Assembly: GCF_002797495.1 (NCBI RefSeq)
Contig: NZ_PGEZ01000001.1
Location: 1,178,001 to 1,242,000 of the forward strand
DNA: 64,000 bases
Source: Mumia flava
GTDB lineage: Bacteria; Actinomycetota; Actinomycetes; Propionibacteriales; Nocardioidaceae
Direction: 5' to 3'
The notes under the pieces are model-generated. The model had not been told where the DNA came from and made no database searches. It saw nothing but the letters and a program-made list of their open reading frames with translations. The translations under genes and the position numbers were made by a program. Shown piece after piece: positions 1-64,000 of the stretch. How positions within the stretch are numbered: the stretch's first letter is position 1; each line of letters starts with the position of its first letter.

Positions 1-1
1 C

Positions 2-988
2 GGTCCGGTCCGCTCGCTGCTGCTGCGGCCGTGGCGGCTCGCGGCCGGCGTCTGCTTCGGGCTCGCGATCGGGACGAAGTGGGGCGCCCTGTACGTGCTC
101 GCCGCCGTCGGTGTCACGGTCTGGATCCTGGATGCGCTCGACCGGCGCGCGATCGGCGTACGGCGGGTGTGGTGGCGCTCGATGCTGTCCGACGGCCTTC
201 CCGCGTTCGTGTCGCTGGTGGTCGTGGCCCTGGTCGTGTACGTCCTCACGTGGATGGGGTTCCTGATCCACCATGACGTCTTCGCGGCGCGCTTCGGCCA
301 CGGGTACGGCGACGAGGCGCCGTGGGGGTCGTACGTCGACTCGCCGACGGGCGGGCTCTTCGGGCCGGTCGTCGACTCGCTGCGCTCGCTGTGGAACTAC
401 CACCAGATGGTCTACGCCTTCCACACCGGCGACTACCTCGCGGGCAAGACCCACCCGTACCAGTCCGACCCGTGGGGCTGGCTCCTGCTGAACCGCCCGG
501 TCGGAGTCGACGTCCAGAACGACCTCGCCGCCTCCACCGCCGGCTGCTCCGCGACCGGGGACGAGACGTGCCTGCGGCAGGTCCTCATCCTCGGGAACCC
601 GGCCGTGTGGTGGGGCGGCGCGGCTGCGCTGGCGGCGTCGGTGTGGTTCTGGATCCGTGACCGCGACTGGCGCTACGCGCTGCTGCTCGTGGTCGTGGCG
701 GCGGCGTGGCTGCCGTGGTTCATGTATGACGACCGGCCGATCTTCCTGTTCTACGCGACCGCGTTCATCCCGTTCACCTGTGCGGCGATCGCGCTGGTCG
801 CCGGTCGACTGCTGCGGTCGTCCCGGGATGCCCGGACGGTTGTCGGCCGTAATGCCGCGCCGGTCGCGCTCGGGGTGTACGTCGCTGCGGTCGCGGCCTG
901 CTTCGCGTTCTTCTTCCCGATCTGGACCGACATGATCATCGAGCACGCGGAGTGGCTGCAGCGGATGTGGTTCTCGCGCTGGATCTAG
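2..988 (+). CDS. Protein O-mannosyltransferase (GT39/PMT family), 5' truncated
   Basis: The gene starts before the window; 328 C-terminal residues are visible, ending at TAG 986-988. The family transfers mannose from polyprenyl-phosphate-mannose to secreted proteins at the membrane. Visible features are GTKWGALY near residue 25, several hydrophobic helices, and the conserved lumenal loop with NYHQMVYAFH, THPYQSDPWGW and NPAVWW, which is typical of the PMT C-terminal four-helix region. The catalytic N-terminal DE motif would lie outside the window. No gene follows on this strand; the next gene is convergent. The family call is firm. Substrate and lipid donor are inferred from actinobacterial homologues. 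Confidence 0.9.
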   Translation, partial: GPVRSLLLRPWRLAAGVCFGLAIGTKWGALYVLAAVGVTVWILDALDRRAIGVRRVWWRSMLSDGLPAFVSLVVVALVVYVLTWMGFLIHHDVFAARFGHGYGDEAPWGSYVDSPTGGLFGPVVDSLRSLWNYHQMVYAFHTGDYLAGKTHPYQSDPWGWLLLNRPVGVDVQNDLAASTAGCSATGDETCLRQVLILGNPAVWWGGAAALAASVWFWIRDRDWRYALLLVVVAAAWLPWFMYDDRPIFLFYATAFIPFTCAAIALVAGRLLRSSRDARTVVGRNAAPVALGVYVAAVAACFAFFFPIWTDMIIEHAEWLQRMWFSRWI

Positions 989-989
989 C

Positions 990-1055
990 TCGCGAGTCAC
1001 CCGCGGCGTGGTCGCGAGTCAGTCCTGGCGCCCTCGCGAGTCGCCCCTGGCGCCG
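990..1055. repeat. Three 22-bp imperfect tandem repeats
   Basis: TCGCGAGTC occurs at 990, 1012 and 1034, exactly 22 bases apart, each followed by a similar GC-rich tail containing GGCG. The array fills the convergent gap between the mannosyltransferase stop and the aldo/keto reductase stop. The TCGCGA core is self-complementary. Function unknown; it could serve as a bidirectional transcription-end signal. Confidence 0.6.
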
Positions 1056-1080
1056 CGGGTCATCCGTGCGCGCTCGCGGG

Positions 1081-1908
1081 CTAGAACTCCTCGTGCTCGT
1101 CGGGGTCCCCGCCGACGCGCGCCTGCGGACGGTCGCCGATCTGCGCCATCTCGGACTCGGACAGCCGGAACGAGAACACGTCGAGGTTCTGCGCCTGCCG
1201 CTGCGGGTCCGACGACTTCGGGATCGGGATGGTCCCGCGCTGCACGTGCCACCGCAGCACGACCTGCGCCGGCGTGACGCCGTGCTGCTGTGCGATCGCG
1301 TCGACGGTCGGGTCCGCCAGCAGGTCGGTCTTGCGTCCCAGCGGACTCCACGCCTGTGTCACGACTCCACGCTCGGCGTCGGCCGCACGCATCGCGGTCT
1401 GGGCGAAGTACGGGTGCAGCTCGATCTGGTTCACGGCCGGCTCGACCCCGGTCTCCGTCACGATCCGGTCGAGGTGGTCGGCCGTGAAGTTCGAGACCCC
1501 GATGCTGCGGACCAGCCCGTCGTCGCGCAGCATGATCATCGCCCGCCACGAGTCGACGTACTTCTCGATCCGCGGGAGCGGCCAGTGGATCAGGAACAGG
1601 TCGACGTACTCCACCCCGAGCCGCTCCCGCGACTCCGCGAACGCCCGCAACGTCGACTCGTACCCCTGGTCGTAGCCGCGCAGCTTGGTGGTGAGAACGA
1701 TCTCCTCGCGCGGGACCTCTGACGTCGCGATCCCCTCGCCGACCCCGGCCTCGTTCCCGTACTTGGCCGCCGTGTCGATCAGCCGGTAGCCCGTCTCGAT
1801 CGCGCCGCGCACCGCGCTCGCGGCCTCGCGGTCGTCCATCGGGTACGTCCCGAGCCCGATCGCCGGGAGCTCGTGGCCGTCGTTCAGCGTGATCGTCGGA
1901 GCACTCAT
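1081..1908 (-). CDS. Aldo/keto reductase (2,5-diketogluconate reductase type)
   Basis: NAD(P)H-dependent reductase of small carbonyl compounds, cytoplasmic, 275 aa, full family length. The AKR barrel signatures are present: GLGTYPM near the N-terminus, the catalytic Asp-Tyr-Lys-His set (LIDTAAKYGN, LTTKL, LIHWPL), GVSNF, NQIELHPY and the cofactor motif IPKSSDPQR. The start ATG follows GAGGCT with a 7-base gap, which fits a leaderless promoter; a GGAGG also abuts the ATG. It stands alone between the convergent mannosyltransferase gene and an unrelated SRPBCC gene. The true substrate cannot be told from sequence. Confidence 0.9.
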   Translation of the reverse strand: MSAPTITLNDGHELPAIGLGTYPMDDREAASAVRGAIETGYRLIDTAAKYGNEAGVGEGIATSEVPREEIVLTTKLRGYDQGYESTLRAFAESRERLGVEYVDLFLIHWPLPRIEKYVDSWRAMIMLRDDGLVRSIGVSNFTADHLDRIVTETGVEPAVNQIELHPYFAQTAMRAADAERGVVTQAWSPLGRKTDLLADPTVDAIAQQHGVTPAQVVLRWHVQRGTIPIPKSSDPQRQAQNLDVFSFRLSESEMAQIGDRPQARVGGDPDEHEEF

Positions 1909-1950
1909 GCCTCCGAGCCTCGCACCGAGACGCCGGTCCCGCTCGCGGGA

Positions 1951-2415
1951 TCAGACCAGGAGCTCCTCGATCCGGTCCAGCGCGGCCCGGGCGTACCCGG
2001 ACCACATCCGCGCGAACACCGGACGCGCCGCCGCGCCGATCTGCCCGGCCGGCCGCACGACCCACGACCACGTGATCCGGACCCCGGTCCCCGCCGGCTC
2101 GAACCGCCACTCGCCGTCGACCGAGGCGATCAGCCACGCCATCGGACCGCTGACGTCGTCGAGGTGGTAGCCGAACGCCGTCGGCGGATCGAGGCTCGTG
2201 AGCGTCTCGCGCACGGCGTTCCCGTCGGCCAGCCGGATCCGGCGAACCTGGCCGGGCGTCCCCCACTCGCCCTCCTGGTCGACATCGAGGATCGGGCCGA
2301 TCGCGCCGTAGCGGTGCGCGAACAGATCGGTCAGCGGCAGCGGCAGCACCGCCGCGTACGTGTCGGTGACCGGCAGCGGGTACGTGCGGGAGCGTCGCAG
2401 CGTGAACTCGGGCAT
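1951..2415 (-). CDS. SRPBCC-fold protein (polyketide cyclase/dehydrase-like)
   Basis: 154 aa. It has the pattern of START-like helix-grip proteins: an N-terminal beta strand with a DLF-type helix, a central run of strands around TAFGYHLDDVSGPMAW and WRFEPAGTGVRITWSW, and a long C-terminal helix ending DRIEELLV. Such proteins bind small hydrophobic ligands; no catalytic residue can be assigned. The ATG is preceded by TAACGT six bases upstream, so a leaderless start is likely. That hexamer overlaps the stop of the upstream CGNR gene, so the two may be read together or separately. Confidence 0.75.
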   Translation of the reverse strand: MPEFTLRRSRTYPLPVTDTYAAVLPLPLTDLFAHRYGAIGPILDVDQEGEWGTPGQVRRIRLADGNAVRETLTSLDPPTAFGYHLDDVSGPMAWLIASVDGEWRFEPAGTGVRITWSWVVRPAGQIGAAARPVFARMWSGYARAALDRIEELLV

Positions 2416-2424
2416 GCGCCGACG

Positions 2425-2970
2425 TTAGCGGCCCGGCGACCGCGTGCGCTCGCGGTGGCGCCGGACGGCGGCGCGGTTCGCGCAGCGCACCGAGCAGAAC
2501 CGCTGCCGCCCGTTGCGCGTGACGTCGACGACCACCGCGCGGCAGGGGTCGCCGGGAGCCGACCCGGCCTCGCAGCGGCGCAAGCGGTGCATCCCACGGG
2601 TCGTCAGGTGCAGGGCCGTCCCCACGCTGATCACCGCACGCAGCACGTGCGGGAGCGCGTCGTTGCGATCGCGGTAGTGCAGGTGCCAGCCCTCGTCGTC
2701 GTGGTCGGTCATCCGTGGGTACGCCGCCGCGGACGCCATCACCGCGTTCAGCAGCTGCGCACGCTCGTCGGGCTCGTCGGCATCCACCACGCCCAGCCAC
2801 TCGTCGATCACCGTCCGGACGTCGCGATGGTCGTCCGGGCCCTCGGAGAACGCCAGCGTCATCCCGAACTCACGGGTGCGGGCCTCGATCCCACGACGGT
2901 CGTCCGGCCAGTCGTTCGCCAGTGACGCAGCGAGCAGGACCGCGTACTCGCCGTAAGGGTTGAGATGCAC
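2425..2970 (-). CDS. CGNR zinc-finger (ABATE domain) putative regulator
   Basis: 181 aa from GTG 2970. The N-terminal half matches the ABATE stress domain, which begins HLNPYGEYAVLLAASLAN. The C-terminal part carries the CGNR zinc finger: RRCEAG, a Cys near DPCRAVV, FCSVRCANRAAVRRHR. The residues Cys, Cys, Cys and Cys are the expected metal ligands. Members are presumed DNA-binding regulators. The start was chosen because HLNPYGEY is the usual family N-terminus and TGTAAT lies 6 bases before the GTG, a leaderless promoter arrangement. An upstream ATG at 3003 is in frame but would add a non-conserved 11-residue extension. Confidence 0.82.
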   Translation of the reverse strand: MHLNPYGEYAVLLAASLANDWPDDRRGIEARTREFGMTLAFSEGPDDHRDVRTVIDEWLGVVDADEPDERAQLLNAVMASAAAYPRMTDHDDEGWHLHYRDRNDALPHVLRAVISVGTALHLTTRGMHRLRRCEAGSAPGDPCRAVVVDVTRNGRQRFCSVRCANRAAVRRHRERTRSPGR

Positions 2971-2995
2971 AAGACCATTACAGCACGCTGGAGGC

Positions 2996-3217
2996 ATGCA
3001 CACCAGAGAGCGCCCGCAGCAGCCGCCCGCACCGCCCGAGCCCCACCCCCACGCGTGGGTCGTCGAGTCGCAGCACCCGACGTCGGACGGGTACGTCGTC
3101 TACGTCCGCTGCATCACGTGCGGCCGCCGTCGCGTCGACGTCCAGCCCGACGAGTACGCGGCCGCACGACCGCTGACACGGGAGATCGGCGCGATCCGCA
3201 GCGCCGGCAGCACCTGA
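2996..3217 (+). CDS. Small hypothetical protein with CxxC motif
   Basis: 73 aa from ATG 2996; TGGAGG ends immediately before the start. It is proline- and histidine-rich at the N-terminus (QPPAPPEPHPHAWVVES). A core follows, HPTSDGYVVYVRCITCGRRRVDV, read here only as two parts: DGYVVYVRC and ITCGRRRVDV. The CxxC pair could bind metal. It is divergent from the CGNR gene, with starts 25 bases apart, so the promoters overlap. No named family is recognised. Small actinobacterial proteins with this Trp-Val-Glu-Ser/CxxC pattern are seen near CGNR genes, but that is recollection, not a search. Confidence 0.7.
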   Translation: MHTRERPQQPPAPPEPHPHAWVVESQHPTSDGYVVYVRCITCGRRRVDVQPDEYAAARPLTREIGAIRSAGST

Positions 3218-3222
3218 GACGC

Positions 3223-3256
3223 ACGAAGGCCGGACCCGACGGGATCCGGCCTTCGT
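3223..3256. terminator. Bidirectional terminator-like hairpin
   Basis: A 12-bp arm at 3223-3234 (ACGAAGGCCGGA) pairs with 3245-3256 around a 10-base loop. It lies between the small + strand gene and tRNA-Ala read from the other strand. No clear T-tract follows, as is common in high-GC actinobacteria. Confidence 0.75.
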
Positions 3257-3279
3257 CGATCTCGCGCGAGATCAGCGGG

Positions 3280-3352
3280 TGGAGCTACGGGGATTCGAAC
3301 CCCGGACCTTCTCATTGCGAACGAGACGCGCTACCAACTGCGCCATAGCCCC
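3280..3352 (-). tRNA. tRNA-Ala (anticodon CGC)
   Basis: The 73-nt cloverleaf was read on the minus strand. Acceptor GGGGCTA pairs with TAGCTCC (one G-T). The D stem is GCGC/GCGC, the anticodon stem TCTCG/TGAGA with loop TTCGCAA (anticodon CGC, positions 34-36), and the T stem CGGGG/CCCCG with loop TTCGAAT. The discriminator is A. CCA is not encoded. It decodes the alanine codon GCG, common in this genome. Confidence 0.97.
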
Positions 3353-3408
3353 AAAGCACGTCCGAGACTACCACGCAGCCCGACCGCCTCAAGCGTGGGG
3401 GGCCGCCC

Positions 3409-4464
3409 TCAGTCACCGACCGCGCGCCGCGCCTCGCGGGCTGCGTCACGGTCGTCGGAGGACTCGTCGGACGACGTGAACTCGACCGTCCGTACGGTCC
3501 TCGCCGCGGGCTTCGTCACGTAGGTCGGGAGGGTCACGGGGACGGGATCCCACAGCGTCGTGCCGGTCGTCGTGGTCACCGCGACCGCGTCGACGATCTG
3601 CTGATCGAGGTCGCCCTCGCGCAGCGGCTGCTCCTCCATCACGTTCTTGCGCGGCGGCTCGATGTCGCCGATCTGGCCCGACAGCACCACGGTCGCTTCG
3701 TCGTCGGGATCGACGGCCAGCGCGGCCGTGCCAGGGCGACGCGCCTTCGGCTGCTTCGCGACGGGCTTCTTCGACGGGGGCCTCTTCGACGACGGCGTCC
3801 TCGACCGCGGCTTCTGCGCGGGTCGCCCGGCACGCGGGCGCGCCGTGATGCCGCGCTCCTGCCGCACCATCACCCGGCACAGCACCAGCCAGGCCACGAC
3901 CAGCCCGGACGGGATGGCCACCGACCACGGGAGCAGGACGCCCGTGCCTGCGAGCACCCCCACGACGAGCGTCGCGAGGAGCAGCACGCCGAGCACCCGG
4001 CGTCGCCGACGGGCCGCACGCCGTGCGGCGGCGCGGTTGCGCGGGCGGGGCCGCGGGGTCGTCGTCGCGGTGGACGCCACCGGGGCCCGGGCCGCGTCGG
4101 ACCCCTCCGTGCTGTCGGGGGCGTCGGACTCGTCGCCCTCCTCGGCGACGGCCTCGTCCGCCGCCTCCGGCTCGCTCTCGTCCGCGTCCGGCGCGCCGGA
4201 GTCGGCCTCAGCGGTCTCGTCGGTGACCGGCGGCGCGGGCTGGTCCTGCACGCGCTCCACCGCGAGCGAACGGGAGGCGCTCGCCGGCGCGTCCGCACCG
4301 TCGTCGGCCTCGTCGTCGCGGCGGTGCGTCAGCACCCGCAGCGCATGGGAGAACGTCGTGATCGAGCCGTCGCGGGTCGCCTCCTCGTGCCGTCGCAGCG
4401 CGAGCGGCACGCCGTACGCCACCCAGACGGCGATCACGGCTGCGAAGATCAGGCCCGTACCCAC
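3409..4464 (-). CDS. glpR: SepX/GlpR divisome membrane protein (Glp receptor)
   Basis: 351 aa from GTG 4464. An N-terminal membrane helix (LIFAAVIAVWVAYGVPLAL) is followed by an acidic low-complexity linker, a basic patch, two adjacent central helices around residues 155-195, a Lys/Arg/Pro-rich stretch and a C-terminal segment. This matches the actinobacterial SepX/GlpR family, whose members locate to the septum and, in Corynebacterium, bind the gephyrin-like protein Glp. The glp gene lies in the same gene run (6130-7350), supporting the call. TACCGT stands 7 bases before the GTG, so transcription may also start here independently of the upstream genes. Confidence 0.88.
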   Translation of the reverse strand: MGTGLIFAAVIAVWVAYGVPLALRRHEEATRDGSITTFSHALRVLTHRRDDEADDGADAPASASRSLAVERVQDQPAPPVTDETAEADSGAPDADESEPEAADEAVAEEGDESDAPDSTEGSDAARAPVASTATTTPRPRPRNRAAARRAARRRRRVLGVLLLATLVVGVLAGTGVLLPWSVAIPSGLVVAWLVLCRVMVRQERGITARPRAGRPAQKPRSRTPSSKRPPSKKPVAKQPKARRPGTAALAVDPDDEATVVLSGQIGDIEPPRKNVMEEQPLREGDLDQQIVDAVAVTTTTGTTLWDPVPVTLPTYVTKPAARTVRTVEFTSSDESSDDRDAAREARRAVGD

Positions 4465-4545
4465 GGACAGAACGGTACGTGTCGCGCGCCCTCGTCCCGC
4501 TCTTCTCGCTCGGTGTGTCGCAACCTCCGCCGAGCCGCCGCGCGC

Positions 4546-5127
4546 TCAGCGCTCGACCGGGTGCGCATCCACGCGGCCGACGAGACCCCCGGGTCCGACG
4601 TCCTCGGCCGTCGCCGCGAACAGCACGTGGTCGCGCCACGCACCGTCGATGTGGAGGTACCGACGCGCCAGCCCGACCCGCTCGAGCCCCAGCTTCTCGA
4701 CGACCCGCAGGCTCGAGCGGTTCTCCGGCCGGATCGCGATCTCGATCCGGTGCAGGCCCACGGTCTCGAAGCAGTGGTCCATCGCCATCGCGACCGCCAG
4801 CGTGGTGATCCCACGCCCGGCGTACGGGCGCGCGACCCAGTAGCCGATCTGAGCCCACCGCGCCGATCCCCAGGTGATCCCGGAGACGGTGACCTGGCCG
4901 ACCATCCGCCCGTCCCAGGTCGAGACGAACGGCAGCGAGCGGCCCTGAGCAGCCTGGCGCCGCAGGGCGCGGACCATCGAGCGGTAGGAGCGAGCGGAGT
5001 ACTCGGCACCGGGCGGCATCGTCGCCTCCCACGGCCCGAGCCAGGTCGCGGACTCGCGCCGCAGCTGCGCCCACACCCGGACGTCGCCGCGGGTGATCGG
5101 CCGCAACCCGACCCGTCCGTGCGCCAA
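4546..5127 (-). CDS. GNAT acetyltransferase (RimJ type)
   Basis: 193 aa from TTG 5127. The GNAT core is clear: VGLRPITRGDVRVW as strand 1, ARWAQIGYWVARPYAGRGI containing the acetyl-CoA pyrophosphate loop (RPYAGRGI), and ENRSSLRVVEKLGLERVG. RimJ-like enzymes acetylate protein N-termini; the target is unknown. Homologues usually begin with a WPxxL segment, encoded here upstream of the TTG in GGWPATL. The in-frame CTG at 5151, whose TG overlaps the TGA of the preceding mog gene, may therefore be the true start. The gene is in the actinobacterial glp block. Confidence 0.85.
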   Translation of the reverse strand: MAHGRVGLRPITRGDVRVWAQLRRESATWLGPWEATMPPGAEYSARSYRSMVRALRRQAAQGRSLPFVSTWDGRMVGQVTVSGITWGSARWAQIGYWVARPYAGRGITTLAVAMAMDHCFETVGLHRIEIAIRPENRSSLRVVEKLGLERVGLARRYLHIDGAWRDHVLFAATAEDVGPGGLVGRVDAHPVER

Positions 5128-5147
5128 CGTCGCCGGCCAGCCCCCGG

Positions 5148-5642
5148 TCAGGATCCACCGTCCTGTCCCCGCGGGTGGTCGCCGCCCGCGACCTGGTCCA
5201 CCGCGTGCCGCAGGATCGGCTCCAGGACCGCGAGACCGTCGCGCACCCCGCCGGACGACCCGGGCAGGTTCACGATCACGGTCCGGTCGGCGACTCCGGC
5301 GACGCCCCGCGACAGCGCCGCGGTGGGCACCCCCTGCGCCACCCCGTACGCCCGGATCGCCTCGGCGATCCCCGGGATCGCGCGCTCGATCACGTACCCG
5401 GTCATCTCCGGCGTCTGGTCCGTGGGGCTGATCCCGGTCCCGCCGGTCGTCAGCACCACCTCGTAGCCCACGTCGACGGCCTCGCGCAGCGCCTCCTCGA
5501 CCGGCAGCCCGTCGGGGACGACGAGCGGGTCGTCGACCTCGAACCCCCAGCCCCGCAGCGCCTCCACGATCAGCGGGCCACCGGTGTCGGCGTAGACACC
5601 GGCCGCCGCACGGTTCGAGCAGGTCACCACGAGCGCCTTCAC
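5148..5642 (-). CDS. MogA/MoaB family molybdopterin adenylyltransferase-like protein
   Basis: 164 aa from GTG 5642. The family adenylylates molybdopterin before metal insertion, or binds it. The MoCF_biosynth signatures are visible: [29 protein letters not shown] (the TGGTG phosphate/pterin loop) and [14 protein letters not shown]. The start overlaps the moaC stop by four bases (GTGA), so translation is coupled. Upstream in-frame sequence only reads out of frame through moaC and was rejected as an extension. With moaC and glp it supplies the later molybdenum-cofactor steps. Confidence 0.92.
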
Positions 5643-6130
5643 AACGACCAGTCCCCGCTCTTCCCGCCGCTCTTCGACGTCACCGTCACGTCGGTCACGA
5701 CCGCGTGCTTGTCGACCGCCTTGGTCATGTCGATCACCGTCAGCGCGGCCACGCTGACCGCGGTCAGCGCCTCCATCTCCACGCCCGTACGGCCGGTGGT
5801 GCGGACCGTCGCCGCGATGTCCACGCCCGCGTCGACGACCTCCAGCTCCACCTCCACGCCACTGATCGGGAGCGGATGGCACAGCGGGACCAGGTCCGGG
5901 GTCCGCTTCGCAGCCATGATCCCCGCGACCCGGGCTACCCCGAGCGCATCGCCCTTGGGGACGTCGCCGGATCGCAGCAGCGACACCACCTCCGCGGACA
6001 GCCGGACCCGGCCGCGCGCGGTCGCGACCCGCTTCGTCACGTCCTTCTCGGACACGTCGACCATCCGGGCCGCACCCGACTCGTCGACGTGCGTGAGACG
6101 CGGCTCGGCGGGCTGGCTGCCGGCCGACAT
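5639..6130 (-). CDS. moaC: Cyclic pyranopterin monophosphate synthase MoaC
   Basis: 163 aa from ATG 6130, which overlaps the glp stop by one base (TGATG). MoaC converts the MoaA product to cyclic pyranopterin monophosphate, the first committed cofactor intermediate. Conserved segments are [31 protein letters not shown] and [20 protein letters not shown], followed by DMTKAVDK; the last includes the active-site lysine and aspartate region. Length fits the family. No moaA, moaD or moaE is in the window, so the pathway is completed elsewhere if it is active. Confidence 0.96.
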
Positions 6131-7350
6131 CAGAACTCCCGGTCCAGCACGAGGACCCTCGCCGTGTCCCCGACGTGCAGGGCGGTCTCGTCCTCCTCGA
6201 TCACGACCAGGCAGTTCGCCCGGGCGAGACCCGCGACCAGGTGCGACCCCGGTCCGCTGACCGGCGTCACCCGAGCGCCGCGCTGGGACACCTCGAACCA
6301 TCCGCGGAGGTACTGGCGACGACCCGCGGGCGAGCGCAGCTCCTCGGTCAACGTGGCCTGCACCATCGGTCGGCGGTACGGCAGCATCCCCATCATCCGC
6401 CGGAGCATCGGCAGGACGAAGACCTCGAACGACACGTACGACGAGACCGGGTTGCCGGGCAGCGTGACGATCGGCGTACGGTCCTCACCCACCGTGCCGA
6501 AGCCCTGCGGCTTCCCCGGCTGCATCGCGACCTCGCAGAACTCGACCGAGCCGAGATCGGCCAGCGCCGCCTTGACCACGTCGTAGCTGCCCTTGCTGAT
6601 CCCGCCGCTGGTGACGACCAGATCCGCCCGCACGAGCTGGTCACCGAGCAGGTCGGCGAACTCGCGCGGATCGTCCGACGTGATCCCGACGCGGTACGAG
6701 ATCGCGCCCGCCGCCCGCGCACACGCCGCGAGCATGTAGCTGTTGCCGTCGTAGATCGAGTCGTAGTCGAGCCGGGCCCCGGGCTCGCGCAGCTCCGAGC
6801 CGGTCGAGATCACCACGACCCGCGGTCGGGGGCGCGCGCGCAGCCGTGGGAACCCCAGCGACGCGAGCAGCCCCACCTCACGCGGCCCGAGTGCCTTCCC
6901 GGCCTCGGCGACCACCTCGCCGGCCGCGACGTCCTCGCCGGCGGGCCGGACGTTCTCCCCGGCTCGCCGGGCCTGGTGGATGGCGACCGTCGCCTCGCCG
7001 CCGTCGGTGAGCTCGACCGGGATCACGGTGTCCGCGCCGGACGGCATCGGGGCGCCGGTCATGATCTTGATCGCCGTCCCCGACGTCAGCGCCGTCGGAG
7101 AGGACGAGCCGGCGGCCTGCTCCCCCACGACCGGCAGCTCGACCGGGTAGTCGCGGTTCGCGCCCTGCACGTCGGAGGCCCGGACCGCGTACCCGTCCAT
7201 CGCGGAGTTCGTGAAGCGCGGCAGGTCGATCGGACTGACGACGTCGTCGACCATCGGCAGGCCCAGCGACTCCAGCAGCGGCTGCTCGTACGGCTGGAGC
7301 GGACCCACCAGCTCGAGCAGCGCCTCGAGGTGCTCGTCGACGGTACGCAT
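6130..7350 (-). CDS. glp: Gephyrin-like molybdotransferase Glp (MoeA family)
   Basis: 406 aa. The MoeA fold is evident: [71 protein letters not shown] and [16 protein letters not shown], ending with the small C-terminal barrel. MoeA enzymes insert molybdate. The actinobacterial Glp copy beside glpR has also been shown in Corynebacterium to join the division site through GlpR and Wag31. TAGGCT lies 7 bases before the ATG, overlapping the end of the uridylyltransferase gene, so it probably has its own leaderless promoter. Whether this copy is catalytic, structural or both cannot be read from sequence. Confidence 0.92.
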
Positions 7351-7360
7351 GAGCGACAGC

Positions 7361-8746
7361 CTATGCGCCTGACAGCATCGTGCCGTCGTCGATCCGCCCG
7401 GCGCTCCCGGAGTCGGCGACCTCGACCTCCCCCACGACGCGCACGTCGGCGCCGAAGGTCCAGTCGCCGTCCACCGTGAACGAGCGGGCGTCGACCAGCG
7501 ACGGCGGACCCGCCGGGAACCGCGCGTCGAAGTCCCCGATCAGCTTGTAGTGCGCCTTGTCGAGGCGCACGAGCGGCGCGTCGTCCTCGGCCGCGACCAG
7601 CCGCGCATCGTCGTCGAGACGGTAGAAGTCGGAGCGGACCAGCAGCAGGTCGTCGGTCGTCTTCACCGGCAGGAAGCGGTCACGCTCGACCTCGATCGCC
7701 GTGGCGCCGTCGAAGACCTGGACCGCCGCCCCCATCGCCGACTCGATCTGGATCACCTCGGGCGACGACGAGTCCGCCGGGTCGACCGTCTTGACGTTGC
7801 GGATCAGCGGGAGCCCCAGAACCCCGTCGTGCTCCTCGATCGCCGCCGCCAGCGCCTCCAGGTCGAACCACAGGTTGTTGGTGTGGAACCACCGGTGGCG
7901 CGTGATGTCGGCAGCCAGGTCGGCGTCCTCGGGCGGGGTCTGCGCCGTCTCGCGCAGCACCAGTCGACCGTCGGACTTGCGCCGCACGAGGTAGCCGCCC
8001 TTGACGTCCGCCGGGGTCCGCCGGCAGACCTCCGCGGCGTACGGCGCGCCCGACGACGCGAACCACCCGGCGATCCGCGGGTCCGGGTAGCCGCCGAGGT
8101 TGTCCGAGTTGGACATGCACAGGTAGCGGTAGCCGGCGTCGAGGAACGCCCGCAGAGCACCGGACGCGTCGAGCGCGGTGTACAGGTCGCCGTGGCCGGG
8201 AGGCGTCCACTCCAGCGACGGGTCGGCCGGCCACTCCACCGGCGTCAGGTCGTCGGACCGCAGCTTCGGCTCGCGGTTCTGCACGAAGTCCTGCGGCAGC
8301 CCGTCGACCGGGAGATCGGGGTGCCGTCCCAGCGCCTCCAGCGTGTCGTCGCGGGTGCGGAACGAGTTCATCAGCACCATCGGGAGGCTCACGTCGTAGC
8401 GCGTCCGGACCCGGCGTACCTGCTCCACCAGCACGTCGAGGAACGACTGGTCCCCCCGCACCGGGAGCAGCGACTTCGCCTTGTCCATCCCCATGGACGT
8501 GCCGAGGCCGCCGTTGAGCTTGCCGACCACGGTCTGCGCGAGGGCGTCGCGGGCCGTCGCCTCGTCGACGTCGATCTCGGCGAGTCTCGGCGGTGGATCC
8601 AACGGGTCGACGTCGGCCTCCGGGATCATCCCGGTCGCACCGGCCTCCAGCTCGCCGTAGTAGTGCGCGAACACCTCGATCGCCCGGTGCGGCACCCCGG
8701 CCGCCTCCATCTTCGCTCGCGCCGCTGCCAGCCCCTCCGCACTCAT
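7361..8746 (-). CDS. UTP--glucose-1-phosphate uridylyltransferase (UDPGP type)
   Basis: 461 aa from ATG 8746. It makes UDP-glucose from UTP and glucose-1-phosphate for cell-wall glycans and trehalose. It belongs to the large UDPGP family, not the short GalU type. The nucleotide loop is in VVGKLNGGLGTSMGMDKAK, with MSNSDNLGG, HTNNLWFDL and VIQIESAMG further on. A beta-helix-like C-terminus follows. The start is fixed by TACGAT 7 bases upstream, which is also where the alternative ATG 8755 sits. The 5-formyl-THF cyclo-ligase diverges from the other side. A minus-strand open frame continues upstream without a stop to the GIY-YIG gene. Confidence 0.93.
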   Translation of the reverse strand: MSAEGLAAARAKMEAAGVPHRAIEVFAHYYGELEAGATGMIPEADVDPLDPPPRLAEIDVDEATARDALAQTVVGKLNGGLGTSMGMDKAKSLLPVRGDQSFLDVLVEQVRRVRTRYDVSLPMVLMNSFRTRDDTLEALGRHPDLPVDGLPQDFVQNREPKLRSDDLTPVEWPADPSLEWTPPGHGDLYTALDASGALRAFLDAGYRYLCMSNSDNLGGYPDPRIAGWFASSGAPYAAEVCRRTPADVKGGYLVRRKSDGRLVLRETAQTPPEDADLAADITRHRWFHTNNLWFDLEALAAAIEEHDGVLGLPLIRNVKTVDPADSSSPEVIQIESAMGAAVQVFDGATAIEVERDRFLPVKTTDDLLLVRSDFYRLDDDARLVAAEDDAPLVRLDKAHYKLIGDFDARFPAGPPSLVDARSFTVDGDWTFGADVRVVGEVEVADSGSAGRIDDGTMLSGA

Positions 8747-8753
8747 GTCGTTC

Positions 8754-8770
8754 ATCGTAGGGAATACCGT
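8754..8770. promoter_or_regulatory. Back-to-back leaderless promoters
   Basis: TACGAT (minus, 8759-8754) lies 7 bases before the uridylyltransferase ATG. TACCGT (plus, 8765-8770) lies 6 bases before the cyclo-ligase GTG at 8777. The two -10 boxes are only five bases apart, and each gene's -35 region falls inside the other's coding sequence. Confidence 0.6.
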
Positions 8771-8776
8771 CGGAGT

Positions 8777-9340
8777 GTGGAGACCAAGGACGAGCTGCGC
8801 ACCTCGCTGCTGGCCCGGCGCACCACGCTCGGTCCCGAACGGGTCGCCGCCGACGCCGTCGGGCTCGCGGCCGGCGTCCGCTCGGTCCTCGCACCGACCA
8901 CGCGGCGCGTGGCCGCGTACCTGTCGAGCGGCAGCGAACCTTCGACCCGCCCGCTGGTGGACACCCTGTGCCAGGACGGCATCGAGGTCGTCGTGCCCCG
9001 CGCGCTCGCCGTACGACGGACCGCGTGGGTGCCCTATCGCGTCGGCGGCGAGCTGCGCCGGGGCCGGTACGGCATCGACGAGCCCGTCGGGGATCCGCTC
9101 GCCGACGCTCTGGAGCGCGCCGACGCGATCATCCTTCCCGCGGTCGCGGTCGACGCGGCTGGTCGACGCCTGGGCCGCGGCGGCGGCTACTACGACACCA
9201 CCCTCGCGGAGCTCGACCCCGCGGTGCTGCGGATCGCGCTCGTGCACGACCACGAGCTCGTCGAACGCGTCCCGGTCGACGACCACGACCAGCCCGTGCA
9301 CGTCGTCGTCACCCCGCGCCGCGTCCTCGACCTCCGCTGA
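8777..9340 (+). CDS. 5-formyltetrahydrofolate cyclo-ligase
   Basis: 187 aa from GTG 8777. It uses ATP to convert 5-formyl-THF to 5,10-methenyl-THF in folate salvage. The N-terminal helix KDELRTSLLARRTTL is followed by a substrate region, and the C-terminal signature GRGGGYYD with VVVTPRRVLDL is the family hallmark. TACCGT stands 6 bases before the start. In many actinobacteria this gene lies between the uridylyltransferase and fmdB; here about 6 kb of other genes has been placed between it and fmdB. A GGTCGAGGC repeat array begins directly after the stop. Confidence 0.93.
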   Translation: METKDELRTSLLARRTTLGPERVAADAVGLAAGVRSVLAPTTRRVAAYLSSGSEPSTRPLVDTLCQDGIEVVVPRALAVRRTAWVPYRVGGELRRGRYGIDEPVGDPLADALERADAIILPAVAVDAAGRRLGRGGGYYDTTLAELDPAVLRIALVHDHELVERVPVDDHDQPVHVVVTPRRVLDLR

Positions 9341-9439
9341 CCCCCTCCCGCAGGTCGAGGCCGAACCGCCCCTCCCGCAGGTCGAGGCCGGACCGCCCCT
9401 CCCGCTGGTCGAGGCCGAACGGAGTGAGGATCGAGACCC
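9341..9439. repeat. GGTCGAGGC repeat array, forward orientation
   Basis: Three near-identical 27-base units of the form CCCCTCCCGCnGGTCGAGG followed by CCGnACCG run from just after the cyclo-ligase stop. The array ends in the tail GGAGTGAGGATCGAGACC. It faces the array at 9782-9970 in inverted orientation. Confidence 0.8.
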
Positions 9440-9733
9440 GCCCGCTCGTCGCTCACCGGTACGGCGCCGAGCCAGCTCCTTCAACCTGCCGAAGTCGCCT
9501 CGCACGAGCGCCTCCCGCTTCGCACGCGACCACCGATGGATGCGCCGCTCCCACACGTACGCCTCCCCGATGCTCTCCGACTCCTGACACCACACCAGCC
9601 TGACCGGAAGGCGAGCGGAGGTGTACGTACCGCCGAACCCGGAGGTGTGCTGCTCGAGTCGGCTGTCGAGATCGCGGGTGCTGCCGACGTACAGCGTGTC
9701 GTCAGCGCAGCGGAGGATGTAGACCCAAGCCAT
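9437..9733 (-). CDS. GIY-YIG nuclease-superfamily protein, no own stop codon
   Basis: The domain covers residues 1-95 from ATG 9733: VYILRCADDTLYVGSTRDL (GIY-YIG motif as VYI-LYVG), the conserved Arg in the following helix (SRLEQH), WERRIHRWSRAKREAL with the catalytic-type Glu, and LKELARR. Members of this short family are about 80-110 aa with unclear roles in DNA processing. After residue 99 the frame enters the repeat array and stays open, through the antisense of the cyclo-ligase and into the uridylyltransferase in frame, to 7361. The annotated end is where family similarity ends, not a stop. The functional product is uncertain. Confidence 0.7.
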
Positions 9734-9781
9734 GATGCTCGAGCATGGCGGTGACAGAGGGTCCGGGACCGGTTGTCCACA

Positions 9782-9970
9782 GGCGGGGTCTCGATCCTCA
9801 CTCCGCTCGGCCTCGACCGGCGGGAGGGTGGCTCGGCCTCGACCAGCGGGAAGCGGGGCGGGGGTCTCGATCCTCGCTCCGCTCGGCCTCGACCAGCGGG
9901 AGGGTGGCTCGGCCTCGACCAGCGGGAGTGGGCGGGTCTCGATCCTCGCTTCGCTCGGCCTCGACCGGCG
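9782..9970. repeat. GGTCGAGGC repeat array, inverted orientation
   Basis: At least five copies of CGGCCTCGACC(A/G)GCGGGAG and three of GTCTCGATCCTC fill the gap between the GIY-YIG start region and the acylase stop. The units are the reverse complement of those at 9341-9439, so the GIY-YIG gene is bracketed by inverted arrays. No gene is seen in 9735-9982. Confidence 0.8.
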
Positions 9971-9982
9971 GAGGGGCCGGGG

Positions 9983-12628
9983 TCAGTCCAGGTCGGGGCT
10001 GAGGGTGAGGCGGTCCTCGGTGGCGGCGTCGACCGCCTCCTCGCCGAACGCCCACGGCAGGGTCTCGCCGCGGGCCCACAGCTCGGTCTGGTCGACGTAG
10101 TGCTGGTTGAACGGGTGACCGGACACGCCGGTCAGGTTGATCCAGCGCGACGCGTCCAGGTCGTCGAGGTCGACGACCATCCGCATCGACGGGACGGCGA
10201 AGACCTCGAAGCCCTCGGCAGCATCCCAGCCGTTCGCGTTGACGATGCCGGTCCCGCCGCCGAGCTCGTACGGCCCTCGGTTGAAGAGCGCCTCGACGAC
10301 ACCGATCCCGGACGTCCCGAGGCTCTGGTTCTCGAGCTCGAGCGTGTGCAGCCGCCCCCAGCTCCACTGCCCAGGATCCAGGGAGATCCGGCTGGTGAGC
10401 TCGTCGCGGGCCTCGCGCATCGCGATCGCCAGGACGTCGTCACGCTCCTCGGTGACCTGCTTCGTGCGGACGTCGTCCCACCACGGCGACTCGGGGTCGT
10501 TCAGGATCCGCCGCACCACCTCGAACCACTGCTCGCCGCCGCTCGGCCAGGCGTCCTGCGGGAGCTGGTCGTGGAACGTCGCCGACAGCAGGTTGCGCCA
10601 CACGGCGGCGAAGTACGCGGCGGCGGCCGAGTCCGCGTCCTGACGCAGGTCCCACTCCGCGAGCAGATCCTGGCCGTCGCGGGCGTAGCTCGCCCCCAGA
10701 TCGATCTCCAGCAGGTACGGCACCAGGGTCGCCGCGATCGGGTTCGCGGTGTCGTTCTGCATCGCGGCCGTGTCGGCGACGGAGATCTTGCCCGCGTCAC
10801 GGATCATCGCGATGATCCGCTGGCTGCGGTACCCGGGGGCCTGCCCGGTGCCGATCAGGTACGGGTACTGGCGACCGATCACCTGCTGGTTGGCGGTGAC
10901 GACGTAGCCCTCGGCAGGGTTGAGCACGCTCGGGAGCTCGCGGTACGGGATCGTGCCCTCCCACCCGTACGACGCGTCCCACCCCGGGGAAGGCCAGGTC
11001 CCGTCACCGCGCTTGCGGATCGGGACCTCGCCCGGGGCCTGGTACCCGATGTTCCCGTCGACATCGGCGTAGACCATGTTCTGCGACGGGACCGCGAGCC
11101 GGCGTACGGCCTTGCGGAACGAACGCCAGTCCTGCGCGGCGTCGATCCCGAGCAGCGCGTCCATGGTCCGCCCCGGCTTCAGCGCGGTCCACTGCAGCGC
11201 CACCGCGAACTCCGTCCCGTTGCCGACCCGCTGCCCGACCTCGGTGAGGGTCTCGTCGACGTCCGACAGCAGGGGCCCGTGGCGGGTCGAGCGGACCGTG
11301 ATCGTCTCGGGCTCGTCGCGGCCGGCGACCTCGAACGTCTCCGTCCGCTTGCGCAGCGGCAGCCAGTCGCCGTCGTACAGGTAGTCGTCCCCCGAGACCC
11401 GCTCGACGTAGAGGTCCGTGACGTCGGGGTACATCGTCGTGAGTCCCCACGCGATCCGGTCGTTGTGCCCGATCACGACACCCGGGACGCCCGAGAAGGT
11501 GAACCCGGCGACGTCGAACGGACAGGCGTCGGAGGTCTCCCGGCAGTGCAGACCCATCTGGTGCCACACCCCGGGCACCGACGGCGCCAGGTGCGGGTCG
11601 TTCGCGAGGATCGCGGCACCGGTGGTCGTGCGGTCCCCGGAGAGCGCCCAGGAGTTGGAGCCGATCGCGTCACCCGTCCCGAGCAGGGTCGGCAGCCGGT
11701 CGACCACGGACGCGGTGTCGCGCATCGAGGCCAGCACCTCGCGCGCCGCGTCGGCGGTCTCGGACCCGTCGGCGGCGACGGCGTCCGGCGTCTCCTCGGG
11801 GTCGGAGACCCGGTCGGTGTCGCTGTTCGCTCGGCGGCCCGCGGACGCGACGAACCGTCCGTCGACGACCGTGCCCTGCGTGACGATCGGGTCGTGCCGC
11901 CGGAACGGGAACCCCGGATACAGCTCGTCGACCTCGTCGCGGGTCAGCTTCTCGGTGGCGAGGACACGGTCGATCTCGTCGGTCATGTTGCTGCGCAGGT
12001 CCCAGGCCATCGCCTTCAGCCACGCCAGCGAGTCGACCGGCGTCCACGGCTCGGGCTCGACGTCGGTCCCGGTCAGACCGAGCACCGCGTACTCCAGCCC
12101 GAGGGCCTCGGGATCGCGGCCGTCGATGTAGGCGTTCACGCCGTCGGCGTACGCGTCGAGGTAGCGCCGCGTCGCCGGCGAGAGCAACCGCAGCTCGGCC
12201 TGGGCGACCCGCCTCCAGCCCATGGCCCGTACGACCTTGTCGGTCTCGAGCGCGTCCTCCCCGAACAGCTCGGCGAGCCGACCCGCCGTCACGTGTCGGC
12301 GGAAGTCCATCTCGAAGAAGCGGTCCTGCGCGTGCACGTACCCCTGCGCCGCGAACAGGTCCTCGGCGGTGTCGGCGTAGACCTGCGGGATGCCGTGCTC
12401 GTCGCGCAGCACGTCGACGTCGGCGCTCAGCCCGGACAGCTGCACCGTGCCGCTCAGGTCGGGAAACGGCCGCCGTACGGTCACCACCGCCGCGGCGAGG
12501 GCGGCGACCAGGGCGAGCGCCAGCACGATCGCGACCACCGTCAGGAGGCGTCGCGTCATCACCGTCCGGAGGCGTCGGGCGAGTACGTGCACCCGAGCAT
12601 TGTCCAGGTCAGCCGGTCCCGTCGGCAC
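9983..12628 (-). CDS. Penicillin acylase (S45) family N-terminal nucleophile hydrolase
   Basis: 881 aa from GTG 12628, which has GAGGA eight bases upstream; ATG 12559 is an alternative start. A membrane anchor or signal helix lies near residues 25-48. The alpha-subunit region contains DEHGIPQVYAD and QGYVHAQDRFFEMD. The autocleavage site precedes the catalytic Ser in GSNSWALSG, and NDPHL and GHNDRIAWGLT follow. Family enzymes are exported and self-process to alpha and beta chains; substrates include penicillins, acyl-homoserine lactones and other amides. The substrate here is unknown. The first 20 bases overlap the end of the CorC-type gene. Confidence 0.9.
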   Translation of the reverse strand: MPTGPADLDNARVHVLARRLRTVMTRRLLTVVAIVLALALVAALAAAVVTVRRPFPDLSGTVQLSGLSADVDVLRDEHGIPQVYADTAEDLFAAQGYVHAQDRFFEMDFRRHVTAGRLAELFGEDALETDKVVRAMGWRRVAQAELRLLSPATRRYLDAYADGVNAYIDGRDPEALGLEYAVLGLTGTDVEPEPWTPVDSLAWLKAMAWDLRSNMTDEIDRVLATEKLTRDEVDELYPGFPFRRHDPIVTQGTVVDGRFVASAGRRANSDTDRVSDPEETPDAVAADGSETADAAREVLASMRDTASVVDRLPTLLGTGDAIGSNSWALSGDRTTTGAAILANDPHLAPSVPGVWHQMGLHCRETSDACPFDVAGFTFSGVPGVVIGHNDRIAWGLTTMYPDVTDLYVERVSGDDYLYDGDWLPLRKRTETFEVAGRDEPETITVRSTRHGPLLSDVDETLTEVGQRVGNGTEFAVALQWTALKPGRTMDALLGIDAAQDWRSFRKAVRRLAVPSQNMVYADVDGNIGYQAPGEVPIRKRGDGTWPSPGWDASYGWEGTIPYRELPSVLNPAEGYVVTANQQVIGRQYPYLIGTGQAPGYRSQRIIAMIRDAGKISVADTAAMQNDTANPIAATLVPYLLEIDLGASYARDGQDLLAEWDLRQDADSAAAAYFAAVWRNLLSATFHDQLPQDAWPSGGEQWFEVVRRILNDPESPWWDDVRTKQVTEERDDVLAIAMREARDELTSRISLDPGQWSWGRLHTLELENQSLGTSGIGVVEALFNRGPYELGGGTGIVNANGWDAAEGFEVFAVPSMRMVVDLDDLDASRWINLTGVSGHPFNQHYVDQTELWARGETLPWAFGEEAVDAATEDRLTLSPDLD

Positions 12629-13658
12629 GGCGGGCGTCCTCGCGAATCTCTCCGACCAGCTCTTCCAGCACGTCCGACAGCATGACGACGCCGAGCGCGG
12701 CCCCGTCGTCGGCGACGACCCGCGCCATGTGCGCGCCGCGCTGCTGCATCAGCCGCAGCGCGTCGTACAGACCGGTGCTGCGCTGCACCGACGCGAGCGG
12801 CCGGATCCACTTCGCGGGGATCGGCCGGGTCAGCCCCGAGACCTCGATCGCGTCCTTCAGGTGCAGGTAGCCGACCATCTGACCGTCGGAGTCGGTCACC
12901 GGGAACCGGGAGAACCCGGTCCGCGCCGAGACCTGCTCGACGTCGGCGCGGGTGCTCCCCGCAGGGACCGTCACGAGCGACCCGGTCGGCAGCAGCACCT
13001 GCTCGATCGACGCCGTCTCGAATCCGAGGGCCCCGGTCACCAGCTCGTACTCGTCGTCGTCGAGCAGGCCCTCGGCGCGCGACTCGTCCACCAGGCCCGC
13101 GACCTCGTCGGAGGTGAAGGAGGCGCCGACCTCGTCCTTCGGCTCGAGGCGGACCAGGCGGACGGCGCCGTTGGCGATCGCGTTCAGGGCGACGACGAAC
13201 GGTCGCAGGAGCCAGATCACGGCGAGCATGAACGGGCCGAGCCAGAGCACGACGCGCTCGGGGCCGGCGAGCGCGACGTTCTTCGGAACCATCTCGCCGA
13301 GGACGACGTGGAGGTACGTGACGATGCCCATCGCCACCACGAATGCGAACGGGTGCACGAGGCCGTGCGGGATCCCGAGCGCCTCGAAGACCGGCTCGAA
13401 CAGGTGCGCCAGGGCCGGCTCCCCGACTGCGCCGAGCCCGAGCGAGCAGACCGTGATCCCGAGCTGCGCGGCGGCCATCGCGAGGCTCACCCGCTCCATC
13501 GCGCGGATCGCCAACCGGGCCGGCATCGACCCGGCCCGGGCCTGGGGCTCGAGCTGGGTGCGGCGCGCGGAGATCAGCGCGAACTCGGCGCCCACGAACA
13601 GGGCGTTAAGGCCGAGCAGCACGACGACGAGCACCAGGGCCCACAGGTCGCCGCTCAT
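12609..13658 (-). CDS. CorC/HlyC (CNNM-CBS) family membrane protein
   Basis: 349 aa. The N-terminal CNNM domain has about four hydrophobic helices, starting LWALVLVVVLLGLNALFVGAEFAL in two visible parts, with GLGAVGEPALA and VLGEMVPKN. A CBS pair follows (residues about 205-330), with SRFPVTDSDG and LGVVMLSDVLEEL. It lacks the extra C-terminal transporter-associated domain present in its upstream partner. Related proteins take part in magnesium/cobalt efflux. The start overlaps the partner's stop by four bases (ATGA), so the two are translated together and may form a heteromer. Confidence 0.9.
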   Translation of the reverse strand: MSGDLWALVLVVVLLGLNALFVGAEFALISARRTQLEPQARAGSMPARLAIRAMERVSLAMAAAQLGITVCSLGLGAVGEPALAHLFEPVFEALGIPHGLVHPFAFVVAMGIVTYLHVVLGEMVPKNVALAGPERVVLWLGPFMLAVIWLLRPFVVALNAIANGAVRLVRLEPKDEVGASFTSDEVAGLVDESRAEGLLDDDEYELVTGALGFETASIEQVLLPTGSLVTVPAGSTRADVEQVSARTGFSRFPVTDSDGQMVGYLHLKDAIEVSGLTRPIPAKWIRPLASVQRSTGLYDALRLMQQRGAHMARVVADDGAALGVVMLSDVLEELVGEIREDARRADGTG

Positions 13659-15007
13659 CGCGCCTCCCCCTCGTCCGCCGAGGTGATCTCGAGGACCACC
13701 CGATCGACCCGCCGACCGTCCATCCGGTCCACCCGCAGCCGGACCCCGACGTCGGTCGTCTGGTCGTCGGTCGCGACCGGCACCGCCAGCTCGACCACAG
13801 CGCCGACCTCCGGCAGCCGGCCGAGGCGCTGGACGAGGAGTCCGGCGACGGTCTCGTAGTCGTCACCCTCCGGGAGCGGGACGCCCGTCAGGTCCTGGAC
13901 CTCGTCCGGCCGAAGCATCCCGGACAGCACCCAGATGCCGTCCGGCCGCGACCGCAGGCGCGCGAAGGCCCGGTCGTGCTCGTCGGCGATGTCGCCGACG
14001 ATCTCCTCGACCAGGTCCTCGAGGGTGACCACGCCGTCGGTGCCGCCGTACTCGTCGAGAACGACGGCGATCTGCATGTCGGCGTCGCGCAGCACGGTCA
14101 GCAGCGGGTCCAGCTCGACGGAGTCCGGCACGGTGACGGCCGGCACGGCGAGGTCGCGCAGGCGCACGGAACGGCGCCGGTCGGGCGCGACCGCGACGGC
14201 CTGGGTGACGTGGACGACGCCGAGCAGGTCGTCGAGGTCGCGCCCCACGACCGGGAACCGCGAGTGCCCGGTGTCGCGGACCGCCCCCAGCAGGTCGTCC
14301 GCCGTGTCGGAGCCGTCGAGGAAGCGCACCCGTACCCGCGGGGTGCGGACGTCGGCCGCGGTGCGGTCCCCGAAGGCGATCGACCGCGCCACGAGGTCCG
14401 CGGTCGGGTGCTCGAGCGACCCCTCGTCAGCCGAGCGCAGGACGAGCGAGCGCAGCTCGTACGGGGAGCGCGCGGACCGCAGCTCCTCCTGCGGCTCGAT
14501 CCCGACGGCCCGCAGCAGGGCGTTCGCCGAGCCGTTCAGGCCCCGGATCGGCCACGCCATCACGGCCGTGAATCCGCGCTGCGCCGCCTGGACGGTCTTG
14601 GCCGTGCCCATCGGGACGGCGAGCGCGAGGTTCTTCGGGATGAGCTCGCCGACGAGCATCGTGACGAAGGTGCTGAGCAGCAGGGCGACGAGGTAGGCGG
14701 TCGCGGAGAGGGACGCACCGGTGATGCCGAGCGCCTCGAGCGGACCGCGCAGGAGCTCGCCGATCGCCGGCTCGGCCAGGAAGCCGATCGCGAGGTTGGT
14801 GATCGTGATGCCGAGCTGGGCGCCGGAGAGCTGGGTCGAGAGCGTCCGGAGGCCGGCCAGCACCCCGGCTGCACGGCGGTCGCCGTCGGCCGCGGCGCGC
14901 TCGACCGACGGACGGTCGACGGTCACGAACGAGAACTCCGCAGCGACGAACACGCCGCACGCGACCATGAGGAGGAGGGAGAGGGCCAGGAGCAACCAGA
15001 CGGTCAT
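13655..15007 (-). CDS. CorC/HlyC family membrane protein with C-terminal FAD/TAD domain
   Basis: 450 aa. The CNNM membrane domain shows GVFVAAEFSFVTVDR, SGAQLGITITNLAIGFLAEP and LVGELIPKNLALA, followed by a CBS pair (SRFPVVGRDLDDLLGVV, VVLDEYGGTDGVVTLEDL). The C-terminal CorC_HlyC domain runs from about residue 355 (GIWVLSGMLRPDEVQDL) to the end. It is the first gene of a two-gene unit with the shorter paralogue. Likely role: metal ion efflux or tolerance at the membrane. Confidence 0.9.
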   Translation of the reverse strand: MTVWLLLALSLLLMVACGVFVAAEFSFVTVDRPSVERAAADGDRRAAGVLAGLRTLSTQLSGAQLGITITNLAIGFLAEPAIGELLRGPLEALGITGASLSATAYLVALLLSTFVTMLVGELIPKNLALAVPMGTAKTVQAAQRGFTAVMAWPIRGLNGSANALLRAVGIEPQEELRSARSPYELRSLVLRSADEGSLEHPTADLVARSIAFGDRTAADVRTPRVRVRFLDGSDTADDLLGAVRDTGHSRFPVVGRDLDDLLGVVHVTQAVAVAPDRRRSVRLRDLAVPAVTVPDSVELDPLLTVLRDADMQIAVVLDEYGGTDGVVTLEDLVEEIVGDIADEHDRAFARLRSRPDGIWVLSGMLRPDEVQDLTGVPLPEGDDYETVAGLLVQRLGRLPEVGAVVELAVPVATDDQTTDVGVRLRVDRMDGRRVDRVVLEITSADEGEAR

Positions 15008-15098
15008 CAGGTCGCTGATCCTACCGGCGCCGCCGCTGCGCTCGGCGACCCGACGTCACGCGGTTTGTGCAGGCCCGCGACAATGGAGGAGAAGACGT

Positions 15099-15122
15099 CC
15101 GCGCCCGGTGCCCCGGGCGCGG
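15099..15122 (+). promoter_or_regulatory. Hairpin in the fmdB 5' untranslated region
   Basis: CCGCGCCCGG at 15099-15108 pairs perfectly with 15113-15122 around TGCC. GACAAT at 15079-15084 can serve as a -10 box, placing the hairpin within the first 35 bases of the transcript and upstream of the GAGGAA Shine-Dalgarno sequence. It may stabilise the mRNA end or attenuate it. Confidence 0.5.
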
Positions 15123-15144
15123 CCCCCGTGAACGAGGAACGCCC

Positions 15145-15522
15145 GTGCCGACCTACCAGTACCAGTGCACCGACTGCGGACAGCCGCTCGAGGTGCAGCA
15201 GAGCTTCAGCGACGACGCCCTCACCGTGTGCCCTGCGTGCGACGGACGCCTCCGCAAGGTGTTCAACGCCGTCGGGGTGGTCTTCAAGGGGTCGGGCTTC
15301 TACCGCAACGACAGCCGCTCCACCTCGTCGTCGTCGGAGAGCGGGTCGGCGTCGTCCTCCTCGTCGTCCTCGGCGTCGTCCTCGTCGGACAACGGGTCGT
15401 CCGGCAGCGGCTCCTCCGGGGCGGGGTCGTCGAGCGGGTCGTCGAGCTCGGCCTCGAGCGGCAGCTCGTCGACGAGCTCGTCGACGAGCAGCGGGTCGAA
15501 GGCGTCAACCGCGGCCGGCTGA
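15145..15522 (+). CDS. FmdB-family zinc-ribbon protein with serine-rich tail
   Basis: 125 aa from GTG 15145; GAGGAA lies five bases upstream. The zinc ribbon is MPTYQYQCTDCGQPLE with CPACDG, giving four cysteines in two CxxC pairs. KVFNAVGVVFKGSGFYRND is the usual family extension. From about residue 55 the protein is almost only Ser, Gly and Ala. FmdB proteins are regulator-like zinc proteins of unknown role. The order fmdB - SAF protein - mscL is kept in many actinobacteria. Confidence 0.92.
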   Translation: MPTYQYQCTDCGQPLEVQQSFSDDALTVCPACDGRLRKVFNAVGVVFKGSGFYRNDSRSTSSSSESGSASSSSSSSASSSSDNGSSGSGSSGAGSSSGSSSSASSGSSSTSSSTSSGSKASTAAG

Positions 15523-15604
15523 CCCTCCTCGCGGACGCCGCGTCCCGCCCGGGACCTGTGGACGACGCGGACGCGAAGTCCTCGTCATCGTCCACCCTGG
15601 TGCG

Positions 15605-16246
15605 GTGCCGACCTCACCTGCTCTCCTCGACTCGCTGCGCCGCCAGGTCCGCATTCACCGACGCACCCTCGCGGCGATCCTGGCGGCCGCCGCCGTGCTG
15701 CTCGCGATCGACGCCGCGCGGGCCGGCCCCGAGCCTTCGCGTGCCGTCGTCGCCGCCGCCGACGACCTGCCGTCGGGTCGCGTGCTGACCGGTGCGGACC
15801 TGGAGCGGATCGACCTGCCGGTCTCCGCGGCCCCCGAGGGCGCGGTGAGTGACCCGGACGCGCTGATCGGCCGGGTCGTCGCGGCCCCGCGACGTGCCGG
15901 GTCGGTGCTGACCGACCTCGATCTCCAGGGCCCCGGTCTGCTGGACGGATACCCCGAGGCGACGTCGTTGGTGACGATCGAGCCCACCGACGCGTCCGCC
16001 CTCCCGGCCCTGCGCGTCGGCGACGTGGTCGACGTCGTCGGCACCGACCCACGCGGCCTCGTACGACCGCGCGTGCTGGCACGCCGGATCACCGTCGCGG
16101 CGGTCCCGGACCCGACCGCGAGCGAGGGCCCGACCGGGGCTCCTGCGACGAGCGGCGGGCTGGTCGTCGCGGTCGACCGCTCGGACGCGGCGATGCTGGC
16201 CGGGGCGTCGACACGGTGGCACGTCGCCGTCGCGGTGGTGCGCTGA
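15605..16246 (+). CDS. SAF-domain protein (CpaB/RcpC-like)
   Basis: 213 aa from GTG 15605, the first start codon in the open frame. One membrane helix (AAILAAAAVLLAIDAA) near residues 18-35 is followed by an SAF domain: VVAAADDLPSGRVLTGADL, VVAAPRRAGSVLTDLDLQG. A C-terminal RcpC-like segment follows (DVVDVVGTDPRG, VVAVDRSDAAML). CpaB/RcpC proteins work in Flp pilus assembly, but no pilus genes are nearby, so a general envelope role is equally likely. A palindrome follows the stop. Confidence 0.82.
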   Translation: MPTSPALLDSLRRQVRIHRRTLAAILAAAAVLLAIDAARAGPEPSRAVVAAADDLPSGRVLTGADLERIDLPVSAAPEGAVSDPDALIGRVVAAPRRAGSVLTDLDLQGPGLLDGYPEATSLVTIEPTDASALPALRVGDVVDVVGTDPRGLVRPRVLARRITVAAVPDPTASEGPTGAPATSGGLVVAVDRSDAAMLAGASTRWHVAVAVVR

Positions 16247-16249
16247 GCC

Positions 16250-16269
16250 GCGCGCTCCGGGGAGCGCGC
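16250..16269. terminator. Palindromic hairpin between SAF gene and mscL
   Basis: GCGCGCTCC (16250-16258) and GGAGCGCGC (16261-16269) form a perfect palindrome with two central bases, four bases after the SAF stop. No T-tract follows. It probably limits read-through into mscL. Confidence 0.55.
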
Positions 16270-16296
16270 ACCGCCGAACGGTGATGGGATGACCCC

Positions 16297-16689
16297 ATGT
16301 TCAAGGGCTTCAAAGAGTTCCTCATGCGCGGCAACATCGTCGATCTCGCGGTCGCGGTGGTCATGGGCACCGCCGTCACGCAGCTGGTCACGTCGTTCAC
16401 CGCGAACTTCATCGACCCGCTGCTCGCGTCCTTCGGAGGCGCTGACTCGCCGGGGTGGGGTTTCTTCATCGACGGCGACAACGCCGAGACGTTCATCGAC
16501 ATCGGGGCCTTCATCGGGGCGCTGATCAACTTCGTGATCATCGCGGCGGTGGTGTACTTCCTGATCGTGATGCCGATGAACAAGCTGCGCGAGCGGTTCG
16601 CCAAGCCGACCGACGAGGCGCCGCCGCCGGAGGACATCGCGTTGCTGCGCGACATCCGCGACGAGCTCCGCGCACGCCGGGACGGCTGA
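16297..16689 (+). CDS. mscL: Large-conductance mechanosensitive channel MscL
   Basis: 130 aa, normal family length. The start MFKGFKEFLMRGNIVDLAVA is the amphipathic N-terminal helix leading into TM1 with the gate region VAVVMGTAV. The periplasmic loop spans residues about 45-68, TM2 is ALINFVIIAAVVYFLIV, and the charged C-terminal helix ends LRDIRDELRARRDG. It opens under membrane tension to release solutes at hypo-osmotic shock. The last codons form the first unit of a tandem repeat that runs past the stop. Confidence 0.97.
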   Translation: MFKGFKEFLMRGNIVDLAVAVVMGTAVTQLVTSFTANFIDPLLASFGGADSPGWGFFIDGDNAETFIDIGAFIGALINFVIIAAVVYFLIVMPMNKLRERFAKPTDEAPPPEDIALLRDIRDELRARRDG

Positions 16690-16734
16690 TCCAACCGGGC
16701 CGGGACGGCTGTTCCACCCCCGCCGGGACGGCTG
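16676..16734. repeat. 23-bp tandem repeats spanning the mscL stop
   Basis: GCCGGGACGGCTG occurs at 16676, 16699 and 16722, each 23 bases apart. The first copy encodes the mscL C-terminus and part of its stop; the others lie in the intergenic gap. Confidence 0.7.
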
Positions 16735-16757
16735 ACCACCCCGCCGTACGGCGTGGG

Positions 16758-16931
16758 TCAGGAGCCGTGGTGCGGTGGTACGTCGCGCCGCAGGTCGTCG
16801 TCGCGGTCGCCGCCGCGCTCGGACCAGCCCTCGCCCGACTCGTCACGTGTCGTCGTCGGGACGACGTCGCCCAGGATCGCGGCGGCTCGACGGCGGCGGT
16901 CGCGCTCGCGGTCCCGCTCGTCAGCCGGCAT
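16758..16931 (-). CDS. Small conserved-type hypothetical protein (57 aa)
   Basis: ATG 16931 to TGA 16758. The N-terminus is highly charged (DERDRERDRRRR), followed by AAAILGDVVPTTTRDESGE, a central GWSERGG and a C-terminal DVPPHHGS. Small actinobacterial proteins with a GDVLPxxTxDE block and a PPHH ending are known to the annotator as uncharacterised, so this is probably real. It overlaps the end of the epimerase gene by 11 bases and is likely its translationally coupled partner. No function can be assigned. Confidence 0.68.
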   Translation of the reverse strand: MPADERDRERDRRRRAAAILGDVVPTTTRDESGEGWSERGGDRDDDLRRDVPPHHGS

Positions 16932-17850
16932 CGGCGATCACCATCGGCGTCAACCAGCCGGCGTCGAACCGCGGGTGCGCCGGCTCCCACCCGGCGAGAC
17001 GGCGGAAGCGCGTCGAGCTGACCCGCTGGGAGCGGGTGAGCCACTCCAGCCGGTCACCGCCGAGCCGCAGCACGAGCCGTCGGTAGAAGCCCGCCTCCTC
17101 CTGGCCGACCGCCTCGGCGAACGCGGCGACGAGGTCGGCGCGCCGGACGGGCTCGGCGCCGACGTTGTACGTCCCTGCGGGCGCCCCGAGCGCCGCGAGG
17201 ACGGCGGTGCCGATGTCGTCCGGGTGCACGACGTGGGTCCAGGAGCGCGGCTTGCCCAGCCCGACCGCGTGCCCGGAGCGCACCCGCGCGAGCCGCCAAC
17301 GGGTGACGGCGTCGTCTCCGACGATCGTGCCGAACCGCAGCACGACCGCGGTCCGGTGGTCGTCCGCGACGTTACGGGTGTCGGCGAACTGCTCGGCGTG
17401 GGCCTCCGCGAGCACGACGGGCTCCGAGGCGCACGAGACCGCGATCGGGCTGTCCTCGTCGATCCACCGGTCAGCCTGGTCGGCGTAGACGAACGAGACG
17501 CTCTCCTGGATCAACCGCTCGACACCCGCCTCGCGGGCCGCGGACGCGACGGCGCGCGAACCTTCCGCGTGGATCCGGTCGTTGGACTTCCACGCGCCGG
17601 GACGCATCGTGCTGTTGCCGACCGGCATGTGGGTGGCGAGGTTCGCGACGGCGTCGCAGCCGGCCATCGCGTGCACCAGACCGTCGCGGTCGAACAGGCT
17701 CGCCCGGACGCCGACGATCCCCTGCTCGGCGAGCGCGCGCTCGCTCTCGGCGCTGCGAGCGAGAGCGACGACGTCGTGGCCCGCGTCGTGCAGCGCGCTG
17801 CTCACGGAGCGACCCATCACGCCGGTCGCCCCCGTCACGAAGACCTTCAC
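16921..17850 (-). CDS. NAD(P)-dependent epimerase/dehydratase-like protein (extended SDR)
   Basis: 309 aa. The Rossmann start MKVFVTGATGVMGRSV has the GxxGxxG dinucleotide loop. ANLATHMPVGN follows, then a region corresponding to the SDR active site (SVSFVYADQADRW) where the usual YxxxK is not obvious. HVVHPDDIGTAVLAAL and TYNVGAEPV are typical of the NAD-dependent epimerase family. The missing clear YxxxK suggests an atypical or NmrA-like member. The upstream gap 17851-17961 holds a 7-bp hairpin (GGCACGG/CCGTGCC, 17877-17895) but no gene. Confidence 0.82.
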   Translation of the reverse strand: MKVFVTGATGVMGRSVSSALHDAGHDVVALARSAESERALAEQGIVGVRASLFDRDGLVHAMAGCDAVANLATHMPVGNSTMRPGAWKSNDRIHAEGSRAVASAAREAGVERLIQESVSFVYADQADRWIDEDSPIAVSCASEPVVLAEAHAEQFADTRNVADDHRTAVVLRFGTIVGDDAVTRWRLARVRSGHAVGLGKPRSWTHVVHPDDIGTAVLAALGAPAGTYNVGAEPVRRADLVAAFAEAVGQEEAGFYRRLVLRLGGDRLEWLTRSQRVSSTRFRRLAGWEPAHPRFDAGWLTPMVIADAG

Positions 17851-17961
17851 GATCTGCGAGCTCCGGTGCTCTCTCGGGCACGGACCGGCCGTGCCGTAAT
17901 CGGGGGGTGGATATCACAAAAGGGTAACGGACCTCCGCCCAAAGTCCAGCCGGGCCGTCGG

Positions 17962-18996
17962 TCAGGCCTCGCTCGAGCCGGCCCAGATGTTCAGCTCGCC
18001 CTCGACCGCGTGCTCGTCGATCGCTCGCAGCTCCTCGTCGGTCAGGTCGAGATTCTGCACGGACGCGAGGCTGTCCTCGAGCTGGCGGACGCTCGACGCG
18101 CCGATCAGCGCCGACGTCACCCGGGGGTCGCGGAGCACCCACGTGATCGCGAGCTGCGCCAGCGTCTGGCCGCGCGCCGAGGCGATGTCGTTCAGCGCCC
18201 GGACGTGCGCGAGGTTGCGCTCGATCATCGCCGGGTCCAGCGACTTGTCCTGCGCTGCTCGCGATCCTTCCGGGATCCCGTCGAGGTACTTGCTGGTGAG
18301 CACGCCCTGCGCAAGAGGGGAGAACGCGATGCACCCGACGCCGTCGTCCTCGAGGGCATCGAGCAGCCCGTCCTCGACCCAGCGGTTCAGCATGGAGTAC
18401 GACGGCTGGTGGATCAGCAAGGGTGTGCCGAGGTCCCGCAGGATCCGGACGGCCTCGCGGGTGCGCTCCGGCCCGTACGAGCTGATCCCGACGTAGCGTG
18501 CCTTGCCCGCACGCACGGCCGCGTCGAGCGCGCCCATCGTCTCCTCGAGAGGCGTGTGGGGATCGAAGCGGTGGCTGTAGAAGATGTCGACGTGGTCCAG
18601 CCCCATCCGCTGCAGCGACTCGTCGAGGCTGGCCAGCAGATACTTGCGCGAGCCGAGGAACCCGTACGGCCCCGGCCACATGTCCCAGCCGGCCTTGGTC
18701 GAGATCACCAGCTCGTGCCGGTAGCGCGCGAAGTCCTCGGCCAGGATCCGGCCCACGTTCTTCTCCGCCGACCCGTACGGCGGGCCGTAGTTGTTGGCCA
18801 GGTCGAAGTGCGTCACGCCGAGGTCGAACGCGCGGCGCAGGATCGCCCTCTGGGTCGCGAGCGGCGTGTCGTCGCCGAAGTTGTGCCACAGGCCGAGCGA
18901 GATCGCCGGCAGCTGGAGACCGGAGCGACCGCACCGGCGGAAGGCGGCGTCGTCGTAGCGGTCGGAGGCGGGGTCGTACTGGTCGAGAACGTCCAT
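17962..18996 (-). CDS. Aldo/keto reductase, YghZ/AKR14 type
   Basis: 344 aa. Typical of L-glyceraldehyde-3-phosphate reductase-like AKRs: LGLWHNFGD, THFDLANNYGPPYGSAE with the catalytic Asp and Tyr, VISTKAGWDMWPGPYG with Lys, DIFYSHRFD with His, and the cofactor part TSALIGASSVRQLED. YghZ reduces glyceraldehyde-3-phosphate enantiomers and methylglyoxal. TAGGGT six bases before the ATG suggests a leaderless start and an independent promoter. Confidence 0.92.
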   Translation of the reverse strand: MDVLDQYDPASDRYDDAAFRRCGRSGLQLPAISLGLWHNFGDDTPLATQRAILRRAFDLGVTHFDLANNYGPPYGSAEKNVGRILAEDFARYRHELVISTKAGWDMWPGPYGFLGSRKYLLASLDESLQRMGLDHVDIFYSHRFDPHTPLEETMGALDAAVRAGKARYVGISSYGPERTREAVRILRDLGTPLLIHQPSYSMLNRWVEDGLLDALEDDGVGCIAFSPLAQGVLTSKYLDGIPEGSRAAQDKSLDPAMIERNLAHVRALNDIASARGQTLAQLAITWVLRDPRVTSALIGASSVRQLEDSLASVQNLDLTDEELRAIDEHAVEGELNIWAGSSEA

Positions 18997-19005
18997 CCGG
19001 GAACC

Positions 19006-19380
19006 CTATCCCCGCGACCCGGGCTCCACCGTCCGCGCGAGCGCCGGCGGCGCCTGGACGAGGTAGGAGTCGACGAGGGCCTCGGCGACCTCGTCCCAGA
19101 CGGCGTCGTCGTCGAGCATCATCCCCACGACGTCGCGTCCCCAGTCGGCCTTGAAGTACGGAGGGCCGAGCCGCTCGAAGGCCATGACCTCGTCGGCGGG
19201 CGCGCGGAAGGTGATGCGGAACAGCCCGTCCTCGCCCCCGAACACGTGCGCGACGGTGGCCGTCCGCACCCGCCAGCGGTATCCCACCCACGCGTCCTCG
19301 CCGCGGCACTCGGGCAGGGGCTCGAGCACCGCGGCGAGGCGCCGTACCCACGCCTGCGGCACCTCCGGTCGCTCACCCAC
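19006..19380 (-). CDS. MmcQ/YjbR family protein
   Basis: 124 aa from GTG 19380, with CAGACT six bases upstream; GTG 19395 is an alternative. The family pattern is present: an N-terminal helix ending LEPLPECRGEDAWVGYRW, FRITFRAPADEV, LGPPYFKADWGRD and WDEVAEALVDSYLVQAPP. The fold binds DNA in one studied member; most are uncharacterised. It lies just upstream of the YghZ-type reductase on the same strand, but both appear to have their own promoters. Confidence 0.85.
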   Translation of the reverse strand: MGERPEVPQAWVRRLAAVLEPLPECRGEDAWVGYRWRVRTATVAHVFGGEDGLFRITFRAPADEVMAFERLGPPYFKADWGRDVVGMMLDDDAVWDEVAEALVDSYLVQAPPALARTVEPGSRG

Positions 19381-19444
19381 CCCGTCAGTCTGCACGGTGG
19401 CCCTGACAGCGCGGAACGGGTCCCGATCGGGCTCGTGCCCCGCC

Positions 19445-19503
19445 CGCCTCGACCAACGGGAGTCTCCCCGTTGGTCGAGGCGCGAGCGAAGCGAGCGATC
19501 GAG
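19445..19503. repeat. Hairpin built from the GGTCGAGGC repeat
   Basis: CGCCTCGACCAACGGG (19445-19460) pairs perfectly over 16 bases with 19467-19482 around AGTCTC. It is followed by the repeat tail GCGAGCGATCGAGACCCC. It sits just downstream of the HAD gene on the minus strand and could end its transcript. Confidence 0.75.
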
Positions 19504-19511
19504 ACCCCGCC

Positions 19512-20312
19512 TCAGTCGTCCTCCGGCGGCTCGACCACCTCGTCGATCAGGTCCGCGACGGAGTCGACCACCCGCGTCGGCCGGTACGGGAAGCGCTCGA
19601 CCTCGCTGCTGCGGGTGGAGCCGGTGAGCACGAGCACCGTACGCAGACCTGCCTCCATCCCCGAGACGACGTCGGTGTCCATCCGGTCGCCGATCATCAC
19701 GGTCGTCTCCGAGTGCGCGTCGATGCGGTTGAGCGCGTTGCGCATCATCAGGGGGTTCGGCTTGCCCACGAAGTACGGCGCGACGCCGGTCGCCCGCGTG
19801 ATCAGCGCCGCGACCGAGCCCGTCGCCGGCAGCGATCCGTTCGGCGACGGACCGGTCGGGTCGGGGTTGGTCGCGATGAACCGCGCGCCCGCCTCGATCA
19901 GCTGGATGCCCGTCGTGATCGCCTCGAACGAATAGGTCCGGGTCTCCCCCAGCACGACGTACTCGGGATCGCGGTTGGTGAGCACGTAGCCGATCTGGTG
20001 CAGCGCCGTGGTGAGCCCGGCTTCCCCGATCACGTACGCGCTGCCGCCCGGCCGCTGGTCGGACAGGAACTGCGCGGTCGCGAGCGCCGAGGTCCAGATC
20101 GACTCCTCCGGCACCTCCAGCCCGCTCTGCGCGAGCCGGGCACGCAGGTCGCGCGGCGTGAAGATCGAGTTGTTGGTCAGGACCAGGAACGAGCACCCCG
20201 ACGTCTTCAGCCGCTCGAGGAACTCCGCGGCGCCCGGGACCGCTCGCTCCTCGGTCACCAGCACCCCGTCCATGTCCGTCAGCCACGTGCGTACCGGTGC
20301 TCGCTCGTCCAT
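19512..20312 (-). CDS. HAD-IIA family phosphatase (NagD-like)
   Basis: 266 aa from ATG 20312. HAD motif I is TWLTDMDGVL (DxD), motif II is FLVLTNNS, and the Lys/motif III-IV segment is YFVGKPNPLMMRNAL with MIGDRMDTDV. The large C2 cap lies between. Such enzymes dephosphorylate nucleotides and sugar phosphates. GATACT six bases before the ATG indicates a leaderless start. It diverges from the luciferase-like gene, with starts 50 bases apart. Confidence 0.92.
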   Translation of the reverse strand: MDERAPVRTWLTDMDGVLVTEERAVPGAAEFLERLKTSGCSFLVLTNNSIFTPRDLRARLAQSGLEVPEESIWTSALATAQFLSDQRPGGSAYVIGEAGLTTALHQIGYVLTNRDPEYVVLGETRTYSFEAITTGIQLIEAGARFIATNPDPTGPSPNGSLPATGSVAALITRATGVAPYFVGKPNPLMMRNALNRIDAHSETTVMIGDRMDTDVVSGMEAGLRTVLVLTGSTRSSEVERFPYRPTRVVDSVADLIDEVVEPPEDD

Positions 20313-20361
20313 GCCGCGAGTATCGCCGCTGCCGTGCCGCGCGGCGACTACAGTGCGGGAC

Positions 20362-21399
20362 GTGGAGGATGCGATCGAGCTCGGCCTGGACACCTTCGGC
20401 GACGTCGCCGCCGACGACGACGGGCGGCTCCTCCCGGCCGCGCAGGTGCTGCGGCACGTGGTCGAGCAGGGCGAGCTCGCCGATCAGGTCGGCCTGGCGT
20501 TCCTCGGGCTCGGGGAGCACCACCGCGACGACTTCGCGATCAGCGCGCCCGAGGTGGTGCTGGCAGCGATCGCGGCGCGCACCACGCACCTCCACCTCGG
20601 CTCCGCGGTCACCGTGCTGAGCTCCGACGACCCGATCCGCGTTTACGAGCGGTTCTCGACCCTGGACGCGATCTCCGAGGGACGGGCCGAGGTCATCCTC
20701 GGACGCGGCTCGTTCGTCGAGTCGTTCGCGCTGTTCGGCTACGACCTCGACGACTACGAGGTGCTGTTCACCGAGAAGCTCGACCTGTTCGCCGCGCTGC
20801 TCGACGGCGGCGCGGTCTCGTGGTCCGGCTCCATCCGCCCGCCGCTCGACGGCGTCGTGATGCATCCCGAGCTCGCGGCGGGCCGGCGGCTGCGCACCTG
20901 GATCGGCGTCGGCGGCACGCCGGCGTCGGTCGCGCGCGCCGCCGCGTACCGGATGCCGATGATGCTCGCGATCATCGGCGGCTCACCCGCGGACTTCGTC
21001 CCGTACGCCCGGGCGTACCGCCAGGCGCTCGAGCAGTCGGGCGCTGCGGAGCTGCCGGTGGGGATGCACTCGCCCGGGCACGTCGCCGAGACCGACGAGC
21101 AGGCCCGCGAGGAGCTGTACCCGCACTGGCACGCGCAGCGCACCCGGATCGGGCAGGAGCGCGGGTGGCCGCCACCGTCGCGGATCGAGTTCGACCGCGC
21201 GGCAGGACCGCACGGCGCTCTGTACGTGGGGGCGCCGGAGACCGTGGCCGCGAAGATCGCCGCGAACGCGACCGCGATCGGCGTGAGCCGGTTCGACCTG
21301 AAGTACGCCAACGGCGCGATGACGCACAGCCGGTTGATGCGCTCCATCGAGCTGTACGGGACGCGCGTCGCCCCGCTGGTGCGCGACATGATGCACTGA
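20362..21399 (+). CDS. LLM-class flavin-dependent oxidoreductase
   Basis: 345 aa from GTG 20362. Bacterial luciferase-like TIM barrel: ELGLDTFGD, HHRDDFAISAPEVVLAA, LHLGSAVTVLSSDDPIRVYE, GRAEVILGRGSFVESF, TWIGVGGTPASVARAA and the C-terminal flavin region. Members use FMN or F420 to oxidise small molecules. TACAGT lies seven bases before the GTG, so the mRNA is probably leaderless. The next gene starts five bases after the stop and is co-transcribed. Confidence 0.92.
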   Translation: MEDAIELGLDTFGDVAADDDGRLLPAAQVLRHVVEQGELADQVGLAFLGLGEHHRDDFAISAPEVVLAAIAARTTHLHLGSAVTVLSSDDPIRVYERFSTLDAISEGRAEVILGRGSFVESFALFGYDLDDYEVLFTEKLDLFAALLDGGAVSWSGSIRPPLDGVVMHPELAAGRRLRTWIGVGGTPASVARAAAYRMPMMLAIIGGSPADFVPYARAYRQALEQSGAAELPVGMHSPGHVAETDEQAREELYPHWHAQRTRIGQERGWPPPSRIEFDRAAGPHGALYVGAPETVAAKIAANATAIGVSRFDLKYANGAMTHSRLMRSIELYGTRVAPLVRDMMH

Positions 21400-21404
21400 C
21401 ACCC

Positions 21405-21917
21405 GTGAGCAGCGAGCAGCGCGGGTTCGAGATCCGCCAGGCGACCGACGCGGACTGGCCGGCGATCTGGCCGATCGTCGACGCCGTCGTACGGGCAGGC
21501 GAGACCTACGCGTACCCGCCGGACCTCGACTCCGAGGGAGGGCGCGCGCTCTGGATGGAGCCGGCGCCGGGGGCGACGTTCGTCGCGGTCGACGACCGCG
21601 ACGGCGCCGTGCTCGGCACCGCGAAGTCCGGGCCGAACCGTCCCGGGCCGGGCGCCCACGTCGCGACCGCGAGCTTCATGGTCGCCGACGCCGCCCGCGG
21701 ACGCGGCGTCGGGCGCGCGCTCGGCGAGCACGTGGTGGGGTGGGCGACGGACGCGGGCTTCGCATCGATGCAGTTCAACGCCGTGGTGGAGACCAACACG
21801 GCAGCGGTCGCGCTGTGGCGCTCGCTCGGGTTCGACGTGATCGGCACGGTGCCCGAGGCGTTCGACCACCCGGAGCACGGGCTGGTCGGCCTGCACGTGA
21901 TGTTCCGGCGCCTCTGA
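21405..21917 (+). CDS. GNAT family N-acetyltransferase
   Basis: 170 aa from GTG 21405. The GNAT core shows FEIRQATDADWPAIWPI, ATASFMVADAARGRGVGRAL (acetyl-CoA loop ARGRGVG), QFNAVVETNTAAVALWRSLGF and IGTVPEAFDHPEHGLVG. The pattern fits the YncA/phosphinothricin-acetyltransferase-like group. It follows the luciferase-like gene by five bases, suggesting an operon. The substrate is unknown. Confidence 0.9.
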   Translation: MSSEQRGFEIRQATDADWPAIWPIVDAVVRAGETYAYPPDLDSEGGRALWMEPAPGATFVAVDDRDGAVLGTAKSGPNRPGPGAHVATASFMVADAARGRGVGRALGEHVVGWATDAGFASMQFNAVVETNTAAVALWRSLGFDVIGTVPEAFDHPEHGLVGLHVMFRRL

Positions 21918-21999
21918 CCCCGGTCGAGGCGCCCTTCCGCCGGTCGAGGCGCCCTTCCGCCGGTCGAGCCGCCCTTCCGCCGGTCGAGCCTGTCGAGAC
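21918..21999. repeat. Four tandem GGTCGAGSC repeat units
   Basis: Four copies of CCGGTCGAG(G/C)CGCCCTT lie head to tail right after the acetyltransferase stop and end in CCTGTCGAGACC. They belong to the same family as the arrays near 9.4, 9.8, 19.4 and 49.9 kb. Confidence 0.8.
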
Positions 22000-22025
22000 C
22001 CCGCCGGCCCGTGCCATCCTGGAGC

Positions 22026-22673
22026 GTGGCCACCGTCGAGGAACCGTCCGCCGGCTCCCACCGCGTCGCAGCGTGGACCGTCACAGCGGTCAGCGCGCTC
22101 GTCCTGGCCTTCCTGGCCGGCTTCCAGGTGATGCGCGAGTCCCCCCGCGACCTGACGATCTTCACCGGCGCGACCCTGCTCGTGGTCGTCGGCGCGGTGC
22201 TGCGCCGGCCTCGCGTCGCCGTCCCGCGACGGCTGCTCCGGCTCGCGGCGAGACGGTCCCCGCTCGCCGTCGGGATCGCGGTCGGGCTGGTCGTGGTGGC
22301 GGTGCTCGTCCTGGTGCTCGCCCCGCGCGAGAGCCTGGCGATCGAGCTGGTCGCCGGCGCGATCGGGCTCGTCGTCCTGCTGGTGGCGTGGGGCGCTCGG
22401 GACGACCTGCCGGGCGCCCTGGACGCCCGAGCGCCCGGGCGCGTCCGCCCGTACCGCCGGGCGGCGACCGCCTGGGTCGTGCTGGTCGCGGCGTTCGGGG
22501 CGTGGCAGCTCGTCGCGTACGAGCCGGGTCCGACCGTGAGCGACATCCTCGACCCGATGGCGGACGCACCGGTCGGTCGGGTCGTGTTCGTCGTCGTGTG
22601 GCTGCTCGGGCTCGGCGGGTTCGCCTGGCACGCGCTGCGCGGCGGCGGGTCGGCGGGACGGTGGCCGCGGTGA
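22026..22673 (+). CDS. Hypothetical multi-pass membrane protein
   Basis: 215 aa from GTG 22026, with CATCCT five bases upstream. About six hydrophobic segments are visible: WTVTAVSALVLAFLAGF, IFTGATLLVVVGAVL, SPLAVGIAVGLVVVAVLVLV, IELVAGAIGLVVLLVAW, AATAWVVLVAAFGAW and VVFVVVWLLGLGGFAW. No family is recognised. The next gene, another small membrane protein, overlaps by four bases and probably works with it. Confidence 0.75.
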   Translation: MATVEEPSAGSHRVAAWTVTAVSALVLAFLAGFQVMRESPRDLTIFTGATLLVVVGAVLRRPRVAVPRRLLRLAARRSPLAVGIAVGLVVVAVLVLVLAPRESLAIELVAGAIGLVVLLVAWGARDDLPGALDARAPGRVRPYRRAATAWVVLVAAFGAWQLVAYEPGPTVSDILDPMADAPVGRVVFVVVWLLGLGGFAWHALRGGGSAGRWPR

Positions 22674-22879
22674 GCCCCGCAGCCATCGTCGCCGGCTACC
22701 TCGCCGTGCTCGCCGCCGGCGTGGTCCTGACCGTCGCCGGTCGCACCCGCCCCGACGCGGTGGCTCCGCTCGGGGAGGTCCTCGACGTGGGGATGGCGAG
22801 CCGCGGCCTGCGCTTCGTCGTCCTGACCTACTGGTGGTGGCTCGGCTGGCACGTGCTCGCGGGACCGACGATCATCTAG
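22670..22879 (+). CDS. Small two-helix membrane protein (DUF6186-like)
   Basis: 69 aa from GTG 22670, overlapping the previous stop as GTGA. The first helix is IVAGYLAVLAAGVVLTVAG. A loop TRPDAVAPLGEVLDVGMASR follows, then a second helix with VVLTYWWWLGWHVL. The loop plus the W-rich second helix resemble the DUF6186 family of small actinobacterial membrane proteins. The assignment is from memory of the pattern. No function is known. Confidence 0.7.
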   Translation: MSPAAIVAGYLAVLAAGVVLTVAGRTRPDAVAPLGEVLDVGMASRGLRFVVLTYWWWLGWHVLAGPTII

Positions 22880-22935
22880 CGAGATCGGCGAGGAGCGACT
22901 CGACGTTCTCCCGGCCGCACCCCACGATGGGACCC

Positions 22936-23799
22936 ATGTCGATCTCCGATGCCACGCGGACCGATGCGCGCACGTTCTGGCACGCGTACGAGCCGGTGCA
23001 CGCCGTCTGCTACTTCCACCCACGCTTCGCCTCCGCGATGCACGAGGCCGGGTTGACCGGGTCCTGGAACGGGTACTTCGCCGGCCGTGCCGCGCCGCTG
23101 GGGCCGACACCGCCGGAGGTGGTGACCGCCCTGTTCCACAGCTTCGCCCCGGCGATGGTCGCCAAGGCCGTCCCGAAGGTCTGGGACCGGATCACGCCGG
23201 GCGAGGCGGTCCAGGCACGCCTCGCCGCGGCCGACGCGGTGCTCGCGGAGCACGCCGCCGCGGGTTCCCTCGACGACCTGCGGCGGGTCACGGACCGTCT
23301 GGAGCGTGCGATCGACTCGCTCGCGTTCGACGGCCGCGCGCTCGCAGCAGCCTGGCGATCGGTCCCGCGACCGGAGTCCGTCCTGTCCCGGCTGTGGCTC
23401 GCGACGGCCGTCCTGCGCGAGCACCGCGGCGACGGGCACGTCGTCGCCGCGACCGGACACGGGCTCACCGGCCTGGAGGCCGGGCTCACCCACGTCGGGA
23501 CGGGTCAGGTCTCCCGCGCGCTCCTCCAGCGCGCCCGCGGGTGGAGCGACGCGGAGTGGGAGACGGCCCAGGACGCGCTCGTCGACCGCGGCATCCTCAC
23601 GCGCGACGGGACGCTCACCCCCGACGGCGCGACGCTCCGCCACCAGGTCGAGGAGGCGACCGACCGGCTCGCGTCCACGAGCCTGCGCACCCTCGACGAG
23701 CCCGACTGGTGCGTCCGGACTCTGACCGGCCTCGCTCGTGCGCTCTTCGACGGCGGCGCGATCGGCGTCCCCAACCCGATCGGCCTGACCCGGCCGTGA
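22936..23799 (+). CDS. SCO6745-family protein
   Basis: 287 aa from ATG 22936, with CACGAT seven bases upstream. Starts with RTFWHAYEPVHAVCYFHP, then GYFAGRAAPLG, ALFHSFAPAMVAKAVPKVW and a C-terminal part with LTHVGTGQVSRALLQRARGW and DALVDRGIL. These match the uncharacterised SCO6745-type family, which has a MarR-like winged-helix pattern at its C-terminal end. It could bind a ligand or DNA; no role is established. It is convergent with tRNA-Arg. Confidence 0.82.
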   Translation: MSISDATRTDARTFWHAYEPVHAVCYFHPRFASAMHEAGLTGSWNGYFAGRAAPLGPTPPEVVTALFHSFAPAMVAKAVPKVWDRITPGEAVQARLAAADAVLAEHAAAGSLDDLRRVTDRLERAIDSLAFDGRALAAAWRSVPRPESVLSRLWLATAVLREHRGDGHVVAATGHGLTGLEAGLTHVGTGQVSRALLQRARGWSDAEWETAQDALVDRGILTRDGTLTPDGATLRHQVEEATDRLASTSLRTLDEPDWCVRTLTGLARALFDGGAIGVPNPIGLTRP

Positions 23800-23835
23800 C
23801 GGGCCGGTCGCTTCGGCGCCCCGGTCGAGCTTCGG

Positions 23836-23908
23836 CGCCCCCGGCAGGATTCGAACCTGCGACACCCGCTTTAGGAGAGCGGTGCTCTATCCCCTGAGCT
23901 ACGGGGGC
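23836..23908 (-). tRNA. tRNA-Arg (anticodon CCT)
   Basis: The 73-nt cloverleaf was read on the minus strand. Acceptor GCCCCCG pairs with CGGGGGC. The anticodon stem CCGCT/AGCGG has loop CTCCTAA, giving anticodon CCT for codon AGG. The T stem GCAGG/CCTGC has loop TTCGAAT. The discriminator is G and CCA is not encoded. Confidence 0.97.
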
Positions 23909-24004
23909 ACGGACCCGGTCGGGCCCACGCCCATTCTGACAGCACGACCCGGTGCGGCACCGGCGGGTCGCACGATCCGCAGCGGCTCGGCCGAGAAGTG
24001 CGGG

Positions 24005-24652
24005 TCACAGTGAGGGCGGGACCGACGGCCCGACGACGGCAGCGATGGCGCGGCGCGCATGCGCGGCAGCATCGCGCTCGCCGAGCTGGATCGCCACGTT
24101 GGTCGCCGTCAGGATCGCATCGATCTGGAATGCGGCCAGGCCCGCGTCGGCATCCGTGACCCTCGGTCGGGCCGCACGCACGTGCGACGCGAGCAGAGCG
24201 AGCCACGCGCGCCGCTGGGTGAGGAGGGCGTCGCGGACCGGGCCGGGACGACTGTCGAACGCAGGCAGATTGGCCGACCAGAAGCACCCCCCTGCGAACA
24301 ACGGACCCTCCGCGTACGCGATCCAGCGGTCGACGAGCTCGCTCAGCTCGGAGAGTCCACGCCCCGCACCACCCGGCCGTACGACCGCGTCGACGAACGC
24401 GTCCCGTGCCGCCGCGATCGTGGCGAGCTGGAGATTCTCCTTCGTGGTGAACAGGGTCTGGATGCCGGACTTGCTCAGCCCGAGGTCCGACGCGAGCCGG
24501 CCGATGCTGAGCCCGTCGAGACCGTCGAGGGAGGCCAGGTCGACCGCGTGCCGGGTGATCCTGCGCCGGGTCTGATCCCCTCGACGCCGGCGACCGTCCG
24601 TCCGCGGGGTGCGCGCCCCGTCGCGTCTCTCGGCGGCCTCTCGCTCGCTCAT
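24005..24652 (-). CDS. TetR/AcrR family repressor
   Basis: 215 aa from ATG 24652, with GAGAGG seven bases upstream. The DNA-binding domain has a basic lead (RRRRGDQTRRRITRHAV) and HTH LSIGRLASDLGLSKSGIQTLF. The C-terminal part resembles TetR_C_16-like regions (FVDAVVRPGGAGRGL, AGGCFWSANLPAF). It diverges from a SnoaL-like gene across a 73-base gap that holds a perfect 20-bp palindrome, so autoregulation and control of the neighbouring operon are likely. Confidence 0.9.
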   Translation of the reverse strand: MSEREAAERRDGARTPRTDGRRRRGDQTRRRITRHAVDLASLDGLDGLSIGRLASDLGLSKSGIQTLFTTKENLQLATIAAARDAFVDAVVRPGGAGRGLSELSELVDRWIAYAEGPLFAGGCFWSANLPAFDSRPGPVRDALLTQRRAWLALLASHVRAARPRVTDADAGLAAFQIDAILTATNVAIQLGERDAAAHARRAIAAVVGPSVPPSL

Positions 24653-24665
24653 CGTGCGACCTCTC

Positions 24666-24695
24666 TTGCATAATACGTACGAACGTACGTATGTT
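24666..24695 (+). promoter_or_regulatory. TetR operator between -35 and -10 of the SnoaL-DUF3237 promoter
   Basis: A perfect inverted repeat of 9-bp arms around AA, ATACGTACG-AA-CGTACGTAT, lies at 24673-24692. TTGCAT at 24666 and TATGTT at 24690 could be the -35 and -10 boxes with 18-base spacing, so a bound repressor would sit inside the promoter. On the other strand TATTAT at 24675-24670 may be the repressor gene's own -10. Confidence 0.8.
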
Positions 24696-24725
24696 ATCAC
24701 CCAGTGCTCCGGATGGGGAGGAACC

Positions 24726-25181
24726 ATGGACGAACGCGCGATGCTCGACCTGGCCGTCGGGCTGGCCGAGGCGAAGAGCCGACAGGACGTCGACGCGGCT
24801 CTGCAGCTGCTCCACCCCGCGATTCAGCTGGAGGCCCCGGCACTCGGAGGGCGAGCGCAGGGACGGGCGGAGAACGAGCGGGCCCTGCGCTGGTTCTTCA
24901 CCGTCTTCCCCGACTACCGCGTGGAGCTGGCGGGACACGCCGCCGGCGCAGACGTGCTCGTCTGCTGGGGCACGGCGCACCTCACGATGAGCGGGGACCG
25001 GCTGGGCGTCCCGGCGGACGGCGCGCGCGTCGACCTCCCGGTGACGATCCGCTTCACGTTCGCCGACGGCCTGATCGCGAGCGAACGCTTCGACTTCGAC
25101 CTCGCCACGCTCTGCGCGGGCTCGGGCGCGTCGACGGACGCCGTCCGGGAGCGGCTGTTCGGGACGGAGCGGGCGGCATGA
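24726..25181 (+). CDS. SnoaL-like (NTF2-fold) protein
   Basis: 151 aa from ATG 24726, with a strong GGGGAGGA four bases upstream. The N-terminal helix has LAVGLAEAKSRQDVDAAL, followed by LHPAIQLEAPAL, RAENERALRWFFTVFPDYR and IRFTFADGLIASERFDFD. This is the polyketide-cyclase/ester-cyclase pattern of small alpha+beta barrels. It may cyclise, hydrate or bind a small molecule. It is under the palindromic operator and coupled to the DUF3237 gene. Confidence 0.85.
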   Translation: MDERAMLDLAVGLAEAKSRQDVDAALQLLHPAIQLEAPALGGRAQGRAENERALRWFFTVFPDYRVELAGHAAGADVLVCWGTAHLTMSGDRLGVPADGARVDLPVTIRFTFADGLIASERFDFDLATLCAGSGASTDAVRERLFGTERAA

Positions 25182-25624
25182 CCGCGCCGACGATCCATCC
25201 CGACCCACGCATCCGTGACGTCGCCCCGTTCAGTACCGCGCTGCTCTTCGACATCGTCGTCGACCTCGAGCAGCCGCTGTCGTTCGGACGCGGACCGCAG
25301 GGTCGCCGCATCCTCTTCGGCGCCGCGGGCGGCTCCTTCGTCGGCCCCCGGATGCGCGGCACGGTCTCCCCCGGCGGCGGGGACTGGACGACGTTCGACG
25401 ATGACGGCACGATGCGGCTGGACGTCCGCCTCGCTCTGGTCACCGACGACGGCGCCCGCATCCTGGCGACGTACCACGGAGTCCGCGCCGGCGACTACTT
25501 CCGGACCGTCGTGCGCTTCGAGACCGGCGCCGAGCCGTACGCGTGGCTCAACGAGGTCGTCGCCCTGGGGTCGGGATACCTCGTCGACGACGGCGTCGCG
25601 TACCGCGTCGAGCACGTGCTCTGA
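25178..25624 (+). CDS. DUF3237 family protein
   Basis: 148 aa from ATG 25178, which overlaps the previous TGA (ATGA). Family marks are RRILFGAAGGSFVGPRMRG, GGGDWTTFDDDGTMRLDVR, GARILATYHGVR, YFRTVVRFETG and YAWLNEVVALGSG. DUF3237 proteins form a small barrel and are often beside degradation or resistance genes, with no proven reaction. Coupling to the SnoaL-like gene suggests they act on the same compound. Confidence 0.9.
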   Translation: MTAPTIHPDPRIRDVAPFSTALLFDIVVDLEQPLSFGRGPQGRRILFGAAGGSFVGPRMRGTVSPGGGDWTTFDDDGTMRLDVRLALVTDDGARILATYHGVRAGDYFRTVVRFETGAEPYAWLNEVVALGSGYLVDDGVAYRVEHVL

Positions 25625-25684
25625 CCACGTCTGCTCGGCGCGCCCCGGCGGACCGGCTCGTACGACCCCGGCCGTGACTGCGCC

Positions 25685-25987
25685 TCAGTCGCGCAACGGT
25701 GAACCGAGGACGTCGAAGCGGAGCCCGCCGTTCTCGCCGGACAGCAGCGGCATCGCCTCCGCGATCGCCGCCTGGACACTGGCGAGCTGGAGGGAGGCGC
25801 GGTGTGCCTCCTCCGAGGTCCACAGCTCCGCGACATAGACCATGTCCGGCTCCTCGTCGTTGACGCCCACCTCGTAGAGAAGGCACCCAGCCTCCGCCAG
25901 GTCGGCGCTACGCCGCGTCAGCATCCCCACGAGCTCGTCGCGTCGTCCCGGGTGGGTGCCGAGTGTTCCGATGTTCGCGAACGTCAT
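25685..25987 (-). CDS. Antibiotic biosynthesis monooxygenase (ABM) family protein
   Basis: 100 aa from ATG 25987, with TAACCT seven bases upstream. The dimeric alpha-beta barrel pattern is FANIGTLGTHPGRRDELVGML, DLAEAGCLLYEVGVNDEEPD, MVYVAELWTSEEAHRASL and the final helix. The family includes cofactor-free quinol monooxygenases such as YgiN. It diverges from a TetR gene 95 bases away that may control it. Confidence 0.87.
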   Translation of the reverse strand: MTFANIGTLGTHPGRRDELVGMLTRRSADLAEAGCLLYEVGVNDEEPDMVYVAELWTSEEAHRASLQLASVQAAIAEAMPLLSGENGGLRFDVLGSPLRD

Positions 25988-26082
25988 GATCAGAAGGTTA
26001 TGCGCGGCCACCGACAGGGAACCCGCCAGTCGTCGCGGCCCCGGCGTCGGCTCCACCGCCGCCGGCGTGGGAGCATCGGGGC

Positions 26083-26703
26083 ATGGCGCTGAGCCGGTAC
26101 GACGTGCTCCGTGAGGCGATCGCGATCCTCGACGATCGTGGCCTCGGCGACCTCACGATGCGCAGGCTCGCCACCCGGCTGGACGTACGGCCGAGCGCGC
26201 TCTACTGGCACTTCGCGAGCAAGCAGGAGCTGCTCGCCGGCGTCGCCGACCGCCTGCTCGCCCGGATGGCGCCGGCGACCGCGACGGCCTGGGACGTACG
26301 GACCCGTGAGCTGTGCACGCACCTGCGCGACGCGCTGCTGGCGTACCGGGACGGAGCCGAGGTCGTCGCCACGTCGTACGCCTTCGCACTCGGAGCCCAG
26401 GCGCCGTACCGCGCGCTGGCCGACGCGCTGATCGACGGCGGCCTGACGCGACAGGACGCGGAGGCCGGCGCGTCGGTCCTGCTCCACTTCGTCTTCGGCT
26501 ACACCGTCAACGAGCAGCAGCACCTCCAGGCGGCCAGCCTCGGCGCGATCCCGGGAGGAGAGCCCGACGCCGTCGAGGGTACGGAGCGGTACACGAGCGC
26601 GGCGTTCCTGCGTGGCGTCGACCTGATCCTCGACGGTGTGCGCAGCCAGCACGGCACGGCACCCACGGACGACGCACCCCGTACGTCCGACGAGGCGCGC
26701 TGA
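26083..26703 (+). CDS. TetR family regulator with tetracycline-repressor C-terminal domain
   Basis: 206 aa. HTH: LTMRRLATRLDVRPSALYWHFASKQELL, read here as LTMRRLATRLDVRPSALYW plus HFASKQEL, the TetR(D)-type form with WHF. The C-terminal part (TSYAFALGAQAPYRALADAL, FVFGYTVNEQQ) matches TetR_C. GAGCAT lies six bases before the ATG. It is divergent from the ABM gene. The effector is unknown. Confidence 0.9.
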   Translation: MALSRYDVLREAIAILDDRGLGDLTMRRLATRLDVRPSALYWHFASKQELLAGVADRLLARMAPATATAWDVRTRELCTHLRDALLAYRDGAEVVATSYAFALGAQAPYRALADALIDGGLTRQDAEAGASVLLHFVFGYTVNEQQHLQAASLGAIPGGEPDAVEGTERYTSAAFLRGVDLILDGVRSQHGTAPTDDAPRTSDEAR

Positions 26704-26706
26704 GCC

Positions 26707-26973
26707 TCACTTCCTGCGGCTGCGGATCCGGCGCTCGACGCCCCAGTAGACGATCGCGCCGACCCCGCTGAACACCAGCAGCATGATCCACAACGGCCAC
26801 GTGAAGTCGAACCACAGGAACTCGAAGCTCACCTCGTCGGTGTTCTGCAGGATGAAGAGCAACGCCGCGAGCGCGATGACCGCCGGGATCCCGAACCGGC
26901 GAACCTGCTCCGAGGTCACCTGGGAGGATCCCGGCGTGCGCTCGGGATCCTGTGACGGGGCGGGATCGTTCAC
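26707..26973 (-). CDS. LapA-domain small membrane protein
   Basis: 88 aa from GTG 26973, chosen because AGAGG lies 7 bases upstream; ATG 26988 and 27006 are in-frame alternatives. A soluble Pro/Gln/Glu-rich N-terminus leads to two membrane helices (PAVIALAALLFILQN and WPLWIMLLVFSGVGAIVYW) separated by TDEVSFEFLWFDFT, the LapA signature, and a basic end (RRIRSRRK). LapA-like proteins are involved in envelope assembly in enterobacteria; the actinobacterial role is unknown. Confidence 0.88.
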   Translation of the reverse strand: MNDPAPSQDPERTPGSSQVTSEQVRRFGIPAVIALAALLFILQNTDEVSFEFLWFDFTWPLWIMLLVFSGVGAIVYWGVERRIRSRRK

Positions 26974-27087
26974 GGGCTGACCTCTCATTCCTGGCTCGTG
27001 GACCACCCTGTCAGAACGAGTCGGTCCACGCAGAGCCCGGCTCTCCCCAGGTCGCGTTCCATGTGCGTCCCGGGCTTCCCCCGAGGT

Positions 27088-27104
27088 TCGAACAGGTGTA
27101 CGAT
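27088..27104 (+). promoter_or_regulatory. Likely LexA (SOS) box overlapping a -10 box
   Basis: TCGAACAGGTGTACGA at 27088-27103 matches the actinobacterial LexA consensus TCGAAC-N4-GTTCGA with one mismatch. The hexamer TACGAT at 27099-27104 overlaps its right half and fits a -10 box for the HNH gene 40 bases downstream. A bound LexA would block transcription. Confidence 0.8.
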
Positions 27105-27143
27105 TAGAGGGAGTCGGACGGATCGCGGCGAGGAGGTGCAGGG

Positions 27144-28607
27144 ATGACGCAGAACGTCGACGCAGCCGGCGACGCGCGGAGCGCGCCGGACGTGGGCGCG
27201 GTGGTCGACGACCTCGCCGACGTCACGCGGCGGATCATCGACCTCCGAGCCTCGACCGACGGCCTCGACCGCGACGACGTCAGCCGTCTGATGCGGGCGG
27301 TCCATGCCCTCGAGCGCGCCGGCCAGGCGTTGGCCCTCGACCTGACCCGACGCGCGTCGCGGACGCGACCGGACCGCGCGGACGCCAGCACCTCCACCTC
27401 CGGATGGTTGAGCCGGCAGACCGGCGCGTCTCGACAGGAGGCGGGCCGGGACGCTCGGCTCGCCGAGGACCTCCCGGACGTCGCGCCCCAGACGCACCGT
27501 GACCTGGCCGACCCCGATCTCTCGAAGGAGAAGGCCGAGGTCGTCGCCGCTGCGATGCGCCGCGTCCACGGGCGTCTGAGCCCGGACGAGCGAGAGCGGG
27601 TCGAGTCCGATCTGCTCGCGAAGGCACGGCGCTACGACGTGGTGACGCTTCGGCGTGCGGCGAAGCGCGTCCTGGAAGCCATCGACCGGGAGTCGGCGGA
27701 CCGCGAGGAGTCGGCGACGCTCGAGCGGGAGGAGCGCGCCGCCCGGCGCCGTGCCGCCGTCTGGCTACGACCGCCGGACGGGGACGGCATGGTCAACGGT
27801 GGCTTCCGTCTTCCGGAGCTCGAGGCAGAGATGCTGCGCACGGCGCTCGAGGCGCGGACGGCTCCGCGCAGTCCGGTCGTGGCGGGTGGCGCGGCGGGTG
27901 CGGTTGGCGCGGCGGGTGCGGATGGCGCGGCGGGTGCGGATGGCGCGGCGGGCGGTACGGCCGGCTCGGTCGGGGCTTCGACCAGCACGTCCGACCGCGA
28001 CGCACGGGACTATCCGCAGCGGCTCGGCGCGGCGCTCTGCGATCTCGTGCGGGTGTTCCGCGACGAGCGCCAGCACGGCGGGACGACGGCGACGGTGGTG
28101 GTGACGACGGATCTGGAGACGCTCCGCGGCGAGATCGAGCGAGCGGGCACCACCTCGGCTGGCTCCCGCGTGTCAGCCAGGGAGGTCCGCCGGATCGCCT
28201 GCGACGCACGGATCATCCCCGCCGTTCTCGGCTCGCGCGGGCAGGTGCTCGACCTCGGGCGCAGTCAGCGGCTGTTCAGCGCGGCGCAGCGGACCGCCCT
28301 CGCTCTGCGGGACGGCGGGTGCGCGTTCCCCGGTTGCGACCGGCCTTCATCGTGGTGCGAGGCACACCATCGGACGCCCTGGTCCCAGGGCGGCAGCACC
28401 GATCTCGAGGACGGCGTGCTGCTCTGCGGTCACCATCATCGGGTGATCCACGCAGGCGAGTGGCAGGTGAGGTTGGCGCGCGACGGGCTGCCCGAGTTCC
28501 TGCCGCCCGCGCGGATCGACCCCCGGCGACGCCCACGGCGCAACGACCGGTGGCGACCTGTCACCCACCCAGCAGCGGCACGAAGCGGTACGCACCGTGC
28601 CGCGTGA
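27144..28607 (+). CDS. DUF222-HNH endonuclease domain protein (13E12-like)
   Basis: 487 aa with AGGAGGTG before the ATG. The N-terminal DUF222 region (about 20-230) is helical and charged. A low-complexity linker of Gly-Ala-Asp repeats (GAAGADGAAGADGAAGG) spans about 245-275. The C-terminal HNH motif is CAFPGCDRPSSWCEAHH, TPWSQGG and LCGHHHRVIH. Such proteins resemble the mycobacterial REP13E12 group, several of which are DNA-damage induced. The upstream LexA-like site agrees with this. The 3' end overlaps the convergent methyltransferase gene by 47 bases. Confidence 0.92.
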   Translation: MTQNVDAAGDARSAPDVGAVVDDLADVTRRIIDLRASTDGLDRDDVSRLMRAVHALERAGQALALDLTRRASRTRPDRADASTSTSGWLSRQTGASRQEAGRDARLAEDLPDVAPQTHRDLADPDLSKEKAEVVAAAMRRVHGRLSPDERERVESDLLAKARRYDVVTLRRAAKRVLEAIDRESADREESATLEREERAARRRAAVWLRPPDGDGMVNGGFRLPELEAEMLRTALEARTAPRSPVVAGGAAGAVGAAGADGAAGADGAAGGTAGSVGASTSTSDRDARDYPQRLGAALCDLVRVFRDERQHGGTTATVVVTTDLETLRGEIERAGTTSAGSRVSAREVRRIACDARIIPAVLGSRGQVLDLGRSQRLFSAAQRTALALRDGGCAFPGCDRPSSWCEAHHRTPWSQGGSTDLEDGVLLCGHHHRVIHAGEWQVRLARDGLPEFLPPARIDPRRRPRRNDRWRPVTHPAAARSGTHRAA

Positions 28608-29229
28608 CCGTGACCTCCCCAGCGGCGTCGCGGACCACGCGAAGCATCTCGCCCCGGACCGGGATCACCATGATCCCCGGCGCCCCGACCTGCGCGACCA
28701 GCTCCTCAGGAAGGCGGTGTGGCTGCGCCGAGACGAGGATGCGGTCGTACGGCGCCCCGGCCGGCCAGCCGAGCTCACCCTCGCGCGCCTGGACGATGCG
28801 TGCCCGCCCGACCGCGGTGCCGTCCGTTCGCGCGGTGCCGTCCGTTCGCGCGGCGCCGTCCGTTCGCGCGGCGCGGGACGTCTCCGCCGCGTCGCGCGCG
28901 AGCACGCGGGCGACGGCGGCAGCGCCACGCTCGACCAGATCGGGCACGAGCTCCACCCCGACGACCTCGCCCGGCGCGCCGACCAGCACCGCGAGCAGAG
29001 CCGTGGTCCAGCCGGAGCCGGACCCGACATCGAGCACCCGGCCACCAGCGGGCACCTCGAGCAGCCGGAGCATCGCCTCGACCGTGCGAGGTTGGGAGTT
29101 CGTCTGGCCGTGCCCGATGGGGACCGGCCCGTCGTACTCCGCCGATCCACGCAGATCCTGCGGCAGGAAGTCCGCCCGCCGGACCCTGCGCATCGCCTCG
29201 GCGACCGGGTCGCGCGTCTCGACCATCAT
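28561..29229 (-). CDS. Protein-L-isoaspartate O-methyltransferase family protein
   Basis: 222 aa. PCMT pattern: VAEAMRRVRRADFLP, IGHGQTNSQPRTVEAMLRLL, GGRVLDVGSGSGWTTALLAVL (SAM motif I), YDRILVSAQPHRLPEELV and MVIPVRGEMLRVV. It uses SAM to methylate isoaspartyl residues in damaged proteins, or a related target. A unit of three (A/T)ARTDG repeats sits between motif I and the post-I strand, matched by an 18-base DNA repeat, an unusual surface insertion. Start could be ATG 29229 or 29226. Confidence 0.88.
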   Translation of the reverse strand: MMVETRDPVAEAMRRVRRADFLPQDLRGSAEYDGPVPIGHGQTNSQPRTVEAMLRLLEVPAGGRVLDVGSGSGWTTALLAVLVGAPGEVVGVELVPDLVERGAAAVARVLARDAAETSRAARTDGAARTDGTARTDGTAVGRARIVQAREGELGWPAGAPYDRILVSAQPHRLPEELVAQVGAPGIMVIPVRGEMLRVVRDAAGEVTVTRHGAYRFVPLLGG

Positions 29230-29237
29230 CGGTGTCC

Positions 29238-29245
29238 ACTATCGT
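29238..29245. promoter_or_regulatory. Shared bidirectional -10 element
   Basis: ACTATCGT serves both ways: TATCGT (29240-29245) is 7 bases before ATG 29253 on the plus strand, and GATAGT (29243-29238) is 8 bases before ATG 29229 on the minus strand. Both genes would be leaderless, and their initiation would be mutually exclusive. Confidence 0.55.
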
Positions 29246-29252
29246 TCACGGC

Positions 29253-29597
29253 ATGGACTGGCTGCTTCGCATCCTGCTCGTGATCCATCTGCTGTCATGG
29301 GCGTTCGTGGTGGGAGCCTGGCTCAGCCGGCTGCGCGCCCCGGTCCCGATCGCCAAGGGTGTCTCGCACGCCGCCGCGACCGCCCTGCTCACCGGCCTCC
29401 TCATGGTCGGCGTCCGCGAGATGGACGACCTCGAGGTCAACAACGCCAAGATCGCCGTCAAGCTCGTCGTGGCGATCGTCGTCACCGTGCTGGCGTTCGT
29501 CGCGCAGCGCCGGAACGACAAGGCTCCCGTCGGGATGGCCCACGCGATCGGCGGCCTCGCGACCGTCAACGTGCTGATCGCGGTGCTCTGGACCTGA
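29253..29597 (+). CDS. Small four-helix membrane protein
   Basis: 114 aa. Four hydrophobic segments: WLLRILLVIHLLSWAFVVGA, AAATALLTGLLMVGV, IAVKLVVAIVVTVLAFVA and AIGGLATVNVLIAVLW. A His in the first helix and the H in KGVSHAA are reminiscent of small CopD-like or heme-associated membrane proteins, but no family is certain. Nearly all of it lies antisense to the tail of the PGPGW gene. Confidence 0.75.
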   Translation: MDWLLRILLVIHLLSWAFVVGAWLSRLRAPVPIAKGVSHAAATALLTGLLMVGVREMDDLEVNNAKIAVKLVVAIVVTVLAFVAQRRNDKAPVGMAHAIGGLATVNVLIAVLWT

Positions 29598-30161
29598 CGG
29601 GCCTCCGCCGGAGCTGACGCCCCCCTCGTCACCGTCGAGCAGGTCGCCGGTGCGGGGCGGATCACCATGCTCGAGCGCGTCGGCGTCCTCGAACGCCTCG
29701 GCGTCGTCGAGCACCTCGGCGTCGTCGAGCGCCTCGCCACGGAACCGTCGCACGCTGTAGACGATCAGCGTCAGAGCGATCAGGCTCGACAGGATCATGC
29801 TCGTGCCGGTCGCCCACCCCTCGAACGGCAGGTGCGGCCCGAACGGACCCCACTCGGGAATCTCCGGCCCGATCCACCAGATGACGCCGAACGCCATGAC
29901 GCAGAACGCCGACAGGATGCTGGCGCCGATGCGGACCCACGTCTCGACCCCGTAGCGCGCCGCGTCGAAGGCCTTCTTCTTCATCGGGACGACCTGGCGG
30001 CGCGCCCACTCGTACCGGTTCGAGAGCACCGCCAGACCCGCGAAGATCATGAGCAGACCGGGTCCGGGCAAGACGAGCGCCGCGACGCCGGCGACGACGA
30101 GCATCCACCCGAGCATCTCCAGACCGGTCGCGCGCAGCCAGGACGCGAAGCTCCTCACCAT
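29295..30161 (-). CDS. PGPGW-motif membrane protein with run-on C-terminus
   Basis: 288 aa from ATG 30161, with GGGAGA six bases upstream. The core (residues 1-150) matches the PGPGW/TIGR02611-like family: LGWMLVVAGVAALVLPGPG, then LLMIFAGLAVLSNRYEWA, VVPMKKKAFDAARYGVETWV and two further helices. An acidic tail of LDDAEVLDDAEAFEDADAL follows. After about residue 190 the frame continues antisense through the neighbouring membrane-protein gene until TGA 29295; that part looks non-native. The ancestral stop was probably near 29600. Role unknown. Confidence 0.72.
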   Translation of the reverse strand: MVRSFASWLRATGLEMLGWMLVVAGVAALVLPGPGLLMIFAGLAVLSNRYEWARRQVVPMKKKAFDAARYGVETWVRIGASILSAFCVMAFGVIWWIGPEIPEWGPFGPHLPFEGWATGTSMILSSLIALTLIVYSVRRFRGEALDDAEVLDDAEAFEDADALEHGDPPRTGDLLDGDEGGVSSGGGPSGPEHRDQHVDGREAADRVGHPDGSLVVPALRDERQHGDDDRHDELDGDLGVVDLEVVHLADADHEEAGEQGGRGGVRDTLGDRDRGAQPAEPGSHHERP

Positions 30162-30202
30162 CGACGGTCTCCCGAAGAACACACCCCCAGCATGCCAGGG
30201 GT

Positions 30203-32491
30203 TCAGTGAGCCGACCTCCGGCGCTGCTCCGCGGCCCACCGCACCAGGGTCGACGGGCTCATCGGACCGCCGAACAGATAGCCCTGCATCGCCAGGGCCT
30301 CGAACTCCTGCGCGGAGACCAGCGACTCGATCACCTCGACCTGGCTGCGACGCTCGATCCCCTCCACGACGGTCCGCAGACGCAGCGCCGCGGCCATCTG
30401 CAGCATCGACGCGAGGAACTCGGCGCGCCGGCGGTCGGCGTCGACCTCCGCCGAGAAGATCCGGTCGAGCTTGAGCGTGTCGACCGGCAGCCGCATCAGC
30501 CGCTCCATGGAGGAGAAGCCGATCCCGAAGTCGTCGACCGCGACCTCGATCCCGCCCGCGCGCAACGTGTCGAGCACGCCCGACGCCAGCGTGTCCTCGG
30601 AGATCACCTCCGTCTCGGTGACCTCCAACGTCAGCGAGAACGGCGCCAGCCGGACCCGGGTGCGTTCGACCGCATCGAGGAACCGGGGCGTCCCGAGCTG
30701 TCGTGCCGACATGTTCACCGCGATCGTGGTCCCGTCCGGCAGCGCACGCGACAGCTGCGGCACGTCCGCCCGGACGAGATCGAGCACCAGCTCGCCGAGC
30801 TGCTCGATCAGGTCGGCCGACTCGGCCAACGGGATGAACTCCTCGGGCGAGACCACCTCCCCGTCCTCCGTCCACCGTGCCAGAGCCTCGACCGCGAGCA
30901 GACCGCCCGTCGACGCCGAGACGATCGGCTGGTAGACCACCCGCAGCCGCTTGTCGGAGATCGCGGCCGCGAGGCGTTCGGCCAGCTCGAGCGACCGGAG
31001 CCGCTGCGTGCCCATCGCGGGCTCGTAGACGACGGTCCGGTCACGCCCGGTGCGCTTGCCCTCGTACATGGCGATGTCGGCGTTGCGGAGGAGATCGTCG
31101 ACGTGGTCCGGCCCCGCGTCGTACGCGATCCCGATGCTGACCGAGATCGCCAGCGTCGCCTGCTCCGCACGGATCGGACGCGCCACGAGCTCGCGGACCT
31201 GCTCGGCGACGACCACCGACCGGGCCTGCGCGTCGTCACCGGTCACGAGGATCGCGAACTCGTCGCCGCCGAGGCGCGCCACGCAGACGTCGTCCGGCAG
31301 CCCGTCGGACAGCCGGCGAGCGATCCTTACGAGGGCCGCGTCCCCGCTGGGGTGCCCGAACCGGTCGTTGACCTTCTTGAACCCGTCCAGATCGCAGAAC
31401 AGCACGGCGCGCCGCCCCTCGGTGGCCGCCAGCGTGTCGAGGAAGACCGCCCGGTTGACCAGCCCGGTCAGCGGGTCGTGCTCGGCGGCCTCCTCGAGGT
31501 CGCGGTTCATCCGCATCCGCGACAGAGCCTCCTCGGCCTGCTGGGCGATCGATGCGATCGCCTCGGCCAGGCTCAGCGTCGCGTCGGGCGTGCCCGGCAT
31601 CGGCGCCACGACCAGCCAGCACACCTGGTCGCCCGTGATGAACAGGCGGCGCACCTCGTCGCCCTGCGGCATCGTCGTCCACAGGCCCGACTCGGTCGGG
31701 TCGCCGAGACGTCGGACCCCGGCATCGATGATCTCGAGGATCTGGTCCTCCGACGCGGCCGAGTGCAGTGCGCGCGCCGTACGGAAGAGCACGTCGAGCC
31801 GACGGGCGGTCTCGCGCTGGCGGGTCACGCCGTTCACGGCGACCAGCACGATCACCAGCGCCGGGGCCACGGCCAGCAGGGCCCACCCGGAGACGGCGCG
31901 ATAGAGCAGCACGCACACGTAGCCCATCGCGGCGACGCCGAAGAACACGCCGTACAGCGTCCCGACCTCCCAGACCCGGCGTCGGGCCGAGCCCACCACG
32001 GCACCGCCGCCCTCGCCGAGCCCGACCACCGCCACACCGAGCGCGAAGTAGGCGCTGAAGGCCAGGACGACCGCGACGACCTCCTGCACCCCGAAGGTGC
32101 GTGACGTGTCCAGCACCGCCACCACGCCGACGGCGACCGCACCGCAGACGACGGCCAGCGCCACGTCGTGGACGCGGCGACCCTGCGGGTTGACCAGCAG
32201 GCGCGCAGCCACGACGCCGACGGTCCAGACCACCAGGGCCTGCGGCCACGGGAGGGTCAGCGAGAGGAACAGCAGGACGCTGGCCTCTGCCCCGACGACC
32301 TGGTCACGCCCGAGGTACAACGGCGCCGCGCTCGCGAGCGCGACCACGGGGACCGCGGCCCACCACCACCACGCCTGCTCCCAGCCCTCGTTCGGCACCG
32401 CGACGACAGCGGTCAGGCATGCGGCAAGAGCGAGACAGACCAGAATCCCCGTGATTGCCGTCCCGAGACGCCGGCGCATCGCCCGCGCCAT
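30203..32491 (-). CDS. Diguanylate cyclase/phosphodiesterase (membrane GGDEF-EAL)
   Basis: 762 aa. About seven N-terminal membrane helices (residues 10-225) form a MASE-like sensor, followed by a short GAF-like linker (about 230-330). The GGDEF domain has HDPLTGLVNRAVFLD, the I-site-adjacent region and an intact RLGGDEFAILV. The EAL domain has LLAVEALARW, NMSARQLG, VAVDDFGIGFSSM, KLDRIF and VVEGIE, so both sites look catalytic. It would make and degrade cyclic di-GMP at the membrane. No c-di-GMP effector is in the window. Upstream GGGGGACC may be the ribosome site. Confidence 0.95.
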   Translation of the reverse strand: MARAMRRRLGTAITGILVCLALAACLTAVVAVPNEGWEQAWWWWAAVPVVALASAAPLYLGRDQVVGAEASVLLFLSLTLPWPQALVVWTVGVVAARLLVNPQGRRVHDVALAVVCGAVAVGVVAVLDTSRTFGVQEVVAVVLAFSAYFALGVAVVGLGEGGGAVVGSARRRVWEVGTLYGVFFGVAAMGYVCVLLYRAVSGWALLAVAPALVIVLVAVNGVTRQRETARRLDVLFRTARALHSAASEDQILEIIDAGVRRLGDPTESGLWTTMPQGDEVRRLFITGDQVCWLVVAPMPGTPDATLSLAEAIASIAQQAEEALSRMRMNRDLEEAAEHDPLTGLVNRAVFLDTLAATEGRRAVLFCDLDGFKKVNDRFGHPSGDAALVRIARRLSDGLPDDVCVARLGGDEFAILVTGDDAQARSVVVAEQVRELVARPIRAEQATLAISVSIGIAYDAGPDHVDDLLRNADIAMYEGKRTGRDRTVVYEPAMGTQRLRSLELAERLAAAISDKRLRVVYQPIVSASTGGLLAVEALARWTEDGEVVSPEEFIPLAESADLIEQLGELVLDLVRADVPQLSRALPDGTTIAVNMSARQLGTPRFLDAVERTRVRLAPFSLTLEVTETEVISEDTLASGVLDTLRAGGIEVAVDDFGIGFSSMERLMRLPVDTLKLDRIFSAEVDADRRRAEFLASMLQMAAALRLRTVVEGIERRSQVEVIESLVSAQEFEALAMQGYLFGGPMSPSTLVRWAAEQRRRSAH

Positions 32492-32587
32492 CCAGGTCCC
32501 CCGTTCCCGCCCTGGTCGCGCTCCGCGACCGCCGCACCCAATAGAACAACACGCGCGGCGTCCGCGTGCCCGATTGCCGGAATCGCG

Positions 32588-33289
32588 TCAGGGCCTGGAG
32601 ACGAAGATGTGCTCGGCAGCGTCGGGATCGATCTCGGCGGTCTCCCCACCGCGAGCGACGACGATCCCGCCGTCGGGCGCACCGGAGACCAGCACGTCGT
32701 TGCCGGGGAGGACCCCGACACGGCGCAGCACCGACATCGCGGACGTGTCCTTCTGGAGCTCCTCGCCGATCCGCCGGACCATGAGGCGGCTCGCGCCGCC
32801 GTCGCGCGGGAGCGCCGCGGGCATGTGCATGACCCCGTCGCCGAGGAACGCCTCGGGCGTCGTCGCGTCCTCGCCCAGCTCGGCGAGACCGGGGATCGGT
32901 GTGCCGTACGGCGACTCGGTCGGGTGCTCGAGCAGTGCGACGAGCTTCTTCTCGACGTGCTCGGAGATGACGTGCTCCCAGCGGCACGCCTCCTCGTGGA
33001 CGTACTCGATCTCCAGGCCGATCACGTCCGTCAGCAGCCGCTCGGCCAGACGGTGCTTGCGCATCACGCGGGTCGCGAGGGAGCGTCCCTGCTCGGACAG
33101 CTCGAGGTGACGATCGCCCTCGACGGTGAGCAGGCCGTCACGCTCCATCCGCGCGACCGTCTGGCTGACGGTGGGGCCGCTCTGGTGCAGCCGCTCGGCG
33201 ATCCTCGCCCGGAGGGGGACGATGCCCTCTTCCTCCAGCTCGTAGATGGTGCGCAGGTACATCTCGGTGGTGTCGATCAGGTCGCTCAC
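32588..33289 (-). CDS. ideR: Iron-dependent repressor IdeR/DtxR
   Basis: 233 aa from GTG 33289. The DNA-binding domain is nearly identical in style to mycobacterial IdeR: LIDTTEMYLRTIYELEEEG, RIAERLHQSGPTVSQTVARM. Metal sites are visible: MRKHRLAERLL (His, Glu) and HEEACRWEHVISEHVE (His, Cys, Glu, His). The C-terminal SH3-like domain ends AEHIFVSRP. It represses iron uptake and activates storage genes when bound to Fe(II). AACAAT six bases before the GTG suggests a leaderless mRNA. No clear IdeR box was found in the window. Confidence 0.95.
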   Translation of the reverse strand: MSDLIDTTEMYLRTIYELEEEGIVPLRARIAERLHQSGPTVSQTVARMERDGLLTVEGDRHLELSEQGRSLATRVMRKHRLAERLLTDVIGLEIEYVHEEACRWEHVISEHVEKKLVALLEHPTESPYGTPIPGLAELGEDATTPEAFLGDGVMHMPAALPRDGGASRLMVRRIGEELQKDTSAMSVLRRVGVLPGNDVLVSGAPDGGIVVARGGETAEIDPDAAEHIFVSRP

Positions 33290-33360
33290 CCACCCATTGT
33301 TCCACGACCTCCGGGTCCCCCGTCACCGCGCCGGCGCGGGCCGGCGGCGACAATGCGGAC

Positions 33361-34077
33361 ATGACCACGATCACGATCGACCCCGCCTTCAACGGACCCG
33401 ACCGGTCCGGCAACGGTGGGTACGTCGCCGGGCTCGTCGCGAGCGGGCTCGGGGGTGTCCCCACCACGTCGACCCTGCGGGTCCCGCCGCCGCTGGGGGT
33501 CCCGCTGGAGTACGAGGTCGATCCCGATGCGGGTCGGGCGGAGCTCCGCGACGGGGACGCGGTCGTCGGCACCGCGACGGTGCTCGAGGGCGGCTTCGAC
33601 GTCCCCGCTCCGCGCTTCGTCGAACCCCCGCTCGCCCGGCGCAGCGCCGAGGACTACCCGGGGTTCGCCGAGCACCCGTTCGCACGGTGCTTCACCTGCG
33701 GGACGGCACGCGAGGCCGGGGACGGACTTCGGATCTTCACGGGCCCGTTCCCCGGGGAGGACGGCCTCGTGGCGGGCCTGTGGACGGTCCATCCTGCCTT
33801 CGGCGATCCCGTCGACGCGCCCGTGGTGTGGGCGTCGATCGACTGCCCGGGGAGCTGGGCGGCCGACGCCGGGGAGCGGGCGATGGTGCTCGGGCGGATG
33901 ACCGGACAGGTGCTGGGCCCCGTGCACAGCGGCACGACGTACGTGGTGGTCGGCGCCCTCCGTACGACCGAGGGCCGCAAGCGACTCACGGGCACCGCTC
34001 TGTACACCGAGGACGGGACGCTGGTGGCCCGCTCGGAACAGACCTGGATCACAGTCGACGTCGCCGCGTTCCGCTGA
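33361..34077 (+). CDS. Thioesterase/hotdog-like hypothetical protein
   Basis: 238 aa with GACAAT six bases before the ATG. It starts FNGPDRSGNGGYVAGLVAS, which resembles the helix region of acyl-CoA thioesterase hotdog folds, and has a central ARCFTCGTAREAGDGLRIF and a second part with SIDCPGSWAADAGE and TGQVLGPVHSGTTYVVVGAL. This looks like a double-hotdog protein. Catalytic residues are not assigned. It diverges from ideR with a 71-base gap. Confidence 0.72.
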   Translation: MTTITIDPAFNGPDRSGNGGYVAGLVASGLGGVPTTSTLRVPPPLGVPLEYEVDPDAGRAELRDGDAVVGTATVLEGGFDVPAPRFVEPPLARRSAEDYPGFAEHPFARCFTCGTAREAGDGLRIFTGPFPGEDGLVAGLWTVHPAFGDPVDAPVVWASIDCPGSWAADAGERAMVLGRMTGQVLGPVHSGTTYVVVGALRTTEGRKRLTGTALYTEDGTLVARSEQTWITVDVAAFR

Positions 34078-34168
34078 TCCGGCCCGTAGACTGGAGAGGT
34101 CGCGTCGTACGCAGTGCAGCGTCCGCGGCCACTCGGATCTCTGACCCCACCCCGCGCGAGGAATGCCC

Positions 34169-35752
34169 GTGAACGCACCGTGGTGGCGCAACGCCGTCTG
34201 CTACCAGATCTACGTCCGCTCGTTCGCCGACTCCGACGGCGACGGCATCGGGGACGTCCGTGGCATCACGTCGCGGCTGGACTATCTCGCCGGCCTGCAC
34301 GTCGATGCGCTCTGGCTGACCCCGTTCTACCGCTCGCCGCAGGCCGACCACGGCTACGACGTCAGCGACTACCGCGACGTCGACCCGCTGTTCGGGACGC
34401 TCGAGGACTTCGACACGATGCTCGCGGGCGCGCACGAGCGCGACCTCAAGGTGATCGTCGACCTGGTCCCGAACCACACGTCGTCCGACCACCGGTGGTT
34501 CGTCGAGGCGCTGGCGGCCGAGCCGGGTTCGCGTGCGCGGGACCGCTACGTGTTCGCGGACGGGCGGGGCCCCGACGGCGCCGAGCCGCCGAACAACTGG
34601 CAGTCGGTCTTCGGCGGCCCGGCCTGGACGCAGGTCCCGGACGGTCAGTGGTACCTGCACCTGTTCGACGCCAGCCAGCCCGACCTGAACTGGGACGACG
34701 CCGAGGTCGGTGACGAGTTCGAGTCCGTGCTGCGGTTCTGGCTCGACCGCGGCGTCGACGGCTTCCGGGTCGACGTGGCTCACGGGCTCTTCAAGGCTCC
34801 CGGTCTGCCGGACGTCGAAGGGCTGGGGCCTGCCGGCGAGACGATGGACGCCACGTTCTCCGAGTGGGACCGACCGTACTGGGACCAGCCGGGCGTGCAC
34901 GACGTGTACCGCCGCTGGCGGCAGGTCCTCGACTCCTACGACGGCGACCGGATGATGATCGGCGAGGCCTGGGTCGGCACGCCGGAGGCGATGGCGCGCT
35001 ACGTCCGTCCGGACGAGATGCACCAGGTCTTCAACTTCCAGTGGCTGTCCACGCCGTTCAGCGCCCCCGAGCTGCGACGCGTCATCGACGACACGTACGC
35101 CGCGGTCGCGCCCGTGGGCGCGTCCCCGACCTGGGTCCTGTCGAACCACGACGTCGTCCGCACGGTCACCCACTACGGCGGGGGCGAGATCGGGCTGCGC
35201 CGGGCGAAGGCGGCGCTGCTCACGATGTTCGCGCTGCCCGGGTCGGCCTACGTCTACCAGGGCGAGGAGCTCGGGCTGCCGCAGGTCGAGGTCGCACCCG
35301 AGGACCGGCAGGACCCGACCTGGCTGCGGGGCGGCGGCGTCGGGCGCGACGGGTGCCGGATCCCGGTGCCGTGGGACGGCGACACGTCGCCGTTCGGCTT
35401 CTCGTCGGGCGAGCCGTGGTTGCCGATGCCCGGCTGGTTCGCGGACCTGACCGTCGAGCACCAGAGCCACGACCCGTTCTCGACCCTCGCCTTCGTCCGA
35501 TACGCCCTGGCACGCCGGCGAGGTCTCGTCGACGACCTCTCGGACAAGCTCGTGATGCTGGAGCGCGGCGACGACGTCGTGGCGTTCCGGCGTGACGGGG
35601 CCGACGGCGGCCCGGCGCTGGTCTGCGTCGTGAACTGCGGCGACACCGACCATGCCGTCGCCGATCTCGGTGACCCGATCGTGCTCTCGACTGCGCTCGC
35701 GGAGGACACCGGCGCTCTGCTCCCCGACGCGGCCGCCTGGTTCTTGGCCTGA
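34169..35752 (+). CDS. GH13 alpha-glucosidase (oligo-1,6-glucosidase-like)
   Basis: 527 aa from GTG 34169, six bases after GAGGA; ATG 34163 would overlap that site. The barrel shows the GH13 regions: VCYQIYVRSFADSDGDGIGD, DALWLTPFYRSPQADHGYDV, VDLVPNHTS, GFRVDVAHGL with the nucleophile Asp, IGEAWV with the acid Glu, and LSNHDVVR with the third Asp. YQGEELGLPQVE is the exo-glucosidase type. It releases glucose from alpha-glucosides such as maltose, trehalose-type or isomaltose oligomers in the cytoplasm. TAGACT at 34086-34091 may be its -10. Confidence 0.92.
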   Translation: MNAPWWRNAVCYQIYVRSFADSDGDGIGDVRGITSRLDYLAGLHVDALWLTPFYRSPQADHGYDVSDYRDVDPLFGTLEDFDTMLAGAHERDLKVIVDLVPNHTSSDHRWFVEALAAEPGSRARDRYVFADGRGPDGAEPPNNWQSVFGGPAWTQVPDGQWYLHLFDASQPDLNWDDAEVGDEFESVLRFWLDRGVDGFRVDVAHGLFKAPGLPDVEGLGPAGETMDATFSEWDRPYWDQPGVHDVYRRWRQVLDSYDGDRMMIGEAWVGTPEAMARYVRPDEMHQVFNFQWLSTPFSAPELRRVIDDTYAAVAPVGASPTWVLSNHDVVRTVTHYGGGEIGLRRAKAALLTMFALPGSAYVYQGEELGLPQVEVAPEDRQDPTWLRGGGVGRDGCRIPVPWDGDTSPFGFSSGEPWLPMPGWFADLTVEHQSHDPFSTLAFVRYALARRRGLVDDLSDKLVMLERGDDVVAFRRDGADGGPALVCVVNCGDTDHAVADLGDPIVLSTALAEDTGALLPDAAAWFLA

Positions 35753-35773
35753 CGGCGAGGCGTGCTCGCCGTC
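35751..35773 (+). terminator. Hairpin at the glucosidase stop codon
   Basis: GACGGCGAG (35751-35759) pairs perfectly with CTCGCCGTC (35765-35773) around GCGTG. The first arm begins inside the TGA stop codon. GC-rich, no T-tract. Confidence 0.7.
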
Positions 35774-35832
35774 CGGGCGGGCGGTGCGGTGGGAACCCAC
35801 TCACCTCCGGGCGACGAGCCCGGCATCCGTCT

Positions 35833-35866
35833 GCGTTGCAAAACGATATATCGCGATGTACTGTCG
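35833..35866 (+). promoter_or_regulatory. PadR promoter with operator in the spacer
   Basis: TTGCAA (35836-35841), a 17-base spacer and TACTGT (35859-35864) form a good promoter. The spacer holds the palindromes CGATATATCG (35844-35853) and ATCGCGAT (35850-35857), close to TATCGCGATA-type sites bound by PadR regulators. GCGTTGCAA at 35833 recurs upstream of the convergent MFS gene. Confidence 0.7.
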
Positions 35867-35900
35867 ATAGCACATGAGACAACGAACGAAAGGAACCCTC

Positions 35901-36521
35901 ATGCGTACGACAGAGTTCGACACCCCGTTCGGGCCCCGCAGCGGCCCGAAGACCCGCCGACGCGACCACCGCGGTCACGGACGCGGACGTGGACGCGGCC
36001 CCGGCGGCCCCGGTTTCGGTCCCGGCGGTGCCCCGTTCGGCGGCCCCGAGTTCGGCGCTCCCGGATTCGGTGGACGGCGCCGCGGCGGTCCCCGTGCCCG
36101 ACGCGGCGACGTGCTGCTCGCCGTCCTCTCGGTGCTCGGCGACGAGCCGACCAACGGCTACGGCGTCATCGGCGCCGTGGCGGAGCGTACGGACGGCCGC
36201 TGGCGCCCCAGCCCCGGCTCGATCTACCCCGTCCTGCGTCGCCTCGAGGAGGGCGACCTCGTCATGAGCGACGAGGACGGGACGTTCTCGCTCACCGAGT
36301 CCGGCCGTGCGTTCCTCGCCGACCGAGCGGACGACGTCGCGAAGGTCTGGGCGAGCACCGAGCCGAGCTCGCAGGCCGCCGAGGACCTGCACTCCGGCAT
36401 CCGCAAGCTCGCCCGCGCAGCCCGTCAGGTCGCCGAGGACGGCACCGACGACCAGCGCGCCCGTGCCGCCGAGGCGCTGGACGAGGCGCGGAAGACCCTC
36501 TACGGCATCCTGGCCGAGTGA
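35901..36521 (+). CDS. PadR family transcriptional regulator with Gly/Arg-rich N-terminus
   Basis: 206 aa from ATG 35901, with AAAGGAA six bases upstream; ATG 35874 is in frame but lacks a site. Residues 1-62 are rich in Gly, Arg, Pro and Phe (GGPGFGPGGAPFGGPEFGAP). The winged helix follows: GDVLLAVLSVLGDEPTNGYGV, PSPGSIYPVLRRLEEGDLV and FSLTESGRAFL. A C-terminal helix (about 150-206) would mediate dimerisation. It probably represses itself through the palindromes in its promoter and may control the convergent MFS exporter. Confidence 0.92.
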   Translation: MRTTEFDTPFGPRSGPKTRRRDHRGHGRGRGRGPGGPGFGPGGAPFGGPEFGAPGFGGRRRGGPRARRGDVLLAVLSVLGDEPTNGYGVIGAVAERTDGRWRPSPGSIYPVLRRLEEGDLVMSDEDGTFSLTESGRAFLADRADDVAKVWASTEPSSQAAEDLHSGIRKLARAARQVAEDGTDDQRARAAEALDEARKTLYGILAE

Positions 36522-36525
36522 GCGG

Positions 36526-37785
36526 TCACGGGGTGGGGTGGCGCGAGTCGTAGCCGAGGAACCCGCGCTGCAACCCGACCGCGAGCAGCGTCCCGGCGAC
36601 GCACGCCACCCCGCCCAGCAGCATCGCCAGTCCCTCGCCGCCGAGGTGCGCGAGCGAGCCCGCGACGAAGTCCCCGAGTCGGGGCCCTCCGGCCACCACC
36701 ACGGTGAAGACGCCCTGGAGCCGCCCGCGCAGTGCGTCCGGCGCGGCCTGCTGGAGCATCGTCGACCGGTACGCGGCGCTGATCATGTCGGCCGACCCGG
36801 AGAGCGCCAGCATCACGACGAGCAGCCACAGGATCCCGGCGAACCCGATCGCCGCCACGCCGGCGAGCGCGACCGACACCCCGTACGCCACGACCGCGAC
36901 CGTGATCGCGAGGCCGTGCCGGTGGATCCGGCTGATCCAGCCGGAGAACGCGAACGCGACGATCGACCCGATCGCCGGTGACGCCTGGAGCAGTCCGAGC
37001 ATGTCCGGGCCACCGGCGTACACCGTGACCGCGAGCGCGGGGAACAGCGCGCGCGGCTGCGCGAGCACCATGGCGCACAGGTCGACGACGAACGTCATCC
37101 GGATGTTCGGAGCGCGCCGCAGCCACGACAGCCCTTCGACCACCGACCGCAGCCCCGGCGCGCGGCCCGTCGCGCCCTCGGGCGGGATCGCGGGCAGCCG
37201 CAGCAACGCGTACAGCGCCGCTGTGAACGTCAGCAGGTCGATCGCGTACGTCGCACCGACCCCGGCGGCGCCGATGATGACACCGCCGAGCAGCGGCCCG
37301 ACGGTGAAGCCGAGGTTGAACGACGCCATCCCGAGCGCGTTCGCGGCCGGGAGGAGGTGGGCCGGCACGATCCGCGGAAGGATCGCCGAGCGGGCCGGGT
37401 TGTTCACCGCGAACAGTCCGCTCTGCGCGGCCACGATCCCGTACAGCAGGCCGACCGAGCCGACCTCGAGCACGGCCTGCGCGAGCAGAGCGGCCGTGCA
37501 CAGCCACAGTCCGACCGCCGTCACGACGGCGACCGTCCGGCGGTCGAAGTGGTCGACCAGCGCCCCTCCGTACAGCCCGAGCCCGACCAGCGGCACCAGA
37601 GACACGAGCCCGACCAGGCCGACCGCGAACGACGAGCCGGTCAGGTCGTAGACCTGGAACGCGACGGTGACCGTCGCCATCTGCTGCCCGAGCTGGGAGA
37701 TCGTCTGCCCGACCCAGAGACGACGGTACGCCGGGGACTCGCGAAGGGGTCGGATGTCGGTGAGGAGCCGACGTGCTGCTGCCAC
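36526..37785 (-). CDS. MFS exporter (EntS-like)
   Basis: 419 aa from GTG 37785; longer upstream frame discarded because CACAAT lies eight bases before this GTG and family members begin near LRESPAYRRLW. Twelve membrane helices are expected. The MFS loop is GGALVDHFDRRTVAV and the NNPARSAILPRIVP segment marks the enterobactin-exporter-like group. It probably exports a siderophore or drug. The CGTTGCAACG palindrome lies immediately upstream of its -10. It is convergent with, and four bases from, the PadR gene. Confidence 0.88.
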   Translation of the reverse strand: MAAARRLLTDIRPLRESPAYRRLWVGQTISQLGQQMATVTVAFQVYDLTGSSFAVGLVGLVSLVPLVGLGLYGGALVDHFDRRTVAVVTAVGLWLCTAALLAQAVLEVGSVGLLYGIVAAQSGLFAVNNPARSAILPRIVPAHLLPAANALGMASFNLGFTVGPLLGGVIIGAAGVGATYAIDLLTFTAALYALLRLPAIPPEGATGRAPGLRSVVEGLSWLRRAPNIRMTFVVDLCAMVLAQPRALFPALAVTVYAGGPDMLGLLQASPAIGSIVAFAFSGWISRIHRHGLAITVAVVAYGVSVALAGVAAIGFAGILWLLVVMLALSGSADMISAAYRSTMLQQAAPDALRGRLQGVFTVVVAGGPRLGDFVAGSLAHLGGEGLAMLLGGVACVAGTLLAVGLQRGFLGYDSRHPTP

Positions 37786-37799
37786 GAAAAACCATTGTG

Positions 37800-37849
37800 C
37801 GTTGCAACGAGATAACCCGTTGTCCCGGGTCGACCCGGCGGCGTACCGT
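37800..37849. promoter_or_regulatory. Divergent promoter region with CGTTGCAACG palindrome
   Basis: CGTTGCAACG at 37800-37809 abuts the MFS -10 (ATTGTG as read on plus, 37794-37799). On the plus strand TTGTCC (37820-37825), an 18-base spacer and TACCGT (37844-37849) form a promoter that would start RNA near 37856, just before the leader ORF. Confidence 0.6.
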
Positions 37850-37881
37850 CGAGACACACAGGGAAGGAGGTGGTCCGATCA

Positions 37882-37920
37882 ATGATTGACGTACGGACTT
37901 GTGAGGTGGCTGCGCGCTAG
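37882..37920 (+). CDS. 12-codon leader peptide ORF
   Basis: ATG 37882 to TAG 37920 encodes MIDVRTCEVAAR. The ribosome site is exceptionally strong: AAGGAGGTGG at 37864-37873. The ORF's last codons form one side of an RNA stem with bases after the stop. Preceded by a recognisable promoter. The peptide has no domain. It is likely a translated leader that controls RNA folding, or the whole transcript may be a small regulatory RNA. Confidence 0.6.
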   Translation: MIDVRTCEVAAR

Positions 37921-38024
37921 CAGCTGGTGACGGGATCACTCGCCACCGCGCAGCGAATCCCAACGCAGTCACCCGACCCGCGGGGGCCGAGATCTTGTCC
38001 ACTCGGCATTCAACCCCGCGGGTC
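37909..38024 (+). promoter_or_regulatory. Folded RNA element following the leader ORF
   Basis: Two structures were read by hand. Stem 1: GCTGCGCG (37909-37916, end of the leader ORF) pairs with CGCGCAGC (37947-37954), with an inner TGGTG/CGCCA helix. Stem 2: GACCCGCGGGG (37975-37985) pairs perfectly over 11 bases with 38014-38024 and encloses GCCGAG/CTCGGC (37986-37991 with 38002-38007). Translating the leader would open stem 1. Stem 2 could terminate transcription. It ends 46 bases before map. Confidence 0.62.
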
Positions 38025-38070
38025 GTTCCGTGTCCGGACCCGGCCGCGCACCCCCGCGTACGCTGGCGTG

Positions 38071-38829
38071 GTGATCGAGATCAAGACGCCGGCCCAGATC
38101 GAGCGCATGCGCGAAGCCGGACGCGTCGTCGCCGACGCGCTCGCGGCGATGACCGAGGCCGCCGTGCCCGGCGCGACCCCCCAGGACCTCGACGAGGTCG
38201 GTGCCCAGGTGCTCCGCAAGGCCGGCGCGACCTCGCCGTTCCTCGACTACCACCCCGGGTGGGCCCCGACGCCGTTCCCGGCCTCGATCTGCGCGAGCGT
38301 GAACGACGCGATCGTGCACGGCATCCCGAGCTCCGACCCGCTGGTCGAGGGCGATCTGGTGAGCATCGACTTCGGCGCCCTGCTCGACGGCTGGGCCGGT
38401 GACGCGGCCACGAGCTTCGTCGTCGGCGGGGGGACCGACCCGCTGATCGAGACCACCGCGGCCGCGCTCGCCGCCGGGATCGAGCAGGCCCGCCCGGGCA
38501 ACCGGCTCGGCGACATCGCGCACGCCGTCGGCGCGGTGGCGCGGGCCGCCGGCTACGGGCTGCTCGCCGACCACGGCGGCCACGGGATCGGCCGCACCAT
38601 GCACGAGGACCCGCACGTCCCGAACGAAGGGCGGGCCGGCCGCGGCCTGAAGCTCCGCGCCGGCCTCGTGCTCGCGATCGAGCCGATGCTGATCGCCGGG
38701 GGCGGTGACGACTACCGCACCGACGCCGACGGCTGGACCCTGCGGAGTGCCGACGGGACCCGCGCGGCGCACGTCGAGCACACCGTCGCGATCACCGAGG
38801 ACGGGCCGCGCATCCTGACGCTGCCCTGA
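38071..38829 (+). CDS. map: Methionine aminopeptidase, type I
   Basis: 252 aa from GTG 38071; TACGCT lies six bases upstream, so map may also start from its own leaderless promoter independent of the leader ORF. It removes the initiator Met. Metal ligands are visible: SIDFGALLDGWAGDAATSF (two Asp), GGHGIGRTMHEDP (His), LAIEPML (Glu) and AHVEHTVAI (Glu). ICASVNDAIVHGIP carries the substrate His. No long N-terminal extension. Confidence 0.96.
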   Translation: MIEIKTPAQIERMREAGRVVADALAAMTEAAVPGATPQDLDEVGAQVLRKAGATSPFLDYHPGWAPTPFPASICASVNDAIVHGIPSSDPLVEGDLVSIDFGALLDGWAGDAATSFVVGGGTDPLIETTAAALAAGIEQARPGNRLGDIAHAVGAVARAAGYGLLADHGGHGIGRTMHEDPHVPNEGRAGRGLKLRAGLVLAIEPMLIAGGGDDYRTDADGWTLRSADGTRAAHVEHTVAITEDGPRILTLP

Positions 38830-38834
38830 TCAGA

Positions 38835-39485
38835 TCACGGCGCGAGGCGCTCCCGTACCCACCCGCCGCGACCGTCGGCACGGAACCGCAGCCGGTCGTG
38901 CATGCGCCCCGTCCGACCCTGCCAGAACTCGACCGTCTCCAGCGCGACGCGGTAGCCGCCCCAGTCGTCCGGGCGCGCCACCGCGGTGCCGTCGGGATAG
39001 GTCGCCTCCGCCGCGTCGTACGCCCGCTCGAGCTCGACCCGGTCGGCGACCACGCGCGACTGCGGCGACGCGACGGCACCGAGACGCGAGGGGCGCGGTC
39101 GCGACGCGAAGTACGCGTCCGACGTCTCCTCGTCGACCCGGGTGACCGGCCCCTCGATCCGGACCTGGCGCTGGAGCGGGTGCCACAGCATGACCAGCGC
39201 CGCGTACGGGTGGGCGGCAAGGTCGTCGCCCTTGCGCGAGGAGTAGTTCGTGTAGAACACGACCCCGTCGGCGCCGAACCCCTTGAGCAGCACGGTCCGT
39301 ACGGAGGGGCGACCGTCCGCCCCGACGGTGGCGAGCGCCATCGCGTTCGGGTCCTTCAGCCCGGCTGCGACGGCGGCCTCGAACCACCGCTCGAACAGCG
39401 CGACCGGGTCGCCTCCCGCGTCGCTCTCGGTCAGTCCGGCGGCCTCGTACTCCTCGCGGAGCGCGGCGATCGCGTGCGGGTCCAT
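38835..39485 (-). CDS. pdxH: Pyridoxamine 5'-phosphate oxidase
   Basis: 216 aa. It oxidises PNP/PMP to PLP with FMN. Visible: FERWFEAAVAAGLKDPNAMA, PSVRTVLLKGFGADGVVFYT, SSRKGDDLAAHPYAALVMLW, RQVRIEGPVTRV, SDAYFASRPR, and the C-terminal PNPOx end with EFWQGRTGRMHDRLRF. TAGTGT lies six bases before the ATG. It diverges from the citrate synthase gene, an arrangement kept in several actinobacteria. Confidence 0.95.
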   Translation of the reverse strand: MDPHAIAALREEYEAAGLTESDAGGDPVALFERWFEAAVAAGLKDPNAMALATVGADGRPSVRTVLLKGFGADGVVFYTNYSSRKGDDLAAHPYAALVMLWHPLQRQVRIEGPVTRVDEETSDAYFASRPRPSRLGAVASPQSRVVADRVELERAYDAAEATYPDGTAVARPDDWGGYRVALETVEFWQGRTGRMHDRLRFRADGRGGWVRERLAP

Positions 39486-39521
39486 GCCCCCACACTAGGC
39501 GGAGATGGCAGAGTGACCCGC

Positions 39522-40631
39522 ATGACTGACGAGGTGAAGGAGGGGCTCGAGGGCGTCGTCGCGTTCGCGACCGAGATCGCCGAGCCCGACAAGGCAGGGT
39601 CGTCGCTGCGCTACCGCGGCGTCGACATCGAGGATCTGGTCGGCCGGGTGCCGTTCGAGAAGGTCTGGGGACTGCTCGTGGACGGCGCGTACGAACCGGG
39701 GCTGCCGCCGGCGGAGCCGTTCCCGATCCCGGTGCACTCCGGCGACATCCGCGTCGACGTGCAGAGTGCGATCGCGCTGACGGCGCCGGCGTGGGGGATC
39801 CGCCAGCTCTACGACATCGACGCCGAGCAGGCGCGCGACGACCTCGCGCGGACCGCGGTGATGGTGCTGTCGTACGTCGCGCAGGCCGCGCGCGGGATCG
39901 GCCAGCCGATGGTGCCGGAGTCCGAGATCGACAAGGCCCGGACGATCACCGAGCGGTTCCTGACCCGCTGGCGCGGCGAGGCGAACCCGGACCACGTCAA
40001 GGCCATCGACGCCTACTGGACCTCGGCGGCCGAGCACGGGATGAACGCCTCGACCTTCACGGCGCGGGTGATCGCGTCCACCGGCGCGGACGTCGCCGCG
40101 GCGCTCTCCGGAGCGGTCGGGGCGATGTCCGGACCGCTGCACGGCGGGGCTCCCTCGCGCGTCCTCGGGATGATCGCCGACGTCGAGCAGACCGACGACG
40201 CCCGGACGTACGTGAAGGGTCTGCTGGACTCCGGTGAGCGGCTGATGGGGTTCGGGCACCGCGTGTACCGCGCCGAGGACCCGCGGGCCCGGGTGCTGCG
40301 CCGCACGGCCCGCGAGCTGAACGCGCCCCGGTACCAGGTCGCGGAGGCGCTGGAGGAGGCTGCCCTGGCCGAGCTGCGCGAGCGCCGGCCCGACCGCGTG
40401 CTCGAGACGAACGTCGAGTTCTGGGCCGCGATCGTGCTCGACTTCGCCGAGATCCCGCCGCACATGTTCACCTCGATGTTCACCTGCGCCCGCACCGGCG
40501 GGTGGAGTGCCCACATCCTCGAGCAGAAGCGCACCGGCCGGCTGATCCGCCCCTCGGCGGTCTACGTCGGACCGGGCACGCGTCCCCCGGAGGACGTCAG
40601 CGGCTGGTCCGACACCTGGACCTGGCAGTAG
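39522..40631 (+). CDS. citA: Citrate synthase (actinobacterial CitA type)
   Basis: 369 aa from ATG 39522, with CAGAGT seven bases upstream. Condenses acetyl-CoA (or propionyl-CoA) with oxaloacetate. Conserved: GSSLRYRGVDIEDLV, AAEHGMNASTFTARV, SGPLHGGAP with the first catalytic His, MGFGHRVYR with the second, and TNVEFWAAIVLDF, where the usual catalytic Asp position reads Glu, as in mycobacterial CitA. SMFTCARTGGWSAHILEQ binds citrate. The short form fits gram-positive type II enzymes. Confidence 0.93.
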   Translation: MTDEVKEGLEGVVAFATEIAEPDKAGSSLRYRGVDIEDLVGRVPFEKVWGLLVDGAYEPGLPPAEPFPIPVHSGDIRVDVQSAIALTAPAWGIRQLYDIDAEQARDDLARTAVMVLSYVAQAARGIGQPMVPESEIDKARTITERFLTRWRGEANPDHVKAIDAYWTSAAEHGMNASTFTARVIASTGADVAAALSGAVGAMSGPLHGGAPSRVLGMIADVEQTDDARTYVKGLLDSGERLMGFGHRVYRAEDPRARVLRRTARELNAPRYQVAEALEEAALAELRERRPDRVLETNVEFWAAIVLDFAEIPPHMFTSMFTCARTGGWSAHILEQKRTGRLIRPSAVYVGPGTRPPEDVSGWSDTWTWQ

Positions 40632-40644
40632 CCCCCCGCGCCCG

Positions 40645-40704
40645 CGATTTGACGCGTTTCCCACCCTTCTGGCTGAGCAGATCGGTGGAGAACGCGTCGA
40701 ATCG
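40645..40704. repeat. Palindrome copy A upstream of the DUF559 gene
   Basis: CGATTTGACGCGTT (from 40645) and the 23-base arm at 40682-40704, TCGGTGGAGAACGCGTCGAATCG in two parts, are imperfect inverted arms (about 19 of 23). The same arm sequence makes the perfect palindrome B at 41714-41779. Confidence 0.75.
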
Positions 40705-40767
40705 GGGGCGCGACACCGGGTTGTGGATGGCCGCAGCGCGGAATCGGCGTGACACGGCACCGTACGG

Positions 40768-41724
40768 GTGGTGCGCCCGCTCCCCGAAGCCGTCAACCAG
40801 CCCTTCAGATCCGACGCCGCCCACGAGCTGGGCATCACCCCGCGACAGCTCGACGGCAAGCGGTTTCGGCGCCTCTTCCGCGGGGTCCACGTCGCGGCGT
40901 CGGTTGCCGTCACCTTCCGTACGTGGTTGCAGGCGGCGCTGCTGGTTCTCCCCGCCGACGCCGCGATCAGCCACCTCACGGCCCTGCGGATGTGGGGTCT
41001 CGAGCTGCGCGGCATGCACCCCCTCCACTTCTCCACGAACACCCAGGCGCACCGCGAGCGCGACGGCATCGTGCTTCATCGAAGACGCGGTCGCCTCCGT
41101 CCTGTGACGCTCGACGGTTTCCCGTGTCTCGGCCCCGACCGGACGTACGTCGACTGCGCCACGATCCTCAACCTCGTCGAGCTCGTCCAGGCCGCCGACC
41201 ATCTGTTGTACGCGGGTCACACCTCTGCGGACCAGCTCCGCGCGTACCTCCATCGCACGCACATCGACGGTGTGGTCCGGGCGCGCCGGGCCTTCCCGTA
41301 CGCCCGGGAACGTGCGGAGTCGCCGATGGAGACGCTGATCAGACTCTCCCTCGTGCTCGCGCGCTTGCCCGAGCCCGACGTCAACCCGGACGTGCTCGAC
41401 GGTCGTGGACGGTTCCTCGGGCGGTGCGACCTCGTCTACTGGAAGCACCGCGTCGTCGTCGAGTACGACGGGGAGTGGCACGAGCGCTCGCGCCGGCAAC
41501 GGGCCCGCGATCGAACACGTCGGGAGAACCTCGAACGCGCCGGCTGGACGGTCATCGTCGTGCTCGTCGAGGACCTGCTGGACAAGCGCGCGATCGCCTG
41601 GCGCGTCTTCCATGCACTCCGCGACAACGGGTACGCCGGGCCGCCGCCGCACTTCAACACGATGTGGCAACGGTGGTTCGGGAAGTGCACCCGTCCTGCC
41701 GCCCCGCCCGCGCCCCCGATTTGA
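40768..41724 (+). CDS. DUF559-domain protein (VSR-like fold) with AbiEi-like N-terminal part
   Basis: 318 aa from GTG 40768 (GTG 40771 also possible). The N-terminal part (HELGITPRQLDGKRFRRLFR, GVHVAASVAVTFRTWLQ, AISHLTALRMWGLELRG) looks like the winged-helix type IV antitoxin/AbiEi region. The C-terminal part has DUF559 features: VEYDGEWHERSRRQRARDRTRR and ERAGWTVIVVLVEDLL, the vsr/MutH-like nuclease core with Asp and Glu. Genes of this type are frequent and variable in actinobacteria; the role is unknown, possibly DNA processing or defence. Copies of one palindrome lie on both sides, and its stop codon is inside copy B. Confidence 0.85.
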   Translation: MVRPLPEAVNQPFRSDAAHELGITPRQLDGKRFRRLFRGVHVAASVAVTFRTWLQAALLVLPADAAISHLTALRMWGLELRGMHPLHFSTNTQAHRERDGIVLHRRRGRLRPVTLDGFPCLGPDRTYVDCATILNLVELVQAADHLLYAGHTSADQLRAYLHRTHIDGVVRARRAFPYARERAESPMETLIRLSLVLARLPEPDVNPDVLDGRGRFLGRCDLVYWKHRVVVEYDGEWHERSRRQRARDRTRRENLERAGWTVIVVLVEDLLDKRAIAWRVFHALRDNGYAGPPPHFNTMWQRWFGKCTRPAAPPAPPI

Positions 41725-41779
41725 CGCGTTCTCCACCGAATCGCGTCCTCAGGTCGGTGGAGAACGCGTCAAATCGGGG
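41714..41779. repeat. Perfect 26-bp-arm palindrome B at the DUF559 gene end
   Basis: The arm 41714-41739 (starting CCCCGATTTGACGCGTTC) is exactly complementary to 41754-41779 with a 14-base loop. It contains the DUF559 stop codon and lies between convergent genes, so it can end transcription both ways. It shares its arm with copy A. Confidence 0.9.
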
Positions 41780-41793
41780 CGGGTACGGGCGGG

Positions 41794-42792
41794 TCAGTCG
41801 GCGTCGTACGCCGCGAGGATCGCGTCGGCCGCCGCAGGAGCCGCGATCGTGCCGTCGAGCAGACCCCGCCGGACCTCCTCGAGCACACCGGCGACGCCGG
41901 GCGACCGCCGCAGACGCCGGTCGAGGTCGTCACGCACCAGCGCCCAGGTGAACTCGAGCTGCTGCTGCGCCCGTTTGTCGTGCAGGCCCTGCGCACCGAG
42001 GAACTCGCGGTGCCGCAGCAGCCGCAACCAGACCGTGTCGATCTCCCGCTCCTGGAGCGCCGAGCAGGTCAGCACCGGCGGCACCCAGCCCTTCGAGCCG
42101 GCGTGCACGAGCCGGATCGCGCCGGCGAGGTCCTTCGCGGCGGAGCGGGCCTCGGGCTCGCGGTCGCCGTCGGCCTTGTTCACGGCGATCACGTCGGCGA
42201 TCTCGAGGATGCCCTTCTTGATCCCCTGGAGCTGGTCACCGGTCCGCGCCAGCGTCAGGAACAGGAAGGAGTCGACCATCCCGGCGACCGTGACCTCGGA
42301 CTGCCCGACGCCCACGGTCTCGACGAGGACCACGTCGAACCCGGCCGCCTCGAGCACGAGGATCGCCTGCGTGGTCGCCCGGGCGACGCCGCCGAGCGTC
42401 CCCGCAGTCGGCGACGGCCGGATGTACGCGTCGCGGTCCGCCGCGAGCTGCGGCATCCGGGTCTTGTCGCCGAGCACGGACCCGCCCGTACGGATGCTCG
42501 ACGGGTCGACCGCGAGCACGCCCACGCGCTTGCCCTGACCGGTCAGGTAGGTCCCGAGCGCCTCGATGAAGGTCGACTTGCCCACCCCGGGCACACCCGA
42601 GATCCCGACCCGTACGGAGCCGCCCGCGTGCGGGGTCAGCTCCTCGAGCAGCGCGCGGGCCTGCTCGCGGTGGTCGTCACGGCGCGACTCGACCAGCGTG
42701 ATCGCCCGCGCGAGTGCGGCCCGCTCGCCGGCGAGGACACGCGCGGCCAGGTCAGGACCCGGCGACGCCGACGCACCCGTACCCGCCGCCAT
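41794..42792 (-). CDS. meaB: Methylmalonyl-CoA mutase-associated GTPase MeaB
   Basis: 332 aa. A G3E P-loop GTPase that loads and protects cobalamin in the mutase. Walker A is GVPGVGKSTFIEALG, with VLAVDPSSIRTGGSVLGDKTRM, VLVETVGVGQSE (switch III/Walker B), NKADGD (base recognition) and the C-terminal dimerisation arm. It starts 16 bases after the mutB stop and is the last gene of the mutA-mutB-meaB run. Confidence 0.96.
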   Translation of the reverse strand: MAAGTGASASPGPDLAARVLAGERAALARAITLVESRRDDHREQARALLEELTPHAGGSVRVGISGVPGVGKSTFIEALGTYLTGQGKRVGVLAVDPSSIRTGGSVLGDKTRMPQLAADRDAYIRPSPTAGTLGGVARATTQAILVLEAAGFDVVLVETVGVGQSEVTVAGMVDSFLFLTLARTGDQLQGIKKGILEIADVIAVNKADGDREPEARSAAKDLAGAIRLVHAGSKGWVPPVLTCSALQEREIDTVWLRLLRHREFLGAQGLHDKRAQQQLEFTWALVRDDLDRRLRRSPGVAGVLEEVRRGLLDGTIAAPAAADAILAAYDAD

Positions 42793-42808
42793 CAGTGCAG
42801 GCCCGCCA

Positions 42809-44992
42809 TCAGTGCTTCAGCGTGGTGCGCAGCTTGTCGAGCAGGTCCAGCGCGGACTCGGCGATCACGGTGCCCGGCAGGAAGACCGCCGCGGCGCCCA
42901 TCCGCTCGAGCTCGGCGACGTCGTCGGGCGGGATCACGCCGCCGACGACGACCATGATGTCCGGGCGCCCCTGCTCGGCCAGCGCCTCGCGCAGCGACGG
43001 GACCAGCGTGAGGTGGCCCGCCGCGAGCGAGGAGACCCCGACGATGTGCACGTCGGCGTCGACCGCCTGCTGCGCGACCTCGTCGGGCGTGGAGAACAGC
43101 GGGCCCACGTCGACGTCGAAGCCCATGTCGGCGAACGCGGACACGATCACCTTCTGGCCGCGGTCGTGCCCGTCCTGGCCCATCTTGGCGACCAGGATCC
43201 GCGGACGACGGCCCTCGGCCTCCTCGAACGCCTCGGTCGCCTCGACGACGCGCTGCACGTTCTCGGCCTTGCCCGCCTCGGATCGGTACACACCCGAGAT
43301 CGTACGGATCACGGCCTTGTGGCGCCCGTACACCTGCTCCAGCGCGTCGGAGATCTCCCCCACCGTCGCCTTCGCCCGGGCCGCGTCGACCGCGAGCGCG
43401 AGCAGGTTGCCGTCGAGGGTGCCGTCGCGCGACGCGCCGCGGCCGGCGGACTCGGTCAGCGCCTCGAGGCTGCGCCGTACGGCCTCGGGATCGCGCTCGG
43501 CACGGAGCCGCTCGAGCTTCGCGACCTGCGCGGAGTAGACCGCGCGGTTGTCGACCTTGAGCACCTCGAACGGCTCGTCGGCGTCGACCGGGTAGGTGTT
43601 CACGCCGATCACCGACTGCTGGCCCGAGTCGATCCGCGCCTGCGTGCGGGCCGCGGCCTCCTCGACGCGCATCTTCGGGATGCCGGCCTCGATCGCCTTC
43701 GCCATCCCGCCGGCGGCCTCGACCTCCTCGATGTGCGCCCAGGCTCGGGCGGCGAGGTCGCGGGTCAGCTTCTCGACGTAGTACGAGCCGCCCCACGGGT
43801 CGATCGTCGCGGTGGTGCCGGACTCCTGCTGGAGCAGCAGCTGGGTGTTGCGGGCGATCCGCGCGGAGAAGTCGGTCGGCAGCGCGATCGCCTCGTCGAG
43901 GGCATTCGTGTGCAGCGACTGGGTGTGGCCCTGGGTCGCGGCCATCGCCTCGATCGCGGTGCGCTGCACGTTGTTGAACACGTCCTGCGCGGTCAACGAC
44001 CAGCCCGACGTCTGCGAGTGGGTCCGCAGCGACGACGACTTCGGGTTCTTCGGGTCGAACTGCCCGACGAGCCGCGACCACAGCGCGCGGGCGGCGCGCA
44101 TCTTCGCGACCTCCATGAAGAAGTTCATCCCGATCGCCCAGAAGAACGACAGCCGCGGCGCGAACGCATCGATGTCCAGCCCGACGTCGAGCCCGGCGCG
44201 GATGTACTCGACGCCGTCGGCCAGCGTGTACGCGAGCTCGAGGTCGTTCGTCGCCCCGGCCTCCTGGATGTGGTAGCCGGAGATCGAGATCGAGTTGAAC
44301 TTCGGCATCCGCTGCGCGGTGTAGGCGAAGATGTCGGAGATGATCCGCATCGACGGCGCCGGCGGGTAGATGTAGGTGTTGCGGACCATGAACTCCTTGA
44401 GGATGTCGTTCTGGATGGTCCCCGCGAGCTGTTCCGGCTTCACCCCCTGCTCCTCGGCCGCGACGATGTAGAGCGCGAGCACCGGCAGCACCGCGCCGTT
44501 CATCGTCATCGAGACGCTCATCTTGTCCAGCGGGATGCCGTCGAAGAGCGTGCGCGCGTCGTAGATCGAGTCGATCGCGACCCCGGCCATGCCCACGTCG
44601 CCGACGACGCGCGGGTTGTCGGAGTCGTAGCCGCGGTGCGTCGCCAGGTCGAACGCGACCGACAGCCCCTTCTGCCCCGCGGCGAGGTTGCGTCGGTAGA
44701 ACGCGTTCGACTCCTCCGCGGTCGAGAACCCCGCGTACTGCCGGATCGTCCACGGCTGCGTCGTGTACATCGTCGGGTACGGACCGCGCAGGAACGGCGC
44801 GAGTCCCGGGTAGGTGTCGAGCGCGTCCGCCCCGGCGAGGTCGGCGGCGGTGTAGAGCGGCGCGACCTCGATGCCCTCGGGCGCGAGCCACGGCTCGGCA
44901 CCGTCGGTGCGGCGGGCGTACGCGTCGGGGTCCGGGCGGTACGGCTGGTCGGGGTCGAGCGGCAACCCGGCGAAGGACTCGGGGATGCTCAT
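42809..44992 (-). CDS. mutB: Methylmalonyl-CoA mutase large (catalytic) subunit
   Basis: 727 aa from ATG 44992, which overlaps the mutA stop (ATGA). Interconverts succinyl-CoA and methylmalonyl-CoA using adenosylcobalamin. Substrate region: [20 protein letters not shown] (a Gln replaces the usual Arg in TTRPW) and [12 protein letters not shown] with the key His. The B12 domain has [11 protein letters not shown] (DxHxxG), GVSSLAAGH and VVVGGVIP. The pathway assimilates propionate, odd-chain fats and branched amino acids. Confidence 0.97.
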
Positions 44993-46809
44993 GCGTTCGC
45001 TCCGTTCGTCGGGCCGGCCAGGTGTGCGCGGGTCTCGTGCAGGAAGGCCAGCGCGTCGACGCCCATGGCGGCGGTCGCGTCGACCTCCAGGCCCGCCACG
45101 GGCTTGCCGGCCAGGATCACCCAGCGGGCGCCGGCCGCACGCAGACCCATGATCAGGTCCGCGCCCCACTCGGCGTACGCGGCGTCGGTGCCGGCGAGGC
45201 ACACGACCGGCGACCCGTCGTAGGAGTCGAGCACGTCGACGGTGCTGCTCGTCGGGCCGGCGGCGACGGTGTCGATCCCGCCGGCGGCGAGGAGGTTCGC
45301 GACGAACGTGACGCGGGCCGTGTGCTGCGCGATCGTCCCCATGGTCGCGAGGAAGACCGGCGTCGCGGCCGGCTCGTCGCGCAGCGACTCGAAGGCCGCC
45401 CCCCAACGCTGGACGGGCTCGGCGCCCTCGGGCCGCGGCTGGCGCTCGGGGAGCACCTCGCGGAGGTTCGGGAACTCCGACAGACCGGTCAGCGGGCGCT
45501 TGCGCCGGGCGATCTGCTGCTCGCGCTCGCGGGCGACCGCCAGGTGCCGCCCGGCGAGCGAGCCGTCGGCGATCGCGTCCAGCACCCCGCCCGCCTCCTC
45601 GATCCGCCCGAGCTCCTCCCACCCGGCGCGGGCGAGGTCGTCGGTGAGCTGCTCGGTGGCGTACGCCCCGCCGGCCGGGTCGGTGACCTTGCCGACGTGG
45701 GACTCCTCGATCAGCAGCGAGGAGGTGTTGCGGGCGATCCGGCGGCTGAACGCGTCCGGCAGCCCGAGCGGCTGGTCGAACGGCAGCACCGTGACCGAGG
45801 AGGCGCCACCGACGCCGGCCGCGAAGGTCGCGACGGTGGTCCGCAGCATGTTGACCCACGGGTCGAACTTGCTCAGCATCACCCGCGACGTGACCGCGTG
45901 CTGGGCCTGCCCGCGGGACGGCTCCGAGCCGCCGGACAGCTCGGCGAGGCGGTTCCAGGTACGGCGGGCCGCGCGGAGCTTGGCGATCGTGGGGAACTGC
46001 TCGTCGGTCGCGGCGAAGCGGAAGCTGATCGCGGCCAGCGCATCGTCGACCCCGAACCCGGCGTCGACGAGGATCCGCAGGTACGCAGCACCGGCCGCCA
46101 GCGCGTACCCGATCTCCTGCGCGTCGGACGCGCCGGCGTCGTGCACGGCGGTGGCGTCGACGACGATCGCCCCGATCCCCCGCTCCGCGGCCTTGCGGCT
46201 CCCCTCGACGACGACGGTCGGCAGGTCGAGCCCGGACTCGTACCCGCGGGCGAGAGCACCGATCGGGTCGAGCCCCAGGCTGGTCCCGGGGGCCGGGGTC
46301 ACGTCGCGCTCGTCGAGGTAGCGGCAGAACGCGTCGGCGGCACCGAGGCTGTCCGCCCGCGCCTCGATCACGACCGGGGCGAGGTCGACGAAGACCCGGT
46401 CGAGCACCGTCGCCAGGTCACCGACCGCGACGGCGTCGGGCCCGAGGCGCAGCCACACCGAGGTGGCGCCGTTCTCGAGGTCGTCGAGGATCGCCTCGGC
46501 CGTCTTCGCGGCATCGGGGTCGGCGTGCTGGACGCGGACGTCCCAGCGTCCGTCGCGGACCGCGTCGGTGCCCCGGACGTACGGCGCCTGACCCGGCAGG
46601 CCGGTCTCGGCGAGGTCCGCGACGGCCTCGGGGGTGCCGAGCGGGCTGAGCCCGATGCCGTCGAGGGTGCGGGTCGTGAGCTTGTCCCAGACCTGGTCGT
46701 CCGGGTCGTCGTCGGTGAGCCGGCGGGACTTGCGGAGGACGGCGGCCGCGGCGGACTCCCAGGCGTCACGGGAGTACGACGCGTCGCCGCGCAGCGACAG
46801 GTCGGTCAT
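44989..46809 (-). CDS. mutA: Methylmalonyl-CoA mutase small subunit
   Basis: 606 aa from ATG 46809, chosen because TACGAT lies exactly seven bases upstream; ATG 46818 is in frame but lies inside that element's downstream side. It shares the mutase fold with MutB ([56 protein letters not shown]) but lacks the DxHxxG cobalamin motif, reading [10 protein letters not shown] there. It is the non-catalytic partner of the heterodimer. First gene of the operon. Confidence 0.95.
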
Positions 46810-46878
46810 GAGGCGCATCGTACGGATGAACGATGTGTAACAGCCACCCGGTGTGATCTACCCGACACGCGGCCCCCA

Positions 46879-46952
46879 CCGACCACGATTCGTCGAGTTC
46901 CGGTCGGAATGGGCGGTGCGATTCTCGCCGTAACTCGACGAATCGTGGTCGG
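46879..46952. repeat. 21-bp perfect inverted repeat in a divergent promoter region
   Basis: The arm 46879-46899 (CCGACCACGATTCGTCG...) is exactly complementary to 46932-46952 with a 32-base loop. It lies between the divergent mutA and 47037 genes, so it is not simply a shared terminator. No gene is seen in 46810-47036. Confidence 0.8.
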
Positions 46953-47036
46953 AGCGGGCGGTGCCGCGGGTGCATTCGGCGCGCATGACCGAGCAGGTGC
47001 TGGGAACGTGGATGAGCCGGAGCAGGGGTGGTCGCC

Positions 47037-47870
47037 ATGACGGAGGACGAGCCGCAGTCCCGGATCGTGCGCGTGATCGAGCGGGTCAAGGCGCACCCGG
47101 TGCGGGTTGTGATCGTCGCGGTGGTGGGGACGATCGGGTTCGTCTGGCTCGCGGTCGACCTCGGCGCGCGGACGTACGACGCGATCGACGGGTGGCTCCA
47201 TCCGCACTCCGAGCAGTACGCGGAGCTCGCGCAGCTCGACCTGGACAGCCGGCTGTCCTACCTCGAGGGCGAGATGGGCACCGCGAAGCAGGTCGTCGAC
47301 CTGTGCGCGGACCAGGTCGTGGACTGTCCGCGCGGGGCGCCGCCGCTGCTGATGTACGTGCACGAGAGCGACGACCTGGTGGTCCGGAGCGTCTTCGAGA
47401 AGGACAGCCTGGAGCTGTACGCGGTGACGCGGGTGTCCGACCGGCTCGCCCCGCCGATGCGCTGGCTCGACTGGGACCTGGGGGATCTCGGCGACGTCAC
47501 CTTCGCCGAGGCGACGGAGGCCCCCGGAGTCGAGCCGACGTCGGCCTGGGTGTGGATGGGGCCGCGCGGGAGCGCGTACGCCGAGGTCGTCACCGCGGGC
47601 GCCGCCGGGCGGTACCGCGGCCTGCTGCTCGGCTGGGCGCGCGACGGGTACGGCGGCCCGGACGCGGCCTTCGACGTCGAGTCCGCGAACGAGCTCCAGA
47701 CGCAGAGCCTCGCCGGCGAGCCGTACGACACGAGGACCCTGGCCGCGTTCCGCGCCGGGACCACGCCGAACACCTGGGGCGAGTTCCGCGACGACGGCGG
47801 GACCGTCGGCGGGCTGGCGCACGACGCCGAGCAGGTCATGCTGCTGCTCAGCGTCGGCGCCGGCGCGTGA
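47037..47870 (+). CDS. Hypothetical membrane-anchored protein
   Basis: 277 aa from ATG 47037 (GTG 47028 is in frame upstream). A short cytosolic lead (RIVRVIERVKAHP) is followed by one membrane helix (VRVVIVAVVGTIGFVWLAV, about residues 22-41) and a large outer domain. Two Cys (LCADQVVDCPRG) could form a disulfide. No family is recognised. Monocistronic between a long palindrome and a terminator-like hairpin. Confidence 0.72.
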   Translation: MTEDEPQSRIVRVIERVKAHPVRVVIVAVVGTIGFVWLAVDLGARTYDAIDGWLHPHSEQYAELAQLDLDSRLSYLEGEMGTAKQVVDLCADQVVDCPRGAPPLLMYVHESDDLVVRSVFEKDSLELYAVTRVSDRLAPPMRWLDWDLGDLGDVTFAEATEAPGVEPTSAWVWMGPRGSAYAEVVTAGAAGRYRGLLLGWARDGYGGPDAAFDVESANELQTQSLAGEPYDTRTLAAFRAGTTPNTWGEFRDDGGTVGGLAHDAEQVMLLLSVGAGA

Positions 47871-47890
47871 CCCCCACGCGGCCACGATGC

Positions 47891-47938
47891 GGGCGATCTG
47901 GGGAACAACGCCCAGGTGATTCCTTCCCCAGATCGCCC
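47891..47938. terminator. Convergent-gene terminator hairpin
   Basis: GGGCGATCTGGGGAA (47891-47905) is exactly complementary to 47924-47938 with an 18-base loop. It lies between the convergent hypothetical gene and the ABC permease gene. Confidence 0.75.
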
Positions 47939-47969
47939 AGATCGCGGTCGGGACGGGAAGGGCGTCGCC

Positions 47970-48800
47970 TCAGATCGTGCGCTTCACCTTCCAGATGCCG
48001 ACCCAGAGGCCGACCGCGCAGGTCAGGACGGCCGCGAGCATCCCCTGCGCCACGTCGAGGTCCCACAGCGTCCCGGTGAAGAGCGTCCGCTCCGCGTCCA
48101 CGATGTACGTCAGGGGGTTGAACTTCGCGACGGCCTGCATCCAGCCCGGCCCGGCCTCCAGCGGCAGCATCATCCCGGCGAGCAGCAGCAGCGGGAAGAT
48201 CAGTGACTGCTGCACGCCCCAGAACACCCACTCGCGGTTCTTCGACGCGAGGCCCAGGGCGTACGAGAGGGATCCGAGTCCGATCCCGAAGACCCCGAGG
48301 ATCACGAGCCCGACGAGGACCTGGGCCGGGTAGAACGCCAGCCCGAACGGGATCGCGACCACGGTGATCAGCAGCGCCTGCACGACCAGCGGCGCGAACT
48401 CCTTCAGCGCGCGGCCGACCAGGATCGACGACCGGCTGAGCGGGGTCGCGAGGATCCGTTCGTACGCCCCGGTCATCAGCTCGTACAGCAGGTTGCCGCC
48501 GACCATGCCCGTGCCGAAGATCGCGATCATCACGAGCACGCCCGGGAGGAACCACTGGAGTGCCGACGCGCCGCCGATGTCCGCGCCGCCGAGCATCCCC
48601 TCGAGCAGCGGACCGAACAGCCCCAGGAACACCAGCGGCTGCAGCAGCGAGAAGATCAGCGTGAACGGGTCGCGCACCACGACGAGGATCTCGCGGGTGA
48701 ACACGGCGGCGGTGTCGTGGACCCAGCCGGCGACGGCGCTGCGCTGCGGCAGCGGCGATGCGATGCCGGCGTCGTCGAGGGTCTCGGTGGTGGTGGTCAT
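47970..48800 (-). CDS. ABC-2 type permease (DrrB-like)
   Basis: 276 aa from ATG 48800, overlapping the ATPase stop (ATGA). Six membrane helices are expected: PFTLIFSLLQPLVFLGLFG, QWFLPGVLVMIAIFGTGM, LVVQALLITVVAIPFGLAF and others. The ABC-2 signature region is GLASKNREWVFWGVQQSLIFP plus LLLAGMMLPLE, with KFNPLTYIVDAER. It exports a hydrophobic compound, in the daunorubicin-exporter style, with the preceding ATPase. Confidence 0.93.
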   Translation of the reverse strand: MTTTTETLDDAGIASPLPQRSAVAGWVHDTAAVFTREILVVVRDPFTLIFSLLQPLVFLGLFGPLLEGMLGGADIGGASALQWFLPGVLVMIAIFGTGMVGGNLLYELMTGAYERILATPLSRSSILVGRALKEFAPLVVQALLITVVAIPFGLAFYPAQVLVGLVILGVFGIGLGSLSYALGLASKNREWVFWGVQQSLIFPLLLLAGMMLPLEAGPGWMQAVAKFNPLTYIVDAERTLFTGTLWDLDVAQGMLAAVLTCAVGLWVGIWKVKRTI

Positions 48801-49816
48801 GCGGCCTCCTCGCGCAGGCTCCGGCCGGTCAGGTTGAGGAACACGTCGTCCAGGCTGGCCTGGCGGACGTCGGCGGACTCGACGGCGAGACCGGCCGCCT
48901 CGAGTGCGCGCAGGGTCGGCGGTACGAGGTCCGGGCCGTGGTTCGTGGCCAGGACCAGCCGTACCGCGCCGTCGTCCTCGAGGTGGTCCTCGGCGCGGTT
49001 GACGCCGAGCGGGAGGACGGACCGCGCCCGCTCCGCGACGCGTGCGGCGCTGTCGTCCGCTCTGTCGCCGGCGCGCAGACGCAGCGTGACGAGGTCGTCG
49101 GCGTGGTCGCGCTTGAGCGCGGCCGGCGTCGCGTCGGCGATCACCTCGCCGTGGTCGATCAGCACGATCCGCTCGGCCATCGAGTCGGCCTCGTCGAGGT
49201 AGTGCGTGGTCAGCAGCATCGTCATGCCGTTGGCCTCGCGCAGACGCAGGATGTGGTCCCAGAGGTTGGCCCGCGCGTGCGGGTCGAGCCCCGTGGTGGG
49301 CTCGTCGAGGAACAGCAGGCCAGGGTGGTTCATCAGGCCCATCGCGACGTCGAGCCGGCGGCGCTGGCCGCCGGACAGCGAGAGCACGGTGCGCTTCTCC
49401 AGACCGCCGAGCTCGAGCGCCTCGAGCAGCTCGGCCGCGCGAGTCCGGGCCACGTCCGTCGGCACGGAGTAGAACCGGCCCTGGTTGCGCATCTCGTCGC
49501 CGACGCGGTACGAGTAGCCGCCTGCGTTGCCCTGTCCGATGTACCCGATCCGCGCCCGCACCTCGGCGGGGCTGCGCACCACGTCGTACCCCGCGACCGT
49601 CGCACTGCCCGCGGTCGGCCGCAGCAGCGACGTGAGCATCCGCAGCGTGGTCGACTTGCCGGCGCCGTTCGGCCCCAGGAACGCGACCAGCTCCCCGTCG
49701 GCGACGTCGATATCGACGCCCTTGACCGCCTCGACGGTCTCCTTCTTGCGTGTGAACGTCTTGGTGAGGCCGCGAGCCTCGACCATCTTTCTCGTACGGC
49801 GTACTGGATCTGGCAT
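48797..49816 (-). CDS. ABC transporter ATP-binding protein (DrrA-like)
   Basis: 339 aa from ATG 49816, with TACCGT seven bases upstream; ATG 49786 is an alternative. Walker A GPNGAGKSTTL, signature LSGGQRRRLDVAMG, Walker B LLFLDEPTTGLD and the H-loop TTHYLDEAD are intact. A C-terminal DrrA-type extension of about 100 residues follows. It powers the adjacent permease. It diverges from a TetR gene, and two GTACnnnGTAC pseudo-palindromes flank its start, making it the probable target of that repressor. Confidence 0.94.
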   Translation of the reverse strand: MPDPVRRTRKMVEARGLTKTFTRKKETVEAVKGVDIDVADGELVAFLGPNGAGKSTTLRMLTSLLRPTAGSATVAGYDVVRSPAEVRARIGYIGQGNAGGYSYRVGDEMRNQGRFYSVPTDVARTRAAELLEALELGGLEKRTVLSLSGGQRRRLDVAMGLMNHPGLLFLDEPTTGLDPHARANLWDHILRLREANGMTMLLTTHYLDEADSMAERIVLIDHGEVIADATPAALKRDHADDLVTLRLRAGDRADDSAARVAERARSVLPLGVNRAEDHLEDDGAVRLVLATNHGPDLVPPTLRALEAAGLAVESADVRQASLDDVFLNLTGRSLREEAA

Positions 49817-49837
49817 GCGAGCAACGGTACGCTGTAC
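49794..49837. promoter_or_regulatory. Paired GTACnnnGTAC operator-like sites
   Basis: GTACGGCGTAC (49794-49804) and GTACGCTGTAC (49827-49837) lie either side of the DrrA start, the second over its -10 (TACCGT on the minus strand). They are the best candidates for the divergent TetR's operators. Confidence 0.55.
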
Positions 49838-49874
49838 GGAAAAGCATCGCAAGCGAATTCCGAGGAGGCCTGCG

Positions 49875-50765
49875 GTGGACCCCGACGCAGCCGCCACCCC
49901 CGACGGTCGAGGCGCGAGCGCAGCCCCTCCCCCCGACGGTGGAGGCGCGAGCGCAACGAGCGATCGAGACCCCGCCCCCGCCCACCGCTTCGTCCCGCTC
50001 TGGGAGTCGCCGGAGCCGTCCCGGCGCGGACGACCGGCCCGTGTCACCCGTGGCGAGATCGTCGACGCGGCCGTCGCGATCGCCGACGCCGACGGTCTGG
50101 ACGCGGTCTCGATGCGCTCGGTCGCTCGTGCCCTCGACGTCGGCACGATGACGCTCTACTCCCACGTGCCCGGTCGGGTCGAGCTGGTGGACGCGATGGT
50201 CGACCGTGCGTACGCCGACTTCACCCTGCCCGACCCCGACCTGGCCTGGCGCCCGGCGCTGGAGCAGTACGCCCGCAGCTCATGGACGATGCTGCGCTCG
50301 CACCCCTGGCTGCTCGACCTCAACAGCTGGCGCTACCCGCTCGCTCCGCACGTGTTCGACGCCGAGGAGGCGGGATACCGCATCCTGATCGACACCGGCC
50401 TCTCACCCACCCAGGTCGTCGAGACGATCGCCGTCATCAACAGCACGGTGGTCGGGTTCGCGCGATCGGCTGCCGCCGAGGACGCCGACCAGCGCGCGGA
50501 CGGGACGGACTACCAGGCGTACTGGGAGGGCACGACCGCCTTCTGGGAGCACACCTTCGACCCGAGCCGCTACCCGTCGATCACCCGGCTGTGGACGACG
50601 GGCGTCTTCGAGTCGGCGGCCACTCCGTTCGAGCTGCGGATCGGCAGTCTGCTGGACACCGTGGCGCTGCTGATCGAGCGGGCGCAGGCCGAAGGCGGAA
50701 CGGACATCCCGGCCTTCGACGTCTGCATGGAACGTCTGGAGGGCGACGGCGAAGCCCCGAGCTAG
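49875..50765 (+). CDS. TetR family repressor with repeat-derived N-terminus
   Basis: 296 aa from GTG 49875, six bases after GAGGAGG. Residues about 10-35 (PDGRGASAAPPPDGGGASAT) are the translation of a GGTCGAGGC repeat inserted in frame. The HTH follows: RGRPARVTRGEIVDAAVAIA, VSMRSVARALDVGTMTLYSH, VPGRVELVDAM. The TetR_C-like effector domain contains HPWLLDLNSWRYPLAPHVFD. It probably represses the divergent DrrAB exporter and itself. The repeat-coded segment may be disordered and neutral. Confidence 0.9.
   Translation: MDPDAAATPDGRGASAAPPPDGGGASATSDRDPAPAHRFVPLWESPEPSRRGRPARVTRGEIVDAAVAIADADGLDAVSMRSVARALDVGTMTLYSHVPGRVELVDAMVDRAYADFTLPDPDLAWRPALEQYARSSWTMLRSHPWLLDLNSWRYPLAPHVFDAEEAGYRILIDTGLSPTQVVETIAVINSTVVGFARSAAAEDADQRADGTDYQAYWEGTTAFWEHTFDPSRYPSITRLWTTGVFESAATPFELRIGSLLDTVALLIERAQAEGGTDIPAFDVCMERLEGDGEAPS
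49905..49973. repeat. GGTCGAGGC repeat inside the TetR coding sequence
   Basis: Two units, CGGTCGAGGCGCGAGCGCAG and ACGGTGGAGGCGCGAGCGCA, are followed by the tail ACGAGCGATCGAGACCCC, as in the intergenic copies. The reading frame stays open through it. Confidence 0.85.
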
Positions 50766-50872
50766 GTGCGAGGACGTCGACGCTCGGGAAGGACGTCGCG
50801 TACCGCCCGACGTCTCGCGTCAGCAGCCGAGTCCCGCAACGGCGGCGTGCGCCCGTACGGAAGAATGGACGC

Positions 50873-51985
50873 GTGCAGATCCCCGCAGACATCCTTCCCG
50901 TCGACGGACGCTTCGGATCCGGCCCCTCGAAGGTCCCGGCCGCTGCGATGGAGGCGCTCGCCGCATCCGGCCCGCACGTGATCGGCACGTCCCACCGCCA
51001 GTCGCCGGTGCGCAACCTCGTCGGGTCGGTACGGGAGGGGCTGCGGTCCCTCTTCACGCTGCCCGACGAGTACGAGGTGGTGCTGGGAGTCGGCGGGTCG
51101 ACCGCGTTCTTCGACGCGGCGACGTTCGGGCTGATCCGCGAGCGCAGCCAGCACCTGGCGTTCGGCGAGTTCGGGACGAAGTTCGCGACGGCCGCGCAGC
51201 GCGCTCCGTTCCTCGGCGACCCGACGGTCGTCCGCAGCGAGCCCGGCACGCACCCGGACCCGTACGCCGAGGACGGGATCGACGTCTACGCATGGCCGCA
51301 CAACGAGACGTCGACCGGCGTCAGCGCCCCGGTCCGTCGCGTCGACGGCGCCGACCCGGACGCGCTCCACGTGATCGACGGCACCTCGGCCGCCGGCGCC
51401 CTGCCGGTCGACGTGACGCAGTGCGACGTCTACTACTTCGCCCCGCAGAAGGCGCTCGCGTCCGATGCCGGGGTCTGGTTCGCGCTGATGTCGCCGGCCG
51501 CGTTGGCGCGCGTCGAGGAGATCGCCGCGTCCGGCCGCTGGGTTCCGGCGTTCCTGGACCTCGGCGCCGCCGTCCAGAACTCGGCGAAGGACCAGACCCT
51601 CAACACGCCGCCGCTCGCGTCGCTGTTCTGGACCGACCAGCAGATCCGCTGGATCCTCGACAACGGCGGGCTGTCCTGGTCGGTGTCGCGGTGCGAGGAC
51701 TCGGCGTCACGGCTGTACGGGTGGGCGGAGCAGTCCTCGTACGCGACGCCGTTCGTCACCGATCCCGGCAAGCAGTCGACCAGCGTGGTGACGATCGACC
51801 TCGAAGGTGTGGACGCCGGCCGGCTCAGCCGCGAGCTGCGGGCGGCCGGCATCGTCGACGTCGACGGCTACCGCGGCCTGAACCGCAACCAGCTGCGGAT
51901 CGCGACGTACCCTGCCGTCGACCCCGAGGACTGCACCCGCCTGACGCAGTGCATCGACTGGGTGGTCGAGCGTCTCACCGACTGA
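50873..51985 (+). CDS. serC: Phosphoserine aminotransferase
   Basis: 370 aa from GTG 50873, with AAGAAT six bases upstream. Converts 3-phosphohydroxypyruvate to phosphoserine with PLP; serine pathway. Visible: FGSGPSKVPAAAMEAL, GTSHRQSPVRNLVGSVREGL, LGVGGSTAFFDAA, VIDGTSAAGALPVD with the PLP Asp, YYFAPQKALASDAGVW with the Schiff-base Lys, and a C-terminal domain ending CIDWVVERL. The actinobacterial (type 2) subgroup. No other serine gene is adjacent. Confidence 0.95.
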   Translation: MQIPADILPVDGRFGSGPSKVPAAAMEALAASGPHVIGTSHRQSPVRNLVGSVREGLRSLFTLPDEYEVVLGVGGSTAFFDAATFGLIRERSQHLAFGEFGTKFATAAQRAPFLGDPTVVRSEPGTHPDPYAEDGIDVYAWPHNETSTGVSAPVRRVDGADPDALHVIDGTSAAGALPVDVTQCDVYYFAPQKALASDAGVWFALMSPAALARVEEIAASGRWVPAFLDLGAAVQNSAKDQTLNTPPLASLFWTDQQIRWILDNGGLSWSVSRCEDSASRLYGWAEQSSYATPFVTDPGKQSTSVVTIDLEGVDAGRLSRELRAAGIVDVDGYRGLNRNQLRIATYPAVDPEDCTRLTQCIDWVVERLTD

Positions 51986-52039
51986 GGATCGTCCCCGATG
52001 GTCGAGGCGCGAGACTTCGTCGGTCGAGCGGGTCGGACC

Positions 52040-52945
52040 TCAGTCGTCGAGGTCGAACACGCCGCCGACCGGCGCGAGCATGCCGGCGCGCTGGTCCTCG
52101 GGCAGGACCACCCGACGGATCAGCGATGGCAGGCCCTCGGCGCCGATCAGCACGGACGTCCCGTCGGGCTCGACCGCGAGCGACTCGCCCTGCTGCACCT
52201 CGGGAAGCGTGGCCGACCACTCGTCGGTCCACGTCCCGGCGTCGAGGACGTGGATCCCGAGGTAGGTCCGCAGGACGATCGCCGAGCCGTCCGGCAGGAA
52301 GTCGCCGCCGGTGACCATCGCCGGGACCTCGGCACCCTCGATCGGGTCGGCGACGTTGACGCGGTCGGCATCGAGGTCGGCCGGCAGCCGGTAGAGCTGG
52401 CCGCCGAGCATCGACTTCGACGCGATCAGCAGTCCGCCGGTCACCGGGTCGGACAACAGAGCCTCGGCGTCGGTGTTGCCGTCGTCGTAGCGCACCCGGA
52501 ACCGCTTCGCCTCCACGGTGCCGCCCTTGCGCAGCGGCTCGTCGAGGGCATAGAGCGCGACGTCGCTCCGAACCAGGTCGTTGTCCCCGATGTCCGCCAC
52601 CCACAGCGTCCCGTCGGGGTCGATCGTGAGCGCCTCGGTGTCGACGAAGTCGCCGCCGGTCAGATTGGTCCGCGCGACCACGTCGCCGGTGGAGAGCCGG
52701 ACGGTGAAGACCGCGGGATCGTTGCCGGAGTCGTTGATCGTGTACGCGAGGCGCGGGTCGGCCTGGCTGACCACGAGGCCGCTCGACTCGGGCACGCGCG
52801 CATCGGTGATCGCGCTGACGCGCTCCGGGACGGCGATCTCGTCATCGGCCGCACGAGCCTGGTTCGCGACGGCGACGACCACGACGACGGCGAGCAGGCA
52901 CACAAGCAGGCCCGGGATGATCGCACGTCGGTGTCGCGGGTTCAT
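52040..52945 (-). CDS. Secreted or membrane-anchored beta-propeller-like protein
   Basis: 301 aa from ATG 52945; an AGGAG lies 14 bases upstream. An N-terminal signal or anchor (IIPGLLVCLLAVVVVVAVA) leads to an outer domain with repeated strand patterns typical of propellers: ESSGLVVSQADPRLAYTIND, TEALTIDPDGTLWVADIGDN, DAEALLSDPVTGGLLIAS, GESLAVEPDGTSVLIGAEG. No enzyme motif is certain. Similar proteins are annotated as SdiA-regulated or esterase-like; the role is unknown. Confidence 0.72.
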   Translation of the reverse strand: MNPRHRRAIIPGLLVCLLAVVVVVAVANQARAADDEIAVPERVSAITDARVPESSGLVVSQADPRLAYTINDSGNDPAVFTVRLSTGDVVARTNLTGGDFVDTEALTIDPDGTLWVADIGDNDLVRSDVALYALDEPLRKGGTVEAKRFRVRYDDGNTDAEALLSDPVTGGLLIASKSMLGGQLYRLPADLDADRVNVADPIEGAEVPAMVTGGDFLPDGSAIVLRTYLGIHVLDAGTWTDEWSATLPEVQQGESLAVEPDGTSVLIGAEGLPSLIRRVVLPEDQRAGMLAPVGGVFDLDD

Positions 52946-53074
52946 CGCGTCGAGGTCACTCCTGCTGATCAGCCGACGTCGGTGCGTCGGACCGTGCAAC
53001 CGGCGAGGCGGTCCCTCGCGCGGAGTCGTTCCCCCGGCCTCCGAGGATAGCGGTGGCCCTCCGGACGGAGCAAC

Positions 53075-53160
53075 GGCCCTGCACTAGCCGGCGCGTCGAT
53101 CTTCCGCCCCCGTGCACGGAACCGCCTCGTACGGCCGCGGCGTGTCGGCGGATCGCGGCT
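53075..53160. repeat. Left copy of the duplicated MFS gene end
   Basis: This 86-base stretch aligns without gaps, at roughly 80% identity, with 53699-53784, which holds the last codons and stop of the MFS gene. Read on the minus strand it still encodes a tail ending EDRRAG followed by TAG. The gap 52946-53189 otherwise holds no gene. Confidence 0.8.
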
Positions 53161-53189
53161 CCGCAGAAGGGCGACTCCGAGCTCGCGAC

Positions 53190-53431
53190 TCAGGGCAGGA
53201 GCGCCCAGTACTGCTTTCGAGCGGCCATGGCGTGGATGATCATCTCATCGCCGCTCTCGAAGAGGAGAACAACCGTCTCGAGCAGGCGCGCTTGGGTGTC
53301 GAAACCAAGTCGCAGCTCCCGATGCGGCCAGTCATCGTCTTCGAGTGGTTCGATCCAAGGGCCCAGTCGGCTGCTTGGACAGCATCCTCCGGCAGCACCC
53401 CGTGCCTGAGTGCGCTGGCGTGGACCTTCAC
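53190..53431 (-). pseudogene. Frameshifted toxin partner of the RHH antitoxin
   Basis: GTG 53431 overlaps the antitoxin stop (GTGA) and encodes VKVHASALRHGVLPEDAV and AADWAL. One base is then missing near 53357 (a T run on the minus strand), and the rest continues in another frame: WIEPLEDDDWPHRELRLGF, LLETVVLLFESGDEMIIHAM and AARKQYWALLP, ending TGA 53190. Joined, this is an 80-residue protein resembling BrnT-like or related small toxins. Unless the base is a sequencing error, the toxin is dead: the unshifted frame stops at 53240. Confidence 0.72.
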
Positions 53432-53661
53432 GCGGCGAGGCCGGCCAGCGCCCTGCGGATCGCTTCCGACCGCGAGATGTGGTCGCGTTCGGCGACCGCG
53501 TCGAGCGCAGCGAGCTCTTCGGCGGTGAGTCGTACCGCGACAACCTGCATCGGTTCGGCGCCACGACCGGGCCGACCCCGTCCGCGACGCTTCATCTCAT
53601 CGACGTCGTAGCCAGTCTCGGCCTCGTCCGCCCACTGCTCGATCTGCTCCTCGCTGACCAT
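53428..53661 (-). CDS. Ribbon-helix-helix (CopG-like) antitoxin
   Basis: 77 aa. N-terminal EEQIEQWADEAETGYDVDEM is followed by a basic RRGRGRPGRG and the RHH domain: QVVAVRLTAEELAALDAVAE and RDHISRSEAIRRALAGL. TACGAT lies six bases before the ATG, and a perfect palindrome covers that promoter and the start codon, as expected for autoregulating antitoxins. The frameshifted toxin overlaps its end. Confidence 0.88.
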   Translation of the reverse strand: MVSEEQIEQWADEAETGYDVDEMKRRGRGRPGRGAEPMQVVAVRLTAEELAALDAVAERDHISRSEAIRRALAGLAA

Positions 53662-53674
53662 ACGAAAATCGTAT
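53660..53674 (-). promoter_or_regulatory. Palindromic operator over the antitoxin promoter and start
   Basis: ATACGA-AAA-TCGTAT is a perfect inverted repeat with a three-base centre. On the minus strand it contains the -10 TACGAT and the first bases of the leaderless antitoxin ATG. Confidence 0.75.
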
Positions 53675-53698
53675 GACGAAAACCCAGACGACGGAAGA

Positions 53699-53784
53699 GG
53701 CCCTGCGTTAGCCGGCGCGTCGATCTTCCGTCGCCGCGCACCCCACGGGCTCGTACGACGACGGTGTGTCGCCGGATCGCGGCT
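53699..53784. repeat. Right copy of the duplicated MFS gene end
   Basis: It contains the last 25 codons and TAA of the MFS gene. Aligned without gaps to 53075-53160, exactly 624 bases away. Together the two copies frame the toxin-antitoxin pair. Confidence 0.8.
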
Positions 53785-55174
53785 GGTCCCCGTCGTACGG
53801 GCGCTCCCCCTCGTACGTCGGGAGCTCCGCCTCCGCGACGCCCGCGTCGACCCGCGCGGCCTCGTCGGCCGCCGACAGCGCACCGGCCGTGCCGACCAGC
53901 GCACGCGGTGTCCGCGGGACGACGAGGAGGCGGGGGCGGGGACGTACGTCGAGGCGGACGTGGAGGTCACCGCGGACGAGGTACGTGATCGTGGCTGCCG
54001 CGATCCCGCCGAGGGTCACGAGACCGCCCAGGATCAGGGTCCACCGCGCCCCGAACGTCTCGCCGATCCACCCGATCACCGGCGCCCCGAGCGGCGTACC
54101 CCCCATGAACACCATCAGGTAGAGCGCTGCCACCCGCCCGCGCATCGACGGGTCGACGGTGAGCTGGATGTAGGCGTTGGCGGAGGTGATCATCGTGAGC
54201 GCGGCCAGGCCGAGGAACGGCAGGACGAGCGCGAACGCGAGGTACGTCGGCATCAGGCCGGCGGTGATCTCGACCCCGGCGAACGCGAGCCCGGCCCCGA
54301 CGACGAGCCGCCGCGTCGGGCGTTCGCGGCGCGCGGCGACCAACGCTCCGGCGAGGGACCCGATCGCCATGATCGACCCCAGCACGCCGTACCCCTGGGC
54401 GCCCTTGTCGAACACCTCGGTCGCCATCAGCGCCGACGTCATCTGGAAGTTCATCCCGAACGTGCCGACGAAGAACACCGTCACCAGGATCAGCATGACG
54501 TCGGGCCGCGAGCGTACGTACCGCAGTCCGTCGACGATGCCGCCGCGGCCGCGGTCGGCACGTGGAGCGGGGAAGAGCTCGCGGACGCGCAGCGCCAGCA
54601 GCGACGCCAGCACCGCGAAGTAGCTGAGCGCGTTGAGCAGGATCACCCAGCCGGTCGCGGCGACACCCGAGCCGAGGGCCGCGATCAGCACGCCGGCCAG
54701 AGCGGGGCCGATCATCCGGCCGGAGTTGAACGAGGCGCTGTTGAGGCCGACCGCGTTCGCGAGGTCGTCCTTGCCGACCATCTCGACGACGAACGACTGC
54801 CGCGCCGGCGCGTCGAACGCGGTCCCGACGCCGAACAGGAACGCCAGCACGTACACGTGCCAGACCTCGACGGTCCCGGTGATCGCGAGCACGCCGAGCA
54901 ACGCGGCCGGCGCCGCCATCATCATCTGGGTCACCATCATGACGCGACGCTTGCCGAACCGGTCCGCGACCAGGCCCGCGATCGGCGAGAACAGCAGCGC
55001 GGGCAGCAGCTGGAGCCCGGTCGTGATGCCGAGCGCGGTACCGCTGCCGGTGAGCGACAGCACGAGCCAGTCCTGCGCGACGCGCTGGAGCCACGTGCCG
55101 ACGTTCGACACGATCGCCCCGCTGGCGTACACGCGGTAGTTGCGGACGGCGAGCGAGCGGAACATCGGGCTCAC
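53708..55174 (-). CDS. MFS transporter
   Basis: 488 aa from GTG 55174, overlapping the marR stop (GTGA). Twelve helices are expected. MFS loop: PIAGLVADRFGKRRVMM; AFDAPARQSFVVEMVGKDDL and NSASFNSGRMIGPALAG mark the EntS/MdfA-like drug-exporter group. A long hydrophilic C-terminus (about 425-488) ends EDRRAG. It is regulated by and coupled to the marR gene. Its last 25 codons have a diverged duplicate 624 bases downstream. Confidence 0.92.
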   Translation of the reverse strand: MSPMFRSLAVRNYRVYASGAIVSNVGTWLQRVAQDWLVLSLTGSGTALGITTGLQLLPALLFSPIAGLVADRFGKRRVMMVTQMMMAAPAALLGVLAITGTVEVWHVYVLAFLFGVGTAFDAPARQSFVVEMVGKDDLANAVGLNSASFNSGRMIGPALAGVLIAALGSGVAATGWVILLNALSYFAVLASLLALRVRELFPAPRADRGRGGIVDGLRYVRSRPDVMLILVTVFFVGTFGMNFQMTSALMATEVFDKGAQGYGVLGSIMAIGSLAGALVAARRERPTRRLVVGAGLAFAGVEITAGLMPTYLAFALVLPFLGLAALTMITSANAYIQLTVDPSMRGRVAALYLMVFMGGTPLGAPVIGWIGETFGARWTLILGGLVTLGGIAAATITYLVRGDLHVRLDVRPRPRLLVVPRTPRALVGTAGALSAADEAARVDAGVAEAELPTYEGERPYDGDQPRSGDTPSSYEPVGCAATEDRRAG

Positions 55175-55584
55175 TCGCTCACCAGCCTCTCCATCAGGGC
55201 CGCGGCCGTACGGAGCGTCTCGCGCTCCTCGGCGCTCAGCTGCTCGAGGCGGTCGGCGAGCCACTGGTTGCGGCGCGCCCGCTCGGTGTCCAGGACCTTG
55301 CGGCCGAGGGCAGACAGCGACACCACGATCTGGCGCCCGTCGGTCGGGTGCGGCGCACGCTCGACGAGGCCGTCCTCGACGAGGCAGTTCACGGTGCGGG
55401 TCATCGACGGCGGCCGTACGTGCTCACGCGCCGCGATCGCGCCCGGCGTCATCGGGCCCTGCGTGCTCAGCGTGCCGAGGACCGCCATCTGCGTCGGCGT
55501 GAGCTCGGAGTCGCGCTCCTGACGGAGCCGGCGGTGGAGCCGGGCGACGGCGACGGCGAGCTGCTGGGCGGAAGTGTTCGGCAC
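55171..55584 (-). CDS. MarR family repressor
   Basis: 137 aa from GTG 55584, the first gene of a two-gene operon with the MFS exporter. HTH and wing: LTPTQMAVLGTLSTQGPMTP, GAIAAREHVRPPSMTRTVNC, LVEDGLVERAPHPTDGRQIV. The recognition helix contains PPSMTRTVNCL. It presumably represses the operon and is released by a phenolic or drug ligand. Confidence 0.93.
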   Translation of the reverse strand: MPNTSAQQLAVAVARLHRRLRQERDSELTPTQMAVLGTLSTQGPMTPGAIAAREHVRPPSMTRTVNCLVEDGLVERAPHPTDGRQIVVSLSALGRKVLDTERARRNQWLADRLEQLSAEERETLRTAAALMERLVSE

Positions 55585-55588
55585 GATA

Positions 55589-55619
55589 TTTAGCCTAGGT
55601 CATGAGTTTGGCTAAACAA
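55589..55619 (-). promoter_or_regulatory. MarR promoter with inverted-repeat operator
   Basis: On the minus strand TTGTTT (55619-55614), a 16-base spacer and TAGGCT (55597-55592) are followed seven bases later by GTG 55584, a leaderless start. Arms TTTAGCC (55589-55595) and GGCTAAA (55610-55616) form an inverted repeat spanning both boxes. Confidence 0.6.
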
Positions 55620-55740
55620 ATCGGAGCGGGGGTGATGTCGAGCACGGGGTGGAGGCGCTGCGCGATCGGTGGCGCGTGACGGATGGACAGCGGTCGTATC
55701 CGTCACAGCGCACCGCCGGGGCGGGACCGGTGCCGTGTGG

Positions 55741-55770
55741 TTGACACCACAGCGAGGCGGCGGATACCTT
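55741..55770 (+). promoter_or_regulatory. Promoter of the Liv-type operon
   Basis: A consensus TTGACA (55741-55746), an 18-base spacer and TACCTT (55765-55770). Transcription would start near 55777, giving a leader of about 55 bases. The gap 55585-55831 holds no gene. Confidence 0.75.
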
Positions 55771-55831
55771 CCTTTCCGCAACCCGAATCAGGTTTCAGGT
55801 TTGCACCCATTCTGGAGGAGAGGGACGGATC

Positions 55832-57022
55832 ATGAGGCACACCAGGAGCACCCTGGGCCTGGCCGCGGCGGCGATCGTCGTCGCCGGGCTGGCCGGGTGC
55901 GCGCCATCGGACAGCGCTGCGTCCGACGAGGGCAGCGACAGCATCGAGATCGGCATCATCACGTCGAAGTCGGGCCCGCTCGCGGCCTACGGCGAGGCGT
56001 ACCTCGCCGGCCTGCACGCCGGCATCGACTATGCCACCGACGGCAGCGGCGAGGTCGACGGGACCGCGATCGAGCTCCGTGAGGGCGACGACGGCGCCGA
56101 CGTCGACAAGGCCGTGCAGCTCGCGAAGGAGTACATCGGCGACGGCGTCGACATCCTCGCCGGCACCGTCTCCTCGGGCGTCGCGCTCGCGCTCGCCGAG
56201 CAGGCGGAGCAGAACGAGGTCCTCTACATCTCCGGCCCGGCCGCGGCCGACGCCGTCACCGGGATCAACGACTACACATTCCGCTCGGGCCGCCAGAGCT
56301 ACCAGGACGTCGCCACCGCCGCGACCTTCCTGGACGACGTCGCCGGCAAGCAGATCACCGTGCTCGCGCAGGACAACGCGTTCGGCCAGGGCAACGTCGC
56401 CGCGGTCCAGGCCGTGCTCGGCGCCGACGGCATGGGCGGGAACGTCACCCCGGTGCTGGTCGCCGAGGACGTCACCGAGTTCACGTCGTTCGCCCGCCAG
56501 GTGCTGAACACCGAGCCCGACCTCGTCTTCGTGGCGTGGGCCGGCGAGACGTCCGGCAGCATGTGGCAGGCGCTGACCCAGCAGGGCGTGTTCGACGCCG
56601 CCCCGGTCGTGACCGGCCTCGGCGACATCTCGACGTACGGGGCGTACGGCGCCGCGTCGGACAAGATCGGCTTCCTCAGCCACTACTTCGGCACCGCGCC
56701 CGACAACGACGTGAACGCCGCGATGGTCGAGGCGCTCGAGGCCGACGGGCACGAGCCGGACCTGTTCTCGCCGGACGGCTTCGTCGCCGGCCAGATGCTG
56801 GTGCACGCGATCTCCGAGGGTGACGACGTCGACTCCATGATCGATGCGCTCGAGGGCTGGACGTTCGACGGGCCGAAGGGCAGCACCACGGTGCGGGCCA
56901 GCGACCACGCGCTGATCCAGGACATGTACCAGGCCAAGCTCGCCGCCGACGGCTCGTCCTTCGCGCCCGAGCTGATCGAGGTCGTGCCGGCCGACGAGGT
57001 CGCGCCGCCCGAGGCCGGCTGA
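55832..57022 (+). CDS. Liv-type ABC importer substrate-binding lipoprotein
   Basis: 396 aa. A lipoprotein signal ends at LAGC (Cys 23). The periplasmic-binding-protein type 1 fold shows IEIGIITSKSGPLAAYGEAY, VQLAKEYIGDGVDILAGTV, SSGVALALAEQAEQNEVLY, ISGPAAADAV and ITVLAQDNAFGQGNVAAV. Members bind branched amino acids, urea, amides or aromatic acids. The operon's acyl-CoA synthetase points to an organic acid rather than an amino acid. GGAGGAGAG precedes the ATG. First gene of a nine-gene unit. Confidence 0.93.
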   Translation: MRHTRSTLGLAAAAIVVAGLAGCAPSDSAASDEGSDSIEIGIITSKSGPLAAYGEAYLAGLHAGIDYATDGSGEVDGTAIELREGDDGADVDKAVQLAKEYIGDGVDILAGTVSSGVALALAEQAEQNEVLYISGPAAADAVTGINDYTFRSGRQSYQDVATAATFLDDVAGKQITVLAQDNAFGQGNVAAVQAVLGADGMGGNVTPVLVAEDVTEFTSFARQVLNTEPDLVFVAWAGETSGSMWQALTQQGVFDAAPVVTGLGDISTYGAYGAASDKIGFLSHYFGTAPDNDVNAAMVEALEADGHEPDLFSPDGFVAGQMLVHAISEGDDVDSMIDALEGWTFDGPKGSTTVRASDHALIQDMYQAKLAADGSSFAPELIEVVPADEVAPPEAG

Positions 57023-57048
57023 GGCCGGCAGAGGACCGAGGAGGACCT

Positions 57049-57810
57049 GTGACCCACCCATCCCCCGCGCTCGCGCTGCACGGGATCGGGCTGCGCATCG
57101 GCGCCGCGACCATCCTGGACGGGGTCGACCTCACCGTCGACACCGGCTCGATGGTCGGCATCATCGGCCCGAACGGCGCCGGCAAGACGACGCTGTTCAA
57201 CGTCGTCTCCGGCCTGGCGCGCCCGACCACCGGCTCCGTCGAGCTCGACGGACGCGACATCACCGGACTGTCGGTGCAGCGTCGAGCGCGGGCCGGGCTG
57301 GGCCGCACCTTCCAGACCTCCACGGTCTTCGCCGGGCTCAGCGCCCTGGAGAACGTACGGATGGCGGCGCAGGTCCCCCGCGGGCACAGCCTGTCGCTGC
57401 TGCGGTTCCCGGGTCCGGGTGACCCCGCGACCACCGTGGCGTACGAGCGGCTCGACGAGGTCGGACTCGCCGAGCGGGCCCACGTCCGCGCCGGCGACCT
57501 CTCGCACGGTGACAAGCGCAAGCTCGAGATCGCCGTGCTGCTGGCCGTCGAGCCCAGCGTCGTGCTCCTCGACGAGCCGATGGCCGGCGTCGGGTCGGGC
57601 GACGTCGCCGGGCTGGTCGACGTGATCCGGCGGATGCACCGCGACCGCGGCTGCACCGTCGTCATGGTCGAGCACCACCTCGACGTCCTGCTCGGCCTGG
57701 TCGACAAGGTCGCGGTCCTGCACTTCGGCTCCGTGATCGCCTACGACTCCCCCGTCAACGTGATGGAGAACCCCACCGTGCAGCAGGCCTACCTCGGAGC
57801 GAGCGCATGA
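57049..57810 (+). CDS. Liv-type ABC ATP-binding protein (LivG-like)
   Basis: 253 aa from GTG 57049, three bases after GAGGAGGA. Walker A GPNGAGKTTLFN, Q-loop GRTFQTSTVFAGLSALENV, signature LSHGDKRKLEIAV (LSHGD variant typical of LivG), Walker B VVLLDEPMAGV and H-loop VMVEHHLDV. It drives the import of the substrate with LivF. The next gene overlaps by four bases. Confidence 0.94.
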   Translation: MTHPSPALALHGIGLRIGAATILDGVDLTVDTGSMVGIIGPNGAGKTTLFNVVSGLARPTTGSVELDGRDITGLSVQRRARAGLGRTFQTSTVFAGLSALENVRMAAQVPRGHSLSLLRFPGPGDPATTVAYERLDEVGLAERAHVRAGDLSHGDKRKLEIAVLLAVEPSVVLLDEPMAGVGSGDVAGLVDVIRRMHRDRGCTVVMVEHHLDVLLGLVDKVAVLHFGSVIAYDSPVNVMENPTVQQAYLGASA

Positions 57811-58583
57811 GCGCCCACAGCGTGCCGGGCACCACCGCCGCACCGAGCACCGGGCACGCACCGGGAGACGACCCCGTCCTCGTCGTCGAGCAGCTGAGCG
57901 CGTCGATCGCCGGCCAGCAGGTCGTCGAGGACGTCAGCCTGTCGGTCGCGGCCCACGGCGTCACCGCCGTCCTCGGCCGCAACGGCGTCGGCAAGACCAG
58001 CACGCTGCGCGCCCTGCTCGGGCTGATCGACCGTACGGGACGGGTCACCCTCGCCGGGCAGCGGATCGACCGGCTCCCCACGCACAAGATCGTCCAGCGC
58101 GGCGTCGGCTACGTGCCCGAGGACCGCGAGGTCTTCGCCGGACTCACCGTCGCGGAGAACCTCCGTCTCGCCGAGCGCGACGAGCACCCCCGTCGTGAGC
58201 TGGTCGAGCGGCTGTTCCCCGACCTGACCGCCCGCCGCGACCAGCGTGCAGGGACGTTGTCGGGGGGCCAGCAGCAGATGGTGTCGCTGGCCCGTGCGCT
58301 GCTCAACGACAACACCGTGCTGCTGATCGACGAGCCGACCAAGGGCCTCGCGCCGAAGGTCGTCGACGAGGTCGCCGTCGCGCTGGAGGAGGCCGCGCGG
58401 GACGTGCCGATCCTGCTGGTCGAACAGAACCTCGAGGTGGTGCGGCGCCTCGCCCGCACCGCCGTCGTGATCGAAGGAGGGACCGTGGTCCACACCGGCT
58501 CCGCGCAGGCGCTGCTCGACGACGAGGAGCTCACCCAGCGCCTGCTCGGCGTCCACGTCGAGGCCGCGGAGGTGGCGCCGTGA
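57807..58583 (+). CDS. Liv-type ABC ATP-binding protein (LivF-like)
   Basis: 258 aa from ATG 57807. Walker A GRNGVGKTSTLRALL, GVGYVPEDREVFAGLTVAEN, signature LSGGQQQMVSLARALL, Walker B VLLIDEPTKGLAPKVV and H-loop LLVEQNLEV. An N-terminal extension of about 20 residues (Thr/Pro/Gly-rich) precedes the domain. Overlaps its neighbours by four bases on both sides (ATGA, GTGA). Confidence 0.94.
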   Translation: MSAHSVPGTTAAPSTGHAPGDDPVLVVEQLSASIAGQQVVEDVSLSVAAHGVTAVLGRNGVGKTSTLRALLGLIDRTGRVTLAGQRIDRLPTHKIVQRGVGYVPEDREVFAGLTVAENLRLAERDEHPRRELVERLFPDLTARRDQRAGTLSGGQQQMVSLARALLNDNTVLLIDEPTKGLAPKVVDEVAVALEEAARDVPILLVEQNLEVVRRLARTAVVIEGGTVVHTGSAQALLDDEELTQRLLGVHVEAAEVAP

Positions 58584-59455
58584 GCACGCTGATCCTGCTG
58601 CTCGTCACCGGGCTCGGCCTCGGGGCGCTCTACTTCCTGGTCGCGTCCGGGCTGTCGCTGATCTACGGCCTGATGCACGTCCTCAACTTCGCGCACGGCA
58701 GCTTCCTGACCCTCGGCGCGTTCCTCGGCTGGATGACCGCGCAGCGGCTCGGTGCCGAGAGCTGGGGCGGGTTCGCGCTGTCGCTCGTCGTCGGCGCCGC
58801 CGTCGGCGCTGCGATCGCCGTCGCCACCGAGCTGCTCCTGATCCGCCCGCTCTACGAACGCCACATCGAGCAGGTGCTCGTGACGGTCGGCCTGTCGCTC
58901 GCGACGGTCGCGCTGTTCGAGGGCATCTGGGGCTCCGACGCCCGGTTCATCACCGGGCCGCCGTGGCTCGACGAGACCACCTCGCTCTTCGGGGCCCGCA
59001 TCCCCAACGACCGTTTCCTCGTGATCGGCTTCGCCGTCGTCGTGCTCGCCGCGATCGTGCTGTTCCTCAAGCACACCCGCTACGGCACGATCATCCGCGC
59101 GGGCGTCGAGAACCGCGCGATGGTCACCGCCCTGGGGATCGACGTCCGCCGCTCGTTCACCCTCGTGTTCAGCATCGGCGGTGCGGCCGCCGGGCTCGGC
59201 GGCGTGCTCGCCGCGCACTACTTCGGGTACGTGTCGCCGAGCCTCGGGGGCTCGCTGCTGATCTTCGCGTTCATCGTGACCGTGATCGGTGGGCTCGGCT
59301 CGCTGCCCGGCGCCGCGATCGCGTCGGTGCTCGTCGCCGAGCTGCAGCAGCTCGCGAACTACTACCTCGGCGGTACGGGGGACTTCGTGGTCGTGGTCGC
59401 GCTGGCCGCTGTGCTGCTGGTCCGACCCACCGGACTGATGGGAGCCCGGGCATGA
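58580..59455 (+). CDS. Liv-type permease (LivH-like)
   Basis: 291 aa from GTG 58580. About eight helices with the BPD_transp_2 signatures GLGLGALYFLVASGLSLIYG, LMHVLNFAHGSFLTLGAFLG, TRYGTIIRAGVENRAMVTAL, GIDVRR and TVIGGLGSLPGAAIASVLVA. It forms the channel with the following permease. Confidence 0.94.
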   Translation: MSTLILLLVTGLGLGALYFLVASGLSLIYGLMHVLNFAHGSFLTLGAFLGWMTAQRLGAESWGGFALSLVVGAAVGAAIAVATELLLIRPLYERHIEQVLVTVGLSLATVALFEGIWGSDARFITGPPWLDETTSLFGARIPNDRFLVIGFAVVVLAAIVLFLKHTRYGTIIRAGVENRAMVTALGIDVRRSFTLVFSIGGAAAGLGGVLAAHYFGYVSPSLGGSLLIFAFIVTVIGGLGSLPGAAIASVLVAELQQLANYYLGGTGDFVVVVALAAVLLVRPTGLMGARA

Positions 59456-60591
59456 GCCTATTGAACCGCACCAAGCCCCTGTTGGTCGCCGTCGTCGCGA
59501 TCGCCGTGATGGCGGTCCTGCCGCTGCTCAACCTGAGCATCCCCGGCGTGCTCCCCACCCCGACGTACCAGCCGGGCGCGCTGAGCCTGCTCGCGCTCTG
59601 CATGGTCTTCGCCGCGTTCGCGCTGTCGTACAACCTGCTGCTCGGCACCGCGGGCCTGCTGTCGTTCGGACACGCGCTCGCGTTCGGCGCCGGCGCGTAC
59701 GGGCTCGGGATCGTCCTCGAGCGGACCGGTCTGCCGCTGTGGGCCGCGCTGGTCGTGAGCCTCGTCGCCGCGCTCGTGCTGGCGCAGGTCACCGGCGCGA
59801 TCAGCCTGCGGGTCGACGGGATCCCCTTCGCGATGGTCACGCTCGCCTTCGCGCAGGCCGGATCGGTGCTGGTCCGGCGCAACCCCGGTGACAGCACCGG
59901 CGGCGACGAGGGCCTGCGCCTGGACTCCGACCAGGTGCCGGGCTGGATGGTCGGTGTCGACAACACACGCAACCTCTACTGGCTGGCGCTGCTCGTCCTC
60001 GTCGTCGTGTACGGCGTGGTGCTCTGGATCGACCGCTCCCGCGTCGGGCACGTCGCCGCGGCGGCGCGCGAGAACGAGCTGCGGGTCCGGGTCCTCGGAC
60101 TCACCCCGTACGCCGCGCGGCTCGTCGTGTTCACCACCGCCGGTGTGCTCGCCGCGCTCGCCGGTGCGCTCTACCTGCTGCTCCAGAGCGGCGCCGTCCC
60201 GCACGTCGTGTCCGCGGACCTCACGATCACGGTGCTGGTGATGGTGGTCCTGGGCGGAGTCGGGGCACGATGGGGTGTGATCGTCGGAGCCGTGCTCTAC
60301 ACGCTGCTCAACCAGCGCCTCGCGATCGTCGCCCACTCCGACGCCGTCGAGTCGCTGCCGGACGTGCTGCGCGTGCCCCTGTCGGAGCCGATGTTCATCC
60401 TCGGGACGTTGTTCATCCTGGTGGTGATGTTCGCCCCCGGCGGCATCGCCGGCGCGGCCGGTGCGCTGACCCGGCAGCGACGGTCGGGACCGGACGCCGC
60501 CGCCGCGTCCGCGGCCGGGGCCGCCCGGCGCGAAGCCCGCGCGCACCTCGAGGACGCCGACTCCGAGACGCCGGCCGAGGTCCGCCGATGA
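59452..60591 (+). CDS. Liv-type permease (LivM-like)
   Basis: 379 aa from ATG 59452. Helices include ALSLLALCMVFAAFALSYNL, LLGTAGLLSFGHALAFGAGA and GVIVGAVLYTLL; the coupling loop VGHVAAAARENELRVRVLGL matches LivM. A hydrophilic C-terminus of about 45 residues (Ala/Arg/Glu-rich) is longer than usual. The synthetase gene overlaps its stop by four bases. Confidence 0.93.
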   Translation: MSLLNRTKPLLVAVVAIAVMAVLPLLNLSIPGVLPTPTYQPGALSLLALCMVFAAFALSYNLLLGTAGLLSFGHALAFGAGAYGLGIVLERTGLPLWAALVVSLVAALVLAQVTGAISLRVDGIPFAMVTLAFAQAGSVLVRRNPGDSTGGDEGLRLDSDQVPGWMVGVDNTRNLYWLALLVLVVVYGVVLWIDRSRVGHVAAAARENELRVRVLGLTPYAARLVVFTTAGVLAALAGALYLLLQSGAVPHVVSADLTITVLVMVVLGGVGARWGVIVGAVLYTLLNQRLAIVAHSDAVESLPDVLRVPLSEPMFILGTLFILVVMFAPGGIAGAAGALTRQRRSGPDAAAASAAGAARREARAHLEDADSETPAEVRR

Positions 60592-62201
60592 GTCCGACGC
60601 ACACCGAGCTCGACGTCGACGCGACCGGGGCGCACACGATCGGCCGCTGGCTGGCCGATCGCGCGGCCCGTACGCCCGACGCGACCGCGATCGACTACCT
60701 CGGCGTGACCGCGAGCTACACGGAGCTCGACCGGCGCTCGCGTGACCTCGCCGCGGCGCTGCTGCGGTCGGGCTACCGCGCCGGCGACCGGGTGGCGACG
60801 GTGACGGGCAACTCCCCCGACCACGTCGTCGCGTTCTTCGCCTGTGCCCATGCCGGGCTCGCGCTGGTCCCGATGTCGTGGCGGTCCTCGCCCCGCGAGC
60901 TCGAGCAGCTGCTCACGACCGCGCAGCCGTCGCTGGTGCTGTACGAGGACGAGTACTCGGCGCTGGCGCACGACGCCGTACGCCGGCTCGGGACCTCCGT
61001 GCCGACCGCGATGCTCGGGCCGACCGGGGTGGAGACCGACGTCCCCACCCCTGCCGGCGCGGCGACCACCCCGGGGACCAGGCCTCCCTCGGACACCGAC
61101 CCGCTGCTGGTGATCTTCACCTCCGGCAGCACCGGCTCGGCCAAGGGTGTCGTCCTGAGCCACGAGGCGTGCTTCTGGAACAACCTCGCGCTCGGCCAGG
61201 CCGTCGAGCTGACGTCGAGCGACGTGGTGCTGGTGACGCTTCCGCAGTTCCACGTCGCCGCCTGGAACATCCAGCCGCTGCTCGCCTGGCGCGCCGGCGC
61301 CCGGGTGGTGCTGGAGCGGTCCTTCCAGCCCGGCCGGGTGCTCCGGCTGATCGCCGAGCGCCGCGTGACGATGCTGATGGGTGTCCCCACCCAGTACCGG
61401 ATGCTCGCGGACGACCCGGCCTTCGCGACCACCGACCTGTCCGGCCTGCGGGTCGCGATGGTCGGCGGCTCGCCGATGCCGACCGACCTGTGGCAGCGCT
61501 GGGCCGACCGCGGCGTCGCGATCACCCAGGGCTACGGCCTGACCGAGGCCGGCCCGAACGTGCTCGTGCTCCACCCCGGCGACGCCCCGGCGCACCCGGG
61601 CGCCGTCGGGCGCCCGTACCCGTACGTCGAGGTCGCCCTGCGCGACCCGGCCACCGGCGCCCACCTGTCCGGCGCCGCGACCGGCGAGCTGTGCGTGCGC
61701 GGGCCGAGCACCTTCACCGAGTACCTCCACGCGCCCGCGCCCACCGCCGCCGCGTTCGACGCCGGATGGCTGCGCACCGGCGACCTGGCCGAGCGGGACG
61801 CCGACGGGTTCTACCGGATCGTGGACCGGCTCAAGGACGTCTACATCAGCGGCGGCGAGAACATCGCGCCCGCCGAGATCGAGCAGGCGATCGTCGAGCA
61901 TCCGCTGGTCGCCGAGGTCGCGGTCGTCGGTGTCCCCGACGACGTCTGGGGCGAGGTGGGCGCCGCGTTCGTCGTGCCGCGCTCGGGCGCCGCACTGTCG
62001 CCCGACGAGATCCGCACGTACCTGCGCGGTGCGCTCGCGGCGTTCAAGATCCCGAAGTACGTGCACGTCCACGACGCGCTCCCACGGACGGCCCTGGGCA
62101 AGGTCGTACGCCCGCGGTTGCGCGACCTGGCCCACGGCAGTGCAGCCGACGCACGACCCGCCGACCCACGAGCAGAGGACGACGCCGATGAGCGCAGCTG
62201 A
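60588..62201 (+). CDS. Acyl-CoA synthetase (AMP-forming)
   Basis: 537 aa from ATG 60588. Activates a carboxylic acid to its CoA ester with ATP. Motifs: IFTSGSTGSAKGVVLSH (P-loop-like), FHVAAWNIQPLLAWRAGAR, MLMGVPTQYRML, TQGYGLTEAGPNV, WLRTGDLAERDADGFYRIVD, VYISGGENIAPAEIEQ and RTALGKVVR with the catalytic Lys. The pattern is of the FadD/long-chain or aryl type; chain length cannot be read. Placement in the importer operon suggests it activates the imported compound. Confidence 0.94.
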   Translation: MSPTHTELDVDATGAHTIGRWLADRAARTPDATAIDYLGVTASYTELDRRSRDLAAALLRSGYRAGDRVATVTGNSPDHVVAFFACAHAGLALVPMSWRSSPRELEQLLTTAQPSLVLYEDEYSALAHDAVRRLGTSVPTAMLGPTGVETDVPTPAGAATTPGTRPPSDTDPLLVIFTSGSTGSAKGVVLSHEACFWNNLALGQAVELTSSDVVLVTLPQFHVAAWNIQPLLAWRAGARVVLERSFQPGRVLRLIAERRVTMLMGVPTQYRMLADDPAFATTDLSGLRVAMVGGSPMPTDLWQRWADRGVAITQGYGLTEAGPNVLVLHPGDAPAHPGAVGRPYPYVEVALRDPATGAHLSGAATGELCVRGPSTFTEYLHAPAPTAAAFDAGWLRTGDLAERDADGFYRIVDRLKDVYISGGENIAPAEIEQAIVEHPLVAEVAVVGVPDDVWGEVGAAFVVPRSGAALSPDEIRTYLRGALAAFKIPKYVHVHDALPRTALGKVVRPRLRDLAHGSAADARPADPRAEDDADERS

Positions 62202-62856
62202 AGACTTCGGCCTGGAGGACGTCGAGCCGGCGTCGTCGGCGGCCGGCAAGCCGCTGACCAAGCGTGGTGCCGCCACGCGGACCAAGCTGCTGGAGGCAGC
62301 CGAGCACGTCTTCGCCGACCTCGGCTACCACGAGGCGTCGATCGTGAAGATCACGGAGCGCGCCGGGATCGGGCTCGGCACCTTCTATCTGTACTTCGAC
62401 AGCAAGCAGGCGATCTTCGAGGCGCTGGTCGTCGACCTGAACCGCCGCGTACGGCACTCCATGGCGGAGGCGATGGAGGGCGCCCCGAACCGGATCGAGG
62501 CGGAGCGGGCCGGGTTCGCCGGGTTCTTCCGTTTCACCGCGCAGCACCCCGCGCTGTACCGGGTGGTGCGCGAGGCGGAGTTCGTCTCGCCCGAGATGCT
62601 GCGGCTTCACTACACCCGGATCGTCGAGGGCTACCGCGCCGGCCTGGAGAAGGCGCGCGCGGCCGGCGAGGTCCGCGACGTCGACCCGGAGGTCACCGCC
62701 TGGGCGCTGATGGGGCTCGGCGAGCTGCTCGGGATGCGCTACATCCTGTGGGAGCGCGACGCCGACGGCAACCGGCCCGAGGCCATGCCCGCCGCGGTCT
62801 TCGAGCAGATGATCCAGTTCATCAACCACGGCCTCGCGCCGCGGGAGGAGCAGTGA
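62188..62856 (+). CDS. TetR family regulator (FadR-like)
   Basis: 222 aa from ATG 62188, inside the end of the synthetase gene. HTH: RTKLLEAAEHVFADLGYHEA, SIVKITERAGIGLGTFYLYF, DSKQAIFEALV. The C-terminal helices (AGFFRFTAQHPALYRVVREA, EFVSPEMLRLHYTRIVEGYR) resemble TetR regulators of fatty-acid or acyl-CoA genes. Being within the operon it probably senses the CoA product and controls the whole unit. Confidence 0.92.
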   Translation: MSAAEDFGLEDVEPASSAAGKPLTKRGAATRTKLLEAAEHVFADLGYHEASIVKITERAGIGLGTFYLYFDSKQAIFEALVVDLNRRVRHSMAEAMEGAPNRIEAERAGFAGFFRFTAQHPALYRVVREAEFVSPEMLRLHYTRIVEGYRAGLEKARAAGEVRDVDPEVTAWALMGLGELLGMRYILWERDADGNRPEAMPAAVFEQMIQFINHGLAPREEQ

Positions 62857-63629
62857 TGAGCCAGCACACCGACGCCCCCGGCGGCGACGCCCTGCGCGGC
62901 CGGCGCGCGCTGGTCACCGGCGGGGCGAGCGGCATCGGGCTCGCCTGCGTCCACGCGCTCGCCGAGCGGGGTGCGCACGTGGTCGTCGCCGACGTCGACG
63001 GCGACGCGGCGAAGCGTACGGCCGAGTCCGTCGGCGGCGAGGACTGGGTCGTGGACCTGTCGGACACCACCGCGCTCGACGACCTCACCCTCGACGTGGA
63101 CGTCCTGGTGAACAACGCCGGCCTCCAGCGGGTCAGCCCGATCACCGAGCTCGCGCCCGACGACTTCCGGCTGATCCAGCGGGTGATGGTGGAGGCGCCG
63201 TTCCTGCTGGCCCGCGCGGCGCTGCCCGGGATGTACGAGCGCGGCTGGGGCCGGGTGATCAACGTCTCGAGCGTCCACGGCCTGCGCGCCAGCGCGTACA
63301 AGTCCGCCTACGTCACCGCGAAGCACGCCCTCGAGGGGCTCTCGAAGGTCGTCGCCCTGGAGGGCGGCGAGCACGGCGTGACGAGCAACTGCGTCAACCC
63401 CGCGTACGTCCGCACGCCGCTGGTGGAGAAGCAGATCGCGGACCAGGCGCGTGTGCACGGGATCGACGAGGACGAGGTGGTCGCGAAGATCATGCTGACC
63501 GAGACCGCGGTGAAGCGCCTCGTGGAGCCGGAGGAGGTCGCGGCGCTGGTGTGCTGGCTCGCGTCCGACGAGGCCGGGATGGTCACCGGCGCCGCGTACA
63601 CCATGGACGGCGGGTGGACCGCGCGATGA
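62856..63629 (+). CDS. 3-hydroxybutyrate dehydrogenase-type SDR
   Basis: 257 aa from ATG 62856 (TGATG overlap with the TetR stop; GGGAGGAG upstream). NAD loop TGGASGIGLACV, NNAGLQ, INVSSVHGLRASAYKSAYVT with the catalytic Ser, Tyr and following Lys (YVTAK), and NPAYVRTPLVEKQIADQA, a close match to HbdH family ends. It oxidises 3-hydroxybutyrate or a similar 3-hydroxyacid. In the operon it may act before or after CoA activation. Confidence 0.93.
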   Translation: MSQHTDAPGGDALRGRRALVTGGASGIGLACVHALAERGAHVVVADVDGDAAKRTAESVGGEDWVVDLSDTTALDDLTLDVDVLVNNAGLQRVSPITELAPDDFRLIQRVMVEAPFLLARAALPGMYERGWGRVINVSSVHGLRASAYKSAYVTAKHALEGLSKVVALEGGEHGVTSNCVNPAYVRTPLVEKQIADQARVHGIDEDEVVAKIMLTETAVKRLVEPEEVAALVCWLASDEAGMVTGAAYTMDGGWTAR

Positions 63630-64000
63630 CCGGCACCTACCGTACGCACCTGGTCGGTGTCGACGGCGGCGCGCTGCACGTCGGCGAGTGGGGCGCCGAG
63701 CTGCCGGTGGACGCGCCGACCGCGCTGCTCGTGCACGGCGTCACGGCCTCGCACCGCTCCTGGACGTGGCTCGCCGGGCAGCTGCCCGGCGTCCGGCTGA
63801 TCGCCCCCGACCTCCGCGGGCGCGGTCGCAGCAACAGCGTCCGCGGACCCGCCGGGATGGCGGCCCACGCCGACGACCTCGCGCGGGTCCTCGAGGCGTT
63901 CGGAGTCGATCGTACGGTCGTGGTCGGGCACTCGATGGGCGCCTTCGTGACCGCTGTGCTGGGCCACCGGCATCCCGACCGGGTCGCGCGCCAGGTCTTC
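63626..64000 (+). CDS. Alpha/beta hydrolase, 3' truncated by the window
   Basis: 125 residues visible from ATG 63626, overlapping the SDR stop (ATGA). Fold marks: LLVHGVTASHRSWTWLAGQL (oxyanion HG), VRLIAPDLRGRGRSN, and the nucleophile elbow VVVGHSMGAFVTAV (GHSMG). It likely hydrolyses an ester, lactone or C-C bond within the same pathway. The His and acid residues would lie past the window. Confidence 0.9.
   Translation, partial: MTGTYRTHLVGVDGGALHVGEWGAELPVDAPTALLVHGVTASHRSWTWLAGQLPGVRLIAPDLRGRGRSNSVRGPAGMAAHADDLARVLEAFGVDRTVVVGHSMGAFVTAVLGHRHPDRVARQVF

Follow-up and report, generated by a model that had tools for sequence, protein, structure and literature searches.

Ms_IGR-5 (Rfam RF02471) was reportedly first described by DiChiara in 2010. 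Published work places it in lists for S. lividans, S. avermitilis and M. smegmatis and provides RNA-seq support for the RNA in S. lividans and S. avermitilis. One study notes ribosome footprints on the M. abscessus and M. smegmatis homologues and cautions that footprints on sRNAs may be RNP artefacts (PMC4974804). No function is given for Ms_IGR-5 in the literature that we found, which consists of lists and this one footprint remark. Leader-peptide attenuators of the trp type, to which the mycobacterial Cys attenuators add further examples, have a short ORF whose end forms one arm of a stem, as does the element described here. CC2171 (RF01867) of the alphaproteobacteria likewise combines an SD matching the 16S tail with a short ORF and a terminator-like hairpin.

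Here we analyse a locus in a window of 64,000 nucleotides from Mumia flava, the window being the whole stretch of DNA under study; features of the locus lie on its + strand. A sequence-only reading had proposed an undescribed regulatory element at this locus, consisting of a promoter, a strong SD, a 12-codon ORF and two stems in front of map.

Covariance scores place the element in the Ms_IGR-5 family

The Rfam search that had been suggested as a check returned a match over the whole RNA (37856-38031). It scores 121.3 bits against a gathering threshold of 45 bits and spans the entire model (positions 1-184), whose printed consensus has the same SD, ORF end and terminator. Judged by its covariance score the element is clearly a member of Ms_IGR-5, and the label 'undescribed' has to be dropped. 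It is the single RF02471 match in the Mumia flava genome. At an E value of 0.001, 50 of 58 relatives match (the Mumia flava genome counted in) and eight do not; across a sample of the phylum 70 of 396 genomes match, 326 do not, and 35 score above threshold. On these counts the distribution of Ms_IGR-5 is patchy.

We listed 179 loci for comparison, 59 found via the Rfam model and at least 120 via a DNA pattern that required GTGAGGTGGCTG but neither start nor stop. By title or kinship 174 of them belong to the Actinomycetota, while the titles of the other five name Acidobacteria, Blastocatellia or Zixibacteria; at least three pairs represent one contig twice (L006/L149, L007/L084, L016/L133). 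Orientation was automatic for 178 loci, and the 179th (L173) was inspected by eye. An independent set, not selected by the pattern, was obtained by fetching all 40 Rfam hits without a listed locus. These deep copies come from other classes of the phylum and score 25-57 bits, five of them above threshold. Pattern matches also occur in 57 of 247 genomes around an acidobacterial genome and in 31 of 80 around a zixibacterial one, many of them by chance, and six of 20 non-actinobacterial loci scanned exceed the Rfam threshold, all six in the zixibacterial group.

Layout of the element

Direct reading of the sequence locates promoter, SD, ORF and both stems at 37820-38031, in agreement with the sequence-only reading. 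The sigma-A-type promoter (37820-37849) comprises a -35 TTGTCC (37820-37825) and a -10 TACCGT (37844-37849) separated by an 18-nt spacer, and the RNA is read as starting near 37856. Box 1 (37861-37877), a hyper-strong SD (AAGGAGG), can form 17 contiguous pairs, G-U included, with the 3' tail of 16S rRNA. It precedes the short ORF (37882-37920; 12 codons, ATG...TAG, MIDVRTCEVAAR). Two segments of this ORF are predicted to engage in long-range contacts: GGAC in codons 5-6 (37895-37898), which would form a pseudoknot with the terminator loop and has an alternative partner in GTCC at 37873-37876, and box 2 (GTGAGGTGGCTG, 37901-37912), an SD-like motif whose 3' part would pair with box 3 (CGCAGTCACC, 37964-37973). 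Read directly, this pairing is stem 1, formed by GGTGGCTGCG at the ORF end (37905-37914) and CGCAGTCACC. A conserved AATCC motif (GAATCCCAAC, 37955-37964) lies immediately 5' of box 3 in alignment A1 (see below) and in non-actinobacterial copies, and recurs in zixibacterial copies as AAATCCCAAC. Stem 2, with 12 bp between CGACCCGCGGGG (37974-37985) and CCCCGCGGGTCG (38014-38025), encloses a second hairpin; together they make up the putative terminator hairpin (37974-38025) with loop GTCC at 37997-38000. The predicted fold of 37856-38070 reaches -101.6 kcal/mol (z -2.55; four of 200 shuffles are equally good). The window also holds two tRNA genes, both on the - strand (3280-3352 and 23836-23908).

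Promoter and genomic neighbourhood

The promoter is conserved across the family. Among the 172 listed loci with enough upstream DNA, a -10 is present in all 172 as against 1.2% of 3460 random windows, and a -35 in 158 as against 0.3% of these windows.

The gene map, whose product is a Peptidase_M24, adjoins the element in four of 178 listed loci, counted within flanks that in some loci end soon after, and lies downstream each time. These are the Mumia flava window, L008 from the same genus, and L069 and L078, both Cellulomonas. When genes are called in a simple way from codon composition, the next downstream gene shares the strand of the element in 85 of the 178 loci and has the opposite strand in 82, with no call in 11. 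Common neighbours are a heme-binding THAP4-like barrel protein, a pyridoxamine oxidase, a class IV aminotransferase and an MFS transporter, and among 37 loci from the acidobacterial and zixibacterial groups, compared over flanks of about 1.5 kb, no neighbour cluster is shared by more than four. On this comparison the element is free-standing and not a switch for map. The proposed link to map is not supported, read-through control of map finds no comparative support among the 178 listed loci, and a role as map leader was rejected on synteny.

Attenuation of map in cis via the leader peptide is, in our view, highly improbable. It would suit the four loci in which map follows on the same strand; such adjacency is however confined to these four, and map bears its own apparent leaderless promoter, as the sequence-only reading had noted, with a -10-like TACGCT (38059-38064) ahead of a GTG start at 38071 (38059-38073, outside the element). 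Moreover, the RNAalifold fold, a consensus fold only, contains no antiterminator competing with the terminator. Neither the same downstream gene across the family nor, in the codon table, a run of codons for a sensed amino acid was found.

Two side observations concern the same region. In the two Cellulomonas genomes map is directly downstream, and the order of element and map may be older than one genus. In Mumia flava a GTG soon after the stop of the short ORF opens a frame (37927-38829, +) that runs through the terminator and in frame into map; this frame is probably due to chance, because map is rarely downstream of the element.

The short ORF and the position of its stop

In 179 of 179 listed loci (L173 by eye) a stop lies exactly five codons past the GAG of the GAG-GTG motif in box 2, and in 178 of 178 an ATG, GTG or TTG situated 13-20 nt after the start of AGGAGG is in frame with GAG GTG. 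The stop triplet is TAG in 163, TGA in eight and TAA in seven of these 178 loci, and C follows UAG in 131; UAG-C is a slow termination context. TTG is the commonest start codon (92 of 178), and the distance from start to GAG varies from 6 to 13 codons.

This is further supported by the deep copies. GAGGTG is present in all 40, and in 36 of them (20/20 and 16/20) the stop follows at five codons (15 nt) after GAG. In the remaining four (L318, L322, L323 and L326) it follows 14 nt after GAG in a different frame, behind a TTG start in three and only an ATT in one; this lineage reads box 2 in another frame, a frame shift by nature against which the peptide idea can be checked. Near-cognate starts behind a very strong SD are a feature of half of the deep actinobacterial copies (L292-L331): 18 of the 36 five-codon copies have only CTG, ATT, ATC or ATA at the start spacing, and L292, also among the 36, has none of the start codons sought. 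Outside the Actinomycetota, 75 distinct readable matches divide into 50 with the five-codon stop, five of which are the same five loci counted among the 179, and 25 without; the next nearest stop is at 11. Defining true copies by their stop is circular, yet AGGAGG is found in 49 of the 50 as against seven of the 25. Four of the 50 have no in-frame ATG, GTG or TTG.

Taken together, these comparisons indicate that the short ORF is real, and the conserved frame, start and stop support the earlier view that it is translated. The comparison further indicates that the spacing of motif and stop is maintained to within a single base and that the frame of the motif and the peptide are not, because four deep copies stop 14 nt after GAG in the other frame. 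Box 2 and the stop are separated by a nearly constant distance, whereas the start distance, the last residues, the stop triplet and, in four copies, the frame all vary; this combination points to the position of the ribosome at termination and not to the peptide as what the geometry preserves. The preference for UAG and the GAG GTG motif could be explained by RNA pairing alone.

It had been suggested that the single Cys, Arg or Thr codon might act as a sensor, which is unlikely: among 171 listed loci codon 7 reads CGT 114 times and TGT 50 times, codons 2-4 are free to vary, and four deep copies use another frame. The idea of tRNA-sensing codons was rejected on the codon table. A gene whose product is the short peptide itself is improbable as well. 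Such a gene would fit the presence of the ORF in all 179 listed loci and the 40 deep copies, with near-cognate starts allowed (L292 having none of the starts sought), but residues 2-4 and the last two residues vary across the listed loci, and the four deep copies that read the motif in the other frame would yield an unrelated peptide.

An unverified fecal phage record (L269, MT835602.1) bears an Ms_IGR-5-like copy with a five-codon stop, in which SD, ORF, box 3 and hairpin are recognized by eye; this copy is perhaps phage-borne, or perhaps misassigned bacterial (actinobacterial) DNA. A phage origin was rejected, as none of 20 pattern matches in viral contigs has the stop rule.

Long-range contacts in the fold

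Alignment A1 comprises 64 actinobacterial sequences, namely 62 of 86 non-redundant ones together with L156 and L161, which were added for their unusual box 2. Its unsupervised consensus pairs the ORF end with the box before the terminator and also contains the terminator itself. In the box 2-box 3, terminator and start-codon helices combined, 96.6% of the cells are paired compared to 88.0 in shuffled alignments, and 164 cells are changed on both sides compared to 50.6; none of 500 shuffles, which ignore relatedness, reaches either value. Two-sided changes occur at four of the 10 box 2-box 3 pairs and at 10 of the 12 terminator pairs, and the variation in the helix round the start codon is one-sided only. 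When the hand-picked L156 and L161 are left out, box 2-box 3 retains two-sided changes at three of 10 pairs, with 26 two-sided cells and 599 of 620 cells paired. For 166 of the 167 listed loci with a located box 3, the helix shows 56 distinct pairs (z 6.8 over shuffles), the box 3 sites having been picked by fit to the consensus box 2 and not to each locus's own.

Based on these compensatory changes, the ORF end is paired with the box before the terminator. The claim that the end of the ORF is one arm of stem 1 is thus borne out by box 2-box 3 covariation, and compensatory changes among homologues, whose absence the sequence-only reading would have taken as refuting it, are many. In the Rfam model the first helix is instead box 1 with box 2, whereas the covarying helix here is box 2 with box 3, accompanied by a loop contact; across the whole family the Rfam helix is paired in 94.8% of cells, with two-sided changes at none of its six pairs, equal to shuffles. 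A hairpin round the stop codon (GCTGC/GCAGC) was rejected, since it shows no covariation in the 64 actinobacterial sequences and 78 of 500 shuffles score as high. By eye, RCU/AGY round the stop is apparently matched in many zixibacterial copies.

The contact between ORF codons 5-6 and the terminator loop is well supported by comparative evidence. All six loci with GGAT in the ORF (L009, L016, L064, L080, L133 and L144, two of which are one contig) have ATCC in the loop, and on A1 a two-sided change occurs at one pair, in three sequences. Across the 36 five-codon deep copies, exact downstream complements of the ORF segment have a mean maximum length of 5.47 nt compared to 4.48 nt for shuffled tails, where the highest of 300 shuffles is 4.94 nt. 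Among deep copies with a GGAC or CGAC core, a five-base complement is present in 28 of 34 and a four-base complement in 34 of 34, anywhere in 120 nt. The loop match also tracks changes by eye, as in TCGACC/GGTCGA (L177), CGACC/GGTCG (L301), TGGACC/GGTCCA (L293) and CGGACC/GGTCCG (L294).

All 27 zixibacterial copies without Ns have TTTT within 70 nt after box 3, which makes an intrinsic terminator the most likely identity of stem 2. An RNA that is free-standing, has its own promoter and terminator and keeps no fixed neighbour might be a classical base-pairing sRNA with box 3 or AATCC as its seed, the short ORF being incidental and controlling stability. We regard this as distinctly unlikely; box 3 is buried in the helix with the ORF, and the ORF geometry is more constant than any single-stranded seed.

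Complementarity to the 16S rRNA tail

The 16S tail was not found in the Mumia flava assembly. In two genomes of the genus and in one of the zixibacterial group it reads GGCTGGATCACCTCCTTTCT, within which the location of the mature 16S 3' end is assumed. The predicted duplex of box 1 with this tail extends over 17 positions and reaches -30.3 kcal/mol, compared to a median of -9.8 kcal/mol for 746 called genes. The median for box 1 is -30.8 kcal/mol, which none of the 746 genes attains (one edge-cut locus is void). The median duplex of box 2 with the tail, at -10.9 kcal/mol, resembles that of an ordinary SD, and 36% of genes are as strong. GAGGTG comes to an end six bases ahead of the last sense codon. 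For a ribosome with that codon in its P site and the stop in its A site, such a gap is the normal SD spacing; pausing at internal SD-like motifs is debated.

A median box 1 duplex beyond the strongest of 746 called genes would also be expected of an RNA that solely binds 30S or 70S particles through a hyper-strong SD, a weak start and a slow stop, thereby buffering or parking ribosomes, with the fold serving stability. The frequent TTG starts (92 of 178) and the 18 of 36 five-codon deep copies with only CTG, ATT, ATC or ATA at the start spacing fit this explanation, which nevertheless leaves the covarying box 3, the loop contact and the conserved AATCC unaccounted for. We consider it unlikely.

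Discussion

The best explanation, to which we assign slightly less than an even chance, is a free-standing translated RNA in which a ribosome waiting at the stop would keep a two-contact fold open and whose output would act in trans. Starting from what the comparison of homologous sequences supports (family membership, ORF, stop spacing, box 2-box 3 helix, terminator, promoter and the lack of a conserved neighbour), we infer pausing at the stop, switching of the fold and the output in trans. A strong promoter would produce an RNA of about 176 nt ending at its own terminator. The SD, which can pair with almost all of the 16S tail, would capture a 30S subunit, and 12 codons would then be translated. 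Once the stop codon is reached, the terminating ribosome may be held by box 2, the SD-like motif inside the ORF, whose distance from the P site is that of a normal SD. The held ribosome would block the pairing of box 2 with box 3, and a translating ribosome would keep codons 5-6 off the terminator loop. With box 2 hidden under a ribosome at the stop, and GGAC under one that is still translating, both long-range contacts would have to open. When no ribosome is present, both contacts would form and lock the ORF. In this way the RNA would report how easily ribosomes start and stop. The output is probably exerted in trans, by the exposed 3' box (AATCC...CAGTCACC) or by the held ribosome, and the action in trans raised by the sequence-only reading is supported as a possibility.

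For an orphan sRNA family this provides a revised structure, good support for its short ORF and a rule of geometry: in copies from three phyla, the stop comes 15 bases (in rare cases 14) behind an internal GAGGTG. The recurrence of SD, tiny ORF and fold beyond the actinobacteria suggests that the shape of the RNA is set by the resident ribosome. If the explanation favoured here is true, bacteria keep a free-standing RNA that reports on ribosome initiation and termination. A still wider generalization is possible but doubtful: an autonomous RNA class gauging translation across phyla (Actinomycetota, Acidobacteriota, Zixibacteria and perhaps CC2171 kin), in which an SD matching the whole 16S tail, often with a weak start, would be followed by a second SD that parks the ribosome at a slow stop, so that a pseudoknot is held open and a freed 3' box regulates in trans.

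In comparison with leader-peptide attenuators, the element has no codon run, no conserved downstream operon and no antiterminator in the consensus. In comparison with Ms_IGR-5 as described, the stop rule of the ORF, the box 2-box 3 helix, the loop contact and the strength of the predicted 16S pairing appear to be new; in the Ms_IGR-5 literature found we saw neither the rule for the stop nor the revised helix, the contact with the loop or the spread into other phyla. The family is named as actinobacterial, yet threshold-passing copies also occur in the zixibacterial group. RF01867 (gathering threshold 75 bits) has no match in the Mumia flava genome, and its best score among the related loci scanned is 24.6 bits. 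CC2171 differs in its longer ORF (VSHC...) and, by eye in four loci, in having no box 2 at a fixed distance from the stop. In plasmid records (L265-L268), alphaproteobacterial CC2171-like RNAs have an SD that matches the 16S tail, followed by an ORF for a VSHC... peptide, and in Skermanella (L268) the annotated gene upstream of such an RNA is hflX. Ms_IGR-5 is perhaps kin of CC2171.
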